Assembly (NCBI RefSeq): GCF_022808915.1
Contig: NZ_JAKZFS010000001.1
Location: forward strand, 496,001 to 560,000
Source: Fundidesulfovibrio terrae
GTDB taxonomy: Bacteria; Desulfobacterota; Desulfovibrionia; Desulfovibrionales; Desulfovibrionaceae
Reading direction: 5' to 3'
Length of the DNA: 64,000 nucleotides
The notes beneath the pieces were generated by a model. That model saw only the letters and a program-made list of their open reading frames with translations, was not told where the DNA came from and made no database searches. Positions 1-64,000 of this stretch are shown here, one piece after another. Position 1 is the stretch's first letter, and the number at the start of each line of letters is the position of its first letter. A program made the position numbers and the translations under genes.

Positions 1-1469
1 CCGCGCTCACTGAATCCGGGCGCAAGAAGGCCATCGATCTTGCCGCGCGCATCGAGACCTTCCAGGAGACCCCGGACGCACCCGAGGCCCTGGCCGCGAT
101 CCCCAAGCTGCACCTGAAGGACCTGCCCACGCAAAACAAGGCCATCCCCGGCCAGTGGCGCGACGGCGCGGTCTTCTTCCACGATCTGCCCACCAACGGG
201 GTCATCTATCTGGAGCTTGGATTCGACCTGGCCGGCGTGAGTCCGGAGCTTCTGCCCCTGGTGCCGCTCTTCGGCCGCGCTCTCTTCGAGATGGGCACGG
301 ACCGCGAGGACTTCGCCGCCTTCTTGAACCGTGCCGCCCGCAAGACCGGCGGCGTCGGGCGCGAGGTGTCGCTGTCGGCCGTGAAGGACGCTGGGCCGGG
401 CCGCGCCTCCTCCAGGCTCATCCTCTCGGGCAAGGCCACCCCGGACCGCACCGGCGAGTTCCTGGAAATCCTGTGCGACTCCATGACCCGGGCGAACCTT
501 GCCGACGAGACCCGCTTCAAGGAGATGCTCTTCGAGGCCAAGGCCCGCGCCGAGCGCCGCATCGCCCCGTCCGGGCACGTCTATGCGTCGCGCAGGCTCA
601 AGGCCCGTTTCCACCGCGCCGCCCTGGCCGAGGAGCGCCTTTCCGGCCTCACCGGCGTCGAGTCGCTGCGCGCCTGGGCCGCGGATTTCGACCGTTCCTG
701 GCCCTGGCTCAGGGACGGGCTCCAGGAACTGCGCAATCAGGTGCTCCGGCGCGACAACCTCCAGGTGAACGTCACCCTGGACGCCAAGAACTACGAAGCC
801 TTCGAGCCCAGGCTCGGCGGCATGCTCTCCTCGCTGGCCGCCGGGGGCTATTCCCCGCAGGATTGGCCGAGCCTCGCGCTTCCCGAGCGCGAAGGCCTGT
901 CCGCGCCGGTGCAGGTGAACTTCGTGGCCCAGGGCCGCGACCTGAACGAACTCGGCTACACCCCTCATGGCTCCATGCTGGTGGCCTGCCGCTACCTGCG
1001 CAACGCCTACCTCTGGGAGCGCGTGCGCGTGCGCGGCGGTGCCTACGGGTCCTTCTGCTCCTTCGACCGCTGGTCGGGGGTGCTGGCCATGCTCTCCTAC
1101 CGCGACCCCAACATCGTGAAGACATTGGACGCCTTCGCCGAGGCCGGGGAGTTCCTGTCCAGGCTGGACATTCCCGCCGAGGAACTGGAACGCGCCATCA
1201 TCGGCACCGTGGGCGACATCGATTCCTACCTGCTGCCCGACGCCCAGGGACACGCCTCCATGGCCCGGCACTGGGCCGGGGACTCCGACGAGGCCCGCCA
1301 GGAGGTACGCCGCCAGGTCATGAACACCACCCTGGACGACCTGCGCCGCGCGGGTGAGGTGATGACCAAGGCCATGCACGGCGCGCCCGTGGTGGTGCTG
1401 GGCTCCGAGGAGGGGCTGAAGGACGCGGGCAAGACGCTGAAGGGCCTGGAGATAAACAGGGCCATGTAA
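1..1469 (+). CDS. M16C (presequence protease-like) metallopeptidase, C-terminal part
   Basis: The open frame enters from the left edge (first full codon at base 3) and gives 488 residues ending in EINRAM. The visible part resembles the C-terminal half of M16C/PreP-type insulinase-family peptidases: a stretch around VQVNFVAQG, the VRGGAYGSFCSF segment (the Arg/Tyr substrate-binding region of the second half), then a helical end. In this family the zinc motif HxxEH lies near the N-terminus, so it would be outside the window and cannot be checked. Predicted role: degradation of small unfolded peptides. The GTG at 237 is internal, because coding-like sequence continues upstream of it. The gene ends before a strong bidirectional hairpin. 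Confidence 0.85.
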   Translation, partial: ALTESGRKKAIDLAARIETFQETPDAPEALAAIPKLHLKDLPTQNKAIPGQWRDGAVFFHDLPTNGVIYLELGFDLAGVSPELLPLVPLFGRALFEMGTDREDFAAFLNRAARKTGGVGREVSLSAVKDAGPGRASSRLILSGKATPDRTGEFLEILCDSMTRANLADETRFKEMLFEAKARAERRIAPSGHVYASRRLKARFHRAALAEERLSGLTGVESLRAWAADFDRSWPWLRDGLQELRNQVLRRDNLQVNVTLDAKNYEAFEPRLGGMLSSLAAGGYSPQDWPSLALPEREGLSAPVQVNFVAQGRDLNELGYTPHGSMLVACRYLRNAYLWERVRVRGGAYGSFCSFDRWSGVLAMLSYRDPNIVKTLDAFAEAGEFLSRLDIPAEELERAIIGTVGDIDSYLLPDAQGHASMARHWAGDSDEARQEVRRQVMNTTLDDLRRAGEVMTKAMHGAPVVVLGSEEGLKDAGKTLKGLEINRAM

Positions 1470-1511
1470 GCCTGGCGTCGATATTCCGTATATGTTCGAG
1501 ATGTGATTGAT

Positions 1512-1541
1512 GGGCGGGCCGGGCTTATGCCCGCCCCGCCC
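1512..1541. terminator. Bidirectional terminator-like hairpin between convergent genes
   Basis: Nested GC-rich inverted repeat: GGGCGGG, one C, CGGGC, loop TTAT, GCCCG, one C, CCCGCCC. It lies between the stop of the M16C gene and the stop of the convergent hypothetical gene. There is no long T-run on either side, so efficiency is uncertain. Confidence 0.6.
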
Positions 1542-1548
1542 GTCGCGT

Positions 1549-2250
1549 TCAGTTCTCGGGCATGCTCAGTTCAATGTAGCGCAACAGGTCTCCCTCCCTT
1601 GCCTTGCCGGCCTTGCAGCGGGCCTTGAGCGCGGCGAGTTCGGCGGCGCGCGTTGCCCCGGGCAGGCGGTCATCCATGATCCCGGCGTTCTCCAACACCG
1701 GAGCGCTCATGCGCCCGGCCACGGCCCGGCGAATTCTGGCGCGCGGGTCCTCTGCCCCGGCCTGCGCGGAGCGAGACGCCATGGCCCCGGATCTGGCCGG
1801 AGAGTTGCCCCATATGGCGGCTTCCAGGTAATCCCGGATGTGCTTGTAGAGTTCCAGGAATAAGCCTGGGTGCGAGTTGGTCCCGTGCATCACGTGTTGT
1901 CCAAGCCCTCTGGGGAGGTGGCGGATGTAGTCGGCCACCATGGGATATACCGTGGGGAAAAGCGGGTCGGCCGCCGCCAGCGTCTGGAGCAGTGTGTTGT
2001 CGTTATTGTTCTTGCGCGCTGCCCGACCTTGTGCTTTGTTCCGGTTGTACGTTTCGACAAGACGCGAGCGTTGTTCCGCCATGGCCTGCCAGCGCATGCG
2101 GCCCATCGGGTCCTGGGGCGGCGGCCCGAGGGGCGGGATCATGACATCGGGATTGCCGTCGCCGTCGATGTCCACGGCGTTCAGATGGTTGATCATGCCC
2201 GGAGTGGCCATGAGCCTGGCCAGTATGGACTGGAATGGGGTCCGGGGCAT
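1549..2250 (-). CDS. Hypothetical protein with EF-hand/FG-GAP-like DIDGDGNPD loop
   Basis: This 233-residue product belongs to no family I recognise. Near its N-terminus is a DxDxDGxxD calcium-loop-like motif (DIDGDGNPD) followed by a proline-rich stretch and a mostly helical remainder; there is no signal peptide or membrane segment. The first ATG (2250) lies 58 nt inside the upstream small gene and has no convincing ribosome-binding site. The frame stays open upstream to beyond 2340. Together these suggest that the real product begins in the upstream reading frame and reaches this one by a -1 shift around 2290-2330, or that the pair is a frameshifted gene. It is the last gene of the leftward unit preceded by the 2558-2577 dyad. 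Confidence 0.6.
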   Translation of the reverse strand: MPRTPFQSILARLMATPGMINHLNAVDIDGDGNPDVMIPPLGPPPQDPMGRMRWQAMAEQRSRLVETYNRNKAQGRAARKNNNDNTLLQTLAAADPLFPTVYPMVADYIRHLPRGLGQHVMHGTNSHPGLFLELYKHIRDYLEAAIWGNSPARSGAMASRSAQAGAEDPRARIRRAVAGRMSAPVLENAGIMDDRLPGATRAAELAALKARCKAGKAREGDLLRYIELSMPEN

Positions 2251-2471
2251 GGCCGCCAGGGGTGCGATCCCCGGCTGCCGGATTCCGCCGCGCTCGATTC
2301 CTGGGCTTGAGCCCGGCGTCGCATGATTTCTTCGTCCGGCAGGTCGGACTCGCCGGGCGCGAATCCGGCGAGGTGCTCGATGTAGCGTTTGTACCGCTGC
2401 TCGTTGAGAGCCTGCCGGTCGGCCGCTTCCGAGGCGGCGGGGTCGGTGCGGGTAGATGGTGAATAAGGCAT
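2193..2471 (-). CDS. Small hypothetical protein overlapping the next gene (possible frameshift partner)
   Basis: The ATG at 2471 has a good AGGAGG site about nine bases upstream. The 92-residue product starts MPYSPSTRTDPAASEAADRQ and is hydrophilic, with a helical stretch up to about residue 55. Its tail (after RRRAQAQ) turns Ser/Pro/Trp-rich, as expected when reading out of frame, while the overlapping -1 frame there reads as ordinary protein joining the 233-residue product. Three readings are possible: two overlapping genes, one gene with programmed -1 frameshifting, or a broken or mis-sequenced single gene of about 290 residues. No family was recognised. Confidence 0.55.
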   Translation of the reverse strand: MPYSPSTRTDPAASEAADRQALNEQRYKRYIEHLAGFAPGESDLPDEEIMRRRAQAQESSAAESGSRGSHPWRPCPGPHSSPYWPGSWPLRA

Positions 2472-2557
2472 TTCGGGGTTCCTCCTGTAGGATGGTGTTT
2501 TGCCTTGGCTCTTAGCCAAAGCTCCCCGAAGTGTAGGCAGGAGCGCTTTTATTTCAT

Positions 2558-2577
2558 CCCATATAGCGGTATGTGGG
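2558..2577. promoter_or_regulatory. Operator-like 20-bp dyad, copy 1 (divergent promoter region)
   Basis: CCCATATAGCGGTATGTGGG is a near-perfect palindrome (CCCAyATAsCGsTATrTGGG). It lies 86 bp upstream of the leftward small gene and 72 bp upstream of the rightward micro-ORF set. A matching dyad with matching flanks, in the same orientation, lies at 3960-3979 upstream of the next leftward gene. This is most simply read as a shared regulator-binding site; the regulator is not in the window. Confidence 0.6.
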
Positions 2578-2649
2578 AAAAAAGTTTGGGTGAGGGCGAA
2601 GTTTTTTTGTAAACTGTCCAGAGAACCACGATTCGCAGCTGGAGTGTTT

Positions 2650-2760
2650 ATGATGAGAATCAAACCACTATCTGAGTGGCCGGATAAAGCGAGGGCTTTG
2701 TATGAGGCTGTTGTTTTTATTGCTGGAATTGTTGCTGCAGTATTGTTTATACGCAGTTAG
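2650..2760 (+). CDS. Micro-protein 1, single membrane segment (36 aa)
   Basis: Starts at the first of two tandem ATGs (2650 and 2653) behind GGAG. The product has a charged N-terminal half (MMRIKPLSEWPDKARAL) followed by one hydrophobic helix (VVFIAGIVAAVLFI) and a short RS tail, the layout of a tail-anchored or bitopic membrane peptide. It is first of three closely packed rightward genes in visibly AT-rich DNA, unlike the GC-rich surroundings. No family recognised. Coding status is inferred from the ribosome-binding site, the TM character and the coupled downstream genes. Confidence 0.5.
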   Translation: MMRIKPLSEWPDKARALYEAVVFIAGIVAAVLFIRS

Positions 2761-2775
2761 GAGGTGGAGGCTGCT

Positions 2776-2928
2776 ATGGAATTGGAGTTGCTTGTGCTCC
2801 CTGACAGAGAGATTCAACCGTTATCTTATCGTGTTAGCAAGTCAATAAAAATGTTATTATTTGCATTTGCTTCTTTTGGGTTTGTGATACAGCTTGTTGT
2901 TAGTATAATGAAAGTATGGTGGGCGTAG
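2776..2928 (+). CDS. Micro-protein 2, single membrane segment (50 aa)
   Basis: The ATG at 2776 follows a clear GGAGGTGGAG ribosome-binding region that starts at the stop codon of micro-protein 1. The product (MELELLVLPDREIQPLSYRV...) has a polar 25-residue N-terminus and a hydrophobic helix (MLLFAFASFGFVIQLVVSIM) ending KVWWA. It overlaps the next ORF by 13 nt, which suggests translational coupling. Base composition is AT-rich. No homologous family is known to me; phage lysis or small toxin-type membrane peptides are possible but unsupported. Confidence 0.55.
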   Translation: MELELLVLPDREIQPLSYRVSKSIKMLLFAFASFGFVIQLVVSIMKVWWA

Positions 2929-3059
2929 TGAGAGCAGCTTGCTTGATATTTTTTGATGCAGCTTTTAAAATTTTCGGTTATTACGTTGCCGTAGTTGTGA
3001 TATATTATTCCATGTGCCTCGATTCGCTGGTGTATATTATGAAAAAGCTGGCTGACTAA
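2916..3059 (+). CDS. Micro-protein 3, membrane peptide (47 aa)
   Basis: The ATG at 2916 lies inside the end of micro-protein 2 in another frame. The product (MVGVVRAACLIFFDAAFKIF...) has two hydrophobic stretches (GVVRAACLIFFDAAF and YYVAVVVIYYSMCL) and ends KKLAD. It has no independent strong ribosome-binding site, so expression would rest on coupling. Its TAA stop falls inside the loop of the terminator hairpin at 3044-3074, a tight fit that supports this being the true end of the transcription unit. Function unknown. Confidence 0.45.
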   Translation: MVGVVRAACLIFFDAAFKIFGYYVAVVVIYYSMCLDSLVYIMKKLAD

Positions 3060-3074
3060 TAGTCAGCCTGCTTT
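3044..3074. terminator. Bidirectional terminator at the end of the micro-protein genes
   Basis: Stem AAAGC-T-GGCTGAC, loop TAATA, GTCAGCC-T-GCTTT. It sits between the convergent micro-protein set and the hypothetical gene ending at 3081, and A/T-rich ends on both sides allow function in both directions. Confidence 0.7.
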
Positions 3075-3080
3075 AAATCT

Positions 3081-3779
3081 TCAGGGACGACCGTAGTATG
3101 TGCCAATTTCGTCTGGCGTCATGTTCTCAAAAATAGGGACGCTCGGCTCAGTCCTCAATTCATGCTCGTAGCTGTCCTTCATCCAGCTTGGAGTACCACT
3201 AATTAAGGCGTTGGTCGCAGCACCTAGGCCGCCGGCCAATGCCGCAGCTGGTCCCCCTACAAGCCCGGCCATGAAACCAACACCGCCTTGCAGTGCGGCG
3301 TTACGGGTGGGGAGGGTATTCGAATGCAGCCTTTGTTGTATCTCTTCTTCCGTCGCCATTCGCATTTTGGGGCGAGTATCTATGGCCGGTTCAGAAGAGC
3401 TTATTGTTGAACGGTCTTGCGCCATGATCGGCGTGTCGCCATACTTGGAGGAGTAATCCTCGAAATCCTGTTGGCGCGTCTGCGTCTTCAGGGCGTTGGA
3501 CGCAGCGCTCCCCGCAGGCGCGGAATTGTTGTACACAGCCTTGTCCAGGACCTTGTTCGTCTGCGCTTGGGCATAGTCCGCGATGGGGTGGGCCTTGTTC
3601 TGGGCCGCGCCATAGATGTTCAAGTCCAGCGGGGCAGGCGTGTCCGAATCAATCTTCTTGACGTTGCTCCGGTCGACCGTGCCGTATGCCGTCCCCGGGT
3701 TTACTGGCGGAGCTCCCTCGCCTGGCGGGATGATAATCACTCCATTGTTCTCGTTTGAATCCTCAAAATCTCTGCCCAT
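3081..3779 (-). CDS. Hypothetical protein with C-terminal glycine-zipper segment
   Basis: The ATG at 3779 is chosen because GGGAGGAAATACC precedes it; the frame extends upstream, but through operator and leader DNA. The 232-residue product is polar and Asn/Asp/Pro-rich for about 165 residues, then has a Gly/Ala-rich hydrophobic hairpin (GGVGFMAGLVGGPAAALAGG) of the glycine-zipper type, and ends in an acidic tail with IFENMTPDEIGTYYGRP. There is no signal peptide. Such zippers occur in membrane-inserting proteins (phage ejection proteins, colicin-like helpers, 2TM proteins), but no specific family fits. A dyad matching the one at 2558-2577 lies 181 bp upstream. Confidence 0.6.
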   Translation of the reverse strand: MGRDFEDSNENNGVIIIPPGEGAPPVNPGTAYGTVDRSNVKKIDSDTPAPLDLNIYGAAQNKAHPIADYAQAQTNKVLDKAVYNNSAPAGSAASNALKTQTRQQDFEDYSSKYGDTPIMAQDRSTISSSEPAIDTRPKMRMATEEEIQQRLHSNTLPTRNAALQGGVGFMAGLVGGPAAALAGGLGAATNALISGTPSWMKDSYEHELRTEPSVPIFENMTPDEIGTYYGRP

Positions 3780-4100
3780 GGTATTTCCTCCCTTGAGCGC
3801 GGTTGCTTTTTCCCACTCATCGCAGCCAAGTCTTGCCAGGGAGCTTGGCCGGTCCATCGCCGTTCGATCGGCCTGACCAGCTTCGGAAAGCTTGCAGCCA
3901 ACCCTCCGGCGTTTCAGCCGGAATGGGTTCAAGCATACCCGGGAGTAATGAAATTGCACCCCACATAGCGCTATATGGGAAGAAAGGTGAAATAAACCAG
4001 GCGGGGTTTTAACAGAGGGAAGAACGTTCAAGGCCCAATAATCGATCTCGAACGGAACGGCAGGAGGGCTTCGCCTCCGGAGGCGGGGCTTAGCCCGGAA
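3780..4100. other. Non-coding leader/operator region (about 320 bp)
   Basis: I see no convincing gene here. The region holds the copy 2 dyad (3960-3979), a long untranslated leader for the gene starting at 3779, and at 4073-4096 two adjoining inverted repeats (GCCTCCGGAGGC and GGGCTTAGCCC) that probably terminate the REC-GGDEF gene reading leftward. Confidence 0.5.
3960..3979. promoter_or_regulatory. Operator-like 20-bp dyad, copy 2
   Basis: CCCACATAGCGCTATATGGG is a palindrome apart from one pair. It corresponds to copy 1 at 2558-2577, with flanks also similar (GGGAAgAAAGGTGA against GGGAAaAAAgtttGGGTGA on the + strand; ATTTCAt/AAATTGca on the other side). Both copies have the same orientation relative to the leftward gene that follows. 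Confidence 0.6.
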
Positions 4101-5408
4101 TCAATTCTCGGCGCAGGAGAACGGAATTCCCTGGGCGATGATCACCCGGTTCTTCCCGGCGTTCTTGGCTTCGTAGAGGGCGTTGTCCACCCTGCGGATC
4201 AGGGTCTGGCTGGCTTCGTCGTCCTGGTACTGGGCGACGCCGATGCTGACGGTCAGCTGCCGGTTGATGCCGAAATCCTGCGCAGCGATGGTTTCGCCCA
4301 GTTTGCGGGCCCCGCTGAGGGCGCCGTCCAGGGAGGTCTGCGGCATGACGACCATGAATTCTTCGCCGCCGAAGCGGCAGACGATGTCCGTCACGCGCAC
4401 GCAGGTAGAGATGGTCCGCGCCAGGGACACCAGCACGGAGTCTCCGGTCTGGTGTCCGAACAGGTCGTTGACGGCCTTGAAGTCATCGATGTCCAGCATG
4501 ACCAGGCACAGGTCGGATCCGTAGCGCTTGGCCCGCCCCATCTCGCGGGACAATTCCGTCTCGAACGCCTGGCGGTTGCCGACGCCGGTGAGGAAGTCGC
4601 GCCCGGCCAGTTGGTAGAAGCGGGTCCGTTCGGATTCGATCCTGGAGATGTCGGTGAAGGTGAGCAGGTGCAGCTCCTCGTCGTGCAGGCAGACCTGATC
4701 GATCCTGAGGAGGTAGCGGGCCGGGTGGCTGTGCTTGGGGGAGGCGATGCCGGCCAGGATGAATTCGCGTCCGGCATGGCGGGCAAGCCACGGCAGGATG
4801 CTCTGCGGCAGGGAGGACTGGGCCATGCCGTGGCGCAGGGCCAGGGTGAAATTCCCGCGCAGGTAGGGGCCGAGTTCCTGGCGTTCGGACGCCTGGCGGG
4901 GCAGGATCTGCTGGGGATCGTTGAAGTAGAGGACATGGTTGCCGTCGGTGAGCAGGTGGCAGTTGGGCACGTTGGCCAGCAGGCCGTCGGAGAGCGCCCT
5001 GCGGTAGGCGTCGTGCTTGCGCTTGCCGATCTCGCCCGAGGCGCGATGGAGGCCGCTGAAAATGTCCTCGGCGTGGTAGGGCTTCTTGATGAAAAGGTTC
5101 ACCCCGAGTTCGATGGCGTCGAGGTAGAACCCTTCCTCGCCGTAGCCCGAGGCGACGATGACGAAGGGGTCGCCGCCGGTGTCGCGAACGCCGCGGATCA
5201 TGGACAGGCCGTCCATGCAGGGCATGCGGATGTCGGTGATGATGACGTCGGGCGAGAGCCGCCGGTAGTATTCCAGGCCGGTGACGCCGTTATCCGCCTG
5301 AATGACCTGGCAGACTTTGGTCTCCAGGGCCAGGGTGAGGCCGAGACGCGAAGGGGCGTCGTCCTCGACGATTAACACACTGAGATTGTTCAATCCGTGT
5401 TGCGTCAT
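4101..5408 (-). CDS. Response regulator diguanylate cyclase (REC-PAS-like-GGDEF)
   Basis: The ATG at 5408 places the receiver domain at residues 9-125: acidic pocket EDD, phospho-acceptor D59 in VIITDIRMP, and the conserved Lys in FIKKPYH. A middle region of about 140 residues looks PAS-like. The C-terminal GGDEF domain carries an intact GGEEF signature (about 347-351) and, five residues before it, an RxxD inhibitory site (RVTD), so an active, product-inhibited c-di-GMP synthase is predicted. The 435-residue length suits this architecture. No partner kinase is adjacent. It faces the sppA-rpsA unit in the same direction but is separated by about 110 bp. Confidence 0.88.
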   Translation of the reverse strand: MTQHGLNNLSVLIVEDDAPSRLGLTLALETKVCQVIQADNGVTGLEYYRRLSPDVIITDIRMPCMDGLSMIRGVRDTGGDPFVIVASGYGEEGFYLDAIELGVNLFIKKPYHAEDIFSGLHRASGEIGKRKHDAYRRALSDGLLANVPNCHLLTDGNHVLYFNDPQQILPRQASERQELGPYLRGNFTLALRHGMAQSSLPQSILPWLARHAGREFILAGIASPKHSHPARYLLRIDQVCLHDEELHLLTFTDISRIESERTRFYQLAGRDFLTGVGNRQAFETELSREMGRAKRYGSDLCLVMLDIDDFKAVNDLFGHQTGDSVLVSLARTISTCVRVTDIVCRFGGEEFMVVMPQTSLDGALSGARKLGETIAAQDFGINRQLTVSIGVAQYQDDEASQTLIRRVDNALYEAKNAGKNRVIIAQGIPFSCAEN

Positions 5409-5520
5409 CCCAACCGCGCCATGCCTGTAAAGAATTTGGAGGCAGAATTTCACGAAACAACGACTGTGTCAACGAGGTCCGAAGAAATCGCGGGGAACTG
5501 GTATGCAGGGAGGCTAAGGT

Positions 5521-6450
5521 TTATTCGGCGCGCAGATCAAGGCCGGACTCGGAGGCAGTCATGCCGTGGACAAAGGCTGCGCCCATGCGGCCGAAGAATT
5601 CCTCGAAGCGCGAGGTCTCCTTTTTGGGGCCGCGCACCAGCCTGGGATGCTTCTTGGAGACCCCGGCGAGCTTCTTGAGTTCCTCCAGGGCGTCTTCCTG
5701 GCCGCCCATCTTGTCCACCAGCCCGATGGTGAGGGCGTTGGCCGCGGTCATGGCCTTGCCCTGCAGGGAGTTGATGGCGTCGGGGCTCAAGTTGCGGGAC
5801 TGGGCCACGTCGGCCACGAAGATGTCGCGCAGATCGGTGATGAGTTCCTGGAGGTAGGCCTTGTCCTCGCCGGTCATCTCCCGGAAGGGGGAGCCCGCGT
5901 CCTTGAGCTTGCCGGTGGTGAAGCTGTTGAAGGAGAAGCCCAGGCGCTCGGACGCCTCGCGCACGTTGGGGAACATGCTGCGCACGCCGATGGAGCCGGT
6001 GATGGAGCCGGGCAGGGCGTAGATGACCTTGGCCGGGCAGGCGGCGTAGTAGCCGCCGCTGGCGGCCACGGAGCCGAAGGACGCCACCACGGGCTTTTTC
6101 TCGGCCAGCTTCTTCACGGCCCGGAAGATCTCCTGGGAGGGGCCGAAGCCGCCGCCGCCGGAGTTCACGCGCAGGAGCACTCCCTTGACGGCGCCGTCCT
6201 CGCGCAGCTTGCGCAGAAAAGCCACCATGCGCGCAGAGGATTCGATGGTCCCGTCCAGGTAGGCCACGCCGATCTGCTCGGAGTCGGGCCACGCGAAGGC
6301 GAACTCCTCGTCCTCGAAGGAGGCCGAAGAAAGAAAGGCCATGGCCCCCACAGAGAGGGCCATGGCCATCAAAAGCACGCCGAAGGTGAACAGCACCGGG
6401 TGGCGCTGCCTGAAACCCTTCGGCGGGTTGGTCTCGTTACTGCTGGGCAT
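5521..6450 (-). CDS. sppA: Signal peptide peptidase SppA (36K type)
   Basis: Membrane-anchored serine protease of clan SK that cleaves remnant signal peptides. After a short charged N-terminus there is one TM helix (LFTFGVLLMAMALSVGAMAF), then the ClpP-like fold with IDGxI-like YLDGTIE, the nucleophile S131 in GSVAASGGYY, and the likely general-base Lys in GKLKDAGSP (K183). At 309 residues it matches the short SppA form rather than the 67 kDa enzyme. The ATG at 6450 is preferred over upstream starts; it overlaps the end of rpsA by 14 nt, implying translational coupling in an rpsA-sppA operon. Confidence 0.9.
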   Translation of the reverse strand: MPSSNETNPPKGFRQRHPVLFTFGVLLMAMALSVGAMAFLSSASFEDEEFAFAWPDSEQIGVAYLDGTIESSARMVAFLRKLREDGAVKGVLLRVNSGGGGFGPSQEIFRAVKKLAEKKPVVASFGSVAASGGYYAACPAKVIYALPGSITGSIGVRSMFPNVREASERLGFSFNSFTTGKLKDAGSPFREMTGEDKAYLQELITDLRDIFVADVAQSRNLSPDAINSLQGKAMTAANALTIGLVDKMGGQEDALEELKKLAGVSKKHPRLVRGPKKETSRFEEFFGRMGAAFVHGMTASESGLDLRAE

Positions 6451-8161
6451 CCTCTTGCTTCTGGCGCAGGAGGTCGCCCAGGCCGACACCCACTTCGGGG
6501 CCGGAGGTGCGGTATTCCTTGGCCTTGCGCTTGTCCTCGTCGTCCTTCAAGGACTTGATGGACAGGCCCAGGCGGCGCTCGTCGGCGCTGACGTGGATGA
6601 CGCGGGCTTCGATCTGGTCGTTTTCCTTGTACAGCTCGGCCGGGGTCTTCACCTTCTTGCGGCTGATCTCGGAGACGTGAACCAGGCCCTCGATGCCTTC
6701 CTCCACCTCGACGAACAGACCGAAGTCGGTGATGTTGGTCACGGTGCCCTTCACGGTGGCGCCCACGGGATAGCGGGCGGGCACGTCGTGCCAGGGGTCG
6801 TCGGAGAGCTGCTTGATGCCCAGGGTGAACTTCTCGGACTGCTTGTCGACGGTGAGCACCTTGGCGCGCACGACGTCACCCACCTTGAACATCTCGCCGG
6901 GGTGGCGGACCTTCTTGGTCCAGGAGATGTCGGACACGTGGATGAGGCCGTCGATGCCGTCCTCGATGCCGATGAAGATGCCGAACTCGGTGATGTTCTT
7001 CACCGTGCCCTCGAGCACCGCGCCCTCGGGGTAGCGGTCGGCCACCAGATCCCACGGGTTGGGCTTCACCTGCTTCATGCCGAGGCTGATGCGCTTCTTG
7101 TCGGGATCGACGCCAAGCACCACCACTTCGACCTCGTCGCCCAGGTGAACCATCTGGGACGGATGACGCAGCTTGCGGGTCCAGCTCATCTCGGAGATGT
7201 GCACCAGGCCCTCGACTCCGGCTTCCAGCTCGACGAACGCGCCGTAGTCCACCAGGTTGGTGACCTTGCCGGACATGCGGCGGTCCATGGGGTACTTGTC
7301 GGCGATGTTCTGCCAGGGGTCCGGGGTGAGCTGCTTCATGCCCAGGGAGACCTTCTGCTTCTCCTTGTCGAAGGAGAGCACCTTCAGCTCGAGCTCGTCG
7401 CCCAGGCTGACCATCTCCTTGGGATGCTTCACGCGCTTCCAGGACATGTCGGTGATGTGCATCAGGCCGTCCAGTCCGCCCAGGTCGACGAACACGCCGT
7501 ATTCGGTGATGTTCTTGACGCGGCCGGTGACGGTCTGGCCTTCCTCCAGGGTGGTGAGCAGGTCACGGCGCAGGGACTCGCGGCGCTCCTCGAGGAGCAC
7601 GCGGCGCGACACGATCACGTTGGAACGGCGGCGGTTGATCTTGAGAACGCGGAATTCGAATTCCTTGCCCACCAGAGCGTCCATGTCGGGCACGGGGCGC
7701 AGGTCCACGTGGGAGCCAGGCAGGAAGGCTTCGACGCCGCCCAGGTCCACGGTGTAGCCGCCCTTGATGCGCCGCTGGATGCGGCCGGTGATGATGTCGT
7801 CCTTGTCTTGGAGGTCTTCCAGCTTGTCGAAGAGCTGCATCCGCTTGGCGCGGTCGCGCGAAAGGTGGATGGTGCCCTCGGACTCGTTCTTGCCCACGAC
7901 GTAGACGTCGATCTCGTCGCCCACGCCGACGGTGACGTTGCCCTCGGGGTCGGTGAATTCCGACACCGGGATCTGGCCTTCGGACTTGAAGTTCACATCC
8001 ACCAGGATGTGCTCCTTGCCCACGCGCACCACCACGCCCTTGGTGATGACGCCTTCCTCGAGATCCCCGAAGTCTTCGTTCAGGTAGTTCTCGAGAGCGG
8101 CCTCGAAATTGACTTCCATGTCAGTGGGGGTAGAAGTTTCAGACTGTTCAGTGTTGACCAT
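6437..8161 (-). CDS. rpsA: 30S ribosomal protein S1
   Basis: The 574-residue protein has six S1/OB repeats, seen as recurring segments such as [31 protein letters not shown] and [16 protein letters not shown], each followed by a GLxHxSxxSW-type loop. S1 brings mRNA with weak Shine-Dalgarno sites to the 30S subunit. The ATG at 8161 is chosen because TTGGAGGT lies about ten bases upstream. A candidate promoter is at 8209-8237. The C-terminal end is short and acidic/basic ([11 protein letters not shown]). sppA follows with a 14-nt overlap. Confidence 0.96.
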
Positions 8162-8208
8162 GAGTTGGTTGACCTCCAACAGGATATTCCCTCGCAAAAG
8201 GATTCAGA

Positions 8209-8237
8209 CCCGTACCCGAAAAGCCCAGCACTGACAA
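8209..8237 (-). promoter_or_regulatory. Candidate sigma-70 promoter for rpsA
   Basis: Reading leftward: TTGTCA, a 17-bp spacer, TACGGG, about 50 bp upstream of the rpsA start. The -35 is good and the -10 is poor. Confidence 0.35.
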
Positions 8238-8254
8238 CCGATAAAACGCCCATC

Positions 8255-9556
8255 TCAAGCCTTTTCCAGGTTGTTTGAGAGCTTTTGCACAAGGACGCGG
8301 TCCACCCTTCTTCCGTCCATGTCCACCACCTCGAAACGGCAGCCGCCGTGCTCGAAGCTGTCGGCCACCGAAGGGATGCGCCCCAGGGCGTGCAGCACGA
8401 ATCCGGCCAGGGTCTGGAAGTCACCCTCGGGGGAGTCCTGGTCCAGAAGGTCGAACACCTCGGCCACCGGGGTCATGCCATCGATGAGCCAGGAGCCGTC
8501 CTGGCGCACGGCGATACGCGGCTCGCGGGAATCACCGGGCAGCACCAGGTCGCCCACGATGGCCCGCAGCACGTCGGTGAAGGTCACCAGCCCTTGCACG
8601 TCGCCGAACTCGTCCACCACCACGGCCAGGTTCTGTCCGGAAATCTTGAGCTGTTCCAGGAGCTTGAATGTGGTCGTCGTCTCCAGCACGTGGGGCGGTT
8701 GGATGAGCACCGGCAGAACGTCCAGGGCGCTCTCGCAGACGTTCACGGCCAGGAGGTCCTTGGCCTCGGCCACACCCAGCAGGTTGTCCAGGCCGCCGCG
8801 CACCACGGGGAAGCGGTTGAAGGGCGTGGCCCGGATGATCTCCGGGATGCGGCCTGGCTCGTCCAGGTCCAGGGTCACGATGCGCGAGCGGTGGGTCATG
8901 AGCGTGCCCACCGGGCGGTCGCCCAGGCGCATGACCCGCTCCAGCATGTCTCGCTCGGCCTCCTCCAGCACCCCGGCCGTGGCGGCCTGGCGCACCAGGA
9001 GCCTCAACTCCTCCTCGCTCACGTGGGAGGCGCGCTCTTCCTTCACCCCGAAGGCGCGGAGCACCAGCTTGGCGGACGCCGACAGCACCGTGGACAGGGG
9101 CGCGGCCACGGTGAGCATCACCGACACCGGCCGCGCCAGCCGGGAGGCTATGGCTTCGGGCGCGGCGATGGCCAGGCGCTTGGGCACGAGTTCGCCGATC
9201 ACCAGCGTGGCCAGGGTGATGCCCGCCACCACCAGGCCGAAGCCCAGCCCGCGCGCGTAGGGGGCCAGCGCGGGAATCTCCGCGAGCAGTTCCTCGGCGT
9301 GGTGGGCCAGCGAGGCTTCGCCGTAGGCGCCCGACAGGATGGTCAGCAGGGTGATGCCGATCTGGAGCGTGGCCAGGAATGCCTCGGGCTTCTCGGAGAG
9401 TTCCAGGGCGGTCCTGGCCCCGCTGCTTCCGCGCGAGGCCATCTGGGCCAGTTTGGCCTTGCGCGAGGTGACCACGGCCATCTCGGCCGCCACGAAGAAT
9501 CCGTTGGCCAGGATCAGCGCGAAAACAGCGCAGGATTGCAGGATGAAGGAGAGCAT
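8255..9556 (-). CDS. HlyC/CorC-family membrane protein (CNNM-CBS-CorC domains)
   Basis: The 433-residue protein has the standard layout: an N-terminal DUF21/CNNM transmembrane domain (about residues 1-190, opening with ALILANGFFVAAEMAVV and containing LVIGELVPKRLAI), a CBS pair (about 205-330, LMTHRSRIVTLDLDE and VVVDEFGDVQGLVTFTD), and a C-terminal CorC/HlyC domain (about 345-430) ending in the RRVDRVLVQKL type of strand. Members are linked to Mg2+/Co2+ efflux; the old name hemolysin is historical. It stands alone between rpsA and the uspA pair on the same strand, with no strong ribosome-binding site before the ATG at 9556. Confidence 0.88.
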   Translation of the reverse strand: MLSFILQSCAVFALILANGFFVAAEMAVVTSRKAKLAQMASRGSSGARTALELSEKPEAFLATLQIGITLLTILSGAYGEASLAHHAEELLAEIPALAPYARGLGFGLVVAGITLATLVIGELVPKRLAIAAPEAIASRLARPVSVMLTVAAPLSTVLSASAKLVLRAFGVKEERASHVSEEELRLLVRQAATAGVLEEAERDMLERVMRLGDRPVGTLMTHRSRIVTLDLDEPGRIPEIIRATPFNRFPVVRGGLDNLLGVAEAKDLLAVNVCESALDVLPVLIQPPHVLETTTTFKLLEQLKISGQNLAVVVDEFGDVQGLVTFTDVLRAIVGDLVLPGDSREPRIAVRQDGSWLIDGMTPVAEVFDLLDQDSPEGDFQTLAGFVLHALGRIPSVADSFEHGGCRFEVVDMDGRRVDRVLVQKLSNNLEKA

Positions 9557-9571
9557 GATCGCGTCCGTCTA

Positions 9572-9608
9572 CCGCCGGGCCGGGCGCGATGCAAGGCCCG
9601 CCCGGCGG
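9572..9608 (-). terminator. Hairpin between the uspA-like and corC-like genes
   Basis: CCGCCGGGC-C-GGGC / GCCC-G-CCCGGCGG with a ten-base loop, just downstream of the uspA-like stop. There is no T-run, so it may be a terminator or an mRNA-stabilising stem. Confidence 0.45.
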
Positions 9609-9631
9609 TCATGGGGCAGGGCGGGGGCGCG

Positions 9632-10096
9632 TCACGTCACCACCCACACCGCCCGGCCCTTGGAGTTGTGCACCGCGGCCTTGGACACGCTGCCCAGGAG
9701 AAGCTCCTCCCGGGCGCCCCGTCCCTGGCGGCCCAGCACCAGCACGCCGGCCCCGCGCCGGGTGCATTCGTCCAGGATGCACTGGGCCAGCGACGGGCAG
9801 CGCAGTTCCTGCACCTCCTCGGTGATGGCGGCCGGGTCGATTCCGGCCTTGGCCAGAATGCGGGAGTATTCCTCCAGATAGCCGATGGCCTCGGAGCGCT
9901 GGTTGGCGATCCATTCGAGGCGTTTGGCGGGATCGTTGGCGAAATAGTCCGGGTCGGGCTCGGCGACGACGTGGAGCAGCGTGAAGCGGAAGCCTCGCGT
10001 GCCGGCGAGCACCTCGGCCACATGCTCCACGGCGCGGCGGGAGTTGTCGGAGCCGTCCACCGCCACCAGGATGTGTCTGGCGCTTGCCTGTTCCAT
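9632..10096 (-). CDS. Universal stress protein (UspA family)
   Basis: A single Usp domain of 154 residues. The N-terminal strand HILVAVDGSDNSRRA and the C-terminal ATP-binding signature G-x2-G-x9-G-S (GRQGRGAREELLLGSVS) are both present, so this is an ATP-binding type. Two start codons are possible: ATG 10102 forms an ATGA overlap with the upstream stop, and ATG 10096 sits at proper spacing from the GGAGG. I chose the latter. It is coupled to the kinase-like gene upstream, which suggests that the two work together. Confidence 0.9.
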   Translation of the reverse strand: MEQASARHILVAVDGSDNSRRAVEHVAEVLAGTRGFRFTLLHVVAEPDPDYFANDPAKRLEWIANQRSEAIGYLEEYSRILAKAGIDPAAITEEVQELRCPSLAQCILDECTRRGAGVLVLGRQGRGAREELLLGSVSKAAVHNSKGRAVWVVT

Positions 10097-10098
10097 GG

Positions 10099-11082
10099 TC
10101 ATTCCTCCGGGAGCGGAAGGTCGTCCTGGATTGCCGCGAGGTCCTCGAGCATATCCCCGGCGTGCTGGTAGGACAGCGTCGCCTGGTTGGAAAACTGGAC
10201 CAGAATGCGGTTCAGGGATTCCGGGATGTAGGGGTAGAGCTTCTTCAGGTTGGCGACCCTGTTCTGCCAGACCAGCGAGGTGTCTTCCCAGTACAGGGTG
10301 TCGAACACGCCGGGATGGTCGCGCTTCACGTCGCTGACGATGGTGTCGCCCTTGCCAGCCAGAAATATCAGGATGTTGCCGAGCCCGATGATGTCCAGGC
10401 TGAAGATGTTCTCCAGGTGCAGGAAATTGTAGTCGAAATCGATCCAGCGGAAGCGGCCCGTGCAGGACTCTACCAGGATGTGGTCCCGGCGCACGTCGCC
10501 GTGCTTCTCCTCGAGCGAATGCAGCAGGGCGATGGCCTCCACACTCTCCATGAAGCGCCGGAACACCGCCGGAAACGCCTGGTGGAAATACTCCTCGTGG
10601 CCGCAGTCGAAGGCCAGGATTTCGTCCTGCAGGCTCCTGCCGGAGACCACCTCCAGGACGCGCACCCGGTTTCCTGCTTCGTCGAGCAGGGTGGTCCCCT
10701 GCATGAAGCCGGGGTTGCCCCGCACCAGCTCCAGGATGCGTGATTCCTTGCCCGGGCTGCGGAAGCACTCGACCTCCATGTCGCCGATGCGGGTGTTGAA
10801 TCGCTCGTAGAAGACCAGCTTGAGGATGTTGCGTTCGCACGTGGCCAGGTTCCTGGCGCGCTTGACCCAGTATTTCACCTCGTCGTCCAGGCCGAAGCGG
10901 CCCTCGCGGGCGTTGTTCCCCACGAGGAAGCGGTGGGTCTCGTCCAGGAAGATCACGTCGCCGGAGTTGATGGAATAGAAATCGGTGGTGTCGGTGAAGA
11001 TGCGGGGAGCCTCGAGTTCCCGTCCGGGGAACAGGCGGTGCAGATCCTCGAGGATTTGGTCCCGGCAGGCCGGCATGTCCAT
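10099..11082 (-). CDS. Protein kinase-like (APH/RIO-type fold) protein
   Basis: The 327-residue product carries a weak but recognisable kinase-like C-lobe: HGDVRRDHILVES at about residue 198 fits the catalytic-loop pattern HGDxxxxNil (with His in place of Asn), and FRWIDFDYNF fits the metal-binding IDFD. The N-lobe is not obvious by eye, although a Lys in LKLVFYERFN might serve. It probably acts on a protein or small molecule. The stop overlaps the uspA-like gene by ATGA, giving a two-gene operon. It could also be catalytically weak, because the Asn of the loop is replaced. Confidence 0.6.
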   Translation of the reverse strand: MDMPACRDQILEDLHRLFPGRELEAPRIFTDTTDFYSINSGDVIFLDETHRFLVGNNAREGRFGLDDEVKYWVKRARNLATCERNILKLVFYERFNTRIGDMEVECFRSPGKESRILELVRGNPGFMQGTTLLDEAGNRVRVLEVVSGRSLQDEILAFDCGHEEYFHQAFPAVFRRFMESVEAIALLHSLEEKHGDVRRDHILVESCTGRFRWIDFDYNFLHLENIFSLDIIGLGNILIFLAGKGDTIVSDVKRDHPGVFDTLYWEDTSLVWQNRVANLKKLYPYIPESLNRILVQFSNQATLSYQHAGDMLEDLAAIQDDLPLPEE

Positions 11083-11238
11083 GGCTTTCCACCTCAGATA
11101 CCCTGATGCATGGACGCACGGGGGGAGTCAAGAGGGGGATGAAACCCTTGGGGCGCGCGGCCTCGTTCTCGACAGCGCGGGCCGCTTGGTGTACCCCCAA
11201 ACTAGCATATTTCCAGGACATCACCAGGAGCGCCGCCA

Positions 11239-11967
11239 ATGCCCGAAGAACAGAGGATTTTCACGCTGGACGAGCTGGCCAGGTACGACGGTAAGGACGG
11301 CCGCCCGGCCTACGTGGCCTACAAGGGCAAGGTGGTGGACGTGACCGGCTCCAAGCTCTGGAAGGCCGGACGCCACATGAACCGCCACGACGCAGGGCTG
11401 GACCTCACCGTGGACTTCTCCCAGGCCCCCCACGACGAGGACCGCCTGGCCCGCTACCCCCAGGTTGGGGTGGTGGCCGTGGAGTGCGCCGTGGAACGCA
11501 AGGACGGCCACGACCAGGAACTTCCCTGGCTCCTGCGCAAGAGCCCCTTCTTCCGTCGTCATCCCCACCCCATGACCGTGCACTTCCCCATCGCCTTCGC
11601 CACGGGAGCGGTGATGTTCCTGGCGCTCTACCTGGTGACCGGGGCGGACCTCTGCGAGGCCGCCGTGCACGCCATGAACATCGCCGGGGTACTTTTCACG
11701 CCCGTGGCCATCGTCACGGGCTTCTTCACCTGGAAATACAATTACGCCCTGAACTTCATGACGCCCGTCAAGGTGAAGCTTCTGCTTTCGCCCGTGCTGC
11801 TGCTCCAGTTCGCGGCGGCGGTTATCTGGTGGATGGTGAATCCGGCAGTGCTTTCCGGCGGCGGAGCGGGGGCGTCCCGGTTCGCGCTGCTGGTGGCCTC
11901 AATGCTGCCGGTAATGGGGGTTGTCGGCTGGTTCGGAGCGGGGCTTACGTTCCCCACGCACGAGTAG
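11239..11967 (+). CDS. Cytochrome b5-like domain fused to DUF2231-like membrane domain
   Basis: The 242-residue product begins with a cytochrome b5-like module (FTLDELARYDGKDGRPAYVA, then KGKVVDVTGSKLWKAGRH). The candidate axial histidines differ from the classical HPGG form: HMNRHDAG and APHDEDRL. From about residue 105 there are four hydrophobic helices starting at HPHPMTVHFPIAFATGAVMF, typical of DUF2231 proteins, with a conserved His/Pro start. A membrane haem protein with a redox or stress role is likely but unproven. The start has AGGAG upstream. It is divergent from the kinase/uspA pair. Confidence 0.75.
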   Translation: MPEEQRIFTLDELARYDGKDGRPAYVAYKGKVVDVTGSKLWKAGRHMNRHDAGLDLTVDFSQAPHDEDRLARYPQVGVVAVECAVERKDGHDQELPWLLRKSPFFRRHPHPMTVHFPIAFATGAVMFLALYLVTGADLCEAAVHAMNIAGVLFTPVAIVTGFFTWKYNYALNFMTPVKVKLLLSPVLLLQFAAAVIWWMVNPAVLSGGGAGASRFALLVASMLPVMGVVGWFGAGLTFPTHE

Positions 11968-12076
11968 GAGCAAGAGTTCAAGAAAGAGAAGAGGAAGATG
12001 CCTTCGGCGGCTTCGCGCAGACCGGCGGGGAATCATCCGGGCGCGGACCGGCGTCGGAAGAATCGGGAGAAGGGTG

Positions 12077-12286
12077 ATGAATAATCTGCTCGAGTACAAA
12101 TACCTGGTTCCGTTGGCGCTCGTCCTGGGCTTCGCGCCGTTCTACCCGCAGCCCCACATCATGGAGAAACTGCACATGCTCTTCGAAGGGACGCTCAAGA
12201 AGCCCATCGATATCTTCGATCTCTTCTGGCACGCGTGGCCCTTCGCCCTGCTGGGATACAAGGTCTACCGCGACCTGACGAGTTGA
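12077..12286 (+). CDS. Small membrane protein (69 aa)
   Basis: The ATG at 12077 is preceded by GAGAAGGGTG. The product has an N-terminal hydrophobic helix (YLVPLALVLGFAPFY), an amphipathic middle (PHIMEKLHMLFEGTLKKP) and a second hydrophobic segment (DLFWHAWPFALLGYKVY). It resembles small uncharacterised inner-membrane proteins of proteobacteria whose name I cannot state with certainty. It follows the cytochrome b5-like gene by about 110 bp on the same strand and may be co-transcribed. Confidence 0.65.
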   Translation: MNNLLEYKYLVPLALVLGFAPFYPQPHIMEKLHMLFEGTLKKPIDIFDLFWHAWPFALLGYKVYRDLTS

Positions 12287-12381
12287 GCTTCACGGCCGCT
12301 CACGCCCCCTGAAGCCATACCGGATCCGGGGAAAGAAGTTCCCTGGCGGGGGAAGCCGCAGCGCCCTCTTCCCCTTCTTCC

Positions 12382-13320
12382 CTACCGGACCGCCATCCAG
12401 GCCACCACAGCCCCGAGCATCACCAGCGGGAAGTAGCTAGCTTTCGTGAACAGCTTCGAGGCGCTGTACCGCGAAGGGGCGATCATAAGCATGCGCGCCT
12501 GCCAGGGCATGATCCAGATGTTGAGCGCCGTGGCCGCGATCACCAGCGTTTTCGGTAGCTTGGCCGCAGACAGCCCCAGCAGCGCCCCGGCCAGAACCGT
12601 GGCCGCGCACAGCGTCCAGAAGCTCACCCTGGCCGCGCGTGCGGTGCCGAGCACCACGCACATGGTCTTGGCTCCCTGGCGGCGGTCCAGCTCAAGGTCG
12701 AACCAGTCGGCCGGGATGTTCTGCCCGCCAATCTCCCAGCAGAAAGTGATGCAGAAGAGCAGGGCCGGGAACCAGAGCGGTGCGGCCGGGTCCACGGCCA
12801 GCACGGCGGCCACGCCGCCCAGCGACTTGACCACGCCGTTCACGAGCGCGCGCAGGTGGCTCACCTTGAGCAGCCAGCAGTAGCCCACCTCCAGGGCGCA
12901 TCCTCCCAGCAGCAGCAGGGCGCACACGGGGTTGAGAATGTACGCGCCCAGAAGGGAAGCCACGGCCCAGCAACCGGCCCAGACGAGCCCCTCGCGCATG
13001 GAGATCAGGCCCATGGCCATGGGGTGGCGGGCGTAGACGGCGTCCAGGTAGCCGGAGTTGTCGCCCTGCCCGTCAAGAAAGTTGTTCCGGTCGGTCTTGT
13101 AGTCGGCCAGGTCGTTCAGGGCGTAGACGGCGGTGTACCCCGCGAACACGGTGAAGATGCCCAGCAGCATGACGCCGGCTGGAGGGCATTTCCCGAGCCA
13201 GAGCAGGGCGGCGGCCACGGGCATGGCCATGTCCATGACTCCGTGCGGTGTGCGCGACAGGGCCAGGAACGGTTTGAGGCGGTTGAAGGCCCCGGAGGGC
13301 AGGGCCGCGGACAACTGCAT
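12382..13320 (-). CDS. UbiA-family prenyltransferase
   Basis: A 312-residue polytopic membrane protein. The UbiA aspartate-rich motifs are visible: NDLADYKTDRNN (NDxxDxxxD, about residue 70) in the first catalytic loop and DLELDRRQGAKT (DxxxD, about residue 205) in the second, with eight or nine hydrophobic segments. These enzymes transfer a prenyl chain to an aromatic or related acceptor (quinone, haem O or archaeol-type lipids); the acceptor here is unknown. AGGAG precedes the ATG at 13320. A SAM methyltransferase lies upstream on the same strand, and MenG/UbiE lies about 2.6 kb away. Confidence 0.85.
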   Translation of the reverse strand: MQLSAALPSGAFNRLKPFLALSRTPHGVMDMAMPVAAALLWLGKCPPAGVMLLGIFTVFAGYTAVYALNDLADYKTDRNNFLDGQGDNSGYLDAVYARHPMAMGLISMREGLVWAGCWAVASLLGAYILNPVCALLLLGGCALEVGYCWLLKVSHLRALVNGVVKSLGGVAAVLAVDPAAPLWFPALLFCITFCWEIGGQNIPADWFDLELDRRQGAKTMCVVLGTARAARVSFWTLCAATVLAGALLGLSAAKLPKTLVIAATALNIWIMPWQARMLMIAPSRYSASKLFTKASYFPLVMLGAVVAWMAVR

Positions 13321-13415
13321 GAAGGCTCCTCTTGCTTAGTGGTCCTGTTCCGGGTCGCTGGTTCCCAGACCCTTGAAAACCCGGTGCCGAGAGGCGGGGT
13401 CGGCCAGGACCTGGG

Positions 13416-14030
13416 TCATGGGTCTTCCCTCTTGACGGCGACGCCCAGCATGGTCATGTGCGACTCGTGGTGTCCCGGCAGCAGGACGAGCCCCTTGTCG
13501 GCCAGGGCCGCCTTGAACTGCGGGGCCTGGAAGCGGTCGTGCTCGGGGTGGGCCACCACGTGCCGCAAAAAGGCGTTGGCGTAGAGCCCCTGGAAGATCT
13601 CCTCGATGTAGAAGGCCCCGCCGGGCTTGAGCACCCGGGCCACCTCGGCGATGCCGCGCCGCCAGTCCTCCAGGTGGTGGACGATGCCGAAATTGAACAC
13701 GGCGTCCAGGCTGGCGGATTCGCAGGGCAAGTTCTGGGCGTCGCCTTCAATGACTTCGGCCACTCCGTCCGCCACCGGTCCTGCCAGGCGCTTGCGCGCC
13801 AGGCGCAGCATGGCCGGGTCGGGGTCCAGAGCGGTGAGCTTGCGGGGCTTGAAATATTCCAGGATGAGCTGCGCCCCGGCCCCGTTGCCGCAGCCGATCT
13901 CCAGCGCGTCGCCTCCCGGGGCCATCTTGCGCATGCCGCGCCACATCTGGGCCTGGCCGCGCTGGATGAAGCGGCGCACGAACGAATTGCAGAAGAAGCG
14001 TTCCGGCCAGTTCACGAACATGACCGGCAT
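13416..14030 (-). CDS. Class I SAM-dependent methyltransferase
   Basis: The 204-residue Rossmann-fold methyltransferase shows motif I LEIGCGNGAGAQL, the acidic ALDPDPAML, the motif II/III region DAVFNFGIVHHLEDW and the post-motif LKPGGAFYIEEIF. The order and the HHLEDWRRG segment fit the methyltransferase type 11 group. The substrate cannot be told from the sequence. Its position just upstream of a UbiA prenyltransferase on the same strand (about 95 bp gap) allows a shared lipid or quinone modification pathway, but that is inference. Confidence 0.8.
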   Translation of the reverse strand: MPVMFVNWPERFFCNSFVRRFIQRGQAQMWRGMRKMAPGGDALEIGCGNGAGAQLILEYFKPRKLTALDPDPAMLRLARKRLAGPVADGVAEVIEGDAQNLPCESASLDAVFNFGIVHHLEDWRRGIAEVARVLKPGGAFYIEEIFQGLYANAFLRHVVAHPEHDRFQAPQFKAALADKGLVLLPGHHESHMTMLGVAVKREDP

Positions 14031-14100
14031 CCGGGGCTAAGGGTGCGTTTTTCCATCATTTAGAAATAATGACGAACACCACCCGAGGTGTCAAGGAAGA

Positions 14101-14138
14101 ACGGGCGCGGATACACCGGGACATGCGGCCGCGCCCGT
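14101..14138 (-). terminator. Terminator of the secreted-protein gene
   Basis: Perfect 10-bp stem ACGGGCGCGG/CCGCGCCCGT with an 18-base loop. Read leftward it is followed by TTCTTCCTT. Confidence 0.55.
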
Positions 14139-14150
14139 CACAAAGACCGC

Positions 14151-14651
14151 CTATTTCTTCTTGGCTTCCTTGAACTTGATCATCACGCCTTCGGCCTCGG
14201 CGGTCAGCTCAAGGCCCTTAGTCCTAGAGCGCAGCTCGAGTTCCACGCCGTTTGAGTTCTTGAGCCAGATCTCGCCCTTGCCCTCGGTCCCGGTGTAGCC
14301 GCTCTTGAGCTGCACGTAGGCCCCGGGGAAATCCTCGATCCGGGTGAGGTTGTAAACCTCGCCCTCGCATACGGCCTTGGACCCGCCGAACTCGCCGATG
14401 CCGATGCCGCCCAGCTCGAAGGCGTAGGTCTTGCCGCGGAAGGTCAGCGTGCCTTTGCCCCCGGAAGCGCCTATGAGGAACCCTGCCTGCCCCAGGGTCA
14501 GGGAGACCTTGCCCGAGGGCGAATCCGCCTTGGCCGCGGGTTTCGGAGGGGCTTTATCCTGGGACAGGGCGGCCTGGGGCGCGAGAAGCGCCGTTACGGC
14601 AAAACAGCAGAGCAGGATGCTCAAGACCTTCATCGCGGTGCGGATGTTCAT
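14151..14651 (-). CDS. Secreted hypothetical protein
   Basis: The ATG at 14651 follows GGGGAGGAGCGACATC. The 166-residue product has a signal peptide (MKVLSILLCCFAVTALLAPQAALSQ) and then a glycine-rich beta-type domain with repeated short strands (GKGTLTFRGKTYAFELGGIGIGEF, VYNLTRIEDFPGAYVQLKSG) ending KFKEAKKK. It resembles small periplasmic proteins with a lipid-associated or YSC84-like strand pattern, but no family is certain. Hydrophilic mature region; probably soluble in the periplasm. Confidence 0.7.
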   Translation of the reverse strand: MNIRTAMKVLSILLCCFAVTALLAPQAALSQDKAPPKPAAKADSPSGKVSLTLGQAGFLIGASGGKGTLTFRGKTYAFELGGIGIGEFGGSKAVCEGEVYNLTRIEDFPGAYVQLKSGYTGTEGKGEIWLKNSNGVELELRSRTKGLELTAEAEGVMIKFKEAKKK

Positions 14652-14782
14652 GATGTCGCTCCTCCCCGGGATTGGACGCATGGATTATTCTTCATGCCAT
14701 ATCCGCGTGGGAATGACACGGGTGTTTTTCCTTTTTCAGGGCCTGGGGCTGGCTCAAGGACGGCAACGTATGGGGCGGCCCG

Positions 14783-14977
14783 TCATTCCTTGTGCGCACG
14801 GTGGCTTTTCTTGGGTTCCCCCATCATGGACTTGAAGATGGTGGTGACGTAGGCGAAATAGTCCTCGGCCTTGCCTTCCTCCCTGGCCCGCTTCATGGCC
14901 TCCTTCCATTTCTCCTCGGCCTCCTCCAGGGGCATGCCGTGTTCCTCGGCCAGTTTCTTCACGTACCCGGTAGGCAT
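14783..14977 (-). CDS. Small charged hypothetical protein (64 aa)
   Basis: ATG 14977 is chosen because CAGGGAGGCTCCC precedes it. The longer open frame upstream reads as unlikely Arg/Ala-rich sequence. The product is helical and highly charged (KKLAEEHGMPLEEAEEKWKE, then AREEGKAEDYFAYVTTIFKS) and ends in a basic KKSHRAHKE tail. It resembles small soluble proteins found in many proteobacteria and phages, of unknown role. It is a stand-alone gene between two secreted-protein genes. Confidence 0.65.
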   Translation of the reverse strand: MPTGYVKKLAEEHGMPLEEAEEKWKEAMKRAREEGKAEDYFAYVTTIFKSMMGEPKKSHRAHKE

Positions 14978-15063
14978 GGGAGCCTCCCTGCGGACGGCGG
15001 CCCTGGCCGCCTCGTTTGCCCCGCCGGAGGCGCTCCCGTACGCAAGCGCCTCCGGACCAGGCG

Positions 15064-15600
15064 TCAGCGGCCCGGACATCCGCTGCGTATGGCCTCGCAG
15101 TCGCTTATGCAGTTGGGCCGGTCGTAGCGCTGCCTGGGCGAGATGCCCTCGCATCCGGCCATGCAGTTTCGCCACTGGCTTTCACACGATTCCATGCTTC
15201 TCGCCGGGGCGACGGGAACATACACTTCGGGCTGCCTGGGGATGATGACGGCCTGGGGGGGAGGGCTCAGGTCCTCGATGTAGATCACCGTGCCGGTCGG
15301 TTCGCGGTAGTAGAGCCGGCCCGTGGGGTCGGAAATGTAGGCCCGCTCGTCGCCCTCGATGTAGTAGAGGCCGCCGCCGGTCTGGATCTCCTGGCGTACG
15401 ATGAGGTGCAGCGCCCCTCTGCTGTCCACGTAGTAGTCCTGCTCGGCCTGGCGGACGATGCGTGGGGCCGGAGCGGGCGCGACGACGGTTTCGGTGGATC
15501 GGGAGGCCGCTTGTTGTTTGGCGCAGCCCGGGAGGATAAGGAGCAACAGCAATCCGGAAAATGAGGACAGTAAAACCAGCTTCATGCAACGTATGGACAT
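15064..15600 (-). CDS. Lipoprotein with Cys-rich C-terminus
   Basis: The ATG at 15600 follows GGAGGATCGCC. The signal peptide ends in a lipobox (LILPGC), so Cys26 is the likely lipidated residue. The middle holds repeated Tyr-rich short strands (DYYVDSRGALHLIV, GLYYIEGDERAYISD, GRLYYREPTGTVIYIED), which look like a small beta-repeat unit of about 16 residues. The C-terminus has six cysteines in 45 residues (SCESQWRNCMAGCEG, NCISDCEAIRSGC), probably disulfide-bonded in the periplasm. No family recognised; an envelope structural role is plausible. Confidence 0.7.
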   Translation of the reverse strand: MSIRCMKLVLLSSFSGLLLLLILPGCAKQQAASRSTETVVAPAPAPRIVRQAEQDYYVDSRGALHLIVRQEIQTGGGLYYIEGDERAYISDPTGRLYYREPTGTVIYIEDLSPPPQAVIIPRQPEVYVPVAPARSMESCESQWRNCMAGCEGISPRQRYDRPNCISDCEAIRSGCPGR

Positions 15601-15888
15601 GGCGATCCTCCGTGTCGTGAGAGTGGTAGTTGTCAACCATTGCACCATTTTTGCGTGCGGCGTCAAGGTGCGGGGAATAAAGGCTTTGGAAATTTCATCG
15701 TGCAATGGCGGGAGTTTGCAGATGTCCTGCGCAGCATCAGTGGAGCATGGTTTTTCGGTGGCGCATAACGGGTGAAAACCATTGCGCATAATTCCGGTTG
15801 TCCCCGGAAGGGGAACTCCGGACTCGTGGCGGGGGCTTGGGGGGAGGAAACGAAAAAGGCTGCCGGAAACCGGGGTGCGGGTGGGGGG

Positions 15889-16584
15889 CTAGGGCTTCGC
15901 GCCCGCGTGTATCCTGGCGACGCCGCCGGTCAGCGGCGTCTGGCCCACCTGGGTGAAACCGGCGCGTCTCAACTCGGCCGAGAATTCCTCCGGGCCGGGG
16001 AAGGCGTACACGGATTCCATCAGATAGGAATAGGCGTAGTCCGTGCGCGAGAGCCAGTTGCCGAAGGGCGGCAGCACGTGGTCGAAGTAGAGCTTGTAGA
16101 GAAAGCGCAGCACGGAGTTGTCCGGCAGGGAAAACTCCATGACGTAGAGCCTGCCGCCGGGCTTGAGTATCCGGAAGAACTCGGACAGGGCCTGGTCGCG
16201 CTCCTGCACGTTGCGGATGCCGAAGGAGATGGTCGCCACGTCGGCGCAGGCGTCGGGCAGGGGCAGACGGCGGGCGTCCCCGGCCGCCATGCGGATGCGG
16301 TGGCCCAGGCCGCGTTTTTTCAGCTTGAGAAGGCCCACCTTGAGCATGGCCGGAGTGAAGTCCACACCGACGATGCTCGCTCTGGGGCGCTGCCGGGCGA
16401 TCTCCATGGCCACCTCGGCCGTGCCCGCGGCCACGTCCACAACGGTCACCGGGCGGTCCGCCGGAATGAGCCGGGCCAGCTTCTTGCGCCAGAGCACGTC
16501 GATGCGCAGCGACAACATGCTGTTTTGCATGTCGTAGCCCTCGGCGATGGTGTCGAACATCCGTCTGACTTCGAAATCGCGCAT
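15889..16584 (-). CDS. menG: Demethylmenaquinone methyltransferase (MenG/UbiE)
   Basis: The 231-residue SAM methyltransferase has the UbiE signatures: FDTIAEGYDMQNSMLSL near the N-terminus, motif I VVDVAAGTAEVAMEIA, the DARRLPLPDACADVATISFG segment and the family pattern RNVQERDQALSEFFRILKPG. It performs the last methylation of menaquinone, the quinone expected in an anaerobe. The C-terminal region (PLTGGVARIHAGAKP) is the usual UbiE end. It lies six bases downstream of rimO on the same strand and is probably co-transcribed. Confidence 0.9.
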   Translation of the reverse strand: MRDFEVRRMFDTIAEGYDMQNSMLSLRIDVLWRKKLARLIPADRPVTVVDVAAGTAEVAMEIARQRPRASIVGVDFTPAMLKVGLLKLKKRGLGHRIRMAAGDARRLPLPDACADVATISFGIRNVQERDQALSEFFRILKPGGRLYVMEFSLPDNSVLRFLYKLYFDHVLPPFGNWLSRTDYAYSYLMESVYAFPGPEEFSAELRRAGFTQVGQTPLTGGVARIHAGAKP

Positions 16585-16590
16585 GAGGAG

Positions 16591-17898
16591 CTAACCTGCC
16601 AGGGCCACGAGGTCGTAGGTCTTGGCCTCTTCCACGGTGGCCCGCACCATGGCTCCGGGCTTGACGCCGGGGCCGGACACGTAGGTCACGCCGTCGATCT
16701 CGGGCGACTGGAACCACGCGCGGCCCACGTGCAGCCCGGGCCATTCCGGATGGGGGGCGTCCACCAGGATGTCCAGCTCCTGGCGCTCGAATCCCGACAG
16801 CCATTCTTCCGAAATCTCGGCCTGTGCGGCCATGATGACCTCGCGCCGCGACTGGCGGGTCTTCATGCCCACCTGGCCGGGCATGGCCGCGGCCGGGGTG
16901 CCTTCCTCGCACTGGAAGGCGAACACGCCCAGGTGCTGGAAGCGCACCTCGCGCACGAAGTTCATGAGGTAGTTGAAATGGGTGCGGGTCTCGCCGGGGT
17001 AGCCCACGATGAGGCTGGTGCGGATGGCCGCCCCGGGGAAGCGCGAGCGCACCAGGTCGATGACCCGGCGCGGGTCCTTGGCGAAGGGGCGACCCATGGA
17101 TTTCAGGATGTCCGGGTGGGCGTGCTGCAGGGGAATGTCGAAATAGGGCAGCAAGGGCTTGCCGGCGGATTTCATGAAATCGAGCAGTTCCGGCGTGAGC
17201 CCGGCCGGATAGAGGTACAGCAGGCGCAGGCGCTCGAGTCCCGACAAAGGCAGCAACCGTTCCAGGAGCGCCCTCAGCGAGGAGGGATCGGCCATGTCCT
17301 GGCCGTAGGCCGTGAGGTCCTGGGCCACCAGGATGATCTCCTTGCGGCCGCTGGCCAGGATGGCCTTGGCTTCGGTCTCCAGGTCCGCGAGGGGGCGGCT
17401 TGCGAGCCTTCCCCGGATGGAGGGGATGGTGCAGAAGCGGCAGGCGTGGCGGCATCCCTCGCTGATCTTGAGGTAGGCGTAGCTCGCGGGGCTGGAGAAC
17501 AGCCGCGCGGGCTGGGCGTTCGCCTTGCGCTTAAGGGCCAGGGCGATCTTGGCGGGCCAGTCGGGCAGCTCGTGGGTGGTGAGCCACAGGTCCACCTCGG
17601 GCATGCCGGATTTGAGGTCCTCGCCGTAGCGGCTCACCAGGCACCCGGCCACTACGAGCAGGGGCTTGGGGGTCAGGCCGCGCAAGGCCTCGGCCGCGCC
17701 GAGGATTTCCGAGAGCGATTCCTCGACTGCCGGGCGGATGAAGCCGCAGGTGTTCACGAGCACCACGGCCGCGTCCTCGGGCCGGTCCACAGGCTTGGCG
17801 CGGCCGGGCAGGCCGCCCAGCAGGTATTCGGAGTCCACCAGGTTCTTGGGGCAACCCAGCGATATGGTGTATATGGGGATGTCGGAAGAGGGCGGCAT
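16591..17898 (-). CDS. rimO: Ribosomal protein uS12 methylthiotransferase RimO
   Basis: Radical SAM enzyme that methylthiolates Asp of ribosomal protein S12. All family parts are visible in 435 residues: the N-terminal UPF0004 domain with three cluster cysteines (C16 in SLGCPKN, C51 in VNTCGF, C86 in VAGCLVSRY), the radical SAM cysteines C149-C153-C156 in EGCRHACRFC, followed by TIPSIRGRLASRP as in RimO, and a C-terminal TRAM domain. The SLGCPKNLVDSE start separates it from MiaB. The next gene downstream is menG. Confidence 0.95.
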   Translation of the reverse strand: MPPSSDIPIYTISLGCPKNLVDSEYLLGGLPGRAKPVDRPEDAAVVLVNTCGFIRPAVEESLSEILGAAEALRGLTPKPLLVVAGCLVSRYGEDLKSGMPEVDLWLTTHELPDWPAKIALALKRKANAQPARLFSSPASYAYLKISEGCRHACRFCTIPSIRGRLASRPLADLETEAKAILASGRKEIILVAQDLTAYGQDMADPSSLRALLERLLPLSGLERLRLLYLYPAGLTPELLDFMKSAGKPLLPYFDIPLQHAHPDILKSMGRPFAKDPRRVIDLVRSRFPGAAIRTSLIVGYPGETRTHFNYLMNFVREVRFQHLGVFAFQCEEGTPAAAMPGQVGMKTRQSRREVIMAAQAEISEEWLSGFERQELDILVDAPHPEWPGLHVGRAWFQSPEIDGVTYVSGPGVKPGAMVRATVEEAKTYDLVALAG

Positions 17899-17907
17899 GT
17901 CGCTATC

Positions 17908-20841
17908 CTACTGTGATATTTCCAGTCTGTCGAAAAAAACAGGTCGTATTGGGCTCGTGAAGATGCCAAAGTCGTTGAAGCTCCCTCCGTCGGCCCAAAC
18001 CGGGACCATATCCCGGAACGGCAGGAGCGGTGCGGAACGCGTGTCGAGCTTGGCCTCGATGACCATCTCGAAGCCGTCGCCGGACCACAGCTGCGCGGCG
18101 TCGCCTGAAAGCGTGAAGAAGAGGTCCAGGCTGTTGGCCGGCTTTTTCAGAGCGAGCACGCTTACGCGCCGGACCGGGCCGTCCCATATGCCGGAGCCGG
18201 AGCTTCGGAAGGAGCCGAGCACGGTCTGCTCCGCCTTGTCCACGGACGCGGACAGCGTCACGCTGTTGTGGCGTCCATGGTCGGAATGAAGCCTTGGATA
18301 CCAGACGACGCGCACTTCGGTCATGGGGAAAAAGCTGGCGAAGCTGAATCCGAAGCGGCACTCTTTTTCGGATGAGCAGGTGAGGCAATCCTGCCCGGGC
18401 AGTGTCCGCAAGGAACTGTAGGACGTCAGCTGCCCAGGGGTGAAGGCTTGCGCGGTGAAGCGCGGCCTCAACGACAGGCGGCCCTCCCCGCCGGGGACGA
18501 CTGTGACGGTGGTTCCCGGCGGCGTTTTCAGCAGCAGCGGGAAGGATGCGTCCCCCATGTGCAGCACGGGGTAGTCCAGGCGTCCGGACAGGACGTATCC
18601 ACCCGAGTCGGCGGGCGTCGCGGGATGCACGGGCATGGCGGTGCCCCCGACGTGCATGAAGGGGGATTGGAGCAGCGGATCGTGGTAGAGGAATCGAATG
18701 GTTCCGGCGGCATCCGCGAGAGCGGCTACGGGGCGGTCCCCAGGGTGGCGGCTCAGGTAGGACGAGAGCGCCTGTTTCGCGCCGGGCGCGGCCAAGTCGA
18801 AAACGTAGGGGCCGTCCATGTCGAGCGGCTCCGAATCCTCCGAGTAGGCGTACACCTGGGAATTGGCGGCGATGTGAGCCGCGTAAGCACTTGCCTCGTC
18901 GAAGTCGACCATGGAGGCGGCACTGGAGCCGGGAGCGAAGGACGCGTCGAAGGCCAGGTACGCCAGCGCGAAATCACCGTTGCGCTCCCCCTTGTGGAAG
19001 CGCGCCAGGAACCGGATGGAGCCTTGGCTGGTGAGCTCGGCCGGGAACTTCAGGATGAACTCCCTGGTGCCCGCGGCCCCTGTTTTCGCGAACACGGATG
19101 CGTCGACGCGGGCCAGCGTTACGGTCTTGCCGTCTGGTCCCGCCGCCAGCAGTTCCAGGACGGTGTCCGGGGTGATGAACTCCACGCGCGAAAGCTGCAC
19201 GCCCAGGCGGACCGTCAGATCTTCGATGGCGCGCCCAGTGGGGTTGGCGAAGGTGTATTCGACCTCGCCGGGAGCAGTGAGGTCGTACTGGGCCATGTTG
19301 GTGAAATCCGGCTGGACGCAGACATTGTGAAGCTTCGAGGCGTCCGAATAGGCTCGGAAGTCACCGAAGCGATCTTCGTAATGCCAACGCCCTTGGGAGT
19401 CCGGGACGATGAGCAGCGGCGCGCGGTTTAGGATGCCCATCCTGGAGGTCTGCATATCGTTGATCACCCGGGCGCCTTCGGGACTCGCGGCGCCGGTATT
19501 GCGCAGCACCACGGCCCGCTTATAGCCCGTGGCGTCTAGGGACTCGGCCCCGGCGTACACTCCCGGGAGATACCAATCCGCGATGGCTTTGTGCTGGCGG
19601 CTCTTGCCGAACAGCAGGTAGCGCGCGTTGTATTGCTGCCGGGCCAGCCAGGACATGGGCTCCTTGTAGCTGTCCAGGGGGTTGAGGAAATGGTCGGGGT
19701 AATGGGCCAGGCTCATCCAGCACAGCGCCAGCGTAAGCGCTGCTCCCATGGTCCATCGCGCGGCGGACTCGAAACGCCCCGCCGTGTGCGAGGCGAGCCC
19801 GGCCAGCCAGTCGACTCCGGCCCCGATCATCGTGGCCAGGAAGAAAAAAAGCGGCATCAGGTATTTGGGGCTCAGGCCGAAGGCGATCTTGGCGTTGTAG
19901 GCGGCGATCACGGGGAGGAAGGTCCACAGCGCGAGCACCAGGAACTGGAACAGTCGTCCGCGCGCCGCGAAGGCGGCCGTGCCCGCCAGTGTGACCCCCA
20001 CGGCCAGCGGTCTCAGGTCGAATTGGGAGAAATAATGCGGGGCCAGGAAGGGCGGCAGCAGCTTCAGAAATCCTTCGAGGGTGAAGGGGCGGGTGACCGA
20101 GGGGTCGTGGAAGGCGAAATACGTATTGATCTGGCCTCCGACCCAGGGAAGATAGATCACTCCGGCCGTCAGCAAGGCCAGGAGTACCCCCGCCGCCCTC
20201 CGGTTGGCGGGCTTGCCGCCGGGTGACGAGAAGGCCCGCCAGATTCCCAGGCTCAGCACCAGGGAGCCCAGAAGGGTCACTGCGGTGTACGATGAATAGC
20301 ACAGGGCCGCCGCGCCGAGGGCCAGAAACGCGAAATGGCGCTTGCGCCCGTCCTGAAGCACGGCCAGGAACATCCACAGCGTGAAGGTGGCCGCCAGGAA
20401 GGTGAGTGAATACCACCGTGCGTCGCGGGAATAGCTGACATGAAAGGCGGTCAGGCTCACGAACAGGGCGGCCCAGATTCCGGCCCTGGAGCCGTACAGG
20501 CGCCTGACCATCTGGTAGACCACTGGGATGGTCAGGGTGCCGAAGACCGCGTTCGGCAGCTTGAGGAAAAAATCCGTCCTGCCCATGAGCAGGCTGAAAT
20601 GGATGAACAGGTGGTGCAACGGGGGACTGCAGTCGGTCGAGACCGGGGACGGCCCTTGGAATTTGAGGCTGGTCCAGAGCTCGTCCAAGGGCAGCATGGC
20701 CCGGGTCACGGTGACGATCTCGTCCCACCAGGAGTGCTGCTGGTCCAGTAGGTAGAAGCGCAGGGCGAAACCGGCCAGGGTTATGGCAGCTACGATCCAG
20801 GCCCGGGCAGGGCGGGAGGAGGGCTCAGGCGCGAGGATCAT
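17908..20841 (-). CDS. Large GT39-type membrane glycosyltransferase with long C-terminal domain
   Basis: ATG 20841 is chosen because it forms an ATGA overlap with the upstream gene. The 977-residue product starts with a GT-C membrane domain (about residues 15-420, ten or more TM helices) whose first outside loop has the catalytic-type SWWDEIVTV; helix and loop patterns (AALFVSLTAFHVSYSRDARWYSL) fit the dolichyl-phosphate-mannose/ArnT-like GT39 and GT83 group. Residues of about 480-977 form an unusual non-membrane part rich in beta strands. The likely role is transfer of a sugar from a polyprenyl-phosphate donor outside the membrane. Target unknown. Confidence 0.8.
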   Translation of the reverse strand: MILAPEPSSRPARAWIVAAITLAGFALRFYLLDQQHSWWDEIVTVTRAMLPLDELWTSLKFQGPSPVSTDCSPPLHHLFIHFSLLMGRTDFFLKLPNAVFGTLTIPVVYQMVRRLYGSRAGIWAALFVSLTAFHVSYSRDARWYSLTFLAATFTLWMFLAVLQDGRKRHFAFLALGAAALCYSSYTAVTLLGSLVLSLGIWRAFSSPGGKPANRRAAGVLLALLTAGVIYLPWVGGQINTYFAFHDPSVTRPFTLEGFLKLLPPFLAPHYFSQFDLRPLAVGVTLAGTAAFAARGRLFQFLVLALWTFLPVIAAYNAKIAFGLSPKYLMPLFFFLATMIGAGVDWLAGLASHTAGRFESAARWTMGAALTLALCWMSLAHYPDHFLNPLDSYKEPMSWLARQQYNARYLLFGKSRQHKAIADWYLPGVYAGAESLDATGYKRAVVLRNTGAASPEGARVINDMQTSRMGILNRAPLLIVPDSQGRWHYEDRFGDFRAYSDASKLHNVCVQPDFTNMAQYDLTAPGEVEYTFANPTGRAIEDLTVRLGVQLSRVEFITPDTVLELLAAGPDGKTVTLARVDASVFAKTGAAGTREFILKFPAELTSQGSIRFLARFHKGERNGDFALAYLAFDASFAPGSSAASMVDFDEASAYAAHIAANSQVYAYSEDSEPLDMDGPYVFDLAAPGAKQALSSYLSRHPGDRPVAALADAAGTIRFLYHDPLLQSPFMHVGGTAMPVHPATPADSGGYVLSGRLDYPVLHMGDASFPLLLKTPPGTTVTVVPGGEGRLSLRPRFTAQAFTPGQLTSYSSLRTLPGQDCLTCSSEKECRFGFSFASFFPMTEVRVVWYPRLHSDHGRHNSVTLSASVDKAEQTVLGSFRSSGSGIWDGPVRRVSVLALKKPANSLDLFFTLSGDAAQLWSGDGFEMVIEAKLDTRSAPLLPFRDMVPVWADGGSFNDFGIFTSPIRPVFFDRLEISQ

Positions 20842-21326
20842 CGGGCCTCCAGGACGATTCCGTCCAGGGATGCCAGGGCTCCCTGGGGGATGACGCCCAG
20901 GATCAGGCCGTCCACGTCCTGGGAGAGCAGCAGGGTGACGGGGCGCCCCGCGTTGGCGATCAGGAGCGCTTCCAGGCCGCCCGCTCCGTCGAGGCGCAGC
21001 TTGCCCTGGCCGTTCTTGAGCGGAAAGCCCACGCCCGCCTGGGTGAAATACTCCCCCTTGTCGGTGGCCACGCGAACCCAGGCGTCCTGGGCGTCGCGGC
21101 TTACGGATACGACGGTGACCTCCAGGGCGGAGGAGCGCTGTTCCGCCATGTCCGCGGCGTGCGCCCGGCCCCACGGCGCGAGCAGGGCCAGTATGCCGAG
21201 TGACAGGACTATTCGCCGTAAGCGGCGCGACAGGGACGGCTGGCTGGAGCTTCTGGTTGAATGCGTCACGATTCTCGAATATTCGGAAGGCCGGGAATCA
21301 TCCCGAGGTTGTGTTGATATGGACAT
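20838..21326 (-). CDS. Exported protein coupled to the glycosyltransferase gene
   Basis: The mature part (after RRIVLSLGILALLAPWGRAHA) is a small beta-rich domain: EVTVVSVSRDAQDAWVRVAT, FPLKNGQGKLRLDG and a C-terminal VTLLLSQDVDGLILGVIPQG. The start is uncertain; ATG 21326 is used, but GTG codons nearer the signal peptide are possible. The stop overlaps the start of the large glycosyltransferase gene (ATGA), so the two form an operon and may act in one pathway. No family recognised. Reads divergently from the MscS-type gene. Confidence 0.6.
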   Translation of the reverse strand: MSISTQPRDDSRPSEYSRIVTHSTRSSSQPSLSRRLRRIVLSLGILALLAPWGRAHAADMAEQRSSALEVTVVSVSRDAQDAWVRVATDKGEYFTQAGVGFPLKNGQGKLRLDGAGGLEALLIANAGRPVTLLLSQDVDGLILGVIPQGALASLDGIVLEAR

Positions 21327-21360
21327 ACTCTGCAATGAGACTGCCTGTAAAAGGAAATCC

Positions 21361-23772
21361 ATGCCGCGAATACGAATATCGGGCTTTCTTCTCGTCGTCA
21401 TCACCCTTTTTGCGGTGAACCCGCACCCGGCCCGTGCCGAGGAGGGCGAGAGCTGGAAGCTCATGCTCCAGCGCAACTACGAGGAACTCCAGTATCAGAT
21501 CGACTACGTGGACGGCGTGTCCCAGAACCTGCCTGGCATGGTCAAGCAGACCCGCCAGGACCTCTCGGCCCTGCGCAAGAAGCTGGACGAGCTCATGGTG
21601 CTGGGTCGGGCCACCGGCGGCAATCCCATGGAGCTGCGGGCCATCCTGGCGGGGCTGGAGATTCTCCAGGCCCGCGTGGACGCCGTGACCCAGCCCTTCC
21701 AGAAGGCCGACACGGACCTCAAGAAATTCCAGGAGCGCCTAGCCGAACTCGAGACCGAGTTCGCCCGCCAGGCCGCCGAAGGCCCCTCCCAGGACATCAA
21801 CAAGGCCCTGGGGGATTTCCTGGGCGACCTGCGCAAGCTCAAGGGCAAGCTCGGCCGGGTGAAGACCGTGCTGGACCAGGGCTTAAGCCCCACGCGGGAC
21901 CTGCAGTCGGGCATCGGGCGCTCGGCCCAGGCCGTGACGGATCGCATCCCCCGCGCCTGGAAGGACTACTACCTCGCCCCGGGCAAGGCCTTGCTCTCCC
22001 TCGGTGCCTGGCAGGAGGCCAAGCAGCGCCTTGGCGACCCCTCCCGGTTCGCGGGAGTGTACTCGGCCTTCCTGGACGGCGGCGAAGCCCACCTGCGCGA
22101 CGTGCTGGTGCGCCTGCTGGGGCTGGCGGCTGTGCTGGTGGGCGCATCGGCCGTGGCGCTCAAGCGCCTCGGGACGCGCATCCCCGGCTTCAGGATGACC
22201 CGACCCCTGGGCTGCCTGGCCTGGCTGAGCCTGGGCGCGGCCGTGCTCTGGGCCACGTCGGGGCCTGCCTTCGTGCTGGTGCGCGCGGAGACCAGCGCCC
22301 TGGCGGAGATACTCATGGCCCGGGGCGTACTCGGCCTGTCGTGGTTCTTGCGCTCCTGGCAGTTGGGGGAGGCGGCCCCGGCGAAGAATCCGGCCGGGCT
22401 GCACTGGTGGATGTTCGCCTGCGCGGTGCTCTTGCAGATGCCCTGGATGCCCGAGGCCCTGCGCGGCGGGGCCTGGGTGGTTATCCTGGCCTTGGCCGGA
22501 TGGCTGGTGCGGCGGGCCGGGGCCAGGGCTGCCAAGGCGGCTGTGGCGGACCAGGCCGGATCGGCCTGTCTGGCCGCCCCGGCCGACGTGGTGTCGCGGC
22601 TGGCCGCGTGGTCCGGCTGGATCTATCCGGTGCTGTGCCTGCCCGCCTTGTTCGGCTGGATGAACGTGACCATGCTCGCCACCGAAGGGTGGTTCCTGCT
22701 GCTGGTCTTTTTCCAGGCCGGGCTCGGCCTGTACGGGCTGGTGGAGCGCCTTGCGGCACGGCCGTCTTACGATCTGGCCTCGGAACTGGCCAAGGGGCTG
22801 GTCGGCGGCGTGGCCCTGCCCCTGACCGCCATCAGCATGGCCGGATGCTTCCTGTTCTGGCTGTCCATGGCCATGGGCGGGCGCAGCGTGTTCTGGTCGC
22901 TGGTCAGCGCCGACGTGGAGGAGAGCGGCTTCAGCCTGGACCTGGCCCGCCTCTCGGCCATGTTCATCGGTTTCTATCTGGCGCGCGCCGCCACCCGCGT
23001 GGCCGACCGGCTCATCGCCGAGCTCCCGGCCCGGCGCCCGGACCTGGAGCGCGGCGTGCTCAACCTTTTGGAGACCCTGTCCACCTACCTGGTCTGGGGC
23101 GTCTACGTGCTCACGGCCATGCGCCTGGCCGGGGCCAGCTTCACCAGCCTAGCGGTGGTGGCCGGCGGCCTGTCCGTGGGCATCGGTTTCGGCCTGCAGA
23201 ACATCATCAACAACTTCATCTCCGGCCTGATCCTTCTTTTCGGGCGCTCGGTGCAGGCCGGGGACATCCTTCAGATCGGCGAGATATGGGGCGTGGTGCA
23301 GCGGGTGAACATCCGCAACACCATCGTGCAGACCTTCGACAACGCCACGCTTTTCGTGCCCAACTCGGACCTCATCGCCCAGAAGATCGTCAACTGGTCC
23401 CACAAGGACCGCCGGGTGCGGCGCTCCCTGGAAGTGGGCGTGGCCTACGGGTCGGACACGGCCCGGGTGCACGCGCTTCTTGTGGAGGCGGCCTCGGCCC
23501 ACCCGCACGTGCTGGCCGACCCCAAGCCCACGGCCCAGTTCACGGCTTTCGCGGACTCCTCGCTCAACTTCAAGCTGCTCTTCTGGGTGGACGACCTGGA
23601 CAACGCCGGGCGCACATCCTCGGAGATCCACATGGCCGTGGAGCGCATCTTCCGGGAGAACGGCATCGGGATTCCCTTCCAGCAGCGCGAGGTGATCACC
23701 GGCGCGCGGCCCGACCCGGAAAGGCAAATTGGCTTTGACTCCGCACCCGAAGCAGGTAGAAAAGAGCCATGA
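21361..23772 (+). CDS. MscS-family mechanosensitive channel (large, with periplasmic coiled coil)
   Basis: The 803-residue protein has a signal peptide (ISGFLLVVITLFAVNPHPARA), a periplasmic helical/coiled-coil domain (about residues 25-245), then a multi-helix membrane domain (about 245-620). The MscS core follows with the glycine-rich pore helix segment GGLSVGIGFGLQNIINNFISG and FGRSVQAGDIL, and the cytoplasmic beta/alpha-beta domain (VPNSDLIAQKIVNWSH, YGSDTARV). This is the MscK/MscM-like layout and acts as an osmotic safety valve. GGAA lies upstream of the ATG. The stop overlaps the histidine kinase start by ATGA, so both may be translated together. Confidence 0.92.
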   Translation: MPRIRISGFLLVVITLFAVNPHPARAEEGESWKLMLQRNYEELQYQIDYVDGVSQNLPGMVKQTRQDLSALRKKLDELMVLGRATGGNPMELRAILAGLEILQARVDAVTQPFQKADTDLKKFQERLAELETEFARQAAEGPSQDINKALGDFLGDLRKLKGKLGRVKTVLDQGLSPTRDLQSGIGRSAQAVTDRIPRAWKDYYLAPGKALLSLGAWQEAKQRLGDPSRFAGVYSAFLDGGEAHLRDVLVRLLGLAAVLVGASAVALKRLGTRIPGFRMTRPLGCLAWLSLGAAVLWATSGPAFVLVRAETSALAEILMARGVLGLSWFLRSWQLGEAAPAKNPAGLHWWMFACAVLLQMPWMPEALRGGAWVVILALAGWLVRRAGARAAKAAVADQAGSACLAAPADVVSRLAAWSGWIYPVLCLPALFGWMNVTMLATEGWFLLLVFFQAGLGLYGLVERLAARPSYDLASELAKGLVGGVALPLTAISMAGCFLFWLSMAMGGRSVFWSLVSADVEESGFSLDLARLSAMFIGFYLARAATRVADRLIAELPARRPDLERGVLNLLETLSTYLVWGVYVLTAMRLAGASFTSLAVVAGGLSVGIGFGLQNIINNFISGLILLFGRSVQAGDILQIGEIWGVVQRVNIRNTIVQTFDNATLFVPNSDLIAQKIVNWSHKDRRVRRSLEVGVAYGSDTARVHALLVEAASAHPHVLADPKPTAQFTAFADSSLNFKLLFWVDDLDNAGRTSSEIHMAVERIFRENGIGIPFQQREVITGARPDPERQIGFDSAPEAGRKEP

Positions 23773-24962
23773 ACCAAACCCCCTCCGACGCGGTCGGGAA
23801 GGTCTGCGCCCTCACCCTGGCCCAGGAGCGCAACCTGCTCTCTTCGGTGATCGACCAGATTCCCGACGACATCGTGATCCTGGACGCGGCGTCGTGCGTG
23901 GTGGACGTCAACCGAGCGGTCACGGACCGGCTCGGAGGGAAGCGGGAGGAATACCAGGGCAAGCCCTGCTGGGAGGTCCTGGCCGGTTTCAAGGGCATCT
24001 GCGAGCCCGAGATGGACGTGTCCCGCTGGGAGGCCGTGCGCCATGGCGGCAAAAGCGAGGAGGTCTACACCTCCGTGGATTCCCACGGGCGCATGCAGTA
24101 TTTCCGGGTGTACCTCTATCCGGTCATGGACGGCGCGGGGGCGCTCTCCCACGTGGTGGTGCTGCGCCGCGACGTCACCCAGGGCACCTACATGGAGCGC
24201 AGGCTCCAGCAATCGGAGAAGCTGGCCGCGGTGGGCGAACTCTCCACCTACGTGGCCCACGAGATAAGAAACCCGCTCTTCGCCATCGCCGGATTCGCCA
24301 ATTCGCTTCTGCGCTCGGGCTCCCTGGACGACAAGGCCCGCTCCAAGGTGTCGGTCATCCTGGAGGAATCCAACCGCCTGGACAAGATTCTGAAAAGCCT
24401 GCTCAACTTCTCCCGCCCCACCCAGGGCATGGAAGGGCAGGTGGACGTGAGCCGGGTGGCCGAGGCCACCATGGAGCTCATGTCCCTGGCCTGCCAGAAG
24501 CAGGGCATCGAGGTGCGCGTGGAGGCGGGCAACGGACTGCCCATGGTCCACGGCGACCCGGAACTCATCAAGCAGTGCATCATCAACATGGTGAAGAACT
24601 CCATGGAGGCCATGCCGGGCGGCGGCCGCATCGACCTGCGCTGCTACATGCGCGGCGACAGGGCCGTGGCCGAGGTGGCCGACACCGGCGCGGGCATCCC
24701 GCCTGAGAACCTGGACCAGGTGTTCAACCCCTTCTTCTCCACCAAGGACAAGGGGGCGGGACTGGGCCTGGCCATGATCAAAAAGATTCTGGACGAGTCC
24801 GGAGGCTCGGTCGAGCTGGAAAGCGAAGTGGGCAAGGGCACCACGGTGCGCCTGCTGCTCTCGCCGCTCATGGCCGCCGACGAGTCCGACGTGTCCGGCA
24901 AGGCCGCGCCGCGTCATGATTCCAAGTGGATCGCGGGCGTGGGAAGCAAGGAGGAGGCGTAA
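23769..24962 (+). CDS. PAS-domain sensor histidine kinase
   Basis: A cytosolic 397-residue kinase: PAS domain (about residues 22-140), HisKA with the phospho-acceptor H164 in VAHEIRNP, and HATPase with N-box (about 270-280, INMVKNSMEAMPGGG), G1 box VADTGAGIPPEN, F-box FNPFFSTKDKGAGLGLAM and G2/G3. No membrane segment, so it senses an internal cue. There is no response regulator next to it; the NifA-like activator and the REC-GGDEF protein are distant. It is joined to the MscS gene by ATGA, and rdgB starts directly at its stop, giving a three-gene operon. Confidence 0.92.
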   Translation: MNQTPSDAVGKVCALTLAQERNLLSSVIDQIPDDIVILDAASCVVDVNRAVTDRLGGKREEYQGKPCWEVLAGFKGICEPEMDVSRWEAVRHGGKSEEVYTSVDSHGRMQYFRVYLYPVMDGAGALSHVVVLRRDVTQGTYMERRLQQSEKLAAVGELSTYVAHEIRNPLFAIAGFANSLLRSGSLDDKARSKVSVILEESNRLDKILKSLLNFSRPTQGMEGQVDVSRVAEATMELMSLACQKQGIEVRVEAGNGLPMVHGDPELIKQCIINMVKNSMEAMPGGGRIDLRCYMRGDRAVAEVADTGAGIPPENLDQVFNPFFSTKDKGAGLGLAMIKKILDESGGSVELESEVGKGTTVRLLLSPLMAADESDVSGKAAPRHDSKWIAGVGSKEEA

Positions 24963-26081
24963 GTGACGCAGGTGGTGCTGGCCACGCGAAACCTTGGCAA
25001 GGTGCGCGAACTGCAGGCCATGCTGGAAGGGCAGGACATAGAGGTCCTCGGGCTGGACCGGTTCCCGGAGATCGGCGAGATCGAGGAGACCGGCGAGACC
25101 TTCGAGGACAACGCCCGGCTCAAGGCCAAGGCCGTGAGCGAGGCCACGGGCCTCATCGCCCTGGCCGACGATTCGGGGCTGAGCGTGGACGCCCTCGGCA
25201 ATGAACCCGGCGTGCGCTCGGCCCGCTACTCGGGCGAGAACGCCACCGACGCCTCGAACAACGAGAAGATCCTCGAGGCCATGAAGGACGTGCAGGGCGA
25301 CAAGCGGGCCTGCAAGTTCATCTCTGCAATCGTGGTCCACGCCCCGGACGGGCACGAGTTGGTCTTCCACGGGGTCTGGTTCGGCAGGCTCGGCCTGGAG
25401 CCCAAGGGCGACAACGGCTTCGGCTACGATCCGCTCTTCTACGATCCGGAACTCAGGCTCACCGCCGCCGAGATGACCTCCGAGCAGAAGAACTCCCGCA
25501 GCCACCGCGGCCGGGCCATGCGCGAGCTCATGAAATATTTTCCCGGCTTCGTGGACAAGCTTGCCCGCGAGGCCGCCATGACCCCCGAGCAGCGCGACTT
25601 TCGCGACAGGTACGAGGGCGTGAAGGGCTGGCTCAAGTTTTTGAGCATGGCCATGATGGGCGCGGTGCCGCTTTTGGCGGCGTTCATCGTCTCGCGCAAC
25701 TTGAAGTTCATGCAGGCCTTGGAGGCCCCCGGAGGCCCTCCGCGCGAGCTGGCCGCCGAGGTGGCCAAGGCCCTGACCCTTGAGAACGTCCTGGCCACGA
25801 TGGTGGGATTCCTGGTGTTCTGGGGCGGCATATCGCTCTACCGTCGCAGGAAGGGCGCGGTGCTCCTGGCCAAGATCGCCTGGCTGGCCGTGCCCCTGGC
25901 CAGCGGCGTGGAATACCTTGCGACCCAGTATTTCGCCTATCCCCCGAACGTCAGGGACATGGCCTCCATGGCCGCCCTGGCCAACGCCCTGCCGGGGCTC
26001 TTCGCGGCCACCATCGCTGTCTACTATCTGACCGTTTCCAAGCGGGTGAAGGCCACCTTCTTTCCGGACGGGGCTTCTTGA
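24963..26081 (+). CDS. rdgB: RdgB/HAM1 XTP/dITP pyrophosphatase fused to DUF2569-like membrane domain
   Basis: GTG at 24963 directly follows the upstream stop, with GGAGGA in front. Residues 1-200 are a complete Ham1/RdgB enzyme: VLATRNLGKVRELQ, ETGETFEDNARLKA, ADDSGLSVDALGNEPGVRS, GDNGFGYDPLF and SHRGRAM, which hydrolyses non-canonical purine NTPs. Without a stop, residues of about 205-372 continue into a four-helix membrane domain (start YEGVKGWLKFLSM, end YYLTVSKRVKATF) typical of DUF2569 proteins. The usual RdgB is near 200 residues. An internal ATG at 25578 might start a separate product, but no stop separates the parts. Confidence 0.85.
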   Translation: MTQVVLATRNLGKVRELQAMLEGQDIEVLGLDRFPEIGEIEETGETFEDNARLKAKAVSEATGLIALADDSGLSVDALGNEPGVRSARYSGENATDASNNEKILEAMKDVQGDKRACKFISAIVVHAPDGHELVFHGVWFGRLGLEPKGDNGFGYDPLFYDPELRLTAAEMTSEQKNSRSHRGRAMRELMKYFPGFVDKLAREAAMTPEQRDFRDRYEGVKGWLKFLSMAMMGAVPLLAAFIVSRNLKFMQALEAPGGPPRELAAEVAKALTLENVLATMVGFLVFWGGISLYRRRKGAVLLAKIAWLAVPLASGVEYLATQYFAYPPNVRDMASMAALANALPGLFAATIAVYYLTVSKRVKATFFPDGAS

Positions 26082-26146
26082 CAGCCGCCCGGCTTTTCGC
26101 ACACTGACCATAGCCGATTTTGACAAACTCCGACAAAGGATGAACC

Positions 26147-27970
<1,824 letters not shown>

Positions 27971-27977
27971 CCCCGAA

Positions 27978-29432
27978 GTGAAGTTCAGGACCTTTCTCGC
28001 GTTTGCCGCCGTTCTCTGGGCCGGACTGGTCCTGTTCACCGTGCCCGCCTGGGCTGAGTCCGCGCAGCCCGGGGCCAAAGACGCCGCCGCTTCCGCCCGG
28101 ACCGGCTCGAAACCGGCCGGGAAATCCGCGAAAAAGGACGCGCCCAAACCCGCCGCCGGGGCCAAGGCCCCGAAGAAGGCCGTGGTCACGGACGTGCAGG
28201 TCTATTCCGGACGCGACTATTCGCGCATCGTGCTGGTGCTCTCAGGCGAGGCCGGGCGCAAATGGCAGCTCCTGCCGCCGGACCCCAAGGACGGCGGCGT
28301 GCGCCGCCTGTATGTGGACTTGGACGATACGGTGATCAAGCCCGGGGTGCCCAGCCGCTTCGACGTGCGCGGCGACGTGGCCCGCAAGGTGCGCCTGAGC
28401 TATTTCAAGCCGGGCGTGGCCCGCCTGGTGGTGGAGGTGGAAAACCTCAAGAACCAGCAGGTGTTCGAGCTGGAGAATCCCTGCCGGGTGATCGTGGACG
28501 TGCAGGGCGAGGCCTCCAAAAAAGATCCGGCCCAGGCCAAGGGCGCGGAGAAGGACGCATCCGGGAAATCCGCCAGGGACAAGGCGGGCAAGGACGGCTC
28601 CAAGGCCAAGACCGACGGGAAGGGCGCGCAGGCGTCCGCGCCCTCGCCGGTGATGGCCGACGACGGCAAGCCCGGCTCCCCAGGCGTGAACCTGGCCACC
28701 CCCGGGCGCCGGAAGATGGCCAAGCAGCTGGTGGAGCAGCTGGGGCTCACGGTGCACACGGTGATGGTGGACGCGGGCCACGGCGGCAAGGACCCCGGCG
28801 CGCACGGCCCCGGCGGACTCTATGAGAAGAACGTCACCCTGGAGGTCGCGAAGCTCCTGGGCAAGCGCCTGGAGCACATGGGCTTCGAGGTGCTCTACAC
28901 CCGCTCCCAGGACAAGTTCGTCCCCCTGGAGGTGCGCACGGCCATGGCCAACGCGCGCAAGGCCGACCTGTTCGTGTCCGTGCACTGCAACGCGCACCCC
29001 GATCCGGGTTCGTCGGGCCTGGAGACCTATTCGCTGAACCTGGCCTCCACCGCCGACGAGGTGCGTGTGGCCGCCCGCGAGAACGCCGTGGACCCCAGGC
29101 GCATCTCGGACATGCAGAAGATCCTGGACGACCTCATGCACGCCTCCAAGCTGACCGAGTCGCGCGACTTCGCCAAGACCACGCACCAGTCGGCCCTGTC
29201 CCAGGCCCGCAAGAGCCTCAACCTGCGCGACCGGGGACTGCACGAGGCTCCCTTCTACGTGCTGCTCGGGGCCAAGATGCCCGCCATCCTGGTGGAGATC
29301 GGCTACATCACCAACCCCGCCGAGGCCGCCAAGCTGCGCGACGCCAAGTACCTGGACGGCCTGGCCCAGGGCATCGCCGACGGCGTGAAGGCCTACAAGG
29401 AACGCATCGAACGCTTCGCGGACAAGGGGTAA
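27978..29432 (+). CDS. N-acetylmuramoyl-L-alanine amidase (AMIN + Amidase_3)
   Basis: GTG at 27978 with GGAG upstream gives 484 residues: a signal peptide (FLAFAAVLWAGLVLFTVPAWA), an Ala/Lys/Pro-rich linker, an AMIN domain (about 60-170) that targets division sites, a second low-complexity linker (Lys/Ala/Asp), and Amidase_3 (about 255-480). Zinc ligands are visible: His in VDAGHGGKDPG, Glu in YEKNVTLEV, His in SVHCNAH, and the catalytic Glu in VEIGYITNP. It splits septal peptidoglycan, and the domain order matches AmiC. It follows glmS by seven bases. Confidence 0.93.
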   Translation: MKFRTFLAFAAVLWAGLVLFTVPAWAESAQPGAKDAAASARTGSKPAGKSAKKDAPKPAAGAKAPKKAVVTDVQVYSGRDYSRIVLVLSGEAGRKWQLLPPDPKDGGVRRLYVDLDDTVIKPGVPSRFDVRGDVARKVRLSYFKPGVARLVVEVENLKNQQVFELENPCRVIVDVQGEASKKDPAQAKGAEKDASGKSARDKAGKDGSKAKTDGKGAQASAPSPVMADDGKPGSPGVNLATPGRRKMAKQLVEQLGLTVHTVMVDAGHGGKDPGAHGPGGLYEKNVTLEVAKLLGKRLEHMGFEVLYTRSQDKFVPLEVRTAMANARKADLFVSVHCNAHPDPGSSGLETYSLNLASTADEVRVAARENAVDPRRISDMQKILDDLMHASKLTESRDFAKTTHQSALSQARKSLNLRDRGLHEAPFYVLLGAKMPAILVEIGYITNPAEAAKLRDAKYLDGLAQGIADGVKAYKERIERFADKG

Positions 29433-29503
29433 CGGGGACCAGGGAGGACGCCCGGGGAGAGGCCGGATCGTTGGCGGTGGACGGCTGCGGCCGGCAAGGG
29501 GAA

Positions 29504-29542
29504 GCCTCCGGCGGCCACTGGAACCAGCCCCTTTGGAATCCC
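29504..29542 (+). repeat. Interspersed repeat copy A (GCCTCCGGCGGCCA...CCCTTTGGAATCCC)
   Basis: Starts GCCTCCGGCGGCCA and ends CCCCTTTGGAATCCC, followed by a run of six T. The second copy is at 36883-36921. Both lie just 3' of + strand genes. In copy A the central inverted repeat is imperfect. It probably works as a terminator-associated repeat. Confidence 0.65.
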
Positions 29543-29654
29543 GTTTTTTGAGACGTTCAGGGGGGTGTCCGGCTGAGAGGGCGTTCGCCCCCTTAAGATT
29601 GTTTGCCTCTCGGCCGATTCCTGGTATGGGTTTGTCAAACCAGGAGGATTTGCC

Positions 29655-29993
29655 ATGAAAAGGTGTCTTTTGGCTCTCGTCTGTATGGCCGCTCTTTCAG
29701 GGAGCGCCCTGGCCCAGTCTTCGCCCTCGTTCACCTATCCCGGCCTCGAAGGCCTGCTCTACAGCGGCATGACCGCACAGCAGCAGAACGTGTACAACGC
29801 CATCCAGGTGTACATGAACTACTCCACCCAGGTGGTCACGGCCGCCGCCTACAGCAGCGCCCAGAAGAAGCTCCAGAACGGGGAGACGCTCACGGCCTTC
29901 GACAACACGCTCCTGGCGCGCGGGCCGTTCGCCATCACCACCGGCAACCAGGCGTTCGTGCCCATCGGCGGCACGACCACCACGACGCCGTAG
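29655..29993 (+). CDS. Small secreted protein (112 aa)
   Basis: The ATG at 29655 follows AGGAGGATTTGCC. The product has a signal peptide (CLLALVCMAALSGSALA) and a mature region of about 90 residues rich in Tyr, Gln, Ser and Thr, with ITTGNQAFVPIGG near the end and a TTTTTP tail. No Cys in the mature part and no recognised family. The ribosome-binding site lies partly in a possible stem (CCTGGT with ACCAGG, 29620-29644), which might limit translation. It stands alone between the amidase gene and the convergent HxlR gene. Confidence 0.6.
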   Translation: MKRCLLALVCMAALSGSALAQSSPSFTYPGLEGLLYSGMTAQQQNVYNAIQVYMNYSTQVVTAAAYSSAQKKLQNGETLTAFDNTLLARGPFAITTGNQAFVPIGGTTTTTP

Positions 29994-30003
29994 CGGAACG
30001 GGG

Positions 30004-30465
30004 TCAGACCCTTGCGCCGCCGCTCCGGGACAGGCGGACAGTCCCGGAGCAGGCGGAGCCGTCGCCTTCAGGTGCCGGAGCCGCAGGCTCGTCCGGCCGC
30101 GCCGTCGCGTCCTTTTCCGCCTCGATCTCCCTGGCCCAGGCACTCAACTCCTTGAGAATGGGCACCAGCCCCGCGCCTCGCCCGGTGAGCGAATACTCCA
30201 CCCTTGGCGGCACCTGGGGATGCGCCCGGCGCAACACCAGTCCGTCCGCCTCCAGTTCGCGCAGCTGCTGCGTGAGCATCTTCTGGGTCACGTTGGGCAT
30301 GAGCCTGCGCAGCTCGCCGAAGCGAAGCGTCCCTTGCGCCCCCAGCAGCCAGAGGATGATGGGCTTCCACTTGCCGCCCACCATCATGAGCGCCAGCTCC
30401 ATGGAGCAGTAATACTGTTTGCCGTTGTGTTCCTTGGGGATGCAGCGGGGAGCGTTCTTGGTCAT
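30004..30465 (-). CDS. HxlR-family winged-helix regulator
   Basis: ATG 30465 is chosen by family match. The 153-residue protein has the HxlR hallmarks: an N-terminal Cys (CSMELALMMVGGKWKPIIL), the wing and recognition helix region (LRFGELRRLMPNVTQKMLTQQLRELEADGLV) and VEYSLTGRGAGLVPILKEL. The Cys at the start of the helix is often redox- or electrophile-sensing in this family. The tail is acidic and Ala-rich and probably disordered. It reads divergently from the ferredoxin-nitroreductase gene, a common HxlR target arrangement. Confidence 0.9.
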   Translation of the reverse strand: MTKNAPRCIPKEHNGKQYYCSMELALMMVGGKWKPIILWLLGAQGTLRFGELRRLMPNVTQKMLTQQLRELEADGLVLRRAHPQVPPRVEYSLTGRGAGLVPILKELSAWAREIEAEKDATARPDEPAAPAPEGDGSACSGTVRLSRSGGARV

Positions 30466-30541
30466 GTTCGGGCCTGCCTGGGGTGTTTGGCGGGTGGTTC
30501 CCGGGAGGGAACCAGCGCACCGGTTTGTGCCTGCTTGCCAA

Positions 30542-30568
30542 GCGCCGCAAGAATAGTACAAGCGGCGC
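30542..30568. promoter_or_regulatory. Inverted repeat in the HxlR/nitroreductase divergent region
   Basis: GCGCCGC, a 13-base spacer AAGAATAGTACAA, GCGGCGC, midway between the two divergent genes. The spacer includes TAGTAC, like the half-sites of some HxlR/YodB operators. A candidate regulator-binding site. Confidence 0.4.
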
Positions 30569-30655
30569 AAACGGTAAACGTGTCCAGCCTGGCCGCATCC
30601 CGGCGGAGGGACCCGGCGGCCCGGGCGCAGACGCGAACCGCAAGCGAGGAAGCCA

Positions 30656-31438
30656 ATGGATCTCATCACCGTCGATACGTCCGCCTGCCAGCGTGACGGC
30701 ATGTGCTTGGAAGTCTGCCCCGTGGGATGCATCGAAACGGACGCCGACGGCTTTCCCCGGCAGACTCCGGACGCGACCTGCATCGCCTGCGGGCATTGCG
30801 TGGCCGTGTGCCCCCATGGAGCCCTGTCCAACGTGAACGTGGACGCCGGAGCCTGCCGCCCGGTGCCCAAGAACCTGCCCGGAGAAGAGGCCGTGCGCGC
30901 GCTCATGCTCACAAGGCGCTCGGTTCGGGCCTACAAGGACAAGCCCGTGGACCCCGCCGTGCTGACCGGGCTTCTGGACACGGCCCGCTACGCCCCCACG
31001 GCGGTCAACACCCAGCACGTGTCCTGGGTGGCCTGCGCGGACCCGGCCAAGGTCAGGCAGGCCGCCGGCTTGTGCATGGAGTGGCTGCGGGGCGCGGGCA
31101 TCTATCCGAAAATGGTCGAGGCCTGGGACAAGGGCCATGACGCGGCCCTGCGCGGGGCCCCGGCCTTCGTGGTGGCCCACTGCCCGGCGGACTATGCCTG
31201 GGGCGACGTGGATTGCACCATCGCGCTCAGCTACCTGGAGCTGGCGGCGGCCTCGGCCGGGCTCGGCACCTGTTGGGCCGGGCTTCTGACCCGCGCCGCC
31301 CAGGCCAGCCCGGCCCTGTCCGCGCTGCTGGGCATCCCCGAGGGCCGCACGGCCAAGGGCGGGCTCATGATCGGCCACGCCAAGTACCGCTACCGCCTGA
31401 TCCCGCCCAGAAACGAGGCCTGCATCTCCTGGGTGTAG
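30656..31438 (+). CDS. Ferredoxin-nitroreductase fusion protein
   Basis: The 260-residue product starts with a two-cluster ferredoxin (CQRDGMCLEVCPVGC and CIACGHCVAVCPHG, residues about 10-55), followed by a nitroreductase domain (about 75-255: RRSVRAYKDKPVDPAVLTGLLD, ARYAPTAVNTQHVSWV, SYLELAAASAGLGTCWAGL, GGLMIGHAKYRYRLIPPR). This NAD(P)H- or ferredoxin-fed FMN enzyme type is frequent in anaerobes. The substrate is unknown. Regulation by the divergent HxlR protein is likely. The ATG at 30656 is preceded by GAGGAAGCCA. Confidence 0.92.
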   Translation: MDLITVDTSACQRDGMCLEVCPVGCIETDADGFPRQTPDATCIACGHCVAVCPHGALSNVNVDAGACRPVPKNLPGEEAVRALMLTRRSVRAYKDKPVDPAVLTGLLDTARYAPTAVNTQHVSWVACADPAKVRQAAGLCMEWLRGAGIYPKMVEAWDKGHDAALRGAPAFVVAHCPADYAWGDVDCTIALSYLELAAASAGLGTCWAGLLTRAAQASPALSALLGIPEGRTAKGGLMIGHAKYRYRLIPPRNEACISWV

Positions 31439-31655
31439 GCTCCGGCCCCCTTCCGTTCCCGTCCCCCTCCGACGGCCGCCCTCCGCCGGGGGAGGGACGG
31501 TTCATTCGAGGCTGGGACCCAGCTGAGCGGGAGCCTCGGCCGGGTTGTTCGCGCCGGAGGCCGTGTCCGCCCTTGACGAGGGGCTGCGCGGCCACTAGGT
31601 TGATCAAGGCTGGGCGTGCTTTCCCCGCCGATCCATCCCTTCTCGCGAGGTCGTG

Positions 31656-32468
31656 ATGCGTTTGCCATGTACGCGCGTGTCGCTTTGCGCGGCCGGTTTT
31701 GTGGTCCTGGCGGCTTTGTTGTTGGCGGCCTGGCCTGGCTTGGCCGAGGTCTACACCTGGAAGGACGAGAAGGGCGTGGTCCACATGTCCGACCGCAAGG
31801 CCCTGGACGCGGGCAAGAACGTCACCGAGATGACCGGCGTCAAGGGCCAGCCCGTGCAGGGCGGTCGCAGGGAGATGATCCAGGCCATGCTGGCAAGCGC
31901 CCGCAACGACGCCCGGTACGTGGAGCTCCAGAAGCTCGCGGCCGAGTACAAGCGCAGCCACACCTATTCCATGGCCGACTATTTCGTGTGCGTGGACATG
32001 GCCCTGGACATGGCCAACATCCTCAAGACCAAGAATTTCGCCCCCAAGGTGGTGGCGGGCAGCTTCAAGGTGGATACCGCCGGGATGGCTCCGGACAAGG
32101 CCATGAAAGCCTACGACCACGCCTGGGTGGTGGTGGAGCTCTCGCCGGGGGTGAACGTGGCCCTGGAAACCACGGGGGGATTCGTGGTGGACGAGAAAAT
32201 TCCCAACTTCGAATATTATTACCAAGGGTTGGTCTTCCAGTCGCCCCGGCAGGCCAAGGAGACCGACGTGCTCATCCGCTCGGTCAACGAGACCTGCGGC
32301 AAGGCCCAGGAACTCATCAAGGACTGGAACAACACCCAGGCGGGCCGGGTGGTGGACCAACGCGGCCTCGAGGCCAAGGGCCGCATGGACGCCAAGATCT
32401 CCGAATGCACCTCCGTGAGCCAGCAGTATGCGGAACTGATCAAGTCGCAGTACAAGAGGCTGTACTGA
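31656..32468 (+). CDS. Exported protein with DUF4124-like start and transglutaminase-like triad
   Basis: GTG 31653 and ATG 31656 are adjacent; ATG is taken. A signal peptide of about 30 residues is followed by YTWKDEKGVVHMSDRKAL, typical of DUF4124. The next domain contains C112 (FVCVDMALDMAN), H155 (YDHAWVVVEL) and E171 (ALETTGG), spaced like the Cys-His-Asp/Glu triad of transglutaminase-like cysteine proteins. Periplasmic, 270 residues. The two-part identity is inferred by eye. It could act on peptides or cell-wall-linked proteins. It converges with a MerR-like gene downstream. Confidence 0.6.
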   Translation: MRLPCTRVSLCAAGFVVLAALLLAAWPGLAEVYTWKDEKGVVHMSDRKALDAGKNVTEMTGVKGQPVQGGRREMIQAMLASARNDARYVELQKLAAEYKRSHTYSMADYFVCVDMALDMANILKTKNFAPKVVAGSFKVDTAGMAPDKAMKAYDHAWVVVELSPGVNVALETTGGFVVDEKIPNFEYYYQGLVFQSPRQAKETDVLIRSVNETCGKAQELIKDWNNTQAGRVVDQRGLEAKGRMDAKISECTSVSQQYAELIKSQYKRLY

Positions 32469-32489
32469 GGCGGCGCGCCGCAACGGGTG

Positions 32490-33116
32490 TCATTTCGTTC
32501 CCGCGTTCCTGATCTTGCCCAGCAGGTGCTTCTCCATCTCCCTGCCATCCTTGCGCAGCCGGATCAGCTCGGCCTCCAGCACCTTGAGCTTGCCGGTCAT
32601 GTCCTCACCGAGCTTTTTCAGTCCCTCGATTTCGGCCTGGGACCTCGCCAACTCGGCCTTCAGGGCGTCCACGGTTTCCTCGGGGAGGGCGGCCTGAAGC
32701 GGCGGGACGGGGTGGCCGGGCTGGGTCTGGGCCAGGTATCCCTGCAGGCGCTGCCCGATGGCCTCGGCCATGGCCGCGCCAATGCGCATGGCCATCTCCT
32801 CCCCGGACATGGTCCCGGTTCCGGCGTATCCGGCAGCGGGCACCGGCGTGACCACCAGCGGTTCGCCCGGACCGGCCTGGGGCGGGTAGCGGCGCAGCAG
32901 CTCGGCCTTGGCGTCGGACAGGGACATTCCGGATTCCAGGAGCGCCCCGATGGCCTTGAACACCTCCACGGCGTCCGCCGGGAAGCGCTTGTGGCGACCC
33001 TGGCCGACGCTCGGCAGCGCCTGGCCGAAACGGTTCTTCCAGTAGTGCAGGGTGGACTCGGGCAGGTCCAGCAGCTTGGCGATGGCCGAGATGGAGTACA
33101 GCTTGGTTTCGGTCAC
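32490..33116 (-). CDS. MerR-like helix-turn-helix protein with C-terminal coiled coil
   Basis: GTG 33116 follows CCCGAGGAAGCCACC. Residues 1-70 match a MerR-type winged helix (LYSISAIAKLLDLPESTLHYWKNRF, then QGRHKRFPADAVEVFKAIG), with the recognition helix and Arg-rich wing. It continues through a Pro/Ala-rich stretch into a coiled coil (about 150-205, EETVDALKAELARSQAEIEG). The 208 residues are a typical length for MerR-like proteins with a dimer coil. No cysteine metal site. The target is unknown; it may be a chromosome- or phage-type DNA-binding protein. Confidence 0.75.
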   Translation of the reverse strand: MTETKLYSISAIAKLLDLPESTLHYWKNRFGQALPSVGQGRHKRFPADAVEVFKAIGALLESGMSLSDAKAELLRRYPPQAGPGEPLVVTPVPAAGYAGTGTMSGEEMAMRIGAAMAEAIGQRLQGYLAQTQPGHPVPPLQAALPEETVDALKAELARSQAEIEGLKKLGEDMTGKLKVLEAELIRLRKDGREMEKHLLGKIRNAGTK

Positions 33117-33286
33117 GGTGGCTTCCTCGGGAGGGTTTCCAGTTGAGTAGATCGGGCGGGAGGGCGCGTCAACGTTCTCGTGGCGGACGGGCGTATGTTG
33201 CGGCAAGGTTCACCGGAACTTCATGATCCCGCAACATGGCGCGGGTAGCTCAGGGCGACAGGACTCCACACTATCGGGAGGCAGCC

Positions 33287-35110
33287 ATGAATCACACGAC
33301 CACGCCCCATCGGGGCGATCTTTTCTCCCTTGAGGCGAGCATCAAGAACCCCCTGGCCAGATCGGTGATCAAGGCCGTGGGCAAGCCGCTGGGCAAGGTC
33401 CTGGCGCTGGACAGGATATCGGAACGCTGGCGGGGCATCCCCGAAGGGGCCACGGGCTCGGACTTCCTGCGCGGGCTCATCCGCGCCTTCGGCTTCGGCA
33501 GCTCGGCCACGGCCGAGGACCTGGCCCGCATCCCCAAGGACGGCCCCGTGGTGGTGGTGGCCAACCATCCCTTCGGCGGCATGGAGGGCCTGCTCCTGGC
33601 CGAGATGCTCCACGCGGTGCGCCCGGACGTGAAGATCATGGCCAACTACCTTTTGGGGCGCATCCGCGAGCTGCGCGACATGTTCATCCTGGTGGACCCC
33701 TTCGGAGGCGAGAAGTCCCTGGCCCGCAACATCGCCCCCCTGCGCGAGAGCGTGGCCTGGCTGCGCGACGGGGCCTGCCTGGGCGTGTTCCCGGCCGGCG
33801 AGGTGGCCCACTTCTCCGTGCGCGAGCGTCGCGTGGCCGAACCCCGCTGGAGCCCGTCCATCGCACGCATCATCAAGTCCTGCGGGGCCACGGTGGTGCC
33901 GGTGCACTTCTCGGGGGCAAACGGGCCGGTGTTCCACCTGGCCGGGATGCTGCACCCGAGGCTGCGCACCATGCTGCTCGGCCGCGAGTTCGTGAACAAA
34001 TCCCGCAAGACCGTGGAGGTCCGGGTGGGCCAGCCCATCGGAGCCGAGCGGCTGGCGGACATGACCGACAGCCAGGCCGCCGACTACCTGCGCCTGCGCA
34101 CCGAGGTGCTGGGCGGAGCTTCACTGCGGCAGGGGCGCATCCTCAAGCGTTTTCCGGTGCGCACAATCTCCCGCCAGGAGGCCCTGGCCGCCCCGCAGGA
34201 CGCCGGGCTCATGGCCGAGGAGCTGGCCCGGCTGCCCGAAAAAAGCCTGTTGCTGGAAAGCGGGGAGTACAAAGTCTACGAGGCCCGCGCCCGGGAGATT
34301 CCCCAGGTGCTCAAGGAGATCGGCCGGCTGCGCGAGCTGACCTTCCGCAAGGTGGGGGAGGGCACGGGCAAGTCCTGCGACCTGGACGGGTTCGACGCCC
34401 ACTACGCCCACGTCTTCATCTGGAACGGGAAGAAGCACGAAGTGGTGGGGGCCTACCGCCTGGGGCGCTCCGACGAGATACTGGCGGCGCGCGGCCCCGG
34501 CGGGCTCTACGTGACCACGCTGTTCAAGCTCAAGCCCGCCTTCCTGCACGAGCTGGGGCCGGCCCTGGAGATGGGGCGCAGCTTCGTTCGACCCGAATAC
34601 CAGCGCAACTACAACTCGCTCCTGCTCCTGTGGCGGGGCATCGGCACGGTGGTGGCCCGCGAGCCCAGGTACCGCAAGCTCTTCGGACCGGTGAGCATCA
34701 CCAACGAGTACCAGGCCGCCTCGCGCCAGCTCATCGCCGGGTATTTCGAGTCCCGCCGGGAGATGCCCGGGCTCTCCAGGCTGGTCAAGCCGCGCACGCC
34801 CTTGCGCGGTGCGTCCTGGCTCAAGCACGCGGCCAAGACCCTGGTGGCGGACGTGGAGCGCCTGTCGGAGCTGGTCAGCTCCGTGGAGAGCGACCGCAAA
34901 GGCATACCGGTGCTGCTGCGCCAGTACCTGAAGCTCGGGGGCAAGCTCCTGGCCTTCAACGTGGACCGCGGCTTCAGCGACGCCCTGGACGGGCTCATCG
35001 TGGTGGACCTCCTGGAGACGGACCGCAAGCAGCTGGAGCGCTATATGGGCAAGGCAGGGCTGGCCGGGTTCCTCGAATTCCACCAGGGCGGATTCAGGCG
35101 AAGCGCCTGA
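33287..35110 (+). CDS. Bifunctional acyltransferase, OlsF-like ornithine lipid synthase
   Basis: The ATG at 33287 has GGGAGGCAGCC upstream. The 607-residue protein has two parts. The N-terminal part (about 60-300) is a PlsC/OlsA-type acyltransferase whose catalytic block is NHPFGGMEG (93-101), the OlsF-type variant of HX4D, plus VFPAGEVAH. The C-terminal part (about 310-590) resembles the OlsB N-acyltransferase/GNAT group (VVGAYRLGRSDEILA, MGRSFVRPEYQRNYNSLLLLW, SNEYQAASR-like region). Together they would make ornithine (or other amino acid) lipids. The domain order agrees with OlsF. No olsC-type gene nearby. Confidence 0.8.
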   Translation: MNHTTTPHRGDLFSLEASIKNPLARSVIKAVGKPLGKVLALDRISERWRGIPEGATGSDFLRGLIRAFGFGSSATAEDLARIPKDGPVVVVANHPFGGMEGLLLAEMLHAVRPDVKIMANYLLGRIRELRDMFILVDPFGGEKSLARNIAPLRESVAWLRDGACLGVFPAGEVAHFSVRERRVAEPRWSPSIARIIKSCGATVVPVHFSGANGPVFHLAGMLHPRLRTMLLGREFVNKSRKTVEVRVGQPIGAERLADMTDSQAADYLRLRTEVLGGASLRQGRILKRFPVRTISRQEALAAPQDAGLMAEELARLPEKSLLLESGEYKVYEARAREIPQVLKEIGRLRELTFRKVGEGTGKSCDLDGFDAHYAHVFIWNGKKHEVVGAYRLGRSDEILAARGPGGLYVTTLFKLKPAFLHELGPALEMGRSFVRPEYQRNYNSLLLLWRGIGTVVAREPRYRKLFGPVSITNEYQAASRQLIAGYFESRREMPGLSRLVKPRTPLRGASWLKHAAKTLVADVERLSELVSSVESDRKGIPVLLRQYLKLGGKLLAFNVDRGFSDALDGLIVVDLLETDRKQLERYMGKAGLAGFLEFHQGGFRRSA

Positions 35111-35136
35111 TTAACGAATTCGTAAAAAATAATTCC

Positions 35137-35176
35137 AGGGCCTCGTCGGGCTTCCGGCGAGGCCCTGCCTCGTTTT
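35137..35176 (+). terminator. Terminator of the OlsF-like gene
   Basis: AGGGCCTCGTCGG, loop GCTT, CCGGCGAGGCCCT (one G-T pair), then GCCTCGTTTT. Confidence 0.85.
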
Positions 35177-35311
35177 ATGAGACATTATGTCCGCCAAAGG
35201 ATTTGTCCGTCGTTTTTCGTGATTGCCATGTGACAATTTTGTAGTTAGGGTTTTCTTGCGGAACAGGGCAGGTTTCGAAAAACGGCCCCCAACAATCCGC
35301 TCGGGAAAGCC

Positions 35312-36868
35312 ATGAACACCGTCTGCCAGCTCGAACTCAAGGTTCTTTACGAAATTTCGCAAATCATAGGTCAAGCTCTGGAGCTGGACCAGACCATCGG
35401 CGAGATACTGCGCATCCTCTCGGAAACAATGGAGATGAAGCGAGCCACCGTCACTCTTCTGGACGAAGAGACCAGCCTGCTCACCATCCGCGCCTCGCAC
35501 GGCCTGTCCTCCGAAGAGAAAAAGCGCGGCGTCTACAAGCTCGACGAGGGGGTCACGGGGCGCATCTTCCAGACCGGCAAGCCCTTCGTGGTGCCGGACA
35601 TCGCCAAGGAACCCCTGTTCCTGGACCGCACCCAGTCCCGCCGCCTGGAGCGCGGGCGCATCGCCTTCCTGGGCGTGCCCATCCTGCTCAAGGGCCAGAC
35701 AGTGGGCGTGCTCACCGTGGACAGAATCTTCGGTGACGACGTCTCCTTCGAGGAGGACGTGCGCTTTTTGTCCATCGTCACCGCGCTCATCAGCCAGTTC
35801 GTGCAGCTGGGCAAGCTGGTGCGTGCCCGCGAGGAGAACCTGCGCCGCGAGAACCTCTCGCTTCGCTTCAAGCTCTCCAAGAGTTACCACCGTTTCTTCA
35901 TCGTGGGCCAGTCCCAGCCCATGACCCGCGTGCACCAGATGATCGAGAAGGTGGCCCCCACCCGGGCCACGGTGCTGCTGCTCGGCGAATCGGGCACGGG
36001 CAAGACCCTCACCGCCCGCATGATCCATGAACTCTCGGACCGGGCCAAGTACCCCTTCATCAAGGTCAACTGCGCGGCCATCCCCGAGAACCTCCTGGAG
36101 TCGGAACTCTTCGGCTACGAAAAGGGAGCCTTCACCGGTGCGGCCGCGCCCAAGCCGGGCCGCTTCGAGGAGGCCGACAAGGGCACCATCTTCCTGGACG
36201 AGATCGGGGAACTCCCGGGGGGCATCCAGTCCAAGCTGCTCCGCTTCCTGCAGGAGCGCGAGTTCGAGCGCCTGGGCGGGATCAAGACCCGCAAGGTGGA
36301 CGTGCGCATCATCGCCGCCACCAACCGCGACCTGGCCGAGGCCGTCACCCTGGGCGAGTTCCGCGAGGACCTCTTCTACCGGCTGAACGTCTTCCCCGTG
36401 CTGGTGCCGTCGCTGCGCGAGCGCCGCGAGGACATCCCGGCGCTGCTCAACCACTTCCTGGACAAGCTCTCGCGCGAATACGGGCGCAGGCTCTCCTTCT
36501 CGCCGCGCGCCCTGGACGCCTTGGTCAAGTACGACTGGCCCGGCAACGTGCGCGAGATGGAAAACCTGGTGGAGCGCCTCTCCATCATGGTGGAGGACGA
36601 ACGCATCGACCTGGGCGATATCCCGCCGTACTTCTTCACCGCGGGCAAGCCCGTGGCCCACGCTCCCCAGGACGGGCAGGGGAGCCTCAAGGACATGGAG
36701 AAGCGCGAGGTCGTGGGCGCGCTGGAGCGCCACAACTGGGTGCAGTCGCGCGCCGCCCGGGAGCTGGGGCTCACCCTCCGCCAGATGGGCTACCGCATCA
36801 AGAAGTTCGGCCTGGAGCGCATGGTCAACGAGAGAAAAGGGCGGGAGCCCGGGCTGGAGATGAATTAG
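35312..36868 (+). CDS. NifA-like sigma-54 transcriptional activator (GAF-AAA-HTH)
   Basis: The 518-residue regulator has an N-terminal GAF domain (about 20-170), a sigma-54 AAA+ domain with Walker A GESGTGKT (225-232), the GAFTGA sigma-54 contact loop (272-277), Walker B IFLDEIGE and the arginine-finger region [13 protein letters not shown], then a FIS-type HTH ([20 protein letters not shown]). The GAF fold and HTH sequence match NifA and related activators. No nitrogenase gene is in the window, so it may control another sigma-54 regulon. It is preceded by about 200 bp of non-coding DNA and followed by repeat copy B. Confidence 0.88.
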
Positions 36869-36882
36869 AAGAGAGGGAAAGA

Positions 36883-36921
36883 GCCTCCGGCGGCCAAAGG
36901 GACCAGTCCCTTTGGAATCCC
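36883..36921 (+). repeat. Interspersed repeat copy B, with hairpin core
   Basis: GCCTCCGGCGGCCA followed by a perfect inverted repeat CCAAAGGGAC CA GTCCCTTTGG (36894-36915) and AATCCCC. Same element as 29504-29542, sitting directly downstream of the NifA-like gene. Confidence 0.65.
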
Positions 36922-36954
36922 CTCTCGCTTCGCGTCGATCGATATGGAGACGGC

Positions 36955-37398
36955 CTAGAACGCCTTGATCATCCAGGCTCCCACTGCCAGCAGCACCACG
37001 CCGACGATGCGCCACGGGCTCACGGCGTGCTCCGGAAAGCCGATGGCCCCGAAATGGTCCAGCAGCAGCGAGGCCGTAAGCTGCCCCGCCAGGATGAAGG
37101 CCGTCATGGTGGCCGCGCCGATCCTGGGTCCCAGGTAGATGGTGGTGGCCACGAAAAAGGCCCCGAACGCCCCGCCGATCCAGAGCACCGGCGGAATCTT
37201 GGACATCTCGGCCAGGCTCGGCCACTGGTGGCGCAGCGCCAGGCAGTAGGCGAGCAGCACCACCGTGCCCACGACGAACGAGATGAAGGCCGCCTGGGTG
37301 GGGTCGGACAGGTGCTGGCGCAGCAGCATGTTAAGCCCCGCCTGCACCGGGACGAGAGCCCCGGCCAGTACGGCCATGAGCACGAGAAGCATTTCCAT
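36955..37398 (-). CDS. DMT-superfamily membrane transporter of the DUF606/YdcZ type
   Basis: A 147-residue integral membrane protein with five hydrophobic helices: MLLVLMAVLAGALVPVQAGLN, FISFVVGTVVLLAYCLALR, LWIGGAFGAFFVATTIYLGP, GAATMTAFILAGQLTASLLL and IVGVVLLAVGAWMIKAF. The spacing, the small size and patterns such as GPRIGAATMTAFILAGQ match half-size DMT/DUF606 proteins, which are thought to pair as dimers. Substrate unknown. It lies alone between convergent and divergent neighbours. Confidence 0.85.
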   Translation of the reverse strand: MEMLLVLMAVLAGALVPVQAGLNMLLRQHLSDPTQAAFISFVVGTVVLLAYCLALRHQWPSLAEMSKIPPVLWIGGAFGAFFVATTIYLGPRIGAATMTAFILAGQLTASLLLDHFGAIGFPEHAVSPWRIVGVVLLAVGAWMIKAF

Positions 37399-37541
37399 GG
37401 GCGTCTCCCTTTGTCATGGGTGCGAGCACCGCGCTAGGCGGGGTGCTCAGCTCCGGTGAGACGAAGTCCCCCAATCTCGCCCTTTGGTCAATCCCTTGAC
37501 GAGGCGCCGGGACGGGGTCATGCCTCAGGCCGGAGGATGTC

Positions 37542-37775
37542 ATGAAAGACAAGTTCGATCTCTTCTTCAAGGCCGCGCTGCTGGTCCTGCTGGCGATTCT
37601 CGTGTGGGCCTACGCCGAGGGGCGCTCCGTGGGACGCTATGCGTACTTCCGCGACGGCGAGCTGGAATACGTCCTGGATACGAGCACGGGCATGGTCTAC
37701 CAGGGCGGATACGCCATGAACCACCTGACGGGCCAGGAAGGGCCGGTGGTCAAGAAGGACGGTGCTCGCCAGTAG
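37542..37775 (+). CDS. Small membrane-anchored protein (77 aa)
   Basis: The ATG at 37542 follows GGAGGATGTC. One N-terminal TM helix (FKAALLVLLAILVWAYAEG) is followed by a short outside or periplasmic beta-type region (VGRYAYFRDGELEYVLDTSTGMVYQGG). The hydrophilic part, with a VLDTSTG strand-turn pattern, resembles small single-pass proteins of unknown role in deltaproteobacteria. No clear operon; the next 230 bp are non-coding. Confidence 0.6.
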   Translation: MKDKFDLFFKAALLVLLAILVWAYAEGRSVGRYAYFRDGELEYVLDTSTGMVYQGGYAMNHLTGQEGPVVKKDGARQ

Positions 37776-38006
37776 GCCCGTGGGCGTGAATCCGGCGCGC
37801 CATGGCGCGCGACATCGTACGGCGCATGCGTGCCGCCCTTGGAGGTTTTGGCTGCACGGTGGCAGACGCAGGCGGCAATACAGTACGGGAGGAGCGGTGA
37901 AATGCGCGTGCCGGACGCGAATGCGCCCGGCACGTGGTGAAGGCTAGGACGCGGGCCTTGGCGGTCCGCGATCCGGGAGCGCCGGGAAGGCGTTCCCGGC
38001 GGTCGG
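37776..38006. other. Non-coding stretch with one hairpin
   Basis: No credible gene. An 8-bp stem CGTGCCGG/CCGGCACG with a 12-base loop lies at 37907-37934; there is no T-run. ORFs on either strand have implausible Arg/Ala composition. Confidence 0.5.
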
Positions 38007-38489
38007 TCACTGCTGCATGTTGGTGATGCGCCAGGTGCCGTCGGGCTGGCGGCAGGCGGTGCCGCGGCCGGTCTCACGCTTGCCGTCGATGTAGATGGTC
38101 TGGGTGAACTCGCGGCAGGGGGTGCCCGCGGGCTCGTAATAGGTTCTCACCGGGGTCATGGTGTTTTCGCTGTTGGTGTTGGGGTTGTGCCAGGCAACGG
38201 GCTTGTTGTCCCGGCCCGTTTCCAGCGCGTAGGCCGCCTGCTTGCGGTCGTAGTCGTCCCACAGGCTGCCCAGGTAGCCGCCCACGGCCGCGCCCACGAT
38301 CACGCCCAGGATCGTACCCATCACCCGTCCGGCGGGATCGTTTCCGCCGATGGCCTGGCCGGCCACCGCGCCGCCCGCTCCGCCCACCACCATGCCCACG
38401 TCGCGCTTGGTGATCTGGCCGTCAGGAGCGCAGGCGGCTAGAAGCTGCAGACAAAACACGAACAGAATCACTTTGGCCATGTGCTTCAC
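38007..38489 (-). CDS. Glycine-zipper outer-membrane lipoprotein (17 kDa surface-antigen type)
   Basis: GTG 38489 is chosen by GAGGAGGACGGTC upstream (ATG 38480 is next). A lipobox LLAAC follows a short hydrophobic signal. Residues of about 35-75 form the glycine-zipper 2TM segment VGMVVGGAGGAVAGQAIGG with GTILGVIVGAAVGGYLGSLWD. The C-terminal beta part contains the conserved Cys and Gly turn TPCREFTQTIYIDGKRETGRGTACR of the 17 kDa antigen family. An outer-membrane structural role is likely. 160 residues. Confidence 0.8.
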   Translation of the reverse strand: MKHMAKVILFVFCLQLLAACAPDGQITKRDVGMVVGGAGGAVAGQAIGGNDPAGRVMGTILGVIVGAAVGGYLGSLWDDYDRKQAAYALETGRDNKPVAWHNPNTNSENTMTPVRTYYEPAGTPCREFTQTIYIDGKRETGRGTACRQPDGTWRITNMQQ

Positions 38490-38573
38490 GACCGTCCTCC
38501 TCAAGGGGAAATTGCGCGGCCTATACGCCAGGCTTCCCATGTTGGCTACTGAAAGTGTGTTCATCTTGCGCGG

Positions 38574-39452
38574 TTATCCCGAAATGGTCACCGCGCGCTT
38601 CTCCAAAAACTTGACCGGGTTGTAGCTGGACTTGGCCTTGCGCAACCCCTCGTCGCCCAGGTCCTGCTCGCGGTTGACGAACTGGTAGTCCTGCCCCTGG
38701 TTCTCCAGGAACATCTGGTTGATGGCCTGGTACACGCCCTTGAACCCGGTGTGGCCCTTCTCGAAGTGGATCACCAGCATGGTGTCGTCCAGGGCCTCGG
38801 CCACGGTGTAGGCGATCATGCGCCCGTCCACCCGGATGGCCCCGCCCAGCAGGTTGGTCAGGCGGTCCCAGTCCTTGACCACGCGGGCGATGGCCCGGTT
38901 CTCGGCCGCAAGCGTGGCGTCGCACTCGGCCTCGCGCCACATGCACCACTCCATCTGCATCTGGAGCACCTCCTCGATGCAGTCGGCCGTGAGCGGATGG
39001 TACTCGAAGGAGTAGGACTTGGTGAACTGCGAGAGCAGGTTCTTCTTCTTGTGGAAGCGGTTGCCCGAGAGTTTGACGAGTTCCGGCACCGAGTAGACGT
39101 AGTCCCAGTGCTCGCGGGCGTCCGAAACCGCCACCCGGCCCGGCAGGGCGGCCTGCCAGGTGGCGGCCAGGCACTCGGGCACGCGGATGAACGAGCCGCC
39201 CTTGGCCAGGGTGGGGCACTTGGCCCAATCCACGCTGTTCCAGGGGCCCACCGGAGCCCAGTAGGTCGTGGTGGGCTTGGTCTGGCGCAGCCACACATGG
39301 GTGTCGCCGAAGGACCATTCCAGTCCGTATTCCTCGCACCAGCCCCACAGGTTGGCGAAGGAGTAGTCGGAAACTTTCTGCGGGCAGGCGGCCAGACAGG
39401 CCAGGTACTTTTCCCTGCCGTCCAGGGAGAGGGGAACGTATTCTCTATTCAC
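38574..39452 (-). CDS. DUF2156 / phosphatidylglycerol lysyltransferase-like protein
   Basis: GTG 39452 with AGGAACAACC upstream; it overlaps the end of the MATE gene by 8 nt. The 292-residue protein has the DUF2156 GNAT-like pattern: DYSFANLWGWCEEYGLEW, FHKKKNLLSQFTKSYSFEY (the RxxKN-like core), TLAAENRAIARVV, VDGRMIAYTVAEAL and GFKGVYQAINQMFLENQG, ending LRKAKSSYNPVKFLEK. Such domains transfer aminoacyl groups from tRNA to lipids in MprF, but stand-alone ones are mostly uncharacterised. No membrane part here. Confidence 0.85.
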   Translation of the reverse strand: MNREYVPLSLDGREKYLACLAACPQKVSDYSFANLWGWCEEYGLEWSFGDTHVWLRQTKPTTTYWAPVGPWNSVDWAKCPTLAKGGSFIRVPECLAATWQAALPGRVAVSDAREHWDYVYSVPELVKLSGNRFHKKKNLLSQFTKSYSFEYHPLTADCIEEVLQMQMEWCMWREAECDATLAAENRAIARVVKDWDRLTNLLGGAIRVDGRMIAYTVAEALDDTMLVIHFEKGHTGFKGVYQAINQMFLENQGQDYQFVNREQDLGDEGLRKAKSSYNPVKFLEKRAVTISG

Positions 39453-40812
39453 GGTTGTTCCTGGATTTGATCATGGAGAAACGCGACCAGTCCTTGAACT
39501 GGTACGCCATAAGCAGCGCCGTGGCCTGGAAAGCCTGCGACACCAGCATGGAAAACCACACGCCGTCGGCCGTGCCCCAAGCCTTCCACCCGAGCCACCA
39601 CGCCACGGGCAGCCGCACCAGCCAGATGGACACGCCGAATACGATCAGGTTGTACACCGTGGCCCCGGCTCCGGTCAAAGCTCCGGCCAGGATCATGCTG
39701 GTGCAGGTGAAGGGCACCGCCATCAGGTTGTAGCGCAGGTAGCTCACGGCCTGGGCCGCTACTCCCGCATCCGGGGCGAACGCCCAGGAGAGTTGGGGCA
39801 AGAAGGGCCACAGGCAGGCCGCAAGAAGCGTCATGGCCGTCATGCCTAAGCCCCAGACCCGGTAGCCCATGCGTTTGGCCTCGGCGGCGTCGCCTCTGCC
39901 CAGGGCGTGCCCCACCAGCACCGAGGCCGACAGGTTGAAGGCGAACGCGGGCAGGAACACTCCCGACTCGATGCGCGCCCCTCCGGCGAACCCGGCCAGG
40001 GCCTCCACCCCACCCGAAGGCAGCCCGCCGGTGATGGCCAGGAGCACCAGATAACCCGTGTGCCACACCACCTGCATGAGCCCCGAGGGCCAGGCCACGC
40101 GGAACACGTATTTCCAGGCCACCCGCGCCCAGCGCCAGGCCGGGATCATGCCCCGGTTCAGGAGGCCCGCCCGGGCCAGCAGGGCCAGGTTGATGAGGAG
40201 CCCTCCGGTCATGGACCAGAACGTGGACCAGGCCACGCCCATGTATCCCATGGCGGGCATGCCCCACCAGCCGAGTCCCAGGCCGAAATCCAGCCAGGCG
40301 TTGAGCGCGCAGCTCAGCCCCATGGCGTAGAGCGGGGCCATGACCATCTTGTGGGACCTGAGCACCGCGTTGGTGATGAGAAACAGGTAGTTGATGGGCA
40401 AAAGCCACAGCCACAGGCCCAGAATCGAGGCAGCCGGGCCGCGCACCTCGGCGGGGACGTTCAGAAGCGACAGGAAGAGTCCCTTGAGGGGCAGCCCCAA
40501 GGCCACGATCACCCCGGAGAGCAGCACGCCGGACAGGAGGCACAGCCCGCCGAAGCGCGCCGCGCGCAGCTTCCGGCCCGCGCCCAGCGACTGGCTGAGC
40601 GCCGCCACCGACCCGTTGGCCACGGCGATGGCCACCGTGAGGAAGAAGAACAGCGCCTGGCTCACCAGCCCCATGGCCGCCTGGGCTTCGCGCCCGATGC
40701 GGCCGCACACGTACACATCGGCCACGCCGATGAGGAACTGGAACACCATCATCAGGATCTGGGGCCAGGTGAGCTGCCAGATGGAGCGGTAGGGGCTTGC
40801 GGCGGTGGTCAT
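39445..40812 (-). CDS. MATE-family efflux transporter
   Basis: A 455-residue polytopic protein with two similar halves of six helices. Typical MATE segments: WQLTWPQILMMVFQFLIGVADVY at the start (usual PxxxxxxxxxxxxxxD pattern), GSVAALSQSLGAGRKLRAARFG, and in the second half LVGHALGRGDAAEAKRMG. It exports cationic or aromatic compounds in exchange for Na+ or H+. It overlaps the DUF2156 gene, suggesting a small operon; the partner may modify lipids or peptides relevant to export. Confidence 0.9.
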   Translation of the reverse strand: MTTAASPYRSIWQLTWPQILMMVFQFLIGVADVYVCGRIGREAQAAMGLVSQALFFFLTVAIAVANGSVAALSQSLGAGRKLRAARFGGLCLLSGVLLSGVIVALGLPLKGLFLSLLNVPAEVRGPAASILGLWLWLLPINYLFLITNAVLRSHKMVMAPLYAMGLSCALNAWLDFGLGLGWWGMPAMGYMGVAWSTFWSMTGGLLINLALLARAGLLNRGMIPAWRWARVAWKYVFRVAWPSGLMQVVWHTGYLVLLAITGGLPSGGVEALAGFAGGARIESGVFLPAFAFNLSASVLVGHALGRGDAAEAKRMGYRVWGLGMTAMTLLAACLWPFLPQLSWAFAPDAGVAAQAVSYLRYNLMAVPFTCTSMILAGALTGAGATVYNLIVFGVSIWLVRLPVAWWLGWKAWGTADGVWFSMLVSQAFQATALLMAYQFKDWSRFSMIKSRNNRE

Positions 40813-40874
40813 GGCGGTTCTGGGGTACGTATGTCCAGGGTTTGGGTCAACGGGGATTGTGCGAGGGTTTCATT

Positions 40875-40901
40875 TATGTTAGCCCCGACACAGATATGTT
40901 A
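40875..40901 (+). promoter_or_regulatory. Direct repeat TATGTTA x2 upstream of the ModE-like gene
   Basis: TATGTTA at 40875-40881 and 40895-40901, start-to-start distance 20 bp (two helical turns), 33 bp before the regulator start. It may be the autoregulatory site of the ModE-like protein or a site for the MATE-side promoter. Confidence 0.4.
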
Positions 40902-40933
40902 ACACAGGCATAAACAAGTCAAGGGAGGCCCCG

Positions 40934-41311
40934 GTGCCCTCAGTCCATCCTACGCTTCGCATACACCTCTGGCTGGAGACCCCCGGCGGCATGCTCCTGG
41001 GGCTCGGCCGGGCCGAGCTTCTGCTGCGCATCCACGAGTCCGGCTCGCTCAACCAGGCGGCCAAGGCCATGGGCATGTCCTACCGGGCGGCCTGGGGGCG
41101 CCTCAAGGCCAGCGAGGCCATAACCGGGGAACCCTTGGTGGAGAAGTCGCGGGGGCACAGGGGGTTCGTGCTGACGCCGCTGGGCGAGAGCCTGGCCCTG
41201 GCCTTCAAGGAGTGGCACGGCGACGTGGAGAGCTACGCCCTCAAGCGGGCTGCGGAGCGGTTCCCCTGGCCGGTGAAGCCCTACGAGGAACCCGGAGGGA
41301 ACGTAAGCTGA
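40934..41311 (+). CDS. ModE N-terminal-type winged-helix regulator
   Basis: A single-domain 125-residue protein matching the LysR-like DNA-binding domain of ModE: LRIHLWLETPGGMLLGLGRAELL, GSLNQAAKAMGMSYRAAWGRL, GEPLVEKSRGHRGFVLTPLGE. It lacks the molybdate-binding TOBE domains, so metal or cofactor sensing must come from elsewhere or be absent. The stop overlaps the first base of the FmdE-like gene (TGATG), giving tight coupling. It is likely a regulator of molybdenum/tungsten enzyme functions. The start codon is an ATG or GTG near GGAGGCCCCG; the given start follows it. Confidence 0.85.
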   Translation: MPSVHPTLRIHLWLETPGGMLLGLGRAELLLRIHESGSLNQAAKAMGMSYRAAWGRLKASEAITGEPLVEKSRGHRGFVLTPLGESLALAFKEWHGDVESYALKRAAERFPWPVKPYEEPGGNVS

Positions 41312-42930
41312 TGGAGAGGCTTGTCTGCGGATTTTCACGTGAGGAATATCTGGAGCGCATCACGGCCTTCCACAATTATCCCGCTCCGGGGCTCATCGTG
41401 GGCGGCTTCATGGTGGACGCAGCCCGTGGGAACCTGCCCGAGGGCACGCTCTTCGAGGCCCTGTGCGAGACCCAGGCCTGCCTGCCCGACGCCGTACAAC
41501 TGTTCACGCCCTGCACCGTGGGCAACGGGTGGCTGCGCATCAAGGATTCGGGCCGCTACGCCCTGACCCTCTACGACAAGTACTCCGGCGCGGGCTTTCG
41601 GGCCTTCATGGACCCCGCCAAGCTCGAACCCTTCCCCGAGATCGCGGGCTGGTTCCTCAAACGCACCCCCAAGCGCGACCAGGATTCCGACAAGCTGCGC
41701 GAGGAGATTTTCGAAGCCGGGCAGTCCATCCTTTCCGTGAGCCCGGTCCAGGTGGCGCAAGCGTTCCTGGGCAAGCGCTCCAAGGGGGCCATCGCGGTGT
41801 GCCCCTCCTGCGGCGAGGCGTATCCGTCCATGCACGGCTGCGTGTGCCTGGCCTGCAAGGGGGACACCCCCTTCGTCCGGGCGGCCAACCGGCCCCAGCT
41901 GCGGGCCGTGCCCGTGGCCGAGGCCGTGGGCCGCAAGGCCCTGCACGACATGACCCAGGTGGAGCCGGGCAAGTCCAAGGACGCGGCCTTCTCGCGCGGC
42001 CAGACCATCGGCGTTGAGGACCTGTGCCGCTTGCAGCGCATGGGCCGCATGCATGTGTACGTTGCGGGCGAGGGCGGAGAGCCCGAGGGCTTCGCGCACG
42101 AGGACGACGCGGCCGTAGCCCTGGCCGAGGCCTTGTGCGCCTCGGGGGGGCTCAAGCCGGCCGGCGCGCCGCGCGAGGGCAAGATCACCCTGCTGGCCGC
42201 CCGCGACGGACTCCTGTGCGTGGACGCGGAGCGCCTGGCCGTGCTGAACGCCCTGGCCGACGTGGCCTTCTCCGTGCGCCACGACGGCACCCTGGTGCAG
42301 CAAGGAGAAGCCGTGGGCGGGGTGCGCGCCATCCCGCTCTTCCTGGCCAGGGAGATACTGGACGACGCCCTGCGCCTGGCCACGAGTTCGCCCCTGGCGG
42401 ACGTCCGTCCCCTGCGGGCCGCCCGGGCCGGGGCGCTCATCACCGGCACAGAGGTGTTCACCGGGCTGGTGGAGGACAAGTTCGCGGCCGTGCTCTCGGG
42501 CAAGCTGGAGGCTCTCGGATCGACGCTTCACGAGGTGCGCTTCGCCCCGGACGACGCCGAGGCCATTGCGGCCGGAGCCCGGGAACTCCTGGAGGCCGGC
42601 TGCGACCTGGTCATGACCACGGCGGGCATGAGCGTGGACCCGGGCGACGTCACCATGCAGGGCCTTTTGGACGCCGGGCTTCAGGGCGCCATTTTCGGCA
42701 TGCCCGTATTGCCGGGCAACATGACCCTGCTCGGCCGGTTCGGGGACGTGCCGGTCATGGGGGTGCCCGCGTGCGCGCTGTTCCACAAGGTGACCAGCCT
42801 GGACCTTCTGCTGCCCAGGGTGCTGGCCGGTGTCCCCATGGGCCGGGCGGAGCTGGCCCGGCTGGGGCACGGCGGGTTCTGCATGAACTGCAAGCGCTGC
42901 ACCTTCCCGCATTGCCCGTTCGGCAAGTAG
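41311..42930 (+). CDS. FmdE-like domain fused to molybdopterin-binding (MoCF) domain
   Basis: ATG 41311 gives 539 residues. Residues of about 1-155 are FmdE-like: FHNYPAPGLIVGGFMVDAA, ETQACLPDAVQLFTPCTVGNG, RYALTLYDKYSG (conserved H21, C57 and C68). A zinc ribbon follows (C164, C167, C177/C179, C182). The C-terminal half (about 365-515) is a MoaB/MoeA-type MoCF domain (ALITGTEVFTGLVEDKF, CDLVMTTAGMSVDPGDVT), ending in a Cys cluster (CMNCKRCTFPHC). It probably handles molybdopterin or Mo/W in enzyme assembly. Coupled to the ModE-like regulator. Confidence 0.88.
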   Translation: MERLVCGFSREEYLERITAFHNYPAPGLIVGGFMVDAARGNLPEGTLFEALCETQACLPDAVQLFTPCTVGNGWLRIKDSGRYALTLYDKYSGAGFRAFMDPAKLEPFPEIAGWFLKRTPKRDQDSDKLREEIFEAGQSILSVSPVQVAQAFLGKRSKGAIAVCPSCGEAYPSMHGCVCLACKGDTPFVRAANRPQLRAVPVAEAVGRKALHDMTQVEPGKSKDAAFSRGQTIGVEDLCRLQRMGRMHVYVAGEGGEPEGFAHEDDAAVALAEALCASGGLKPAGAPREGKITLLAARDGLLCVDAERLAVLNALADVAFSVRHDGTLVQQGEAVGGVRAIPLFLAREILDDALRLATSSPLADVRPLRAARAGALITGTEVFTGLVEDKFAAVLSGKLEALGSTLHEVRFAPDDAEAIAAGARELLEAGCDLVMTTAGMSVDPGDVTMQGLLDAGLQGAIFGMPVLPGNMTLLGRFGDVPVMGVPACALFHKVTSLDLLLPRVLAGVPMGRAELARLGHGGFCMNCKRCTFPHCPFGK

Positions 42931-42949
42931 GGTGCGCGCGTCAGGCGGA

Positions 42950-42973
42950 GGCGGCCCAGGCATCCGGGCCGCC
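42950..42973. terminator. Hairpin between convergent FmdE-like and solute-binding genes
   Basis: GGCGGCCC / GGGCCGCC, loop AGGCATCC. No T-run, placed between two gene ends. Confidence 0.45.
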
Positions 42974-42986
42974 GGCAAGGGGGAGC

Positions 42987-43736
42987 CTACTTCCCGTCCG
43001 GGCCTGAAAGCAGGGCCGCATAAGTGCCGTCGGCCTTCATGTCCTTGAGGGCCTTGGCCAGGGCGGGGACCATGCCCTCGTGCTTCTTGTTGAGGTACAG
43101 GTACATCTCGCGCCTGGCCAGGGACGGTTCCAGGGCCCGGACATCGGTGAGCCCCAGTTCCCGCATGGAGTATTCGCCGCAGCGGCGTTCGTACACGACG
43201 ATTTCCACGCGCCCGCTCTCCAGCAGGGTGAACAGCTCGCGGGCATTGGCCACCTTGGTGACGTTCGCTTCCCGGATGTTTTCGTCGAGAATCTTCCATC
43301 CGATCAGATAGCCCACGTCGCGGCCTTTCAGCCCCTCCCAGTCCGGCGCGCCGGAAGCGGAATGCCGGGCGAAGGCCGTGAAATCGTAGGTGACGTCGCT
43401 CTCCGGGACCCTCACCAGGTTCGGATACCGTTCTTCCATTCCCTCCACGCGGTTGCTGTCCCCGTCGATGACCCCGGCTGACGCTTCGGCCAGGGACCGT
43501 TCCGACGGCAGCAGCGCGAATTCGGCCCGCACGCCGATCCTGCGGAACGCCTCGGCGATCACCCGGTCGAGCTTTCCCGAGCCGTCGGCATAGCTGAGCG
43601 GGGGCATGTCCTTGGTGCCGATGATCACGGCAGGCTGGGCCGAGGCGGCGGCCTGGAGGGTGAGGGCCAGGATAGCGCCGAGCCAGAGGGCGCGGATGAT
43701 CTGCTTGGCGAGGGGGTAAGTGGGCCGTCGCGGCAT
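42987..43736 (-). CDS. Periplasmic solute-binding protein, family 3
   Basis: ATG 43736 is chosen because it begins the signal peptide (IIRALWLGAILALTLQAAASA). The 249-residue product has the SBP_bac_3 pattern: PAVIIGTKDMPPLSYADGSGKLDRVIAEAFRR-type start, FALLPSERSLAEASAGVIDG, DYLIGWKI-type middle and a C-terminal MVPALAKALKDMKADGTYAAL. It may bind an amino acid or act as a ligand sensor. No ABC permease or ATPase partner lies next to it (the adjacent permease is of another family), so it is an orphan. Confidence 0.85.
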   Translation of the reverse strand: MPRRPTYPLAKQIIRALWLGAILALTLQAAASAQPAVIIGTKDMPPLSYADGSGKLDRVIAEAFRRIGVRAEFALLPSERSLAEASAGVIDGDSNRVEGMEERYPNLVRVPESDVTYDFTAFARHSASGAPDWEGLKGRDVGYLIGWKILDENIREANVTKVANARELFTLLESGRVEIVVYERRCGEYSMRELGLTDVRALEPSLARREMYLYLNKKHEGMVPALAKALKDMKADGTYAALLSGPDGK

Positions 43737-43866
43737 GGTCCACCGGGAGATGGTTGAGGTTGAGCCGGACGGGGACAGCCCGACGGATCTCCTCCTACGT
43801 TTTTGTCGCGCCGGACGCAACGTCGGGCGCATTGCCCGTCCGGGCCGGACGGGATATGGTCCGGGT

Positions 43867-45090
43867 GTGTTCCTGAGCTTGAAGATAGCCCTCCAGGCGC
43901 TCGCCACCCACAAACTGCGCACCGTGCTGGCCATGCTGGGGGTGTTCCTGGGCGCCCTGGCCCTGACCGGCGTGCGCCACGTCTCCAAGGCCATGGTGCG
44001 CCAGGCCGAGATCGAGGTGGAGAAGCTCGGCCCCAACCTGTTCGCCGTGTTCGCCGGGCAGACCCGCTTCAGCCGGGGCGGGGACGCGAGGACCGCAGGC
44101 GGAGCCAACACTTTCCAGCTCGAGGACGCCCAGGCCGTGATCCGTTCCCTTCCCGGAGTGATTCGCTCCGTGCCGGTCATCACCCGGCCCATGCCGGTGC
44201 GTTCGGGCAACACCAAGATCCAGTGCCAGCTGGTGGCCACCTGGCCCGAGTACCCGGCCGTGCGCAGTTTTCAGCCCGGGATGGGGCGTTTCTTCACCTG
44301 GGAGGAGGAGCGCGACCGGGCCAAGGTGGTAGTGCTTGGGCTCAAGATCGCCCAGCGCCTCTTCGGCGATCCGCAGAAGGCCACGGGGCAGGTGGTGTAC
44401 GTGTTCCGGGCCGGGCTCACGGTGGTGGGGGTGATGGAGGAGAAGGGCTCGGACATCTCCGGCACGGATCAGGACGAACAGGTTTTCGTGCCCTTGTCCA
44501 CCTACATGCGGCGCATGGCCAACCAGACCTGGGTGACGGGCGTGTTCCTGCAGATGGCCGACGGCACCGATTTCAACCGCGTCAAGCAGGCGGCCACGTC
44601 GCTCATGCGCGCCCGCCACAACATCGCCGGGGGCAAGCGCGACGACTTCTCGGTGCTCTCCGCCGAGGACACCATGCAGCTCAAGCAGCAGGCCCTGGAC
44701 CTGGTGGACGTGCTGGGACTCATCAGCTCCACGCTGTCCTTCGCGGTGGGCGGACTGGGGATACTGTCCATCATGATCCTCCTGGTGCGGGCGCGCAGGC
44801 TGGAGATCGGCGTGCGCCGGGCCATGGGCGCCAAGAAGCGCGACATCGTCCGGCAGTTCCTGCTGGAGGCGGGGGTCATGAGCGCCGTTGGCGGCGGCGC
44901 GGGGGTGCTGACGGCCTTGGCGCTCATCACCGTGGTCTACGCGGCGGGCAGCTTCCCCTACGTCTACGACGGCTGGCTCATTCTCCAGGCTTTGGGCGGG
45001 TCGGCGCTCCTGGGAGTGGCGGCCGGAGCCTATCCGGCCTGGCAGGCAGCCAACGTCGAAGTGCTCCAGGTGCTGCGCGACCGGGCCTAG
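43867..45090 (+). CDS. FtsX/MacB-type ABC transporter permease (orphan)
   Basis: GTG 43867 gives 407 residues beginning MFLSLKIALQALATHKLRTVLAMLGVFLG, the standard first TM of MacB/LolE permeases. A large periplasmic domain (about 50-280) follows, then the three-helix FtsX core (about 285-400: LGLISSTLSFAVGGLGILSIMILLVRARRLEIGVRRAMGAKKRDI). The ATPase and the HlyD-type adaptor usually encoded next to it are missing here. It could use an ATPase from elsewhere. Divergent from the solute-binding protein gene, with an intergenic gap of about 130 bp. Confidence 0.88.
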   Translation: MFLSLKIALQALATHKLRTVLAMLGVFLGALALTGVRHVSKAMVRQAEIEVEKLGPNLFAVFAGQTRFSRGGDARTAGGANTFQLEDAQAVIRSLPGVIRSVPVITRPMPVRSGNTKIQCQLVATWPEYPAVRSFQPGMGRFFTWEEERDRAKVVVLGLKIAQRLFGDPQKATGQVVYVFRAGLTVVGVMEEKGSDISGTDQDEQVFVPLSTYMRRMANQTWVTGVFLQMADGTDFNRVKQAATSLMRARHNIAGGKRDDFSVLSAEDTMQLKQQALDLVDVLGLISSTLSFAVGGLGILSIMILLVRARRLEIGVRRAMGAKKRDIVRQFLLEAGVMSAVGGGAGVLTALALITVVYAAGSFPYVYDGWLILQALGGSALLGVAAGAYPAWQAANVEVLQVLRDRA

Positions 45091-45092
45091 GG

Positions 45093-45782
45093 TCAGTCGC
45101 GCTTGACCGGGTCGAGGCGCCAGCGCTCGAAGCCGTGTTCGTGCACCAGGTGGGCCGTGTGCATCCCGAACACCCCCACCAGCCTGCGCACCAGTCCGTG
45201 CAGCGTAAACAAGGTGGGCTTGTCCGGCGGCGTGCGCAAGAACGCCTGCACCACCTCGCTGAGCTTGCCCTGGGTGTCGACTTCCAGGCCGCGATAGTGG
45301 CTGAACGAGGCCAGGGCCATTCCCGAATCGATCACGAACTCCACGCTGGGCAGGGCTCCGCCCTGGCGCAGCACGCTCGCGGCCTGCCGGTAGCGGGCAT
45401 CGACGTCGTCGCCCTGCGGTCCAGGGGCCACCTCCATGAGCAACGCCTGGACGAACCAGTCCAGGGCGGTGTCGAGCAACGGCGAGTAGGTGTTCTTCAG
45501 GGCGGGGTCCAGGCCCCGGGCGAAGTAGGGACGCGAGAACTGGGGGTGGACCTGCTCGGCCAGAAGGGCGTGGGCCATCTCGTGCAGGTAGCGCCCGAAG
45601 GCGGGCTCGCGGTTCAGGGTGTCGCGGGGCCAGAGAACCGTGTGCTTGCGGCGGGCATGGTCCGTGATGACCTCGAAAGCCTCGTGCATGTATTCTTCTT
45701 CAACGGGCCAGGCGAACCGGGCCAGCAGGGCGTCCATGATGGCCCGGTGATCCTCGGGGGTGGCGGGTCGTTTGGCTGGCAT
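45093..45782 (-). CDS. Hypothetical protein with HExxH zinc-binding-like motif
   Basis: A 229-residue soluble protein without signal peptide. LHEMAHALLAEQ (about residue 68) fits the HExxH zinc-protease pattern; a possible third ligand is not clear, although E/H residues lie in the next 50. The rest is helical with a long C-terminal helix set (LHGLVRRLVGVFGMHTAHLVHEH). I do not recognise the family; a metalloprotease-like domain of unknown target is possible. It is convergent with the FtsX-type gene, with stops three bases apart. Confidence 0.6.
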   Translation of the reverse strand: MPAKRPATPEDHRAIMDALLARFAWPVEEEYMHEAFEVITDHARRKHTVLWPRDTLNREPAFGRYLHEMAHALLAEQVHPQFSRPYFARGLDPALKNTYSPLLDTALDWFVQALLMEVAPGPQGDDVDARYRQAASVLRQGGALPSVEFVIDSGMALASFSHYRGLEVDTQGKLSEVVQAFLRTPPDKPTLFTLHGLVRRLVGVFGMHTAHLVHEHGFERWRLDPVKRD

Positions 45783-45822
45783 GGGGATTTCCTCTGATGG
45801 GCGCGGCTGAAGCCGGCCCGCT

Positions 45823-47079
45823 TCACAGCAGGTGCTCTCCGGCCCGGATGCCGTGCGGCCTGTGGTCGATGATGCCGGTCACTTCCACGGGCCTGGCCGG
45901 AGCGGGGCCGTCCCTGCCGGAAAGGTCGAACTGCACGGGATGGATGGGGGCCATGTCCTGGTCGAAAACAACGGTCACTTTCGGGCGCAGCGGCGTGTGG
46001 GGGTTGGATTCGCCAACCACGGCGTGCTCCCCGGAACTCAAGCGCACCAGGCTCCCCGTGGGATAGACCCCGACGGCCTTGATGAAGCGTTCCAGCAGGG
46101 CGGGCTCATGGTCGCGGCCGCGCAAGGCGAACATGACGCTCATGGCCTTGTCCGGGAGCAGGCGCTTCTTGTAGGGGCGGTCCTGGGTGAGGGCGTCGAA
46201 GACGTCGGCGATGGCCAGGATGCGGCCGAACAAGCTCTGCTCGGAGCCTTTGAGGCCGCGTGGGTAGCCGGAACCGTCGTGGCGTTCGTGGTGTTCGGCG
46301 ATGGCCCGCAGCACGTGCCCAGGCACGGTCGGGCCGCCCGGCGCTCCCACTACCCCCGACGCCCCCGAGACCAAGGTGCAGCCTTCCACGGGGTGGCGCT
46401 TGAGGAGGGCGAATTCCTCGGGTGAGAGCTTGCCCGGCTTTTCCAGGAGTTCGCGAGGCGCGAGGGCCTTGCCGATGTCGTGGAGCAGCCCGGCCAGCGC
46501 CAAGTCGGCCACCTGGCCGCGGTCGAGGCCCAGGTAGTCGCCGAAGGCCGCGGACAGGGCGCTGACCCCGGCGCAGTGGCGGATATGGTAGCCTCCGCCG
46601 TCGTGAAGCCTGGTCAGGCAGACCAGGGCGTCACGGTTGCGCATGACACTGGCGGCGATGTCCCGCGCGGCGTCCAGGCATGCCTTGGCGTCCACGGGGG
46701 CTCCCGAGGCGGCCGCCTCCATGGCGAGCCGCACCGCCGCGATGGACGCGGCGTGGGCGCGGGCCGCCTCGCGCATCTCCTGGGCCAGGGGGGTGTTCTT
46801 GTTGGATTTGAGCTCGGCGGGGATTTCGCACAGGGCTTCGGCCACCGCCCGGTCGATGGCTTCCTTGTCGTAAATGCGCGCCGCGCCTTGGGCCAGGGCG
46901 TCCCTGTCGGTTTCGATGAAGGCCTCGGCGAACCCTTCGGCGCGGATGGCGCGGATATGGTCGTCGGATTCGACGGGGCCTTCCTGGCAGTAAAGGTAGG
47001 GGTGGTCGAGCCAGGACAGCCCGGTGTCCACCACGTACATGCCCACCTGCAGATCGAAGACGCGAACTTTTTTCAGCAT
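45823..47079 (-). CDS. HD-GYP c-di-GMP phosphodiesterase with DUF3391 domain
   Basis: ATG 47079 preferred over GTG 47085. The N-terminal DUF3391 (about 1-100) begins LKKVRVFDLQVGMYVVD, as in many HD-GYP proteins. The HD-GYP domain (about 155-345) has H-x-HCAGVSAL, LLHDIGKALAPRE and HHERHDGSGYPRGLKG, all key metal and active-site residues intact, so hydrolysis of c-di-GMP to GMP or pGpG is expected. The C-terminal part (about 345-418) is a small beta domain. It has the same strand as the HEMAH gene downstream, with 40 bases between. Confidence 0.92.
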   Translation of the reverse strand: MLKKVRVFDLQVGMYVVDTGLSWLDHPYLYCQEGPVESDDHIRAIRAEGFAEAFIETDRDALAQGAARIYDKEAIDRAVAEALCEIPAELKSNKNTPLAQEMREAARAHAASIAAVRLAMEAAASGAPVDAKACLDAARDIAASVMRNRDALVCLTRLHDGGGYHIRHCAGVSALSAAFGDYLGLDRGQVADLALAGLLHDIGKALAPRELLEKPGKLSPEEFALLKRHPVEGCTLVSGASGVVGAPGGPTVPGHVLRAIAEHHERHDGSGYPRGLKGSEQSLFGRILAIADVFDALTQDRPYKKRLLPDKAMSVMFALRGRDHEPALLERFIKAVGVYPTGSLVRLSSGEHAVVGESNPHTPLRPKVTVVFDQDMAPIHPVQFDLSGRDGPAPARPVEVTGIIDHRPHGIRAGEHLL

Positions 47080-47246
47080 GGCCACCCGGCGTGTTTGAAG
47101 GACGGAAGGCGGCGCGCGGCGCGCTCCGCTGCCCTGGGACGCTACACCGCCCGGGGGGCGGAACGCAAGCGAGCCCCCGGATTCATCCGCGGAACCGGGC
47201 GGTTTGGGCGAGGGTGGACGTGTTCAGGGGCGCAGCCCCGAAAGGG

Positions 47247-47275
47247 GGGGCTGGAGGGGAGGAACCTCCAGCCCC
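47247..47275 (-). terminator. Hairpin downstream of the 3D-domain gene
   Basis: Perfect 11-bp stem GGGGCTGGAGG / CCTCCAGCCCC with a seven-base loop; a second small repeat GGGGCGCAGCCCC lies at 47227-47239. It is 45 bp downstream of the 3D-domain gene stop. Confidence 0.5.
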
Positions 47276-47319
47276 TGCGAGTGGATCGACAGGGCCTCGC
47301 GGCCCACGCGACGGATCTG

Positions 47320-47838
47320 TTATTCCCAGGACAAGACCAGGGTGCGCTTGCCCCATTGGCGCGCGCCCGCGTTGTCGTTGCCGAAGTAGATGTCGATGCT
47401 CTTGGAGTGGCGCGGGCTCATGAGGTCCATGACCTTGAATTCGCCTTCCAGGCCGGAGATACGCACGGTTTTGTCCAGGCTCAGGCCGTGCTGTTCGATG
47501 AGGTCGGGCGAGACGGCGATGGCGCTGATGTCGGGGGTAAGGACTTCGCCGTTGGCCGCTCGGGGCAGCGCCTTGCGGCCCTTGCCCACGCTCGAGGCGG
47601 TGTAGGCCATGGCGGTCACGGTGAGCGAGTTCTTGTCGCTCTTGCGCAGGGCGAAGAGCTTGTCCGGGGAGCAGGCCACGGGGGCCGGGTCCGCTACGGT
47701 GCAGGCGGTCTTCTTGGCGCAGCCGGGGAGGAAGGCGAAGCCCAGGAGCAGGGCCAGGTGGGCCCAGTTGAAGGAAGCGGAAGACGGATTTTTTCTGGAT
47801 GCGGTTGTGGATTTGGAGTACGGTGTTCGATTGATCAT
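47320..47838 (-). CDS. 3D-domain lipoprotein
   Basis: ATG 47838 gives 172 residues. A basic N-terminus is followed by a hydrophobic stretch and lipobox (LGFAFLPGC). The 3D fold is recognised from LTVTAMAYTASS, the small beta-barrel order EVLTPDISAIAVSPDLI, and the three-aspartate end region (VMDLMSPRHSKSIDIYFGND) that gives the domain its name. Related domains occur in MltA-type lytic transglycosylases and in resuscitation-type proteins. Whether it is enzymatic here is uncertain because the N-terminal part of MltA is missing. Confidence 0.8.
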   Translation of the reverse strand: MINRTPYSKSTTASRKNPSSASFNWAHLALLLGFAFLPGCAKKTACTVADPAPVACSPDKLFALRKSDKNSLTVTAMAYTASSVGKGRKALPRAANGEVLTPDISAIAVSPDLIEQHGLSLDKTVRISGLEGEFKVMDLMSPRHSKSIDIYFGNDNAGARQWGKRTLVLSWE

Positions 47839-48123
47839 GGGCTGAACATTACCAGTCTGAAATTTTTCCGGCAACCCCGGAGGAGGAATGATGGACAAGT
47901 TTTCATGTTCCCCTCGCGGTTCGGCCGGGATGCGCCGTGTTGCCCTGCGCACGGAAGGCCACGCCGGGCGCTGCCGCCCAAGCCTGCTGGAACAAGGAAT
48001 GGGCGCCAGGCCGGAGCGGGCGGGACGTATCAGGGGGCGCTTCGAGGGAGATCGAGGTGCGCTGGGTGTTCTAGGGAGGTCCCCCGGCCGGGGGACCCGG
48101 CCGGGATTAAAGGCATGCGCCAT

Positions 48124-48453
48124 TCAGGCCCGGTAGCTGGAGTAGTACCCCAGGGCTCCGGTGTGCTCTGCGAGCGGCTCCTGGAAAGCGATGCCCAGTT
48201 CATTTCCTTGACTCCACACCACCGTATAGTCCATGCCCTTCAGGTATTGATAGTCGTAGTAGTCGTCCTTAACGGTGCCATACTTGCCGGTGTAGTTGTA
48301 TTCCGGCGAGTCGACCAGTTTGACTTTCGCTCCTCCGCGGCTGATGTCCAGCAGTTGTGCATTGTAGTATTGGCCTTCAATTTCGATACTATAGTCGTAA
48401 CCGTCGGCGTGCCTTTGCGCGTACGTCCGTGCATAACGTCTGCGTTCGTACAT
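48124..48453 (-). CDS. PilZ-domain protein, tandem copy 1
   Basis: The ATG at 48453 follows AGGAGGCGCT. The 109-residue single-domain protein has both c-di-GMP contact motifs of PilZ: RxxxR (RRYAR, residues 5-9) and DxSxxG (DISRGG). It ends WSQGNELGIAFQEPL and EHTGALGYYSSYRA. Colinear, without gaps, with the copy at 48742-49071, and roughly two thirds identical by eye. Both probably bind c-di-GMP and act as small adaptors; targets unknown. Confidence 0.85.
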   Translation of the reverse strand: MYERRRYARTYAQRHADGYDYSIEIEGQYYNAQLLDISRGGAKVKLVDSPEYNYTGKYGTVKDDYYDYQYLKGMDYTVVWSQGNELGIAFQEPLAEHTGALGYYSSYRA

Positions 48454-48741
48454 AGCGCCTCCTGTCATCGGGGGTTGTCAGGGTTTAATCATTCCTTGCC
48501 GCGCGGCATCGCTTTCGGGGCAACGCCAAACGTAGAGAGAGCAAAATGCGAACCAGTCTGCACTGCCTGCCTTTACGAATGATTCCAGGCGCAAACGCAC
48601 GGCTTGGGCGAAACTGTTGTAAAATGACGGACACGCAAGTCGAAAAAATTTACAGCAGAGGAAAAGCGGGTAAAGGCGGGAAACCCCGGATACGGATGCA
48701 TTCCCCGGCCGTAGGGCGGCCGGGAAATGCGTGCCGGCTGC
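48454..48741. other. Intergenic region between the PilZ copies
   Basis: No gene seen. It contains a segment at about 48540-48590 resembling that upstream of copy 2 (about 49155-49205), including GCAAAATGCGAACCA and GAATGATTCC, consistent with a duplicated promoter region for copy 1. Confidence 0.5.
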
Positions 48742-49071
48742 TCACGGCCGGTAGCTGGAGTAGTAGCTCAGCGCCCCGGTATGCTCGGCAAGCGGCTTCA
48801 GGAAGGATATGCCCAATTCGTTGAACTGGCTCCAGACCACAGTGTAGCTCACACCCATGAGGTATTTGTGGTCGAAGAAGTCGTCTTTTACACTGCCTTC
48901 CTTGCCGGTAAGATTGTAAGTCGGCATGTCGAGCAGCCTGAAGTTGGCTCCCCCCCGGCTAATGTCCATCAGCTGCGTCTTGTATGAGTGGCCGTCGATA
49001 TCGAGAGTATAGTCGCAGCCGTTGGCGTGTCTTTGCGCATACGTCCGTGCGTAGAGTCTGCGCTCGTACAT
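48742..49071 (-). CDS. PilZ-domain protein, tandem copy 2
   Basis: Paralogue of the 48124-48453 gene: same length (109 aa), same start MYERR, RxxxR (RLYAR) and DxSxxG (DISRGG), and same final YYSSYR. Differences fall mostly in the middle barrel (for instance NLTGKEGSVKDDFFDHKYL against NYTGKYGTVKDDYYDYQYL). An ATG at 49071 preceded by AACGGAGACGCC starts it. The upstream regions of both genes also share segments (GCAAAATGCGAACCA and GAATGATTCC), so a segment of about 600 bp was duplicated. Confidence 0.85.
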   Translation of the reverse strand: MYERRLYARTYAQRHANGCDYTLDIDGHSYKTQLMDISRGGANFRLLDMPTYNLTGKEGSVKDDFFDHKYLMGVSYTVVWSQFNELGISFLKPLAEHTGALSYYSSYRP

Positions 49072-49278
49072 GGCGTCTCCGTTTGTCGAGGGTGTCCTGG
49101 AAAGGCTGGCCCCAGCCGTGGCGTTGCCCAGAGCGGCATGCGCCGAAAATAAGGCAGCAAAATGCGAACCAAACGGGCCGGAATGCTTTCATGAATGATT
49201 CCGGATCGTAAGGGCCCTCGCGCGGCCGGAAAAAAAGGTCGCCCCGGCCGGGAAGTCGAAAAACTTAACACCTCGGGC

Positions 49279-50292
49279 TCAAACGGAAAAACGGCCAACA
49301 ATCCTCTTGCCGCAGGAGGGGCACTTCCCGTCCTTTGATCCTCCCGTGACGGTAAACCCTTCGCGCACGATGGCGGGTTTGCCGCATTCGGGACAGTGGG
49401 TGGAATTGTGCGGGGTGCCGGGGAGGTTGCCCACGTACACGTGGCGAAGTCCAGCCTTCTTGCCGGTCTCCCAGGCCGCTTCCAGGGTGGCCACCGGGGT
49501 GGGCGGACGGTCCTGCATGTTGAAGTCAGGGTGGAAGCGCGAGAGGTGCCAGGGAGTGTCCGGGCCGAGCTCCACGGCGATGAACGCGGCCATGGCGGCG
49601 AGCTCCTGGGGCGAATCGTTGAGCCCCGGGATGATCAGGGTGGTCACTTCGAGCCACCATCCGAGACCGCACATGCGCACCAGGTTCTTCTTCACCGGGT
49701 CGAGCCGGGCCTGGCAGATCTCCTCGTAGAACTTGGGCGTAAAGCCCTTGAGGTCGATATTGGCCGCGTCCACCAGGGGGGCCAGCTCGTCCAGGCATTC
49801 CGGGCTCATGAACCCGTTGGAGACGATGATGTTGGCCAGGCCCCTGTCCTTGGCCAGACGGGCTGTGTCCTGCATGAGCTCGAAGAATATCGTGGGTTCC
49901 GAGTAGGTGTAGGAGATGCTGGCGCACTTCGCCTCGACCGCGGCCCGGACCAGCGCCTCGGGCGTGACATCGTGCCCCTCGATGGGCTGGCCCAGCCTGG
50001 GCGGCTGGGAGAGCGAATAGTTCTGGCAGAAGGAACATCCCAGGTTGCACCCCATGGTGCCGAAGGAGAACGTCCGGCTCCCGGGCAGGAAATGGTAGAG
50101 AGGCTTTTTCTCCACCGGGTCGATGTTGATGGCCGCGGCCCGGTCGTAGACCAGGGTGAAGAGTTCGCCGCCTTGGTTCACCCGCACGCCGCACCGGCCC
50201 CGTTCGCCCGCGCCGATGACGCAGAAGTGGGAGCACAGCCTGCATTGCAGGGACGTGTCCTTCAGAGGCTTCCAGAGTCGTGCCGGATGCAT
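49279..50292 (-). CDS. amrS: AmmeMemoRadiSam system radical SAM enzyme AmrS
   Basis: The 337-residue enzyme has an N-terminal Cys set (CRLCSHFCVIGAGERGRCGVR), the radical SAM motif C82-C86-C89 in GCNLGCSFCQNYSLSQ, and family segments SYTYSEPTIFFELMQD, NGFMSPECLDELAPLVDAAN and LKGFTPKFYEEICQA. It ends in a zinc-ribbon-like tail (CPECGKPAIV, CPSCGKR). It matches AmrS/PflA-like proteins of the AMMECR1-Memo-radical SAM system. The other two partners are not next to it. GAGGAGCACC precedes the ATG. Substrate unknown. Confidence 0.9.
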   Translation of the reverse strand: MHPARLWKPLKDTSLQCRLCSHFCVIGAGERGRCGVRVNQGGELFTLVYDRAAAINIDPVEKKPLYHFLPGSRTFSFGTMGCNLGCSFCQNYSLSQPPRLGQPIEGHDVTPEALVRAAVEAKCASISYTYSEPTIFFELMQDTARLAKDRGLANIIVSNGFMSPECLDELAPLVDAANIDLKGFTPKFYEEICQARLDPVKKNLVRMCGLGWWLEVTTLIIPGLNDSPQELAAMAAFIAVELGPDTPWHLSRFHPDFNMQDRPPTPVATLEAAWETGKKAGLRHVYVGNLPGTPHNSTHCPECGKPAIVREGFTVTGGSKDGKCPSCGKRIVGRFSV

Positions 50293-50358
50293 GGTGCTCC
50301 TCGCTTGCCCTGTCCCGGGCCGGGTTTGGTGTGACGTTCGCTTGAGGATTGCCCCGGA

Positions 50359-50700
50359 TCAAGGCCTGGTGGGCATGCCGCCGGGGCGCGGCTGGCCCTG
50401 AGGCTGCCTCTTGGGCTCGGCCTGTGGCGCGGGCACGGGGATCACCGCCGGATCCGTCCCTTGGTTCACCTGGGGCACCACGTAGATGGGGCCGATGTTC
50501 GGCGTCTGCTGCTGGCTCTTGGTCTTGGACTCGATGACCATCTCGTTGTCGCCGCGCTCGTTGACGCCGGAGCGCATGCGGTCGGGATTGCCGATGGTCA
50601 CGTCCTGGCGGCCGTCGTCGTCCCCGGACTGGGCCGAGGCCGGAGCGGCCATCAGCAGCGCAAGCGCGAGAGCGGCCACGCACGGTTTCAGTTTTGTCAT
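50359..50700 (-). CDS. Secreted Pro/Gln-rich hypothetical protein
   Basis: The 113-residue product has a clear signal peptide (VAALALALLMAAPASA) with AGGTGCTTTGAG before the ATG. The mature region of about 90 residues is polar and probably unstructured, ending in a Pro/Gln/Arg-rich tail (PAPQAEPKRQPQGQPRPGG). No family recognised. It is leftward, divergent from purM; role unknown, perhaps a small periplasmic or cell-wall-associated protein. Confidence 0.65.
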   Translation of the reverse strand: MTKLKPCVAALALALLMAAPASAQSGDDDGRQDVTIGNPDRMRSGVNERGDNEMVIESKTKSQQQTPNIGPIYVVPQVNQGTDPAVIPVPAPQAEPKRQPQGQPRPGGMPTRP

Positions 50701-50775
50701 CTCAAAGCACCTCCTTGTGTTCCGGGCGCGTGTGGCTTAATAGAATGCAATCAGTCACACAGGAGCATTCCCGAT

Positions 50776-51849
50776 ATGAGCGACCGCGCCGAGGCTTACC
50801 GCCGCGCTGGCGTCGACATCGCCGCCGCCGGCGAGTTGGTGAACCGCATCAAACCCCTGGCCCAGGCCACCTTCAACAAGGGTGTCATCACGGATATAGG
50901 CGGTTTCGGCGGCCTTTTCAAACTCGATCTGCAAGATTTCGAAGAACCCGTCCTGGTTTCCTCCACCGACGGCGTGGGAACCAAGCTGCTCCTCGCCTTC
51001 GAGATGGACGGGCACTCCACCGTGGGCATCGACCTGGTGGCCATGAGCGTCAACGATATCCTGGTTCAGGGAGCCAAGCCATTGTTCTTCCTGGATTACT
51101 TCGCCACCGGCAAGCTCGATGTGGATGTGGCCGAGCGGGTCATCAAGGGCGTGGCCCACGGCTGCTCCGACGCAGGCTGCGCCCTGCTGGGCGGCGAGAC
51201 CGCCGAGATGCCCGATTTCTACCCCCCCGGGCATTACGACCTGGCCGGGTTCTGCGTGGGCATCGTGGACAACGCCCGCATCGTGGACGGCTCCTCCATC
51301 GGCATCGGCGACCGGGTCATCGGCATCACCTCCACCGGGCCGCACTCCAACGGCTATTCGCTCATCCGCAAGGTGCTGGCCCAGTCCGGCCTAGCCGGCA
51401 AGGACAAGCTCCCCGGCGGCGAAGGGACCCTGGCCGAGGCGCTGCTCGCTCCCACGCGCATCTACGTCAAGAGCGTGCTCAACGTCATGCGCGACTTCCA
51501 GGTCAAGGGCATGGTGCACGTCACCGGCGGCGGCTTCTACGAGAACATCCCCCGCATCTTGCCCCGGGGAGTGGCCGCGCACCTGTCCATGGACCGCTGG
51601 GCCATGCCCCCCGTGTTCAGCTGGCTCAAGGACACCGGAAACCTCTCCTGGCCGGAAATGCTCCAGACCTTCAACTGCGGCATCGGCTACATCATGGTCG
51701 TTGACCAGGACGTCGCCGACGACGTGCTGAACCGCCTCAAGGCTCTGCACGAGACCGCCTGGGATATCGGCGAGATCGTCAAGCTCGGCAGCCCCGACGG
51801 CGAACGCGTCATCGTGGACATGCCCACCGGCGACGCCTGCGTGGGCTGA
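50776..51849 (+). CDS. purM: Phosphoribosylformylglycinamidine cyclo-ligase PurM
   Basis: ATG 50776 with AGGAG upstream gives 357 residues. AIR synthetase signatures: YRRAGVDIAAAGELVNRIKP at the start, VSSTDGVGTKLLLAF, GIDLVAMSVNDILVQGAKPLFFLDY, ALLGGETAEMPDFYPPGHYDLAGFCVG and TSTGPHSNGYSLIRKVL. It converts FGAM to AIR with ATP in purine synthesis. A strong terminator lies 24 bp after the stop, so it is a single-gene unit here. Confidence 0.97.
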   Translation: MSDRAEAYRRAGVDIAAAGELVNRIKPLAQATFNKGVITDIGGFGGLFKLDLQDFEEPVLVSSTDGVGTKLLLAFEMDGHSTVGIDLVAMSVNDILVQGAKPLFFLDYFATGKLDVDVAERVIKGVAHGCSDAGCALLGGETAEMPDFYPPGHYDLAGFCVGIVDNARIVDGSSIGIGDRVIGITSTGPHSNGYSLIRKVLAQSGLAGKDKLPGGEGTLAEALLAPTRIYVKSVLNVMRDFQVKGMVHVTGGGFYENIPRILPRGVAAHLSMDRWAMPPVFSWLKDTGNLSWPEMLQTFNCGIGYIMVVDQDVADDVLNRLKALHETAWDIGEIVKLGSPDGERVIVDMPTGDACVG

Positions 51850-51872
51850 TCGCGTTCTTCCTCGAGAAACAT

Positions 51873-51900
51873 AAAGCCCCCGGTGAACGGGGGCTTTTTT
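51873..51900 (+). terminator. Rho-independent terminator of purM
   Basis: AAAGCCCCCG, loop GTGAA, CGGGGGCTTTTTT. Confidence 0.95.
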
Positions 51901-51991
51901 GTTGCAGCGGCCACGGGGGGGGATGCCTCCCGCCTTACCCCGGCTCTCGGTTTGGCGGGTTTCGGGTGTTGCCGCGCCGCCAGTGTGGAGG

Positions 51992-53269
51992 TCAGGCCGC
52001 GTCGATGCCCAGGTAGGGGTTGAAGTAGCCGTACTTGAGCCAGGGGCAGCGCTTGCGCAGCCGCTTCATGAAGTTTTGAAGCCCCATGCTGGCCCCGTAC
52101 CCCACCGAGCCCGTCACGATGCGGCCGTAGAGTTCCGGGTCCAGGTTCAGGTTTCGCAGTTGCACGAAATCCGCCTTGGAGCCCTCGATGAGGGCTCCAA
52201 GCGCCTCGAGCTCCTCCTCGGTGTCGCTCACCCCGGGATGATAGAGGAAATTCAGGCTCACGAAGAGCCCGGCGGCCTTGGCGTTGGCCACGGTCCGGGC
52301 CACGTCGGCGAAGACGTACCCCTGCGGGCGCGTGTAGGCTTCGTACAACGGCGCGCGGGCGCTGACCATGCTCACCCGCATGGAGTCGAAGCCGGCTTCT
52401 TTCAGGGATTCCACCGTGTCCGGCAGGCTGCCGTTGGTGTTCACGTTCACCGTGCCCTTGCCGCCCTTGGATCGATAGAGCTTCGTTGCTTCCGCCAACA
52501 GGGCGGCCTCGGTGAGCGGTTCCCCCTCGCAGCCCTGGCCGAAGCTCAAAATGGGCCTCGATTCGCGCTCCGAATGGGCCAGCATCACCTCGCAGACCTC
52601 GGCGGGAGTCGGGCGGAACGTGATGCGATTCTGGGTGGAAGGGAAGCCGCTATCCTTTTCCTGCAGGCTCAGGCAGCCCATGCAGCGCGCGTTGCAGACG
52701 CGCGAGGTGGGCAGCGGGGCCTCGAAGCGCCCCAGCGCCAGATTGCGCGCGGCCGGACAGCACGAAGTCAGGGCGCATCCGGCCAAATGGCTCACCAGCC
52801 GGTTCTTGGGGAAGCGTTCCATGAGAGCCTTGGCCCCGGAGGTGATCTTCTTCTTGGGGACGCCGGTGAACACCTGGCGCTGGTCCTGGTCCACGCGCTT
52901 GGCGCAGACGTAGAAGCGCTCGCCCACGATGCCCACGGCCCCGTAGGCGAAGAGGGGCAGGGTGGGCGAGCCTGGCCGCGAGGCGTAGGCCGTGGTGGCC
53001 GAAAGCGTATGGCCGGGAGAGACGAAGGCGGCCACGGCCATCTCCTCGAGTTCCTCCACCTCGCCCGATTCGGGGTCGAAGCCCAGGGCCGAGCGCCCGG
53101 GCAGCAGGAACAACTCGCTTTCGGGCGGCAGGGGGATGAGTTCGTCCGGGCGCGGGGTGCCCAACTGGTCCCCCCGGCGCACGAGCATTTCCAGCTCGGG
53201 GTGGTCGTATATGTTGCCCGCAGCGTCGGCGAAGACGAGCATGGGGCGCAGTTTCTCGGATGATGACAT
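51992..53269 (-). CDS. Radical SAM protein of unknown substrate
   Basis: A 425-residue protein. A beta-rich N-terminal region (about 1-150) precedes the radical SAM domain. The CX3CX2C site is CNARCMGC (about residue 192), in SRVCNARCMGCLSL, with later segments ILSFGQGCEGEPL and NVNTNGSLPDTVESLKEAGF of the SAM-barrel type and NLDPELYGRIV near the end. Upstream of the motif is a further Cys set (GCALTSCCPA) that may hold a second cluster or zinc. The family is seen in Desulfovibrio-type genomes without a known product. It stands alone between purM and rpsI. Confidence 0.75.
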   Translation of the reverse strand: MSSSEKLRPMLVFADAAGNIYDHPELEMLVRRGDQLGTPRPDELIPLPPESELFLLPGRSALGFDPESGEVEELEEMAVAAFVSPGHTLSATTAYASRPGSPTLPLFAYGAVGIVGERFYVCAKRVDQDQRQVFTGVPKKKITSGAKALMERFPKNRLVSHLAGCALTSCCPAARNLALGRFEAPLPTSRVCNARCMGCLSLQEKDSGFPSTQNRITFRPTPAEVCEVMLAHSERESRPILSFGQGCEGEPLTEAALLAEATKLYRSKGGKGTVNVNTNGSLPDTVESLKEAGFDSMRVSMVSARAPLYEAYTRPQGYVFADVARTVANAKAAGLFVSLNFLYHPGVSDTEEELEALGALIEGSKADFVQLRNLNLDPELYGRIVTGSVGYGASMGLQNFMKRLRKRCPWLKYGYFNPYLGIDAA

Positions 53270-53338
53270 GGCTGGCGGCCTCCTGGCCGGGCGTTTGTAG
53301 CGCGATCACGCGGCGAAGAGAAGCTGGGGGAAACACAA

Positions 53339-53369
53339 AAAGGGCCATCCCCGGCGGGGACGGCCCTTT
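53339..53369 (-). terminator. Terminator of the rplM-rpsI operon
   Basis: AAAGGGCCATCCCC, loop GGC, GGGGACGGCCCTTT (one mismatch), reading leftward into T-rich sequence after rpsI. Confidence 0.8.
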
Positions 53370-53391
53370 GCAGTCTCGAGTCTCGCGGCGA

Positions 53392-53784
53392 TTAACGCTT
53401 GGAGTACTGGAACCGGGCGCGGGCGCCGCGCTGGCCGTACTTCTTACGTTCCTTGGCGCGGGCGTCACGGGTGAGCAGTCCGGCCTTCTTGAGGACGGGC
53501 CTGAACTCGGGGTCGGCCTGCAGCAGGGCGCGGGAGATGCCGTGGCGCAGGGCCTCGGCCTGACCGGCGATGCCGCCGCCGTCCAGGGTGGCGTTCACGT
53601 CGAACCGGCCCTGGGTACGGGTGAGAGTGAACGGCTGACGCACGATGCCCTGCAGCGCGTTGCGGGGGAAATACTCATCGACGGGACGTCCATTGACCAG
53701 AATCTGGCCGGTGCCGGGCACCAGGCGGGTGCGGGCAACGGCGGTCTTGCGGCGTCCGGTTCCGTAGAAGTGATCGGTGCTCAT
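53392..53784 (-). CDS. rpsI: 30S ribosomal protein S9
   Basis: A 130-residue product of the usual length with the S9 start [21 protein letters not shown], the [20 protein letters not shown] segment and the strictly conserved C-terminus [15 protein letters not shown], which reaches into the ribosomal P site. Follows rplM by 15 bp, the conserved L13-S9 operon. Confidence 0.98.
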
Positions 53785-53799
53785 GTTCTGCTCCGTAGA

Positions 53800-54225
53800 T
53801 TAAGCCAGGGGCTTGGGCTGCTGGGCGGCGTGGGGATGCTCGGTCCCGGTGTAGACCTTGAGCTTCTTGAGCATCGCGCGGCCCAGGCGGTTCTTGGGAA
53901 GCATGCCCTTGACTGCCTTGATCAGCACCTGCTCGGGCTTGGTGGCCATCATGTCCTTCAGGACGGTTTCCTTCAGGCCGCCGATCCAGCCGCTGTGGCG
54001 GTAGTACATCTTCTGGTCGAGCTTGCGGCCGGTGACCTGCACCTTCTCGGAGTTGACCACCACCACGAAGTCGCCTGCGTCCATGTGGGGGGCGAATTCG
54101 GGCTTATGTTTGCCGCGCAGGCGCTGCGCAATCATGCTGGCCAGGCGGCCAAGCACCTTGTCGGCGGCGTCCACGATCACCCAATCTCGGGTGATTTCCT
54201 TGCTGCTCGGGCTATATGTCTTCAT
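53800..54225 (-). CDS. rplM: 50S ribosomal protein L13
   Basis: A 141-residue protein with [45 protein letters not shown] and the C-terminal [17 protein letters not shown], all hallmark L13 segments. GGAGGACATTTCGTC precedes the ATG. It heads the L13-S9 operon; a candidate promoter is at 54261-54289. Divergent from the HD-domain gene. Confidence 0.98.
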
Positions 54226-54260
54226 GACGAAATGTCCTCCATGCGAATGGGAAGACGAGT

Positions 54261-54289
54261 CCTCTACGGACTTGCGTCCCCTCTGTCAA
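54261..54289 (-). promoter_or_regulatory. Candidate sigma-70 promoter of the rplM-rpsI operon
   Basis: Reading leftward: TTGACA, 17-bp spacer, TAGAGG, about 35 bp before the rplM start. The -35 is a perfect match. Confidence 0.5.
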
Positions 54290-54350
54290 CACTCTTTCGC
54301 TCATTTTTTCGCTTCTTGAGCTTTGTTCGGGCCGGGAGTAGTTACATAGG

Positions 54351-55607
54351 ATGACAAGCGTACGCAAGAGCCTTCTTCAGCTTATCTTTTCCGGCTCCTC
54401 CATGAAACGGTGGAACGACAAGCTCCGCCCGGCCGAACTCATGGAGGTGGACAAGCAGGCCCATAAGATGATGGTGGCCTGGGTGCTCTTCCTGCTCAAC
54501 TCCAAGGGCATGCCCCCCGAAGACCGCGCGCGGCTCTGCGGGCGCATCGTGGAGGGGGGCATCTTCGACTACCTCTACCGCCTGGTCATCACCGACATCA
54601 AGCCGCCCATCTTCTATAAGATAAAGGAGAACCCGGCCCACTACGCCCAACTCACCGACTGGGTGTTCACGGAGCTTGCCCCCCGGGTGCGCAGCATGGG
54701 CGACGGCTTCTGGGGCCGCCTCACCACCTATCTGGCCACGCCCGGCGAGGACAGCCTGGACCGGCGCATCTTGAGCGCAGCCCACCTCTATGCCAGCGGC
54801 TGGGAGTTCAACCTGATCAAGTCCATGAACCGCCAGGACACCGAGCTCATGGACATCGAGGACTCCTTCCGCAAGGGCCTGGAGCGCCACCAGGACCTGG
54901 CCGGGGTGCTGGAGCTCAAGGAGGGCCTCTTCGGGCAGTCGCGCACGCCCATCGGACATTTCGCCCAGGTGTGCGGACAGCTGCGGTTCCAGAAACGCTG
55001 GTCCCAGACTCCGCGCATCCCGGAGACTTCCGTGCTCGGGCACATGTTCATCGTGTCCTGCTACGCCTATTTCTTCTCGCTGTCGGTGGGGGCCTGTCCG
55101 GTCCGCGCCCAGAACAACTTCTTCGGCGGGCTTTTCCACGACCTGCCCGAGCTTCTCACGCGTGATATCATCTCGCCAGTGAAGCAGTCCGTGGAGCAGA
55201 TCGGCGACCTCATCAAGGAGTACGAGGAGAAGGAGTTGGAGCGGGTGATCCTCGACCCGCTTCGCCGGGGCGGCTACGCTGACTTGGTGGACCGGCTGTC
55301 GTTCTTCCTGGGGCTCTCCGTGGGATCGGAGTTCCAGGCGTGCGCCGTGGTGGACGGCCATGTGAAACGGGTGACGTCGGCGGAACTCCAGGCGCAGTAC
55401 AACGCCAACGAATTCGACCCGAAGGACGGGGAACTGCTCAAGATGTGCGACCACTTGGCCGCGTTCCTGGAAGCGTACACGGCGATCCGGAACGGCATAG
55501 CCTCGGACCATCTGCAGCAGGGATTGTGGCGCATCCGGGGCAAGTACGCCTCTACGGTGCTGTTCGATACCGTGCACGTGGGCGCGCTGCTGGCCGATTT
55601 CGACTAG
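54351..55607 (+). CDS. HD-domain phosphohydrolase (YfbR-like)
   Basis: A 418-residue cytosolic protein. The HD domain lies in the C-terminal half: histidine in SVLGHMFIVSCYAYFF, the HD pair in GLFHDLPELLTRDIISPVK, and a distal Asp in KMCDHLAAFLEAY, the arrangement of the 5'-nucleotidase YfbR/HD_3 type. The N-terminal half (about 1-200) is helical and of unknown function. Substrate unknown. Divergent from rplM; the convergent HDOD-CheD operon follows. Confidence 0.8.
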   Translation: MTSVRKSLLQLIFSGSSMKRWNDKLRPAELMEVDKQAHKMMVAWVLFLLNSKGMPPEDRARLCGRIVEGGIFDYLYRLVITDIKPPIFYKIKENPAHYAQLTDWVFTELAPRVRSMGDGFWGRLTTYLATPGEDSLDRRILSAAHLYASGWEFNLIKSMNRQDTELMDIEDSFRKGLERHQDLAGVLELKEGLFGQSRTPIGHFAQVCGQLRFQKRWSQTPRIPETSVLGHMFIVSCYAYFFSLSVGACPVRAQNNFFGGLFHDLPELLTRDIISPVKQSVEQIGDLIKEYEEKELERVILDPLRRGGYADLVDRLSFFLGLSVGSEFQACAVVDGHVKRVTSAELQAQYNANEFDPKDGELLKMCDHLAAFLEAYTAIRNGIASDHLQQGLWRIRGKYASTVLFDTVHVGALLADFD

Positions 55608-55691
55608 CGCCCCGGAGCGGCCTCCGGCATCCCCCGCATCCCGTTTCCCCGGGAGGCTTGGGCCTAAGGACGCGCGCGCCGGGCTGAGGGG

Positions 55692-56540
55692 CTACACCTG
55701 CCCTAGGATGGCCTCGATCTCCTCGAGGCCGCTCACCATGCCTTCCATGCTGGCGGTGGCCGCTTCGGGAGTCAGCTTCAGGCGGTCGAAGCTGGCCTGG
55801 CAGACGTGGTAGCTCAGGCCGTCCACCCCCTGACCGATGCCGGCCATGGTGGCCAGCACGCGTCCCACGTGCACCAGGTCCAGCGCCACGTCCTGCGCGG
55901 GAGCGGAGCAGGGGTCCAGGTGCCAGCGCACGCAGGTGACGATGGGCTCGGGCAGCTCCCAGCGCTTGAGCAGGATGGCACCCAGTTCGGCGTGGTCGAT
56001 GCCGAAAAGGGTCCGTTCGGCCTGTTCGAAGGAGACGTTTTCCTTGGCCGCCAGCGAGAGGACGGGACCTGGGTCCATCTCGAGGAACTTGCCCATGACC
56101 ACCTTGCCGATGTTGCTCAAGAGGCCCGCGGTGAAGGTATAGTCCGGGGCCGCGATCCCGGTCTTGGCGGCGACGAGTTCGGCGGCCACGCCGATGGCGA
56201 TGGAGAAGCGCAGGAGCTCCCCCCGGGCCAGGCCGTACCCCGACACCGGGCCGCGCGCGTTGGGGGCCACGCCCGAGGCGATGACCATCTGCACGATGCG
56301 CCGCATTCCCAGGCGGAAGAGGGCGTCCTTGACCGTGGTGATGGCGCCGCCGCCTCCGAAGAAACTGGAATTGGCCATGCGCAGCACGTTGACCGTGAGC
56401 CCCGGGTCGTATTCGATGAAGGAGGCCACGGTGTTCAGGTCGGCGTCCGGCTTGCCCAGATAGGTCATGATCCTGGCCACGGGGGCGGGAATCTGGGGCA
56501 ACGAGCTGGTCTGGGAGATGATTTCGTCACGGCTTATCAT
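55692..56540 (-). CDS. HDOD-domain signalling protein
   Basis: ATG 56540 overlaps the cheD stop by ATGA. The 282-residue product is a full HDOD domain: QTSSLPQIPAPVARIMTYLG start, SFIEYDPGLTVNVLRMANSSFFGG, DALFRLGMRRIVQMVIASG, FTAGLLSNIGKVVMGKFL and WELPEPIVTCVRWHLDP. In this family the HD metal ligands are replaced, so it is a protein-protein signalling module rather than a hydrolase. Coupled with cheD, which suggests a role in chemotaxis or in c-di-GMP-linked motility control. Confidence 0.9.
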   Translation of the reverse strand: MISRDEIISQTSSLPQIPAPVARIMTYLGKPDADLNTVASFIEYDPGLTVNVLRMANSSFFGGGGAITTVKDALFRLGMRRIVQMVIASGVAPNARGPVSGYGLARGELLRFSIAIGVAAELVAAKTGIAAPDYTFTAGLLSNIGKVVMGKFLEMDPGPVLSLAAKENVSFEQAERTLFGIDHAELGAILLKRWELPEPIVTCVRWHLDPCSAPAQDVALDLVHVGRVLATMAGIGQGVDGLSYHVCQASFDRLKLTPEAATASMEGMVSGLEEIEAILGQV

Positions 56541-57010
56541 ATCTCCCACTCCTTTCCTTGCGAGCTGATGGTCACAAGACCGGTTTCGACGTCCAGGCTC
56601 ATGGTCCTGGGGATGGAACCTCCGACGTCCTCTGCGGCGAGCTTGACGCCGTTTTTCGCGAACAGGGCCGTCAGCGTGGCCAGGTTCTGCGCGCCGGTGT
56701 CGAACTGGTTCTGGATGAGGAGCATCCTGCCGCATCCGGCGGCCTTGAAGACCATCGACCCTTTGGTGCAGCCCATGGAGACCATCTTGCGGATCATCCG
56801 GGGCACACCGAGGTTCACGTACATGAAGGGGTTCTTCACGTCGGGGGAGGACGCCCTGGGCAGCAGGCAGTGGATGAGGCCCCCCACGCCCGCCACCGCG
56901 TCCCAGGCCGAGAGCCCCAGGCAGGAGCCCAGCGAATGCGTGATGAGCAGTTCGCCTCGCTTGCGCGATATTTTCATGTCGGAGATGCTGACGGTGATAC
57001 GGTTTTTCAC
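56537..57010 (-). CDS. cheD: Chemoreceptor glutamine deamidase CheD
   Basis: A 157-residue protein with the CheD catalytic pair: Cys30 in THSLGSCLGLSAWD and His47 in GGLIHCLLPRAS, and Thr/Gly-rich segments downstream. It deamidates glutamines on methyl-accepting chemotaxis proteins and interacts with CheC. No other che gene is within the window; its coupled partner is the HDOD gene. The ATG 57010 is used, with CACGAGGCGAG-type purines upstream. Confidence 0.9.
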   Translation of the reverse strand: MKNRITVSISDMKISRKRGELLITHSLGSCLGLSAWDAVAGVGGLIHCLLPRASSPDVKNPFMYVNLGVPRMIRKMVSMGCTKGSMVFKAAGCGRMLLIQNQFDTGAQNLATLTALFAKNGVKLAAEDVGGSIPRTMSLDVETGLVTISSQGKEWEI

Positions 57011-57107
57011 GAACTCGCCTCGTGGGACTTTTCAAGGGGGCTGGCTCCAGATAAAGTACGGAAAATCCGGCCGGTGGTAAAGCGCCGGGCCCACTCAAGG
57101 AGCTGGC

Positions 57108-57587
57108 ATGCTGCTACGTGATCGAGCCTGGGATGTCATGAGAACGGACAACGTCTGCGTGCGCGAGTCGGACAGCCTGCGCGAAGTGGCTTCGAGCCTG
57201 CGCAAGGCCATGAAAGAGCAGCCCGACCGGGCCTGCGCCGTGGTGCTCGCCGAGGACGGGGGCTTCAAGGGTGTGATCACGGCCTGGTGGCTTCTGCTCT
57301 ACATGGAGCAGAACGCCCTGGAGGATTCGCTCAAGCTCAAGGCGGGGCATGATTTCGAAGCCCGGTTCCGCAACGTGTGCCGCAAGTGCTTCTCCCGGCG
57401 AGCCGGAGAGGTGGTGGAGCGCGACGTGCCCGTGGTGAAACCCCAGGACCCGCTGGCCGCGGTGCTGGAGGCCATGCTCTCCACCCGCCGGCGCTGGGCC
57501 GTGGTGATGGAGGGCGGCAAGGTGCTGGGCGTCATCGCCGCCGAGGACCTGTTCATGCAGATGGATTGGGACGAGCTGGAAGCGTAA
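57108..57587 (+). CDS. CBS-domain protein
   Basis: A 159-residue product made of a tandem CBS pair: DRAWDVMRTDNVCVRESDSL, then AVVLAEDGGFKGVITAWWLL, and a second unit RDVPVVKPQDPLAAVLEAML, AVVMEGGKVLGVIAAEDLFMQ. Stand-alone CBS pairs bind adenosine nucleotides and may regulate a partner. AAGGAGCTGGC precedes the ATG. Divergent from cheD; convergent with an HD-GYP gene, with a strong terminator between. Confidence 0.88.
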   Translation: MLLRDRAWDVMRTDNVCVRESDSLREVASSLRKAMKEQPDRACAVVLAEDGGFKGVITAWWLLLYMEQNALEDSLKLKAGHDFEARFRNVCRKCFSRRAGEVVERDVPVVKPQDPLAAVLEAMLSTRRRWAVVMEGGKVLGVIAAEDLFMQMDWDELEA

Positions 57588-57614
57588 GGCGCGAGCCTTG
57601 CGAGGCAATTTTAA

Positions 57615-57647
57615 GGCCCCCGGCCCGCACATGGCGGGCCGGGGGCC
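57615..57647. terminator. Bidirectional terminator (CBS gene / HD-GYP gene)
   Basis: Perfect 14-bp stem GGCCCCCGGCCCGC / GCGGGCCGGGGGCC, five-base loop; TTTT follows on the + strand, and TTAAAATT on the other. Confidence 0.9.
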
Positions 57648-57680
57648 TTTTCGCGTCCGGTCCCGGGCGGCGCTGGGCCG

Positions 57681-58697
57681 CTACATTTGCTTGGTGGCCA
57701 GCAGGTACTGCATGAGTTGCTTGGAGTACCTGGGATCGTACTTGGGGTCGCCCCCCAGGGCGTTGGCCGCGGCCGCGGGTTCCATGGCCTTGGCATAGGG
57801 GCGGTCGGTGAGCATGGCGCAGTAGGAGTCCGTCACCGCGGCCAGAAGACCCAGGTCGGAAATGTCCGCCCCGGCGAGCTTCTGCGGGTATCCTCCGCCG
57901 CCAATCCGTTCGTGGTGCTGCAGCACGCACTGCTCCACCTCGGGGAACTTGAGGTCGAGCTTGGCCAGCATCTCGATGCCCAAGAGAGGGTGCTTGAGAA
58001 GCTTCTGGCGCTCCTCGGAAGTGAGCGTCTGGGTTTTGTCGCGCAGGAAGGAGGGGATCTTGCTCATGCCCGCGTCGTGCAGGAAGAGACCCAGGGCCAC
58101 GCGGTCGAAGGTCTGGCGGGCCTTTGGGCCTTCGCGGAAGTCCTCGGGCGTGGTCTGGATGAAGAGCTGGATGCCCACCATGCCGCAATTCACCGAGTGG
58201 TTGGCCAGGGTGTGCTGCTTGTGCACGCGGCGGGACAGGGCCTTGCCCCGGTTGGTGTCCTGCCAGAGGTATTCGGTAAGCACCATCAGGTCCGAGACGA
58301 GCTTGTCCGCCACGGCCTTCACGGGCTGCTCCAGAAATTCCGTCATGCGCCGGGTCAGGGCCGTCTGGATGATGTCCGCGGTCTCGGCCTCGGTGAGGTG
58401 GCGGTCCATGAGCACCAGGTCCAGCTGGTAGGAGATGTGCTTCACGTAGACCGGATGGTCGGCTCGGGAGACGAAGATCAGCCCCTCGGTGACCAGCTGT
58501 TCAAGCTCCTCGGATTGCTCCTTGGAGAGGCGCTCCCCAACCTTATAATAAGGAAGCAGGCGGACCACGTCTTCCTTGAGCTTGAAGATGTTGAGGGGGG
58601 GCCTGAATTTGTTGAAGCTTTGAAGGATGTCGGGGCTTATCTGGTAGAATTCCTCTTCCAGGTCCTCGAAACTCTGTGACGTGCGGTTTTCGCTCAT
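57681..58697 (-). CDS. HD-GYP-type domain protein
   Basis: ATG 58697 gives 338 residues. The HD-GYP domain (about 160-320) shows HTLANHSVNCGMVG, LGLFLHDAGMSKIP (HD) and HHERIGGGGYPQKLAG (HHE and GYP), so metal and signature residues remain. The N-terminal 150 residues are a helical region of unknown type (FKLKEDVVRLLPYYKVGERL, FVSRADHPVYVKHISYQLDL). A c-di-GMP phosphodiesterase or HD-type hydrolase is likely. It is an isolated leftward gene; the 315 bp upstream are shared with the mraZ promoter. Confidence 0.85.
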   Translation of the reverse strand: MSENRTSQSFEDLEEEFYQISPDILQSFNKFRPPLNIFKLKEDVVRLLPYYKVGERLSKEQSEELEQLVTEGLIFVSRADHPVYVKHISYQLDLVLMDRHLTEAETADIIQTALTRRMTEFLEQPVKAVADKLVSDLMVLTEYLWQDTNRGKALSRRVHKQHTLANHSVNCGMVGIQLFIQTTPEDFREGPKARQTFDRVALGLFLHDAGMSKIPSFLRDKTQTLTSEERQKLLKHPLLGIEMLAKLDLKFPEVEQCVLQHHERIGGGGYPQKLAGADISDLGLLAAVTDSYCAMLTDRPYAKAMEPAAAANALGGDPKYDPRYSKQLMQYLLATKQM

Positions 58698-59012
58698 GTT
58701 CCGGCGGTTGGTTGAGGGCTCGCCGTGCAAATTCCCGGCTTGCTGGGCTTGTTACCCTCACCTGGGCCCTCTGGCAAGAGCACGGGTGGATTTTCCCTCG
58801 GAGTGCGCTCCCTTCAAGTATTTGTTTTCACGCGCTTTTGCCACGCCGGGGCGAAATGAAGCCTCCTGCGGCGGCTTTGCTCCCACTTGGACCCGCATTT
58901 ATTTCCTTTTTCATTTGAAGCGCTTCCCATTTTCACTTGACATGGCGGGGAGATTGTTCGAGAGACTGTGGGAAAGAGTGGTAATCAGTGGTAGATTGTG
59001 TGAGGGACAAGC
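58698..59012. other. Intergenic region containing the mraZ promoter and MraZ boxes
   Basis: No gene seen. From 58935 on: a TTGACA -35-like element (58937-58942) with no clear -10, then three TGGNA boxes. The 5' portion looks like the leader of the leftward HD-GYP gene. Confidence 0.6.
58969..58993 (+). promoter_or_regulatory. MraZ-binding boxes (TGGGA, TGGTA, TGGTA at 10-bp spacing)
   Basis: TGGGA 58969, TGGTA 58979, TGGTA 58989: three boxes with exactly ten-base period, just upstream of mraZ, as expected for direct tandem MraZ repeats (TGGGN spaced by N5) that let MraZ repress its own operon. Confidence 0.7.
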
Positions 59013-59468
59013 ATGTTCCGTGGTCATTCAGAGCGTAACCTCGACCCCAAGGGGCGTCTGATGCTTCCTCCCGAGTTCCGGGAGGAGGTGCTCAAGGCAT
59101 CCCCCGAGGGCAAGCTGATGCTCACCAACTTCGACGGTTGCGTGGTGGGCTATCCCATGCCCGAATGGGAACGCATCGAGGAAAGCTTTCTGCGGATCAA
59201 CGTGCTGGACTCCAGGCTGCGCAATCTTCAGCGCTTCATCATCTCGGGGGCCGTGGAGGTCGTGCTGGACAAGCAGGGCCGTATCCTGGTGCCCCCCTAT
59301 CTGCGCGGCTACGCCAAGCTGGACAAGGACTGCGTGCTTGCCGGAGTGGTGACCAAGTTCGAGCTGTGGGACAAGGCAACTTTCGAAGCCAAACGGCGCG
59401 AAACCGAAGACAGCTTCGACGCCGACATGGCCGCCCTGTCGCAGGCCGGCTTCGAGTTGAGACTCTAG
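59013..59468 (+). CDS. mraZ: Transcriptional regulator MraZ
   Basis: A 151-residue protein with two AbrB-like domains: FRGHSERNLDPKGRLMLPPEF and a second SGAVEVVLDKQGRILVPPYLR, each with the DxKGR/DxQGR signature. It represses the division and cell-wall operon and probably itself via boxes at 58969-58993. It is first in mraZ-rsmH-ftsL-ftsI-murE. GTGAGGGACAAGC precedes the ATG. Confidence 0.96.
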   Translation: MFRGHSERNLDPKGRLMLPPEFREEVLKASPEGKLMLTNFDGCVVGYPMPEWERIEESFLRINVLDSRLRNLQRFIISGAVEVVLDKQGRILVPPYLRGYAKLDKDCVLAGVVTKFELWDKATFEAKRRETEDSFDADMAALSQAGFELRL

Positions 59469-59477
59469 GGGGCCACG

Positions 59478-60485
59478 GTGCAGTTCGACCCCCGGCACCT
59501 TCCAGTCATGTCCAGGGAAGTGTGCGAATTGCTGGCCGTAAGGCCGGGCATGCGCATACTGGACGCCACCCTGGGCCTTGGCGGGCATAGCCTCTCTTTC
59601 CTGGACGCAACGGAGGGCAAGGTGGAAATCCTGGGCCTCGACCGCGACGAAACCGCCATAGAACGCGCCACGGCCAACCTGTCTGCCTATCCCGGCAGGC
59701 TGCACGCCATCCAGATGCGTTTTTCGCGCTTTCCCGAGGCCCTGGCCGAAGTGGGTTGGGACGGCGTGGACGCCGTGCTGGCCGACGTGGGCGTCTCCTC
59801 CCCCCAGCTTGACGAGGCCGAGCGCGGCTTCAGCTTCATCGCCGACGGTCCCCTGGATATGCGCATGAGCACGGCCGATGGAGCCGAACCGGCGGAGAAC
59901 ATCGTGAATTTCTGGAGCTTCGAGCGACTGCGGGACCTCATCCGCGAGTTCGGCGAAGAGCCCCAGGCCGGGCGCATCGCCCGCGCCATCGTAAGCGAGC
60001 GCGAGAAAAAGCCAATCGAGACCACCCTCGAGCTGGCGAAGATCGTGGAGTACGCCTATCCGCCCAAGTGGCGGGCCACCGCGCGCAACCATCCGGCCAC
60101 CAGGACCTTCCAGGCCCTGCGCATGGCCGTGAACCATGAGCTTGAGGAATTGCAGGAATTCTTGGACCGGATCGTGGACTTTCTTCACCCCGGCGGCCGC
60201 GTTGCCGTCATCTCCTTCCACTCCCTGGAGGACCGTCTGGTGAAGACGGCCTTCAGGCGCGAGGCTTCCGGGTGCCTGTGCCCGCCCCGGCAGCCCTACT
60301 GCACCTGCGGGCACTCCCCACGAGTCCGCATCCTGACCAAGAAACCCCTGGTTCCCACTCCCGAGGAGGCCGCCGCCAACCCCCGCGCCAGGAGCGCCAA
60401 GCTCCGCGTTGCCGAGCGGTTGGGCGATCCCATGGCCGAGCTTCTGCCCGAAGGCATGAAGGGCCTGGACGGAGGCGACGCGTGA
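59478..60485 (+). CDS. rsmH: 16S rRNA (cytosine(1402)-N4)-methyltransferase RsmH
   Basis: GTG at 59478, nine bases after mraZ. The 335-residue protein has HLPVMSREVCELL, RILDATLGLGGHSLSFL (motif I), ADVGVSSPQLDEAERGFSF, GPLDMRMS, ATRTFQALRMAVNHELEEL and FHSLEDRLVKTAFR. It methylates C1402 in the decoding centre. The last codon overlaps the ftsL GTG start. Confidence 0.97.
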   Translation: MQFDPRHLPVMSREVCELLAVRPGMRILDATLGLGGHSLSFLDATEGKVEILGLDRDETAIERATANLSAYPGRLHAIQMRFSRFPEALAEVGWDGVDAVLADVGVSSPQLDEAERGFSFIADGPLDMRMSTADGAEPAENIVNFWSFERLRDLIREFGEEPQAGRIARAIVSEREKKPIETTLELAKIVEYAYPPKWRATARNHPATRTFQALRMAVNHELEELQEFLDRIVDFLHPGGRVAVISFHSLEDRLVKTAFRREASGCLCPPRQPYCTCGHSPRVRILTKKPLVPTPEEAAANPRARSAKLRVAERLGDPMAELLPEGMKGLDGGDA

Positions 60486-60931
60486 AGGGCGTGACCAAGG
60501 AATGGGCCCTGACCCTGGCGTTTTCCGTGCTCACCCTGCTGGCCCTGGGCCTCGGGCTGACCTGGGTGAACATTGAGCGCGTGGACATGGCCTACGAGCT
60601 CAAGCGCCTCCAGACCGAGATCGACTCCCAGGAGGCCCTCATCTCCAAGCTGGAGGTGGAGCGCAACACCCTGCTCACCCCGGAGCGCCTGCGCACCCTG
60701 GCGGCCCAGTACGGGCTGACCCAGGCCAGGCCCGGCCAGATCCGCCGGTTGTCGGGCGCCGGCGACGAGATGGCCTCTCCGGTGATCAAGGCCGCGCCTC
60801 CCGCTCCCGAGAAGCCCAAGAAGGAAGCCCAGCCCAAGGACGCGAACGCTTCGGACAAGAAGCCCAAGAAGAAAAAGAGCCAGGACCGCGTTGCCGGTGA
60901 CCCAGGCCCGGACCGCAAGAAGGCGCTATGA
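60482..60931 (+). CDS. ftsL: FtsL-like division protein with basic tail
   Basis: GTG 60482 overlaps rsmH (GTGA). The 149-residue protein has a short inside N-terminus, one TM helix (WALTLAFSVLTLLALGLGLTW), and a coiled coil (about 35-85: YELKRLQTEIDSQEALISKL, then LRTLAAQYGL), the classic FtsL plan. The final 50 residues (Pro/Lys-rich, KPKKEAQPKDANASDKKPKK) are longer and more basic than in most FtsL proteins and would be outside the membrane. Assigned chiefly by position between rsmH and ftsI. Confidence 0.85.
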   Translation: MKGVTKEWALTLAFSVLTLLALGLGLTWVNIERVDMAYELKRLQTEIDSQEALISKLEVERNTLLTPERLRTLAAQYGLTQARPGQIRRLSGAGDEMASPVIKAAPPAPEKPKKEAQPKDANASDKKPKKKKSQDRVAGDPGPDRKKAL

Positions 60932-62904
60932 GCAGGGGACAGAAACAGATCAGGGATTTCAGCCGCATGCGACTTATCGTCGTGGGCGGCGTGTTTTTCC
61001 TTTTCTGGGCCAGCCTCTGGGTGCGGGCGGGCGTGCTGCAGATCGTGCAGGGTCCCCAGTTGGCCGAGCAGGCCATGCGCCAGCACTTGGCCTCCGAGTA
61101 CGACCGGGGCAAGCGCGGGGTGATCCTGGACCGCAACGGCCAGCTTCTGGCCAAGTCCGTGGAGTTCGTCGCCGTCTCGGCCCAGCCCAAGGACGTCAAG
61201 AACCCCGAGGAAGCCTCCCTGGCGCTGTCCCGCGCGTTGAGCGTCCCCCCCAAGGACATCCTGCGCAAGCTTACGAGCCACGCCAACTTCGTGTACCTGG
61301 CCCGCCGGGTCAACGACCGCGCCGCCGCCCAGGTGAAGGCCCTGAACATCCCCGGCGTGTCGCTGGCCTCCGAGTACGGGCGTTCCTACCCCAACAAACA
61401 GATGGCCGGGCAGCTGCTCGGTTTCGTGGGCTACGACGACCAGGGCCTGGAAGGCCTCGAGAAGCTTTACGAGCCCATCCTGGCGGGCAAGAAGGCCAAG
61501 TACGTCGTGCAGCGCGACGCCTCGGGCCGCAGGCTCTACCTGGACGCCCAGGGGCGCGAGATGGCCAACGCGGATGGTTCGGACGTGCGCCTGACCATCG
61601 ATTCGCAGATCCAGTATTTCGCCGAGGAGGCCCTGGCCAAGGCTGTCACCGACAACAAGGCCAAGGCCGGCACCTGCATCGTGGTCCACGTCAAGAGCGC
61701 CGAGATCCTGGCCTGGGCCAACTACCCGTTCTTCAACCCCAACGGCGGCGACAACGCCGACCCCAAGGCCGCGCGCAACCGGTTGGCCCTGGACGTGCTG
61801 GAGCCGGGCTCCACCATGAAGCCCATCCTCATCGCCGCCGCCCTGCAGGAGAAGGTGGTCCGCCCGGACACCCTGTACAACTGCGAAAGGGGGTCGTGGA
61901 ACTTCCAGAACATCGCCACCATCCGCGACACCCACCCCTACGACGTGCTGCCGGTGAACAAGATCCTGCGCTGGTCTTCCAACATCGGCGCGGCCAAGAT
62001 CGGCTTGGACCTCGGGGCCACCAAGCTGCACACCTATTTCGAGAAGGTGGGCTTCGGCCAGCCCACGGGCCTGCCCCTGCCCGGCGAGGCCAAGGGCCTT
62101 TTGCGCCCCCTGAACGCCTGGAGCAAGCTGGACCTGGCCACCAACTCCTTCGGCCAGGGCATCGGCGTCACCCCGGTGCAGCTGGCCCAGGCTTTCCACA
62201 TCATCGCCAACAACGGGGTGAAGAAGCCCCTGCGCCTGGTGCTCGACCCCGTGCAGGACAGCGCCTACTGGCCGGAAACGCGGGTCTTCGACCCCCAGGT
62301 GGCCAAGACCGTGCAGCTCATGATGCGCGAGGTGGTGGAAGAGGAGAAGGGCACCGGCATCAAGGCCCACATCGACGGCCTGGAGCTCGGCGGCAAGACC
62401 GGCACGGCCCAGAAAGCCAAGGCCACCGGGGGCTATGGGGAGAAGTACCTGGCCGACTTCGTGGGCTTCATCCCGGCCGTGGACCCGGAATACATGGTCC
62501 TGGTCATGGTGGACGAACCCGAGCCGAACCATTATGGCGGCGTGGTCGCGGCGCCGGCGGTGCGCGAGGTGGCCATGAAGAGCCTGGCCTACCTCGGACG
62601 CATGCCGGAAACCGTCAAGCTCGCTCAGGACCAGAAACCGGCCGCTTCCACTCCGGCCCCCGAGGTCGCGGAGATCCTGGGAGTGGCCTTCCCCCCCATG
62701 AACCTGGCCGTGAACGGGGCCGAGGTGCCGAATCTGGTGGGCCTGCCCCTGCGCAAGGCCGCCGAGATTCTGGCGGGCAAGGGCGTGGTGCCCTCGCTCA
62801 AGGGCAACGGCCTGGTGGTGGGCAAGCAGAATCCCATCCCGGGCACCCCCTGGAACGCCGTGGACAAGGAACCCTTTACCCTGTGGCTCTCCAAGGCGTC
62901 GTAA
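60928..62904 (+). CDS. ftsI: Penicillin-binding protein FtsI (PBP3-type) with PASTA domain
   Basis: ATG overlaps the ftsL stop (ATGA). 658 residues: N-terminal TM (MRLIVVGGVFFLFWASLWV), dimerisation region (about 60-230), transpeptidase with nucleophile S295 in PGSTMKP, SSN at 350-352 in RWSSNIGA, and KTG at 490-492 in GGKTGTAQ. A C-terminal PASTA domain (about 600-658: NLVGLPLRKAAEILAGKGV) is typical in SpoVD/PBP2x-like members and Desulfovibrio-type FtsI. Septal peptidoglycan transpeptidase. Confidence 0.95.
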   Translation: MSRGQKQIRDFSRMRLIVVGGVFFLFWASLWVRAGVLQIVQGPQLAEQAMRQHLASEYDRGKRGVILDRNGQLLAKSVEFVAVSAQPKDVKNPEEASLALSRALSVPPKDILRKLTSHANFVYLARRVNDRAAAQVKALNIPGVSLASEYGRSYPNKQMAGQLLGFVGYDDQGLEGLEKLYEPILAGKKAKYVVQRDASGRRLYLDAQGREMANADGSDVRLTIDSQIQYFAEEALAKAVTDNKAKAGTCIVVHVKSAEILAWANYPFFNPNGGDNADPKAARNRLALDVLEPGSTMKPILIAAALQEKVVRPDTLYNCERGSWNFQNIATIRDTHPYDVLPVNKILRWSSNIGAAKIGLDLGATKLHTYFEKVGFGQPTGLPLPGEAKGLLRPLNAWSKLDLATNSFGQGIGVTPVQLAQAFHIIANNGVKKPLRLVLDPVQDSAYWPETRVFDPQVAKTVQLMMREVVEEEKGTGIKAHIDGLELGGKTGTAQKAKATGGYGEKYLADFVGFIPAVDPEYMVLVMVDEPEPNHYGGVVAAPAVREVAMKSLAYLGRMPETVKLAQDQKPAASTPAPEVAEILGVAFPPMNLAVNGAEVPNLVGLPLRKAAEILAGKGVVPSLKGNGLVVGKQNPIPGTPWNAVDKEPFTLWLSKAS

Positions 62905-62908
62905 GATC

Positions 62909-64000
62909 ATGCACAGTGGCGTAAGCGCAAACAACCTTCAGACTCTGACCGAGCTCCTGGCCCGCGTGGCCGGGGGGCTCGAGATATACACCGATTCCAG
63001 GCAGGTGGAGCCGGGCGGCGTGTTCGTGGCCGTGCCAGGCCACGCCCAGGACGGACGGGAATTCATCCCCATGGCCCTCGCTCGCGGGGCCACCTACGTG
63101 GTGGCCGCACCGGGAGTGGTGCTGCCCGAGGGATCGAGCGCCGTGCTGGTGTCCCATCCCGATCCGCGCTGCGCCCTGGGCGAGCTGGCCAAGGCCCGCT
63201 TCGGCACCGCGAATCTTCCCTTCAAGCTGGCCGGAGTCACCGGCACCAACGGCAAGACCACCGTGGCCTACCTGGTGGAGCACATCGTGCGCGAAAACGG
63301 CGGCGTCCCGGGCGTGCTGGGCACCGTGGAGTACCGCTGGCCCGGACACGCCGAGGTGGCCAATCTGACCACCCCCGGCTGCCTCAAGCTTCATTCCATG
63401 CTCGCCGCCATGGCCGCCTCCGGCGTCAACGGCGCGGTGATGGAGGCCTCCAGCCACGCCCTGGACCAGGACCGCCTGGCGGGCATCGGTTTCGACGCGG
63501 CCGTGCTGACGAACGTCACCCAGGACCACCTGGACTACCACGGCGGCATGGACGACTACTTCGCCTCCAAGCGCAGGCTCTTCGAGGTGTATCTCAAGGA
63601 CCGGGCCAACGCGGTCATCAATTTCGACGATACCTACGGCCGCAAGCTCCTGGCCGACATGCCCGAGGCCATCGGCTACGGCCTGGAAGGCGAGGACGCT
63701 GGCTTTAGGCACCCCGGCCGGGCGCTCACCGGGCGCATCGCAAGCCAGGACGGCAACGGCATGCAGCTTGAGACGAGCTTCCAGGGCCGCACCTGGACCA
63801 TCGCCTCTCCCATGGCCGGACGCCACAACGCCCAGAACCTGCTGGCCGCCCAGGGCGCGGCCCTGTGCATGGGCTTCTCCCCCGAGCAGATGGCGGTGCT
63901 GGCCACCTGCCAGGGGGCTCCCGGCCGGCTCGAGCGCGTCACGAACGGCAAGGGCCTCTCGGTCTTCGTGGACTACGCCCACACCCCGGACGCCCTGGAG
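62909..64000 (+). CDS. murE: UDP-MurNAc-tripeptide ligase MurE, 5' part
   Basis: ATG 62909 opens a frame that runs off the right edge (364 codons visible). MurE features: SRQVEPGGVFVAVPG with a short N-terminal domain, P-loop GVTGTNGKTTVAYL (109-122), VLGTVEYRW, LTTPGCLKLHSML, VMEASSHALDQDR and VLTNVTQDHLDYHGGMDDYF, then the start of the C-terminal domain with VDYAHTPDALE. The third amino acid (meso-diaminopimelate or lysine) is read from a motif beyond the window, so specificity cannot be settled here. It follows ftsI by four bases. Confidence 0.95.
   Translation, partial: MHSGVSANNLQTLTELLARVAGGLEIYTDSRQVEPGGVFVAVPGHAQDGREFIPMALARGATYVVAAPGVVLPEGSSAVLVSHPDPRCALGELAKARFGTANLPFKLAGVTGTNGKTTVAYLVEHIVRENGGVPGVLGTVEYRWPGHAEVANLTTPGCLKLHSMLAAMAASGVNGAVMEASSHALDQDRLAGIGFDAAVLTNVTQDHLDYHGGMDDYFASKRRLFEVYLKDRANAVINFDDTYGRKLLADMPEAIGYGLEGEDAGFRHPGRALTGRIASQDGNGMQLETSFQGRTWTIASPMAGRHNAQNLLAAQGAALCMGFSPEQMAVLATCQGAPGRLERVTNGKGLSVFVDYAHTPDALE

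Follow-up and report, generated by a model that had tools for sequence, protein, structure and literature searches.

The gene at positions 24963..26081 (+ strand) of the window, the 64,000-nt stretch of Fundidesulfovibrio terrae DNA analysed here, joins an RdgB/Ham1 enzyme in one open frame to a membrane domain of the DUF2569 family. The explanation that we strongly favour is that its product is a housekeeping XTP/dITP diphosphatase fused to a C-terminal DUF2569 four-helix module, and held by that module at the inner membrane. RdgB, a soluble enzyme found almost universally, breaks down damaged precursors of DNA and RNA; the members of the RdgB/HAM1 family are homodimers that hydrolyse (d)ITP and XTP to monophosphates. 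In the favoured explanation, a single polypeptide would contain both the RdgB/Ham1 enzyme of this genome and the membrane module, the RdgB domain would be cytoplasmic and would convert ITP, dITP and XTP to the monophosphates as usual, and the four helices would tether it to the inner leaflet of the cytoplasmic membrane, with both ends of the protein in the cytoplasm.

The fusion gene has 372 codons plus a stop, and starts with GTG. A strong ribosome-binding site (ggaggagg, 24950..24957, + strand, read in the sequence) ends 5 nt before the GTG, and a purine-rich SD-like sequence also precedes the GTG in G002, G003 and G005, the three congeners that carry the same fusion. The frame passes through the Ham1/RdgB XTP/dITP diphosphatase domain (24972..25538, residues 4-192), a charged linker that is predicted to be mostly helical (25539..25613, residues 193-217) and the DUF2569 domain (25614..26063, residues 218-367), and no stop codon separates the two halves. 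With both domains above their Pfam cut-offs and three congeners alike, the in-frame fusion claimed in the original prediction is genuine. On the opposite strand, a frame of 893 codons (23445-26126, - strand) is open across the upstream kinase gene and the entire fusion gene; it is probably the shadow of coding DNA with a high G+C content.

The enzyme half matched the Ham1p_like profile (PF01725; Pfam) with 214.8 bits over residues 4-192 (cut-off 22.5), the NCBIfam equivalog for XTP/dITP diphosphatase (PRK14822) with 242.5 bits (cut-off 234) and TIGR00042 with 182.9 bits (cut-off 145.35). The nearest solved relative is E. coli RdgB (PDB 1k7k; 175 bits, residues 1-190). When 30 RdgBs, the fused ones included, were aligned, 39 columns were invariant, and the invariant ADDSG, GFGYDP and SHR stretches are common to E. 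coli RdgB. Residues N10, K13, E42, K54, D69, D70, S71, F153, Y155, D156, K176, H181 and R182, which we take to be the catalytic/binding residues of RdgB, are invariant in all 30 proteins, and the same 13 residues are found in the E. coli chain 1k7k; hence, activity of the RdgB half of the fusion is very likely. One RdgB match per genome was obtained in the fused genomes, and these accordingly seem to have no RdgB other than the tethered form; the genome of the window (G000) is 96.8% complete. In agreement with what had been stated about the normal size of the enzyme (∼200 residues), the plain RdgBs of relatives measured 199-211 residues, counted from the first matched residue, at 26 of 26 loci, versus 372 in the fusion; at eight more RdgB matches outside these loci, the match ends by residue 211. 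The soluble, stand-alone form of ∼200 residues is a usual feature of the family, not a defining one, and the fusion departs from it.

The C-terminal half matched DUF2569 (PF10754; Pfam) with 29.0 bits, against a cut-off of 26.5, over residues 218-367 and profile positions 2-143 of 143; the tail on its own scored 31.3 bits. The congeners G002, G005 and G003 scored 29.0, 26.1 and 17.1 bits, respectively, i.e., two of the three (G003 and G005) fall below the curated cut-off, but with 55-62% identity their tails are plainly homologous to the DUF2569 domain of the window. The signatures GVKGWL (GxGGWL/GVKGWL) before the first predicted transmembrane (TM) helix and SKRVKxT after the fourth, read from the alignment, are common to DUF2569 proteins elsewhere. 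The alignment of DUF2569 proteins (A4) was built without L051, L060, L073, L074 and L075, which were weak or not cleanly found by the motif search, and also without L057; a mixed alignment of RdgB and DUF2569 sequences misplaced the DUF2569 rows onto RdgB and was not used.

A hydropathy scan revealed four hydrophobic segments in the tail, and a model of the DUF2569 part (23 sequences; mean pLDDT 92.7, pTM 0.84) contains four long helices with short helices before and after them. The four TM helices that had been proposed are borne out as predictions by both: they lie at 25626..25721 (residues 222-253), 25743..25841 (residues 261-293), 25857..25931 (residues 299-323) and 25944..26036 (residues 328-358), the last being followed by the signature in the form SKRVKAT. 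In a full-length model (30 sequences; pTM 0.63), pLDDT per block was 89-97 over RdgB and 32-78 over the tail, which only 4 of the sequences cover, and this model fixes no mutual placing of the two halves. Positively charged loops face the cytoplasm (the positive-inside rule). The TM2-TM3 loop carries a net charge of +4 to +5 in each of the four fusions and the C-terminus one of +2, and that of the two putative outer loops is 0 to -2; by the rule, these charges assign RdgB, the C-terminus and the TM2-TM3 loop to the cytoplasmic side. The residues immediately preceding TM1 (net charge 0 to +1) contribute nothing to this call. We infer an in-in topology with both ends cytoplasmic, which fits the site of the substrates of RdgB. 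The membrane placement put forward originally thus stands as a well-supported prediction, based on the four predicted helices, the model and charges that suit cytoplasmic ends.

Seven genomes of the genus, that of the window included, were compared. The fusion was found in four and a plain 199-residue RdgB without DUF2569 in two; no match was found in the remaining one (G006, 66% complete). Four of the six genomes with an RdgB match therefore carry the fusion. The stop-free fusions of G002, G003 and G005 (367-371 residues) are 66, 73 and 72% identical, respectively, to that of the window over the whole alignment. In G001 and G004 a stop closes the 199-residue RdgB frame, glmS follows after 62 nt, and DUF2569 is absent. 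One alternative is a sequencing or assembly error that erased a stop between two separate genes; a sequencing error near 25570 had been considered originally. None of the three fused congeners has a stop at the junction and the linker residues are conserved; since the same stop-free join recurs in three other genomes, it is due neither to chance nor to a lost stop codon. No evidence supporting such an error was found, and its probability is negligible. A TAG reported for G005 is the terminal stop of that gene and does not lie at the junction. Nor are the parts separate genes in the relatives: no congener has them in this form, and two are devoid of DUF2569 altogether.

In the six pairs of the four fused genes, pN/pS was 0.17-0.40 for RdgB, 0.42-0.69 for the linker (a 20-residue piece was used) and 0.44-0.78 for DUF2569, all below 1; the constraint on the tail in this frame is weaker but real. 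Because the DUF2569 half evolves faster than the RdgB half, a weakly selected tail is possible. The linker bears also on a reading in which one frame gives two products, the full-length protein and an independent DUF2569, made from a start near Met206 or released by proteolysis, with the fusion serving mainly for co-expression. An in-frame ATG at 25578..25580 (+ strand), with a partial SD-like gagg upstream, is present in the window and in G003, but in place of Met206 G002 has CTT (Leu) and G005 has TTC (Phe), and the linker is in frame and under constraint in every fusion. The lack of conservation of Met206 argues against an obligatory separate DUF2569 product, although all four linkers contain other in-frame start codons, and we regard the two-product reading as quite improbable.

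When 30 RdgB domains were placed in a tree, the fused proteins of the four genomes fell into one clade (support 96/92), the two plain congeners group together (100/99) beside it, and the genus is a clade (100/99); 13 of the 27 inner branches were drawn open, and many deeper forks are unresolved. The simplest account of these sequences is one gain of the fusion in the ancestor of the four; an older gain, before the split, is possible if the two plain congeners later lost the tail cleanly. In the tethered-enzyme explanation, the DUF2569 module would have been joined to the 3′ end of rdgB once, inside the genus, within a pre-existing MscS-kinase-RdgB-GlmS cluster.

The tail sequence was found in 5 of 119 relatives (window included), namely the four fused genomes and G090, the latter with a weak match (E 1.8e-4). 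The Pfam profile detected DUF2569 in 10 of the 119 relatives, G003 being missed by it, and a sample of 395 genomes of the phylum included 19 with the domain. Around 26 non-fused DUF2569 loci (L047-L052 and L056-L075, L047 and L048 being the same place; ∼1.5 kb on each side where available), no RdgB match at E ≤ 10 was observed in 518 frames. Of 398 genomes from the phylum to which a Nitrosomonas genome belongs, 33 had a DUF2569 match; the 29 matches over the cut-off were in frames of 147-250 aa, which are too short to hold an RdgB too, and six further rows were weaker (105-829 aa). No DUF2569 match was obtained in five further genomes reached via other loci. Hence, these six rows aside, no other RdgB-DUF2569 fusion was found among the DUF2569 matches of the 119 relatives and of the 395 and 398 phylum genomes. 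Searches by tblastn of 72,556 plasmid records (E ≤ 0.01) and 50,697 phage records (E ≤ 0.1) found nothing that matches the tail. Two candidate fusions were rejected: a long match in Tsukamurella (query 1-258), in which the alignment overruns the end of a separate rdgB into an LCP-family gene, and a Nitrosomonas match (L032, residues 1-243), in which a stop follows the RdgB part. A scan of contigs by exact 8-residue patterns has little power against distant fusions. In these samples the fusion is restricted to the genus, and since the surveys are samples, fusions may exist elsewhere. The fusion was not named in the literature searched, which was available in part and omits most subscription papers; the one paper in it that uses the name DUF2569 (PMC6174562) has it as a table entry.

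Upstream of the fusion gene lie an MscS-type channel ORF (longest frame 20890..23772, + strand; PF00924, PF21082), whose true start is probably downstream of 20890 and before a signal-like segment, and a PAS-HisKA-HATPase histidine kinase without a TM segment by hydropathy (23769..24962, + strand). GlmS (GATase and SIS domains; 26147..27970, + strand) begins 65 nt downstream. The MscS frame overlaps the kinase start by 4 bp, and the kinase gene ends with its stop at 24962, directly before the RdgB start codon (24963). A search of 21306-28100 revealed neither a sigma-70-like promoter nor a terminator-like site on the + strand; promoter- and terminator-like counts there were at the level of shuffled sequence. 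The co-directional, tightly spaced arrangement agrees with the operon originally proposed with MscS and the kinase, but this is not special to the fusion: the order MscS-kinase-RdgB-GlmS was seen in all six genus genomes with an RdgB (five fetched plus the window), whether fused or plain. Since the two plain congeners have the same order, the cluster does not explain the tail, and the operon was rejected as the cause of the fusion; by gene order, the cluster predates the tail or is independent of it. Beyond the genus, in five other genera, kinase-RdgB-GlmS was found in G008 and G013, kinase-RdgB in G018, RdgB-GlmS with only a weak kinase-like match in G021, and RdgB alone within the fetched stretch in G011.

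The kinase is orphan-looking. The kinase-rdgB neighbourhood is conserved past the genus (L114 in G008, L115 in G013 and L116 in G018), and the homologous kinases at these places have a longer N-terminal part of ∼130-200 residues, also with no clear TM segment. The gene order makes a functional link of the kinase with RdgB or GlmS possible.

E. coli YdgK is, we assume, a DUF2569 member. In many of the sampled cases DUF2569 is solitary (e.g., L058, L059 and L065-L071); it also occurs with a zinc-ribbon-like N-terminus (L049, sub-threshold in Pfam; L062, by eye), with TPR-like repeats (L051, sub-threshold in Pfam) or with a long C-terminal part (L050, L052 and L061). DUF2569 behaves as a promiscuous membrane module, the varied soluble partners suggesting a general use as membrane adaptor.

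The same variety of partners would suit a reading in which DUF2569 regulates or positions the pyrophosphatase by sensing the state of the membrane or by binding a partner, e.g., under oxidative or osmotic stress beside MscS, which lies in the same tight cluster. E. coli ydgK is listed among HOCl-resistance genes from an overexpression screen (PMC8228696), and ydgK is up in Salmonella under NaClO (PMC9065344), but in both sources these data are list entries only and carry little weight. Against such a role, the two congeners without a tail have the same cluster order, and fold comparison of the tail yields only generic helical bundles: Foldseek against the PDB gave 627 matches at E ≤ 10, none of the 627 at E ≤ 0.001, and the best hit of VIA-align 2 (Z 11.1) was a designed bundle, below the level that the tool advises for helical folds. 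A PDB sequence search with the tail found no relative (best E 0.67). We consider the sensor or partner role unlikely. Its fuller form, in which the sole ITP/XTP/dITP sanitiser works at the inner membrane and DUF2569 actively feeds in the state of the membrane to tune or place sanitation, is equally doubtful; if true, it would provide the first biochemical role for DUF2569, that of a membrane adaptor for cytoplasmic enzymes.

We lean towards simple anchoring, without a sensor role, as the role of the tail of the tethered enzyme. Tethering may benefit the cell or may be a near-neutral accretion of a domain; if the tail does no more than anchor, the fusion would be a modest example of a domain added to an essential-type enzyme. 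With a membrane module on its one RdgB, this lineage raises the question of whether nucleotide-pool cleaning can be, or needs to be, localised, and the fusion gives natural access to DUF2569, a family that has no known function.

Among known systems, E. coli RdgB (1k7k, 2pyu) is alike over the whole catalytic domain, with the equivalog-level NCBIfam match; the match to 1k7k spans nearly all of its 221-residue chain and stops at residue 190, whereas the fusion protein has 180 extra C-terminal residues with four predicted TM helices. KomB, the HAM1-like protein of the Kongming anti-phage system (PDB 8zsg), belongs to the same Ham1 superfamily and gave a weak match (21.8 bits). The fusion protein is closest to RdgB and lies in a housekeeping operon, with MscS, kinase and GlmS as neighbours; no Kongming partner genes were seen adjoining the fusion gene, and PADLOC (library of 2023) gave no match for the fusion protein. 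With the DUF2569 family (PF10754) the tail shares a full-length profile match, GVKGWL before TM1 and SKRVKxT after TM4, but its partner here is RdgB, whereas elsewhere the domain is solitary or is joined to other soluble parts.
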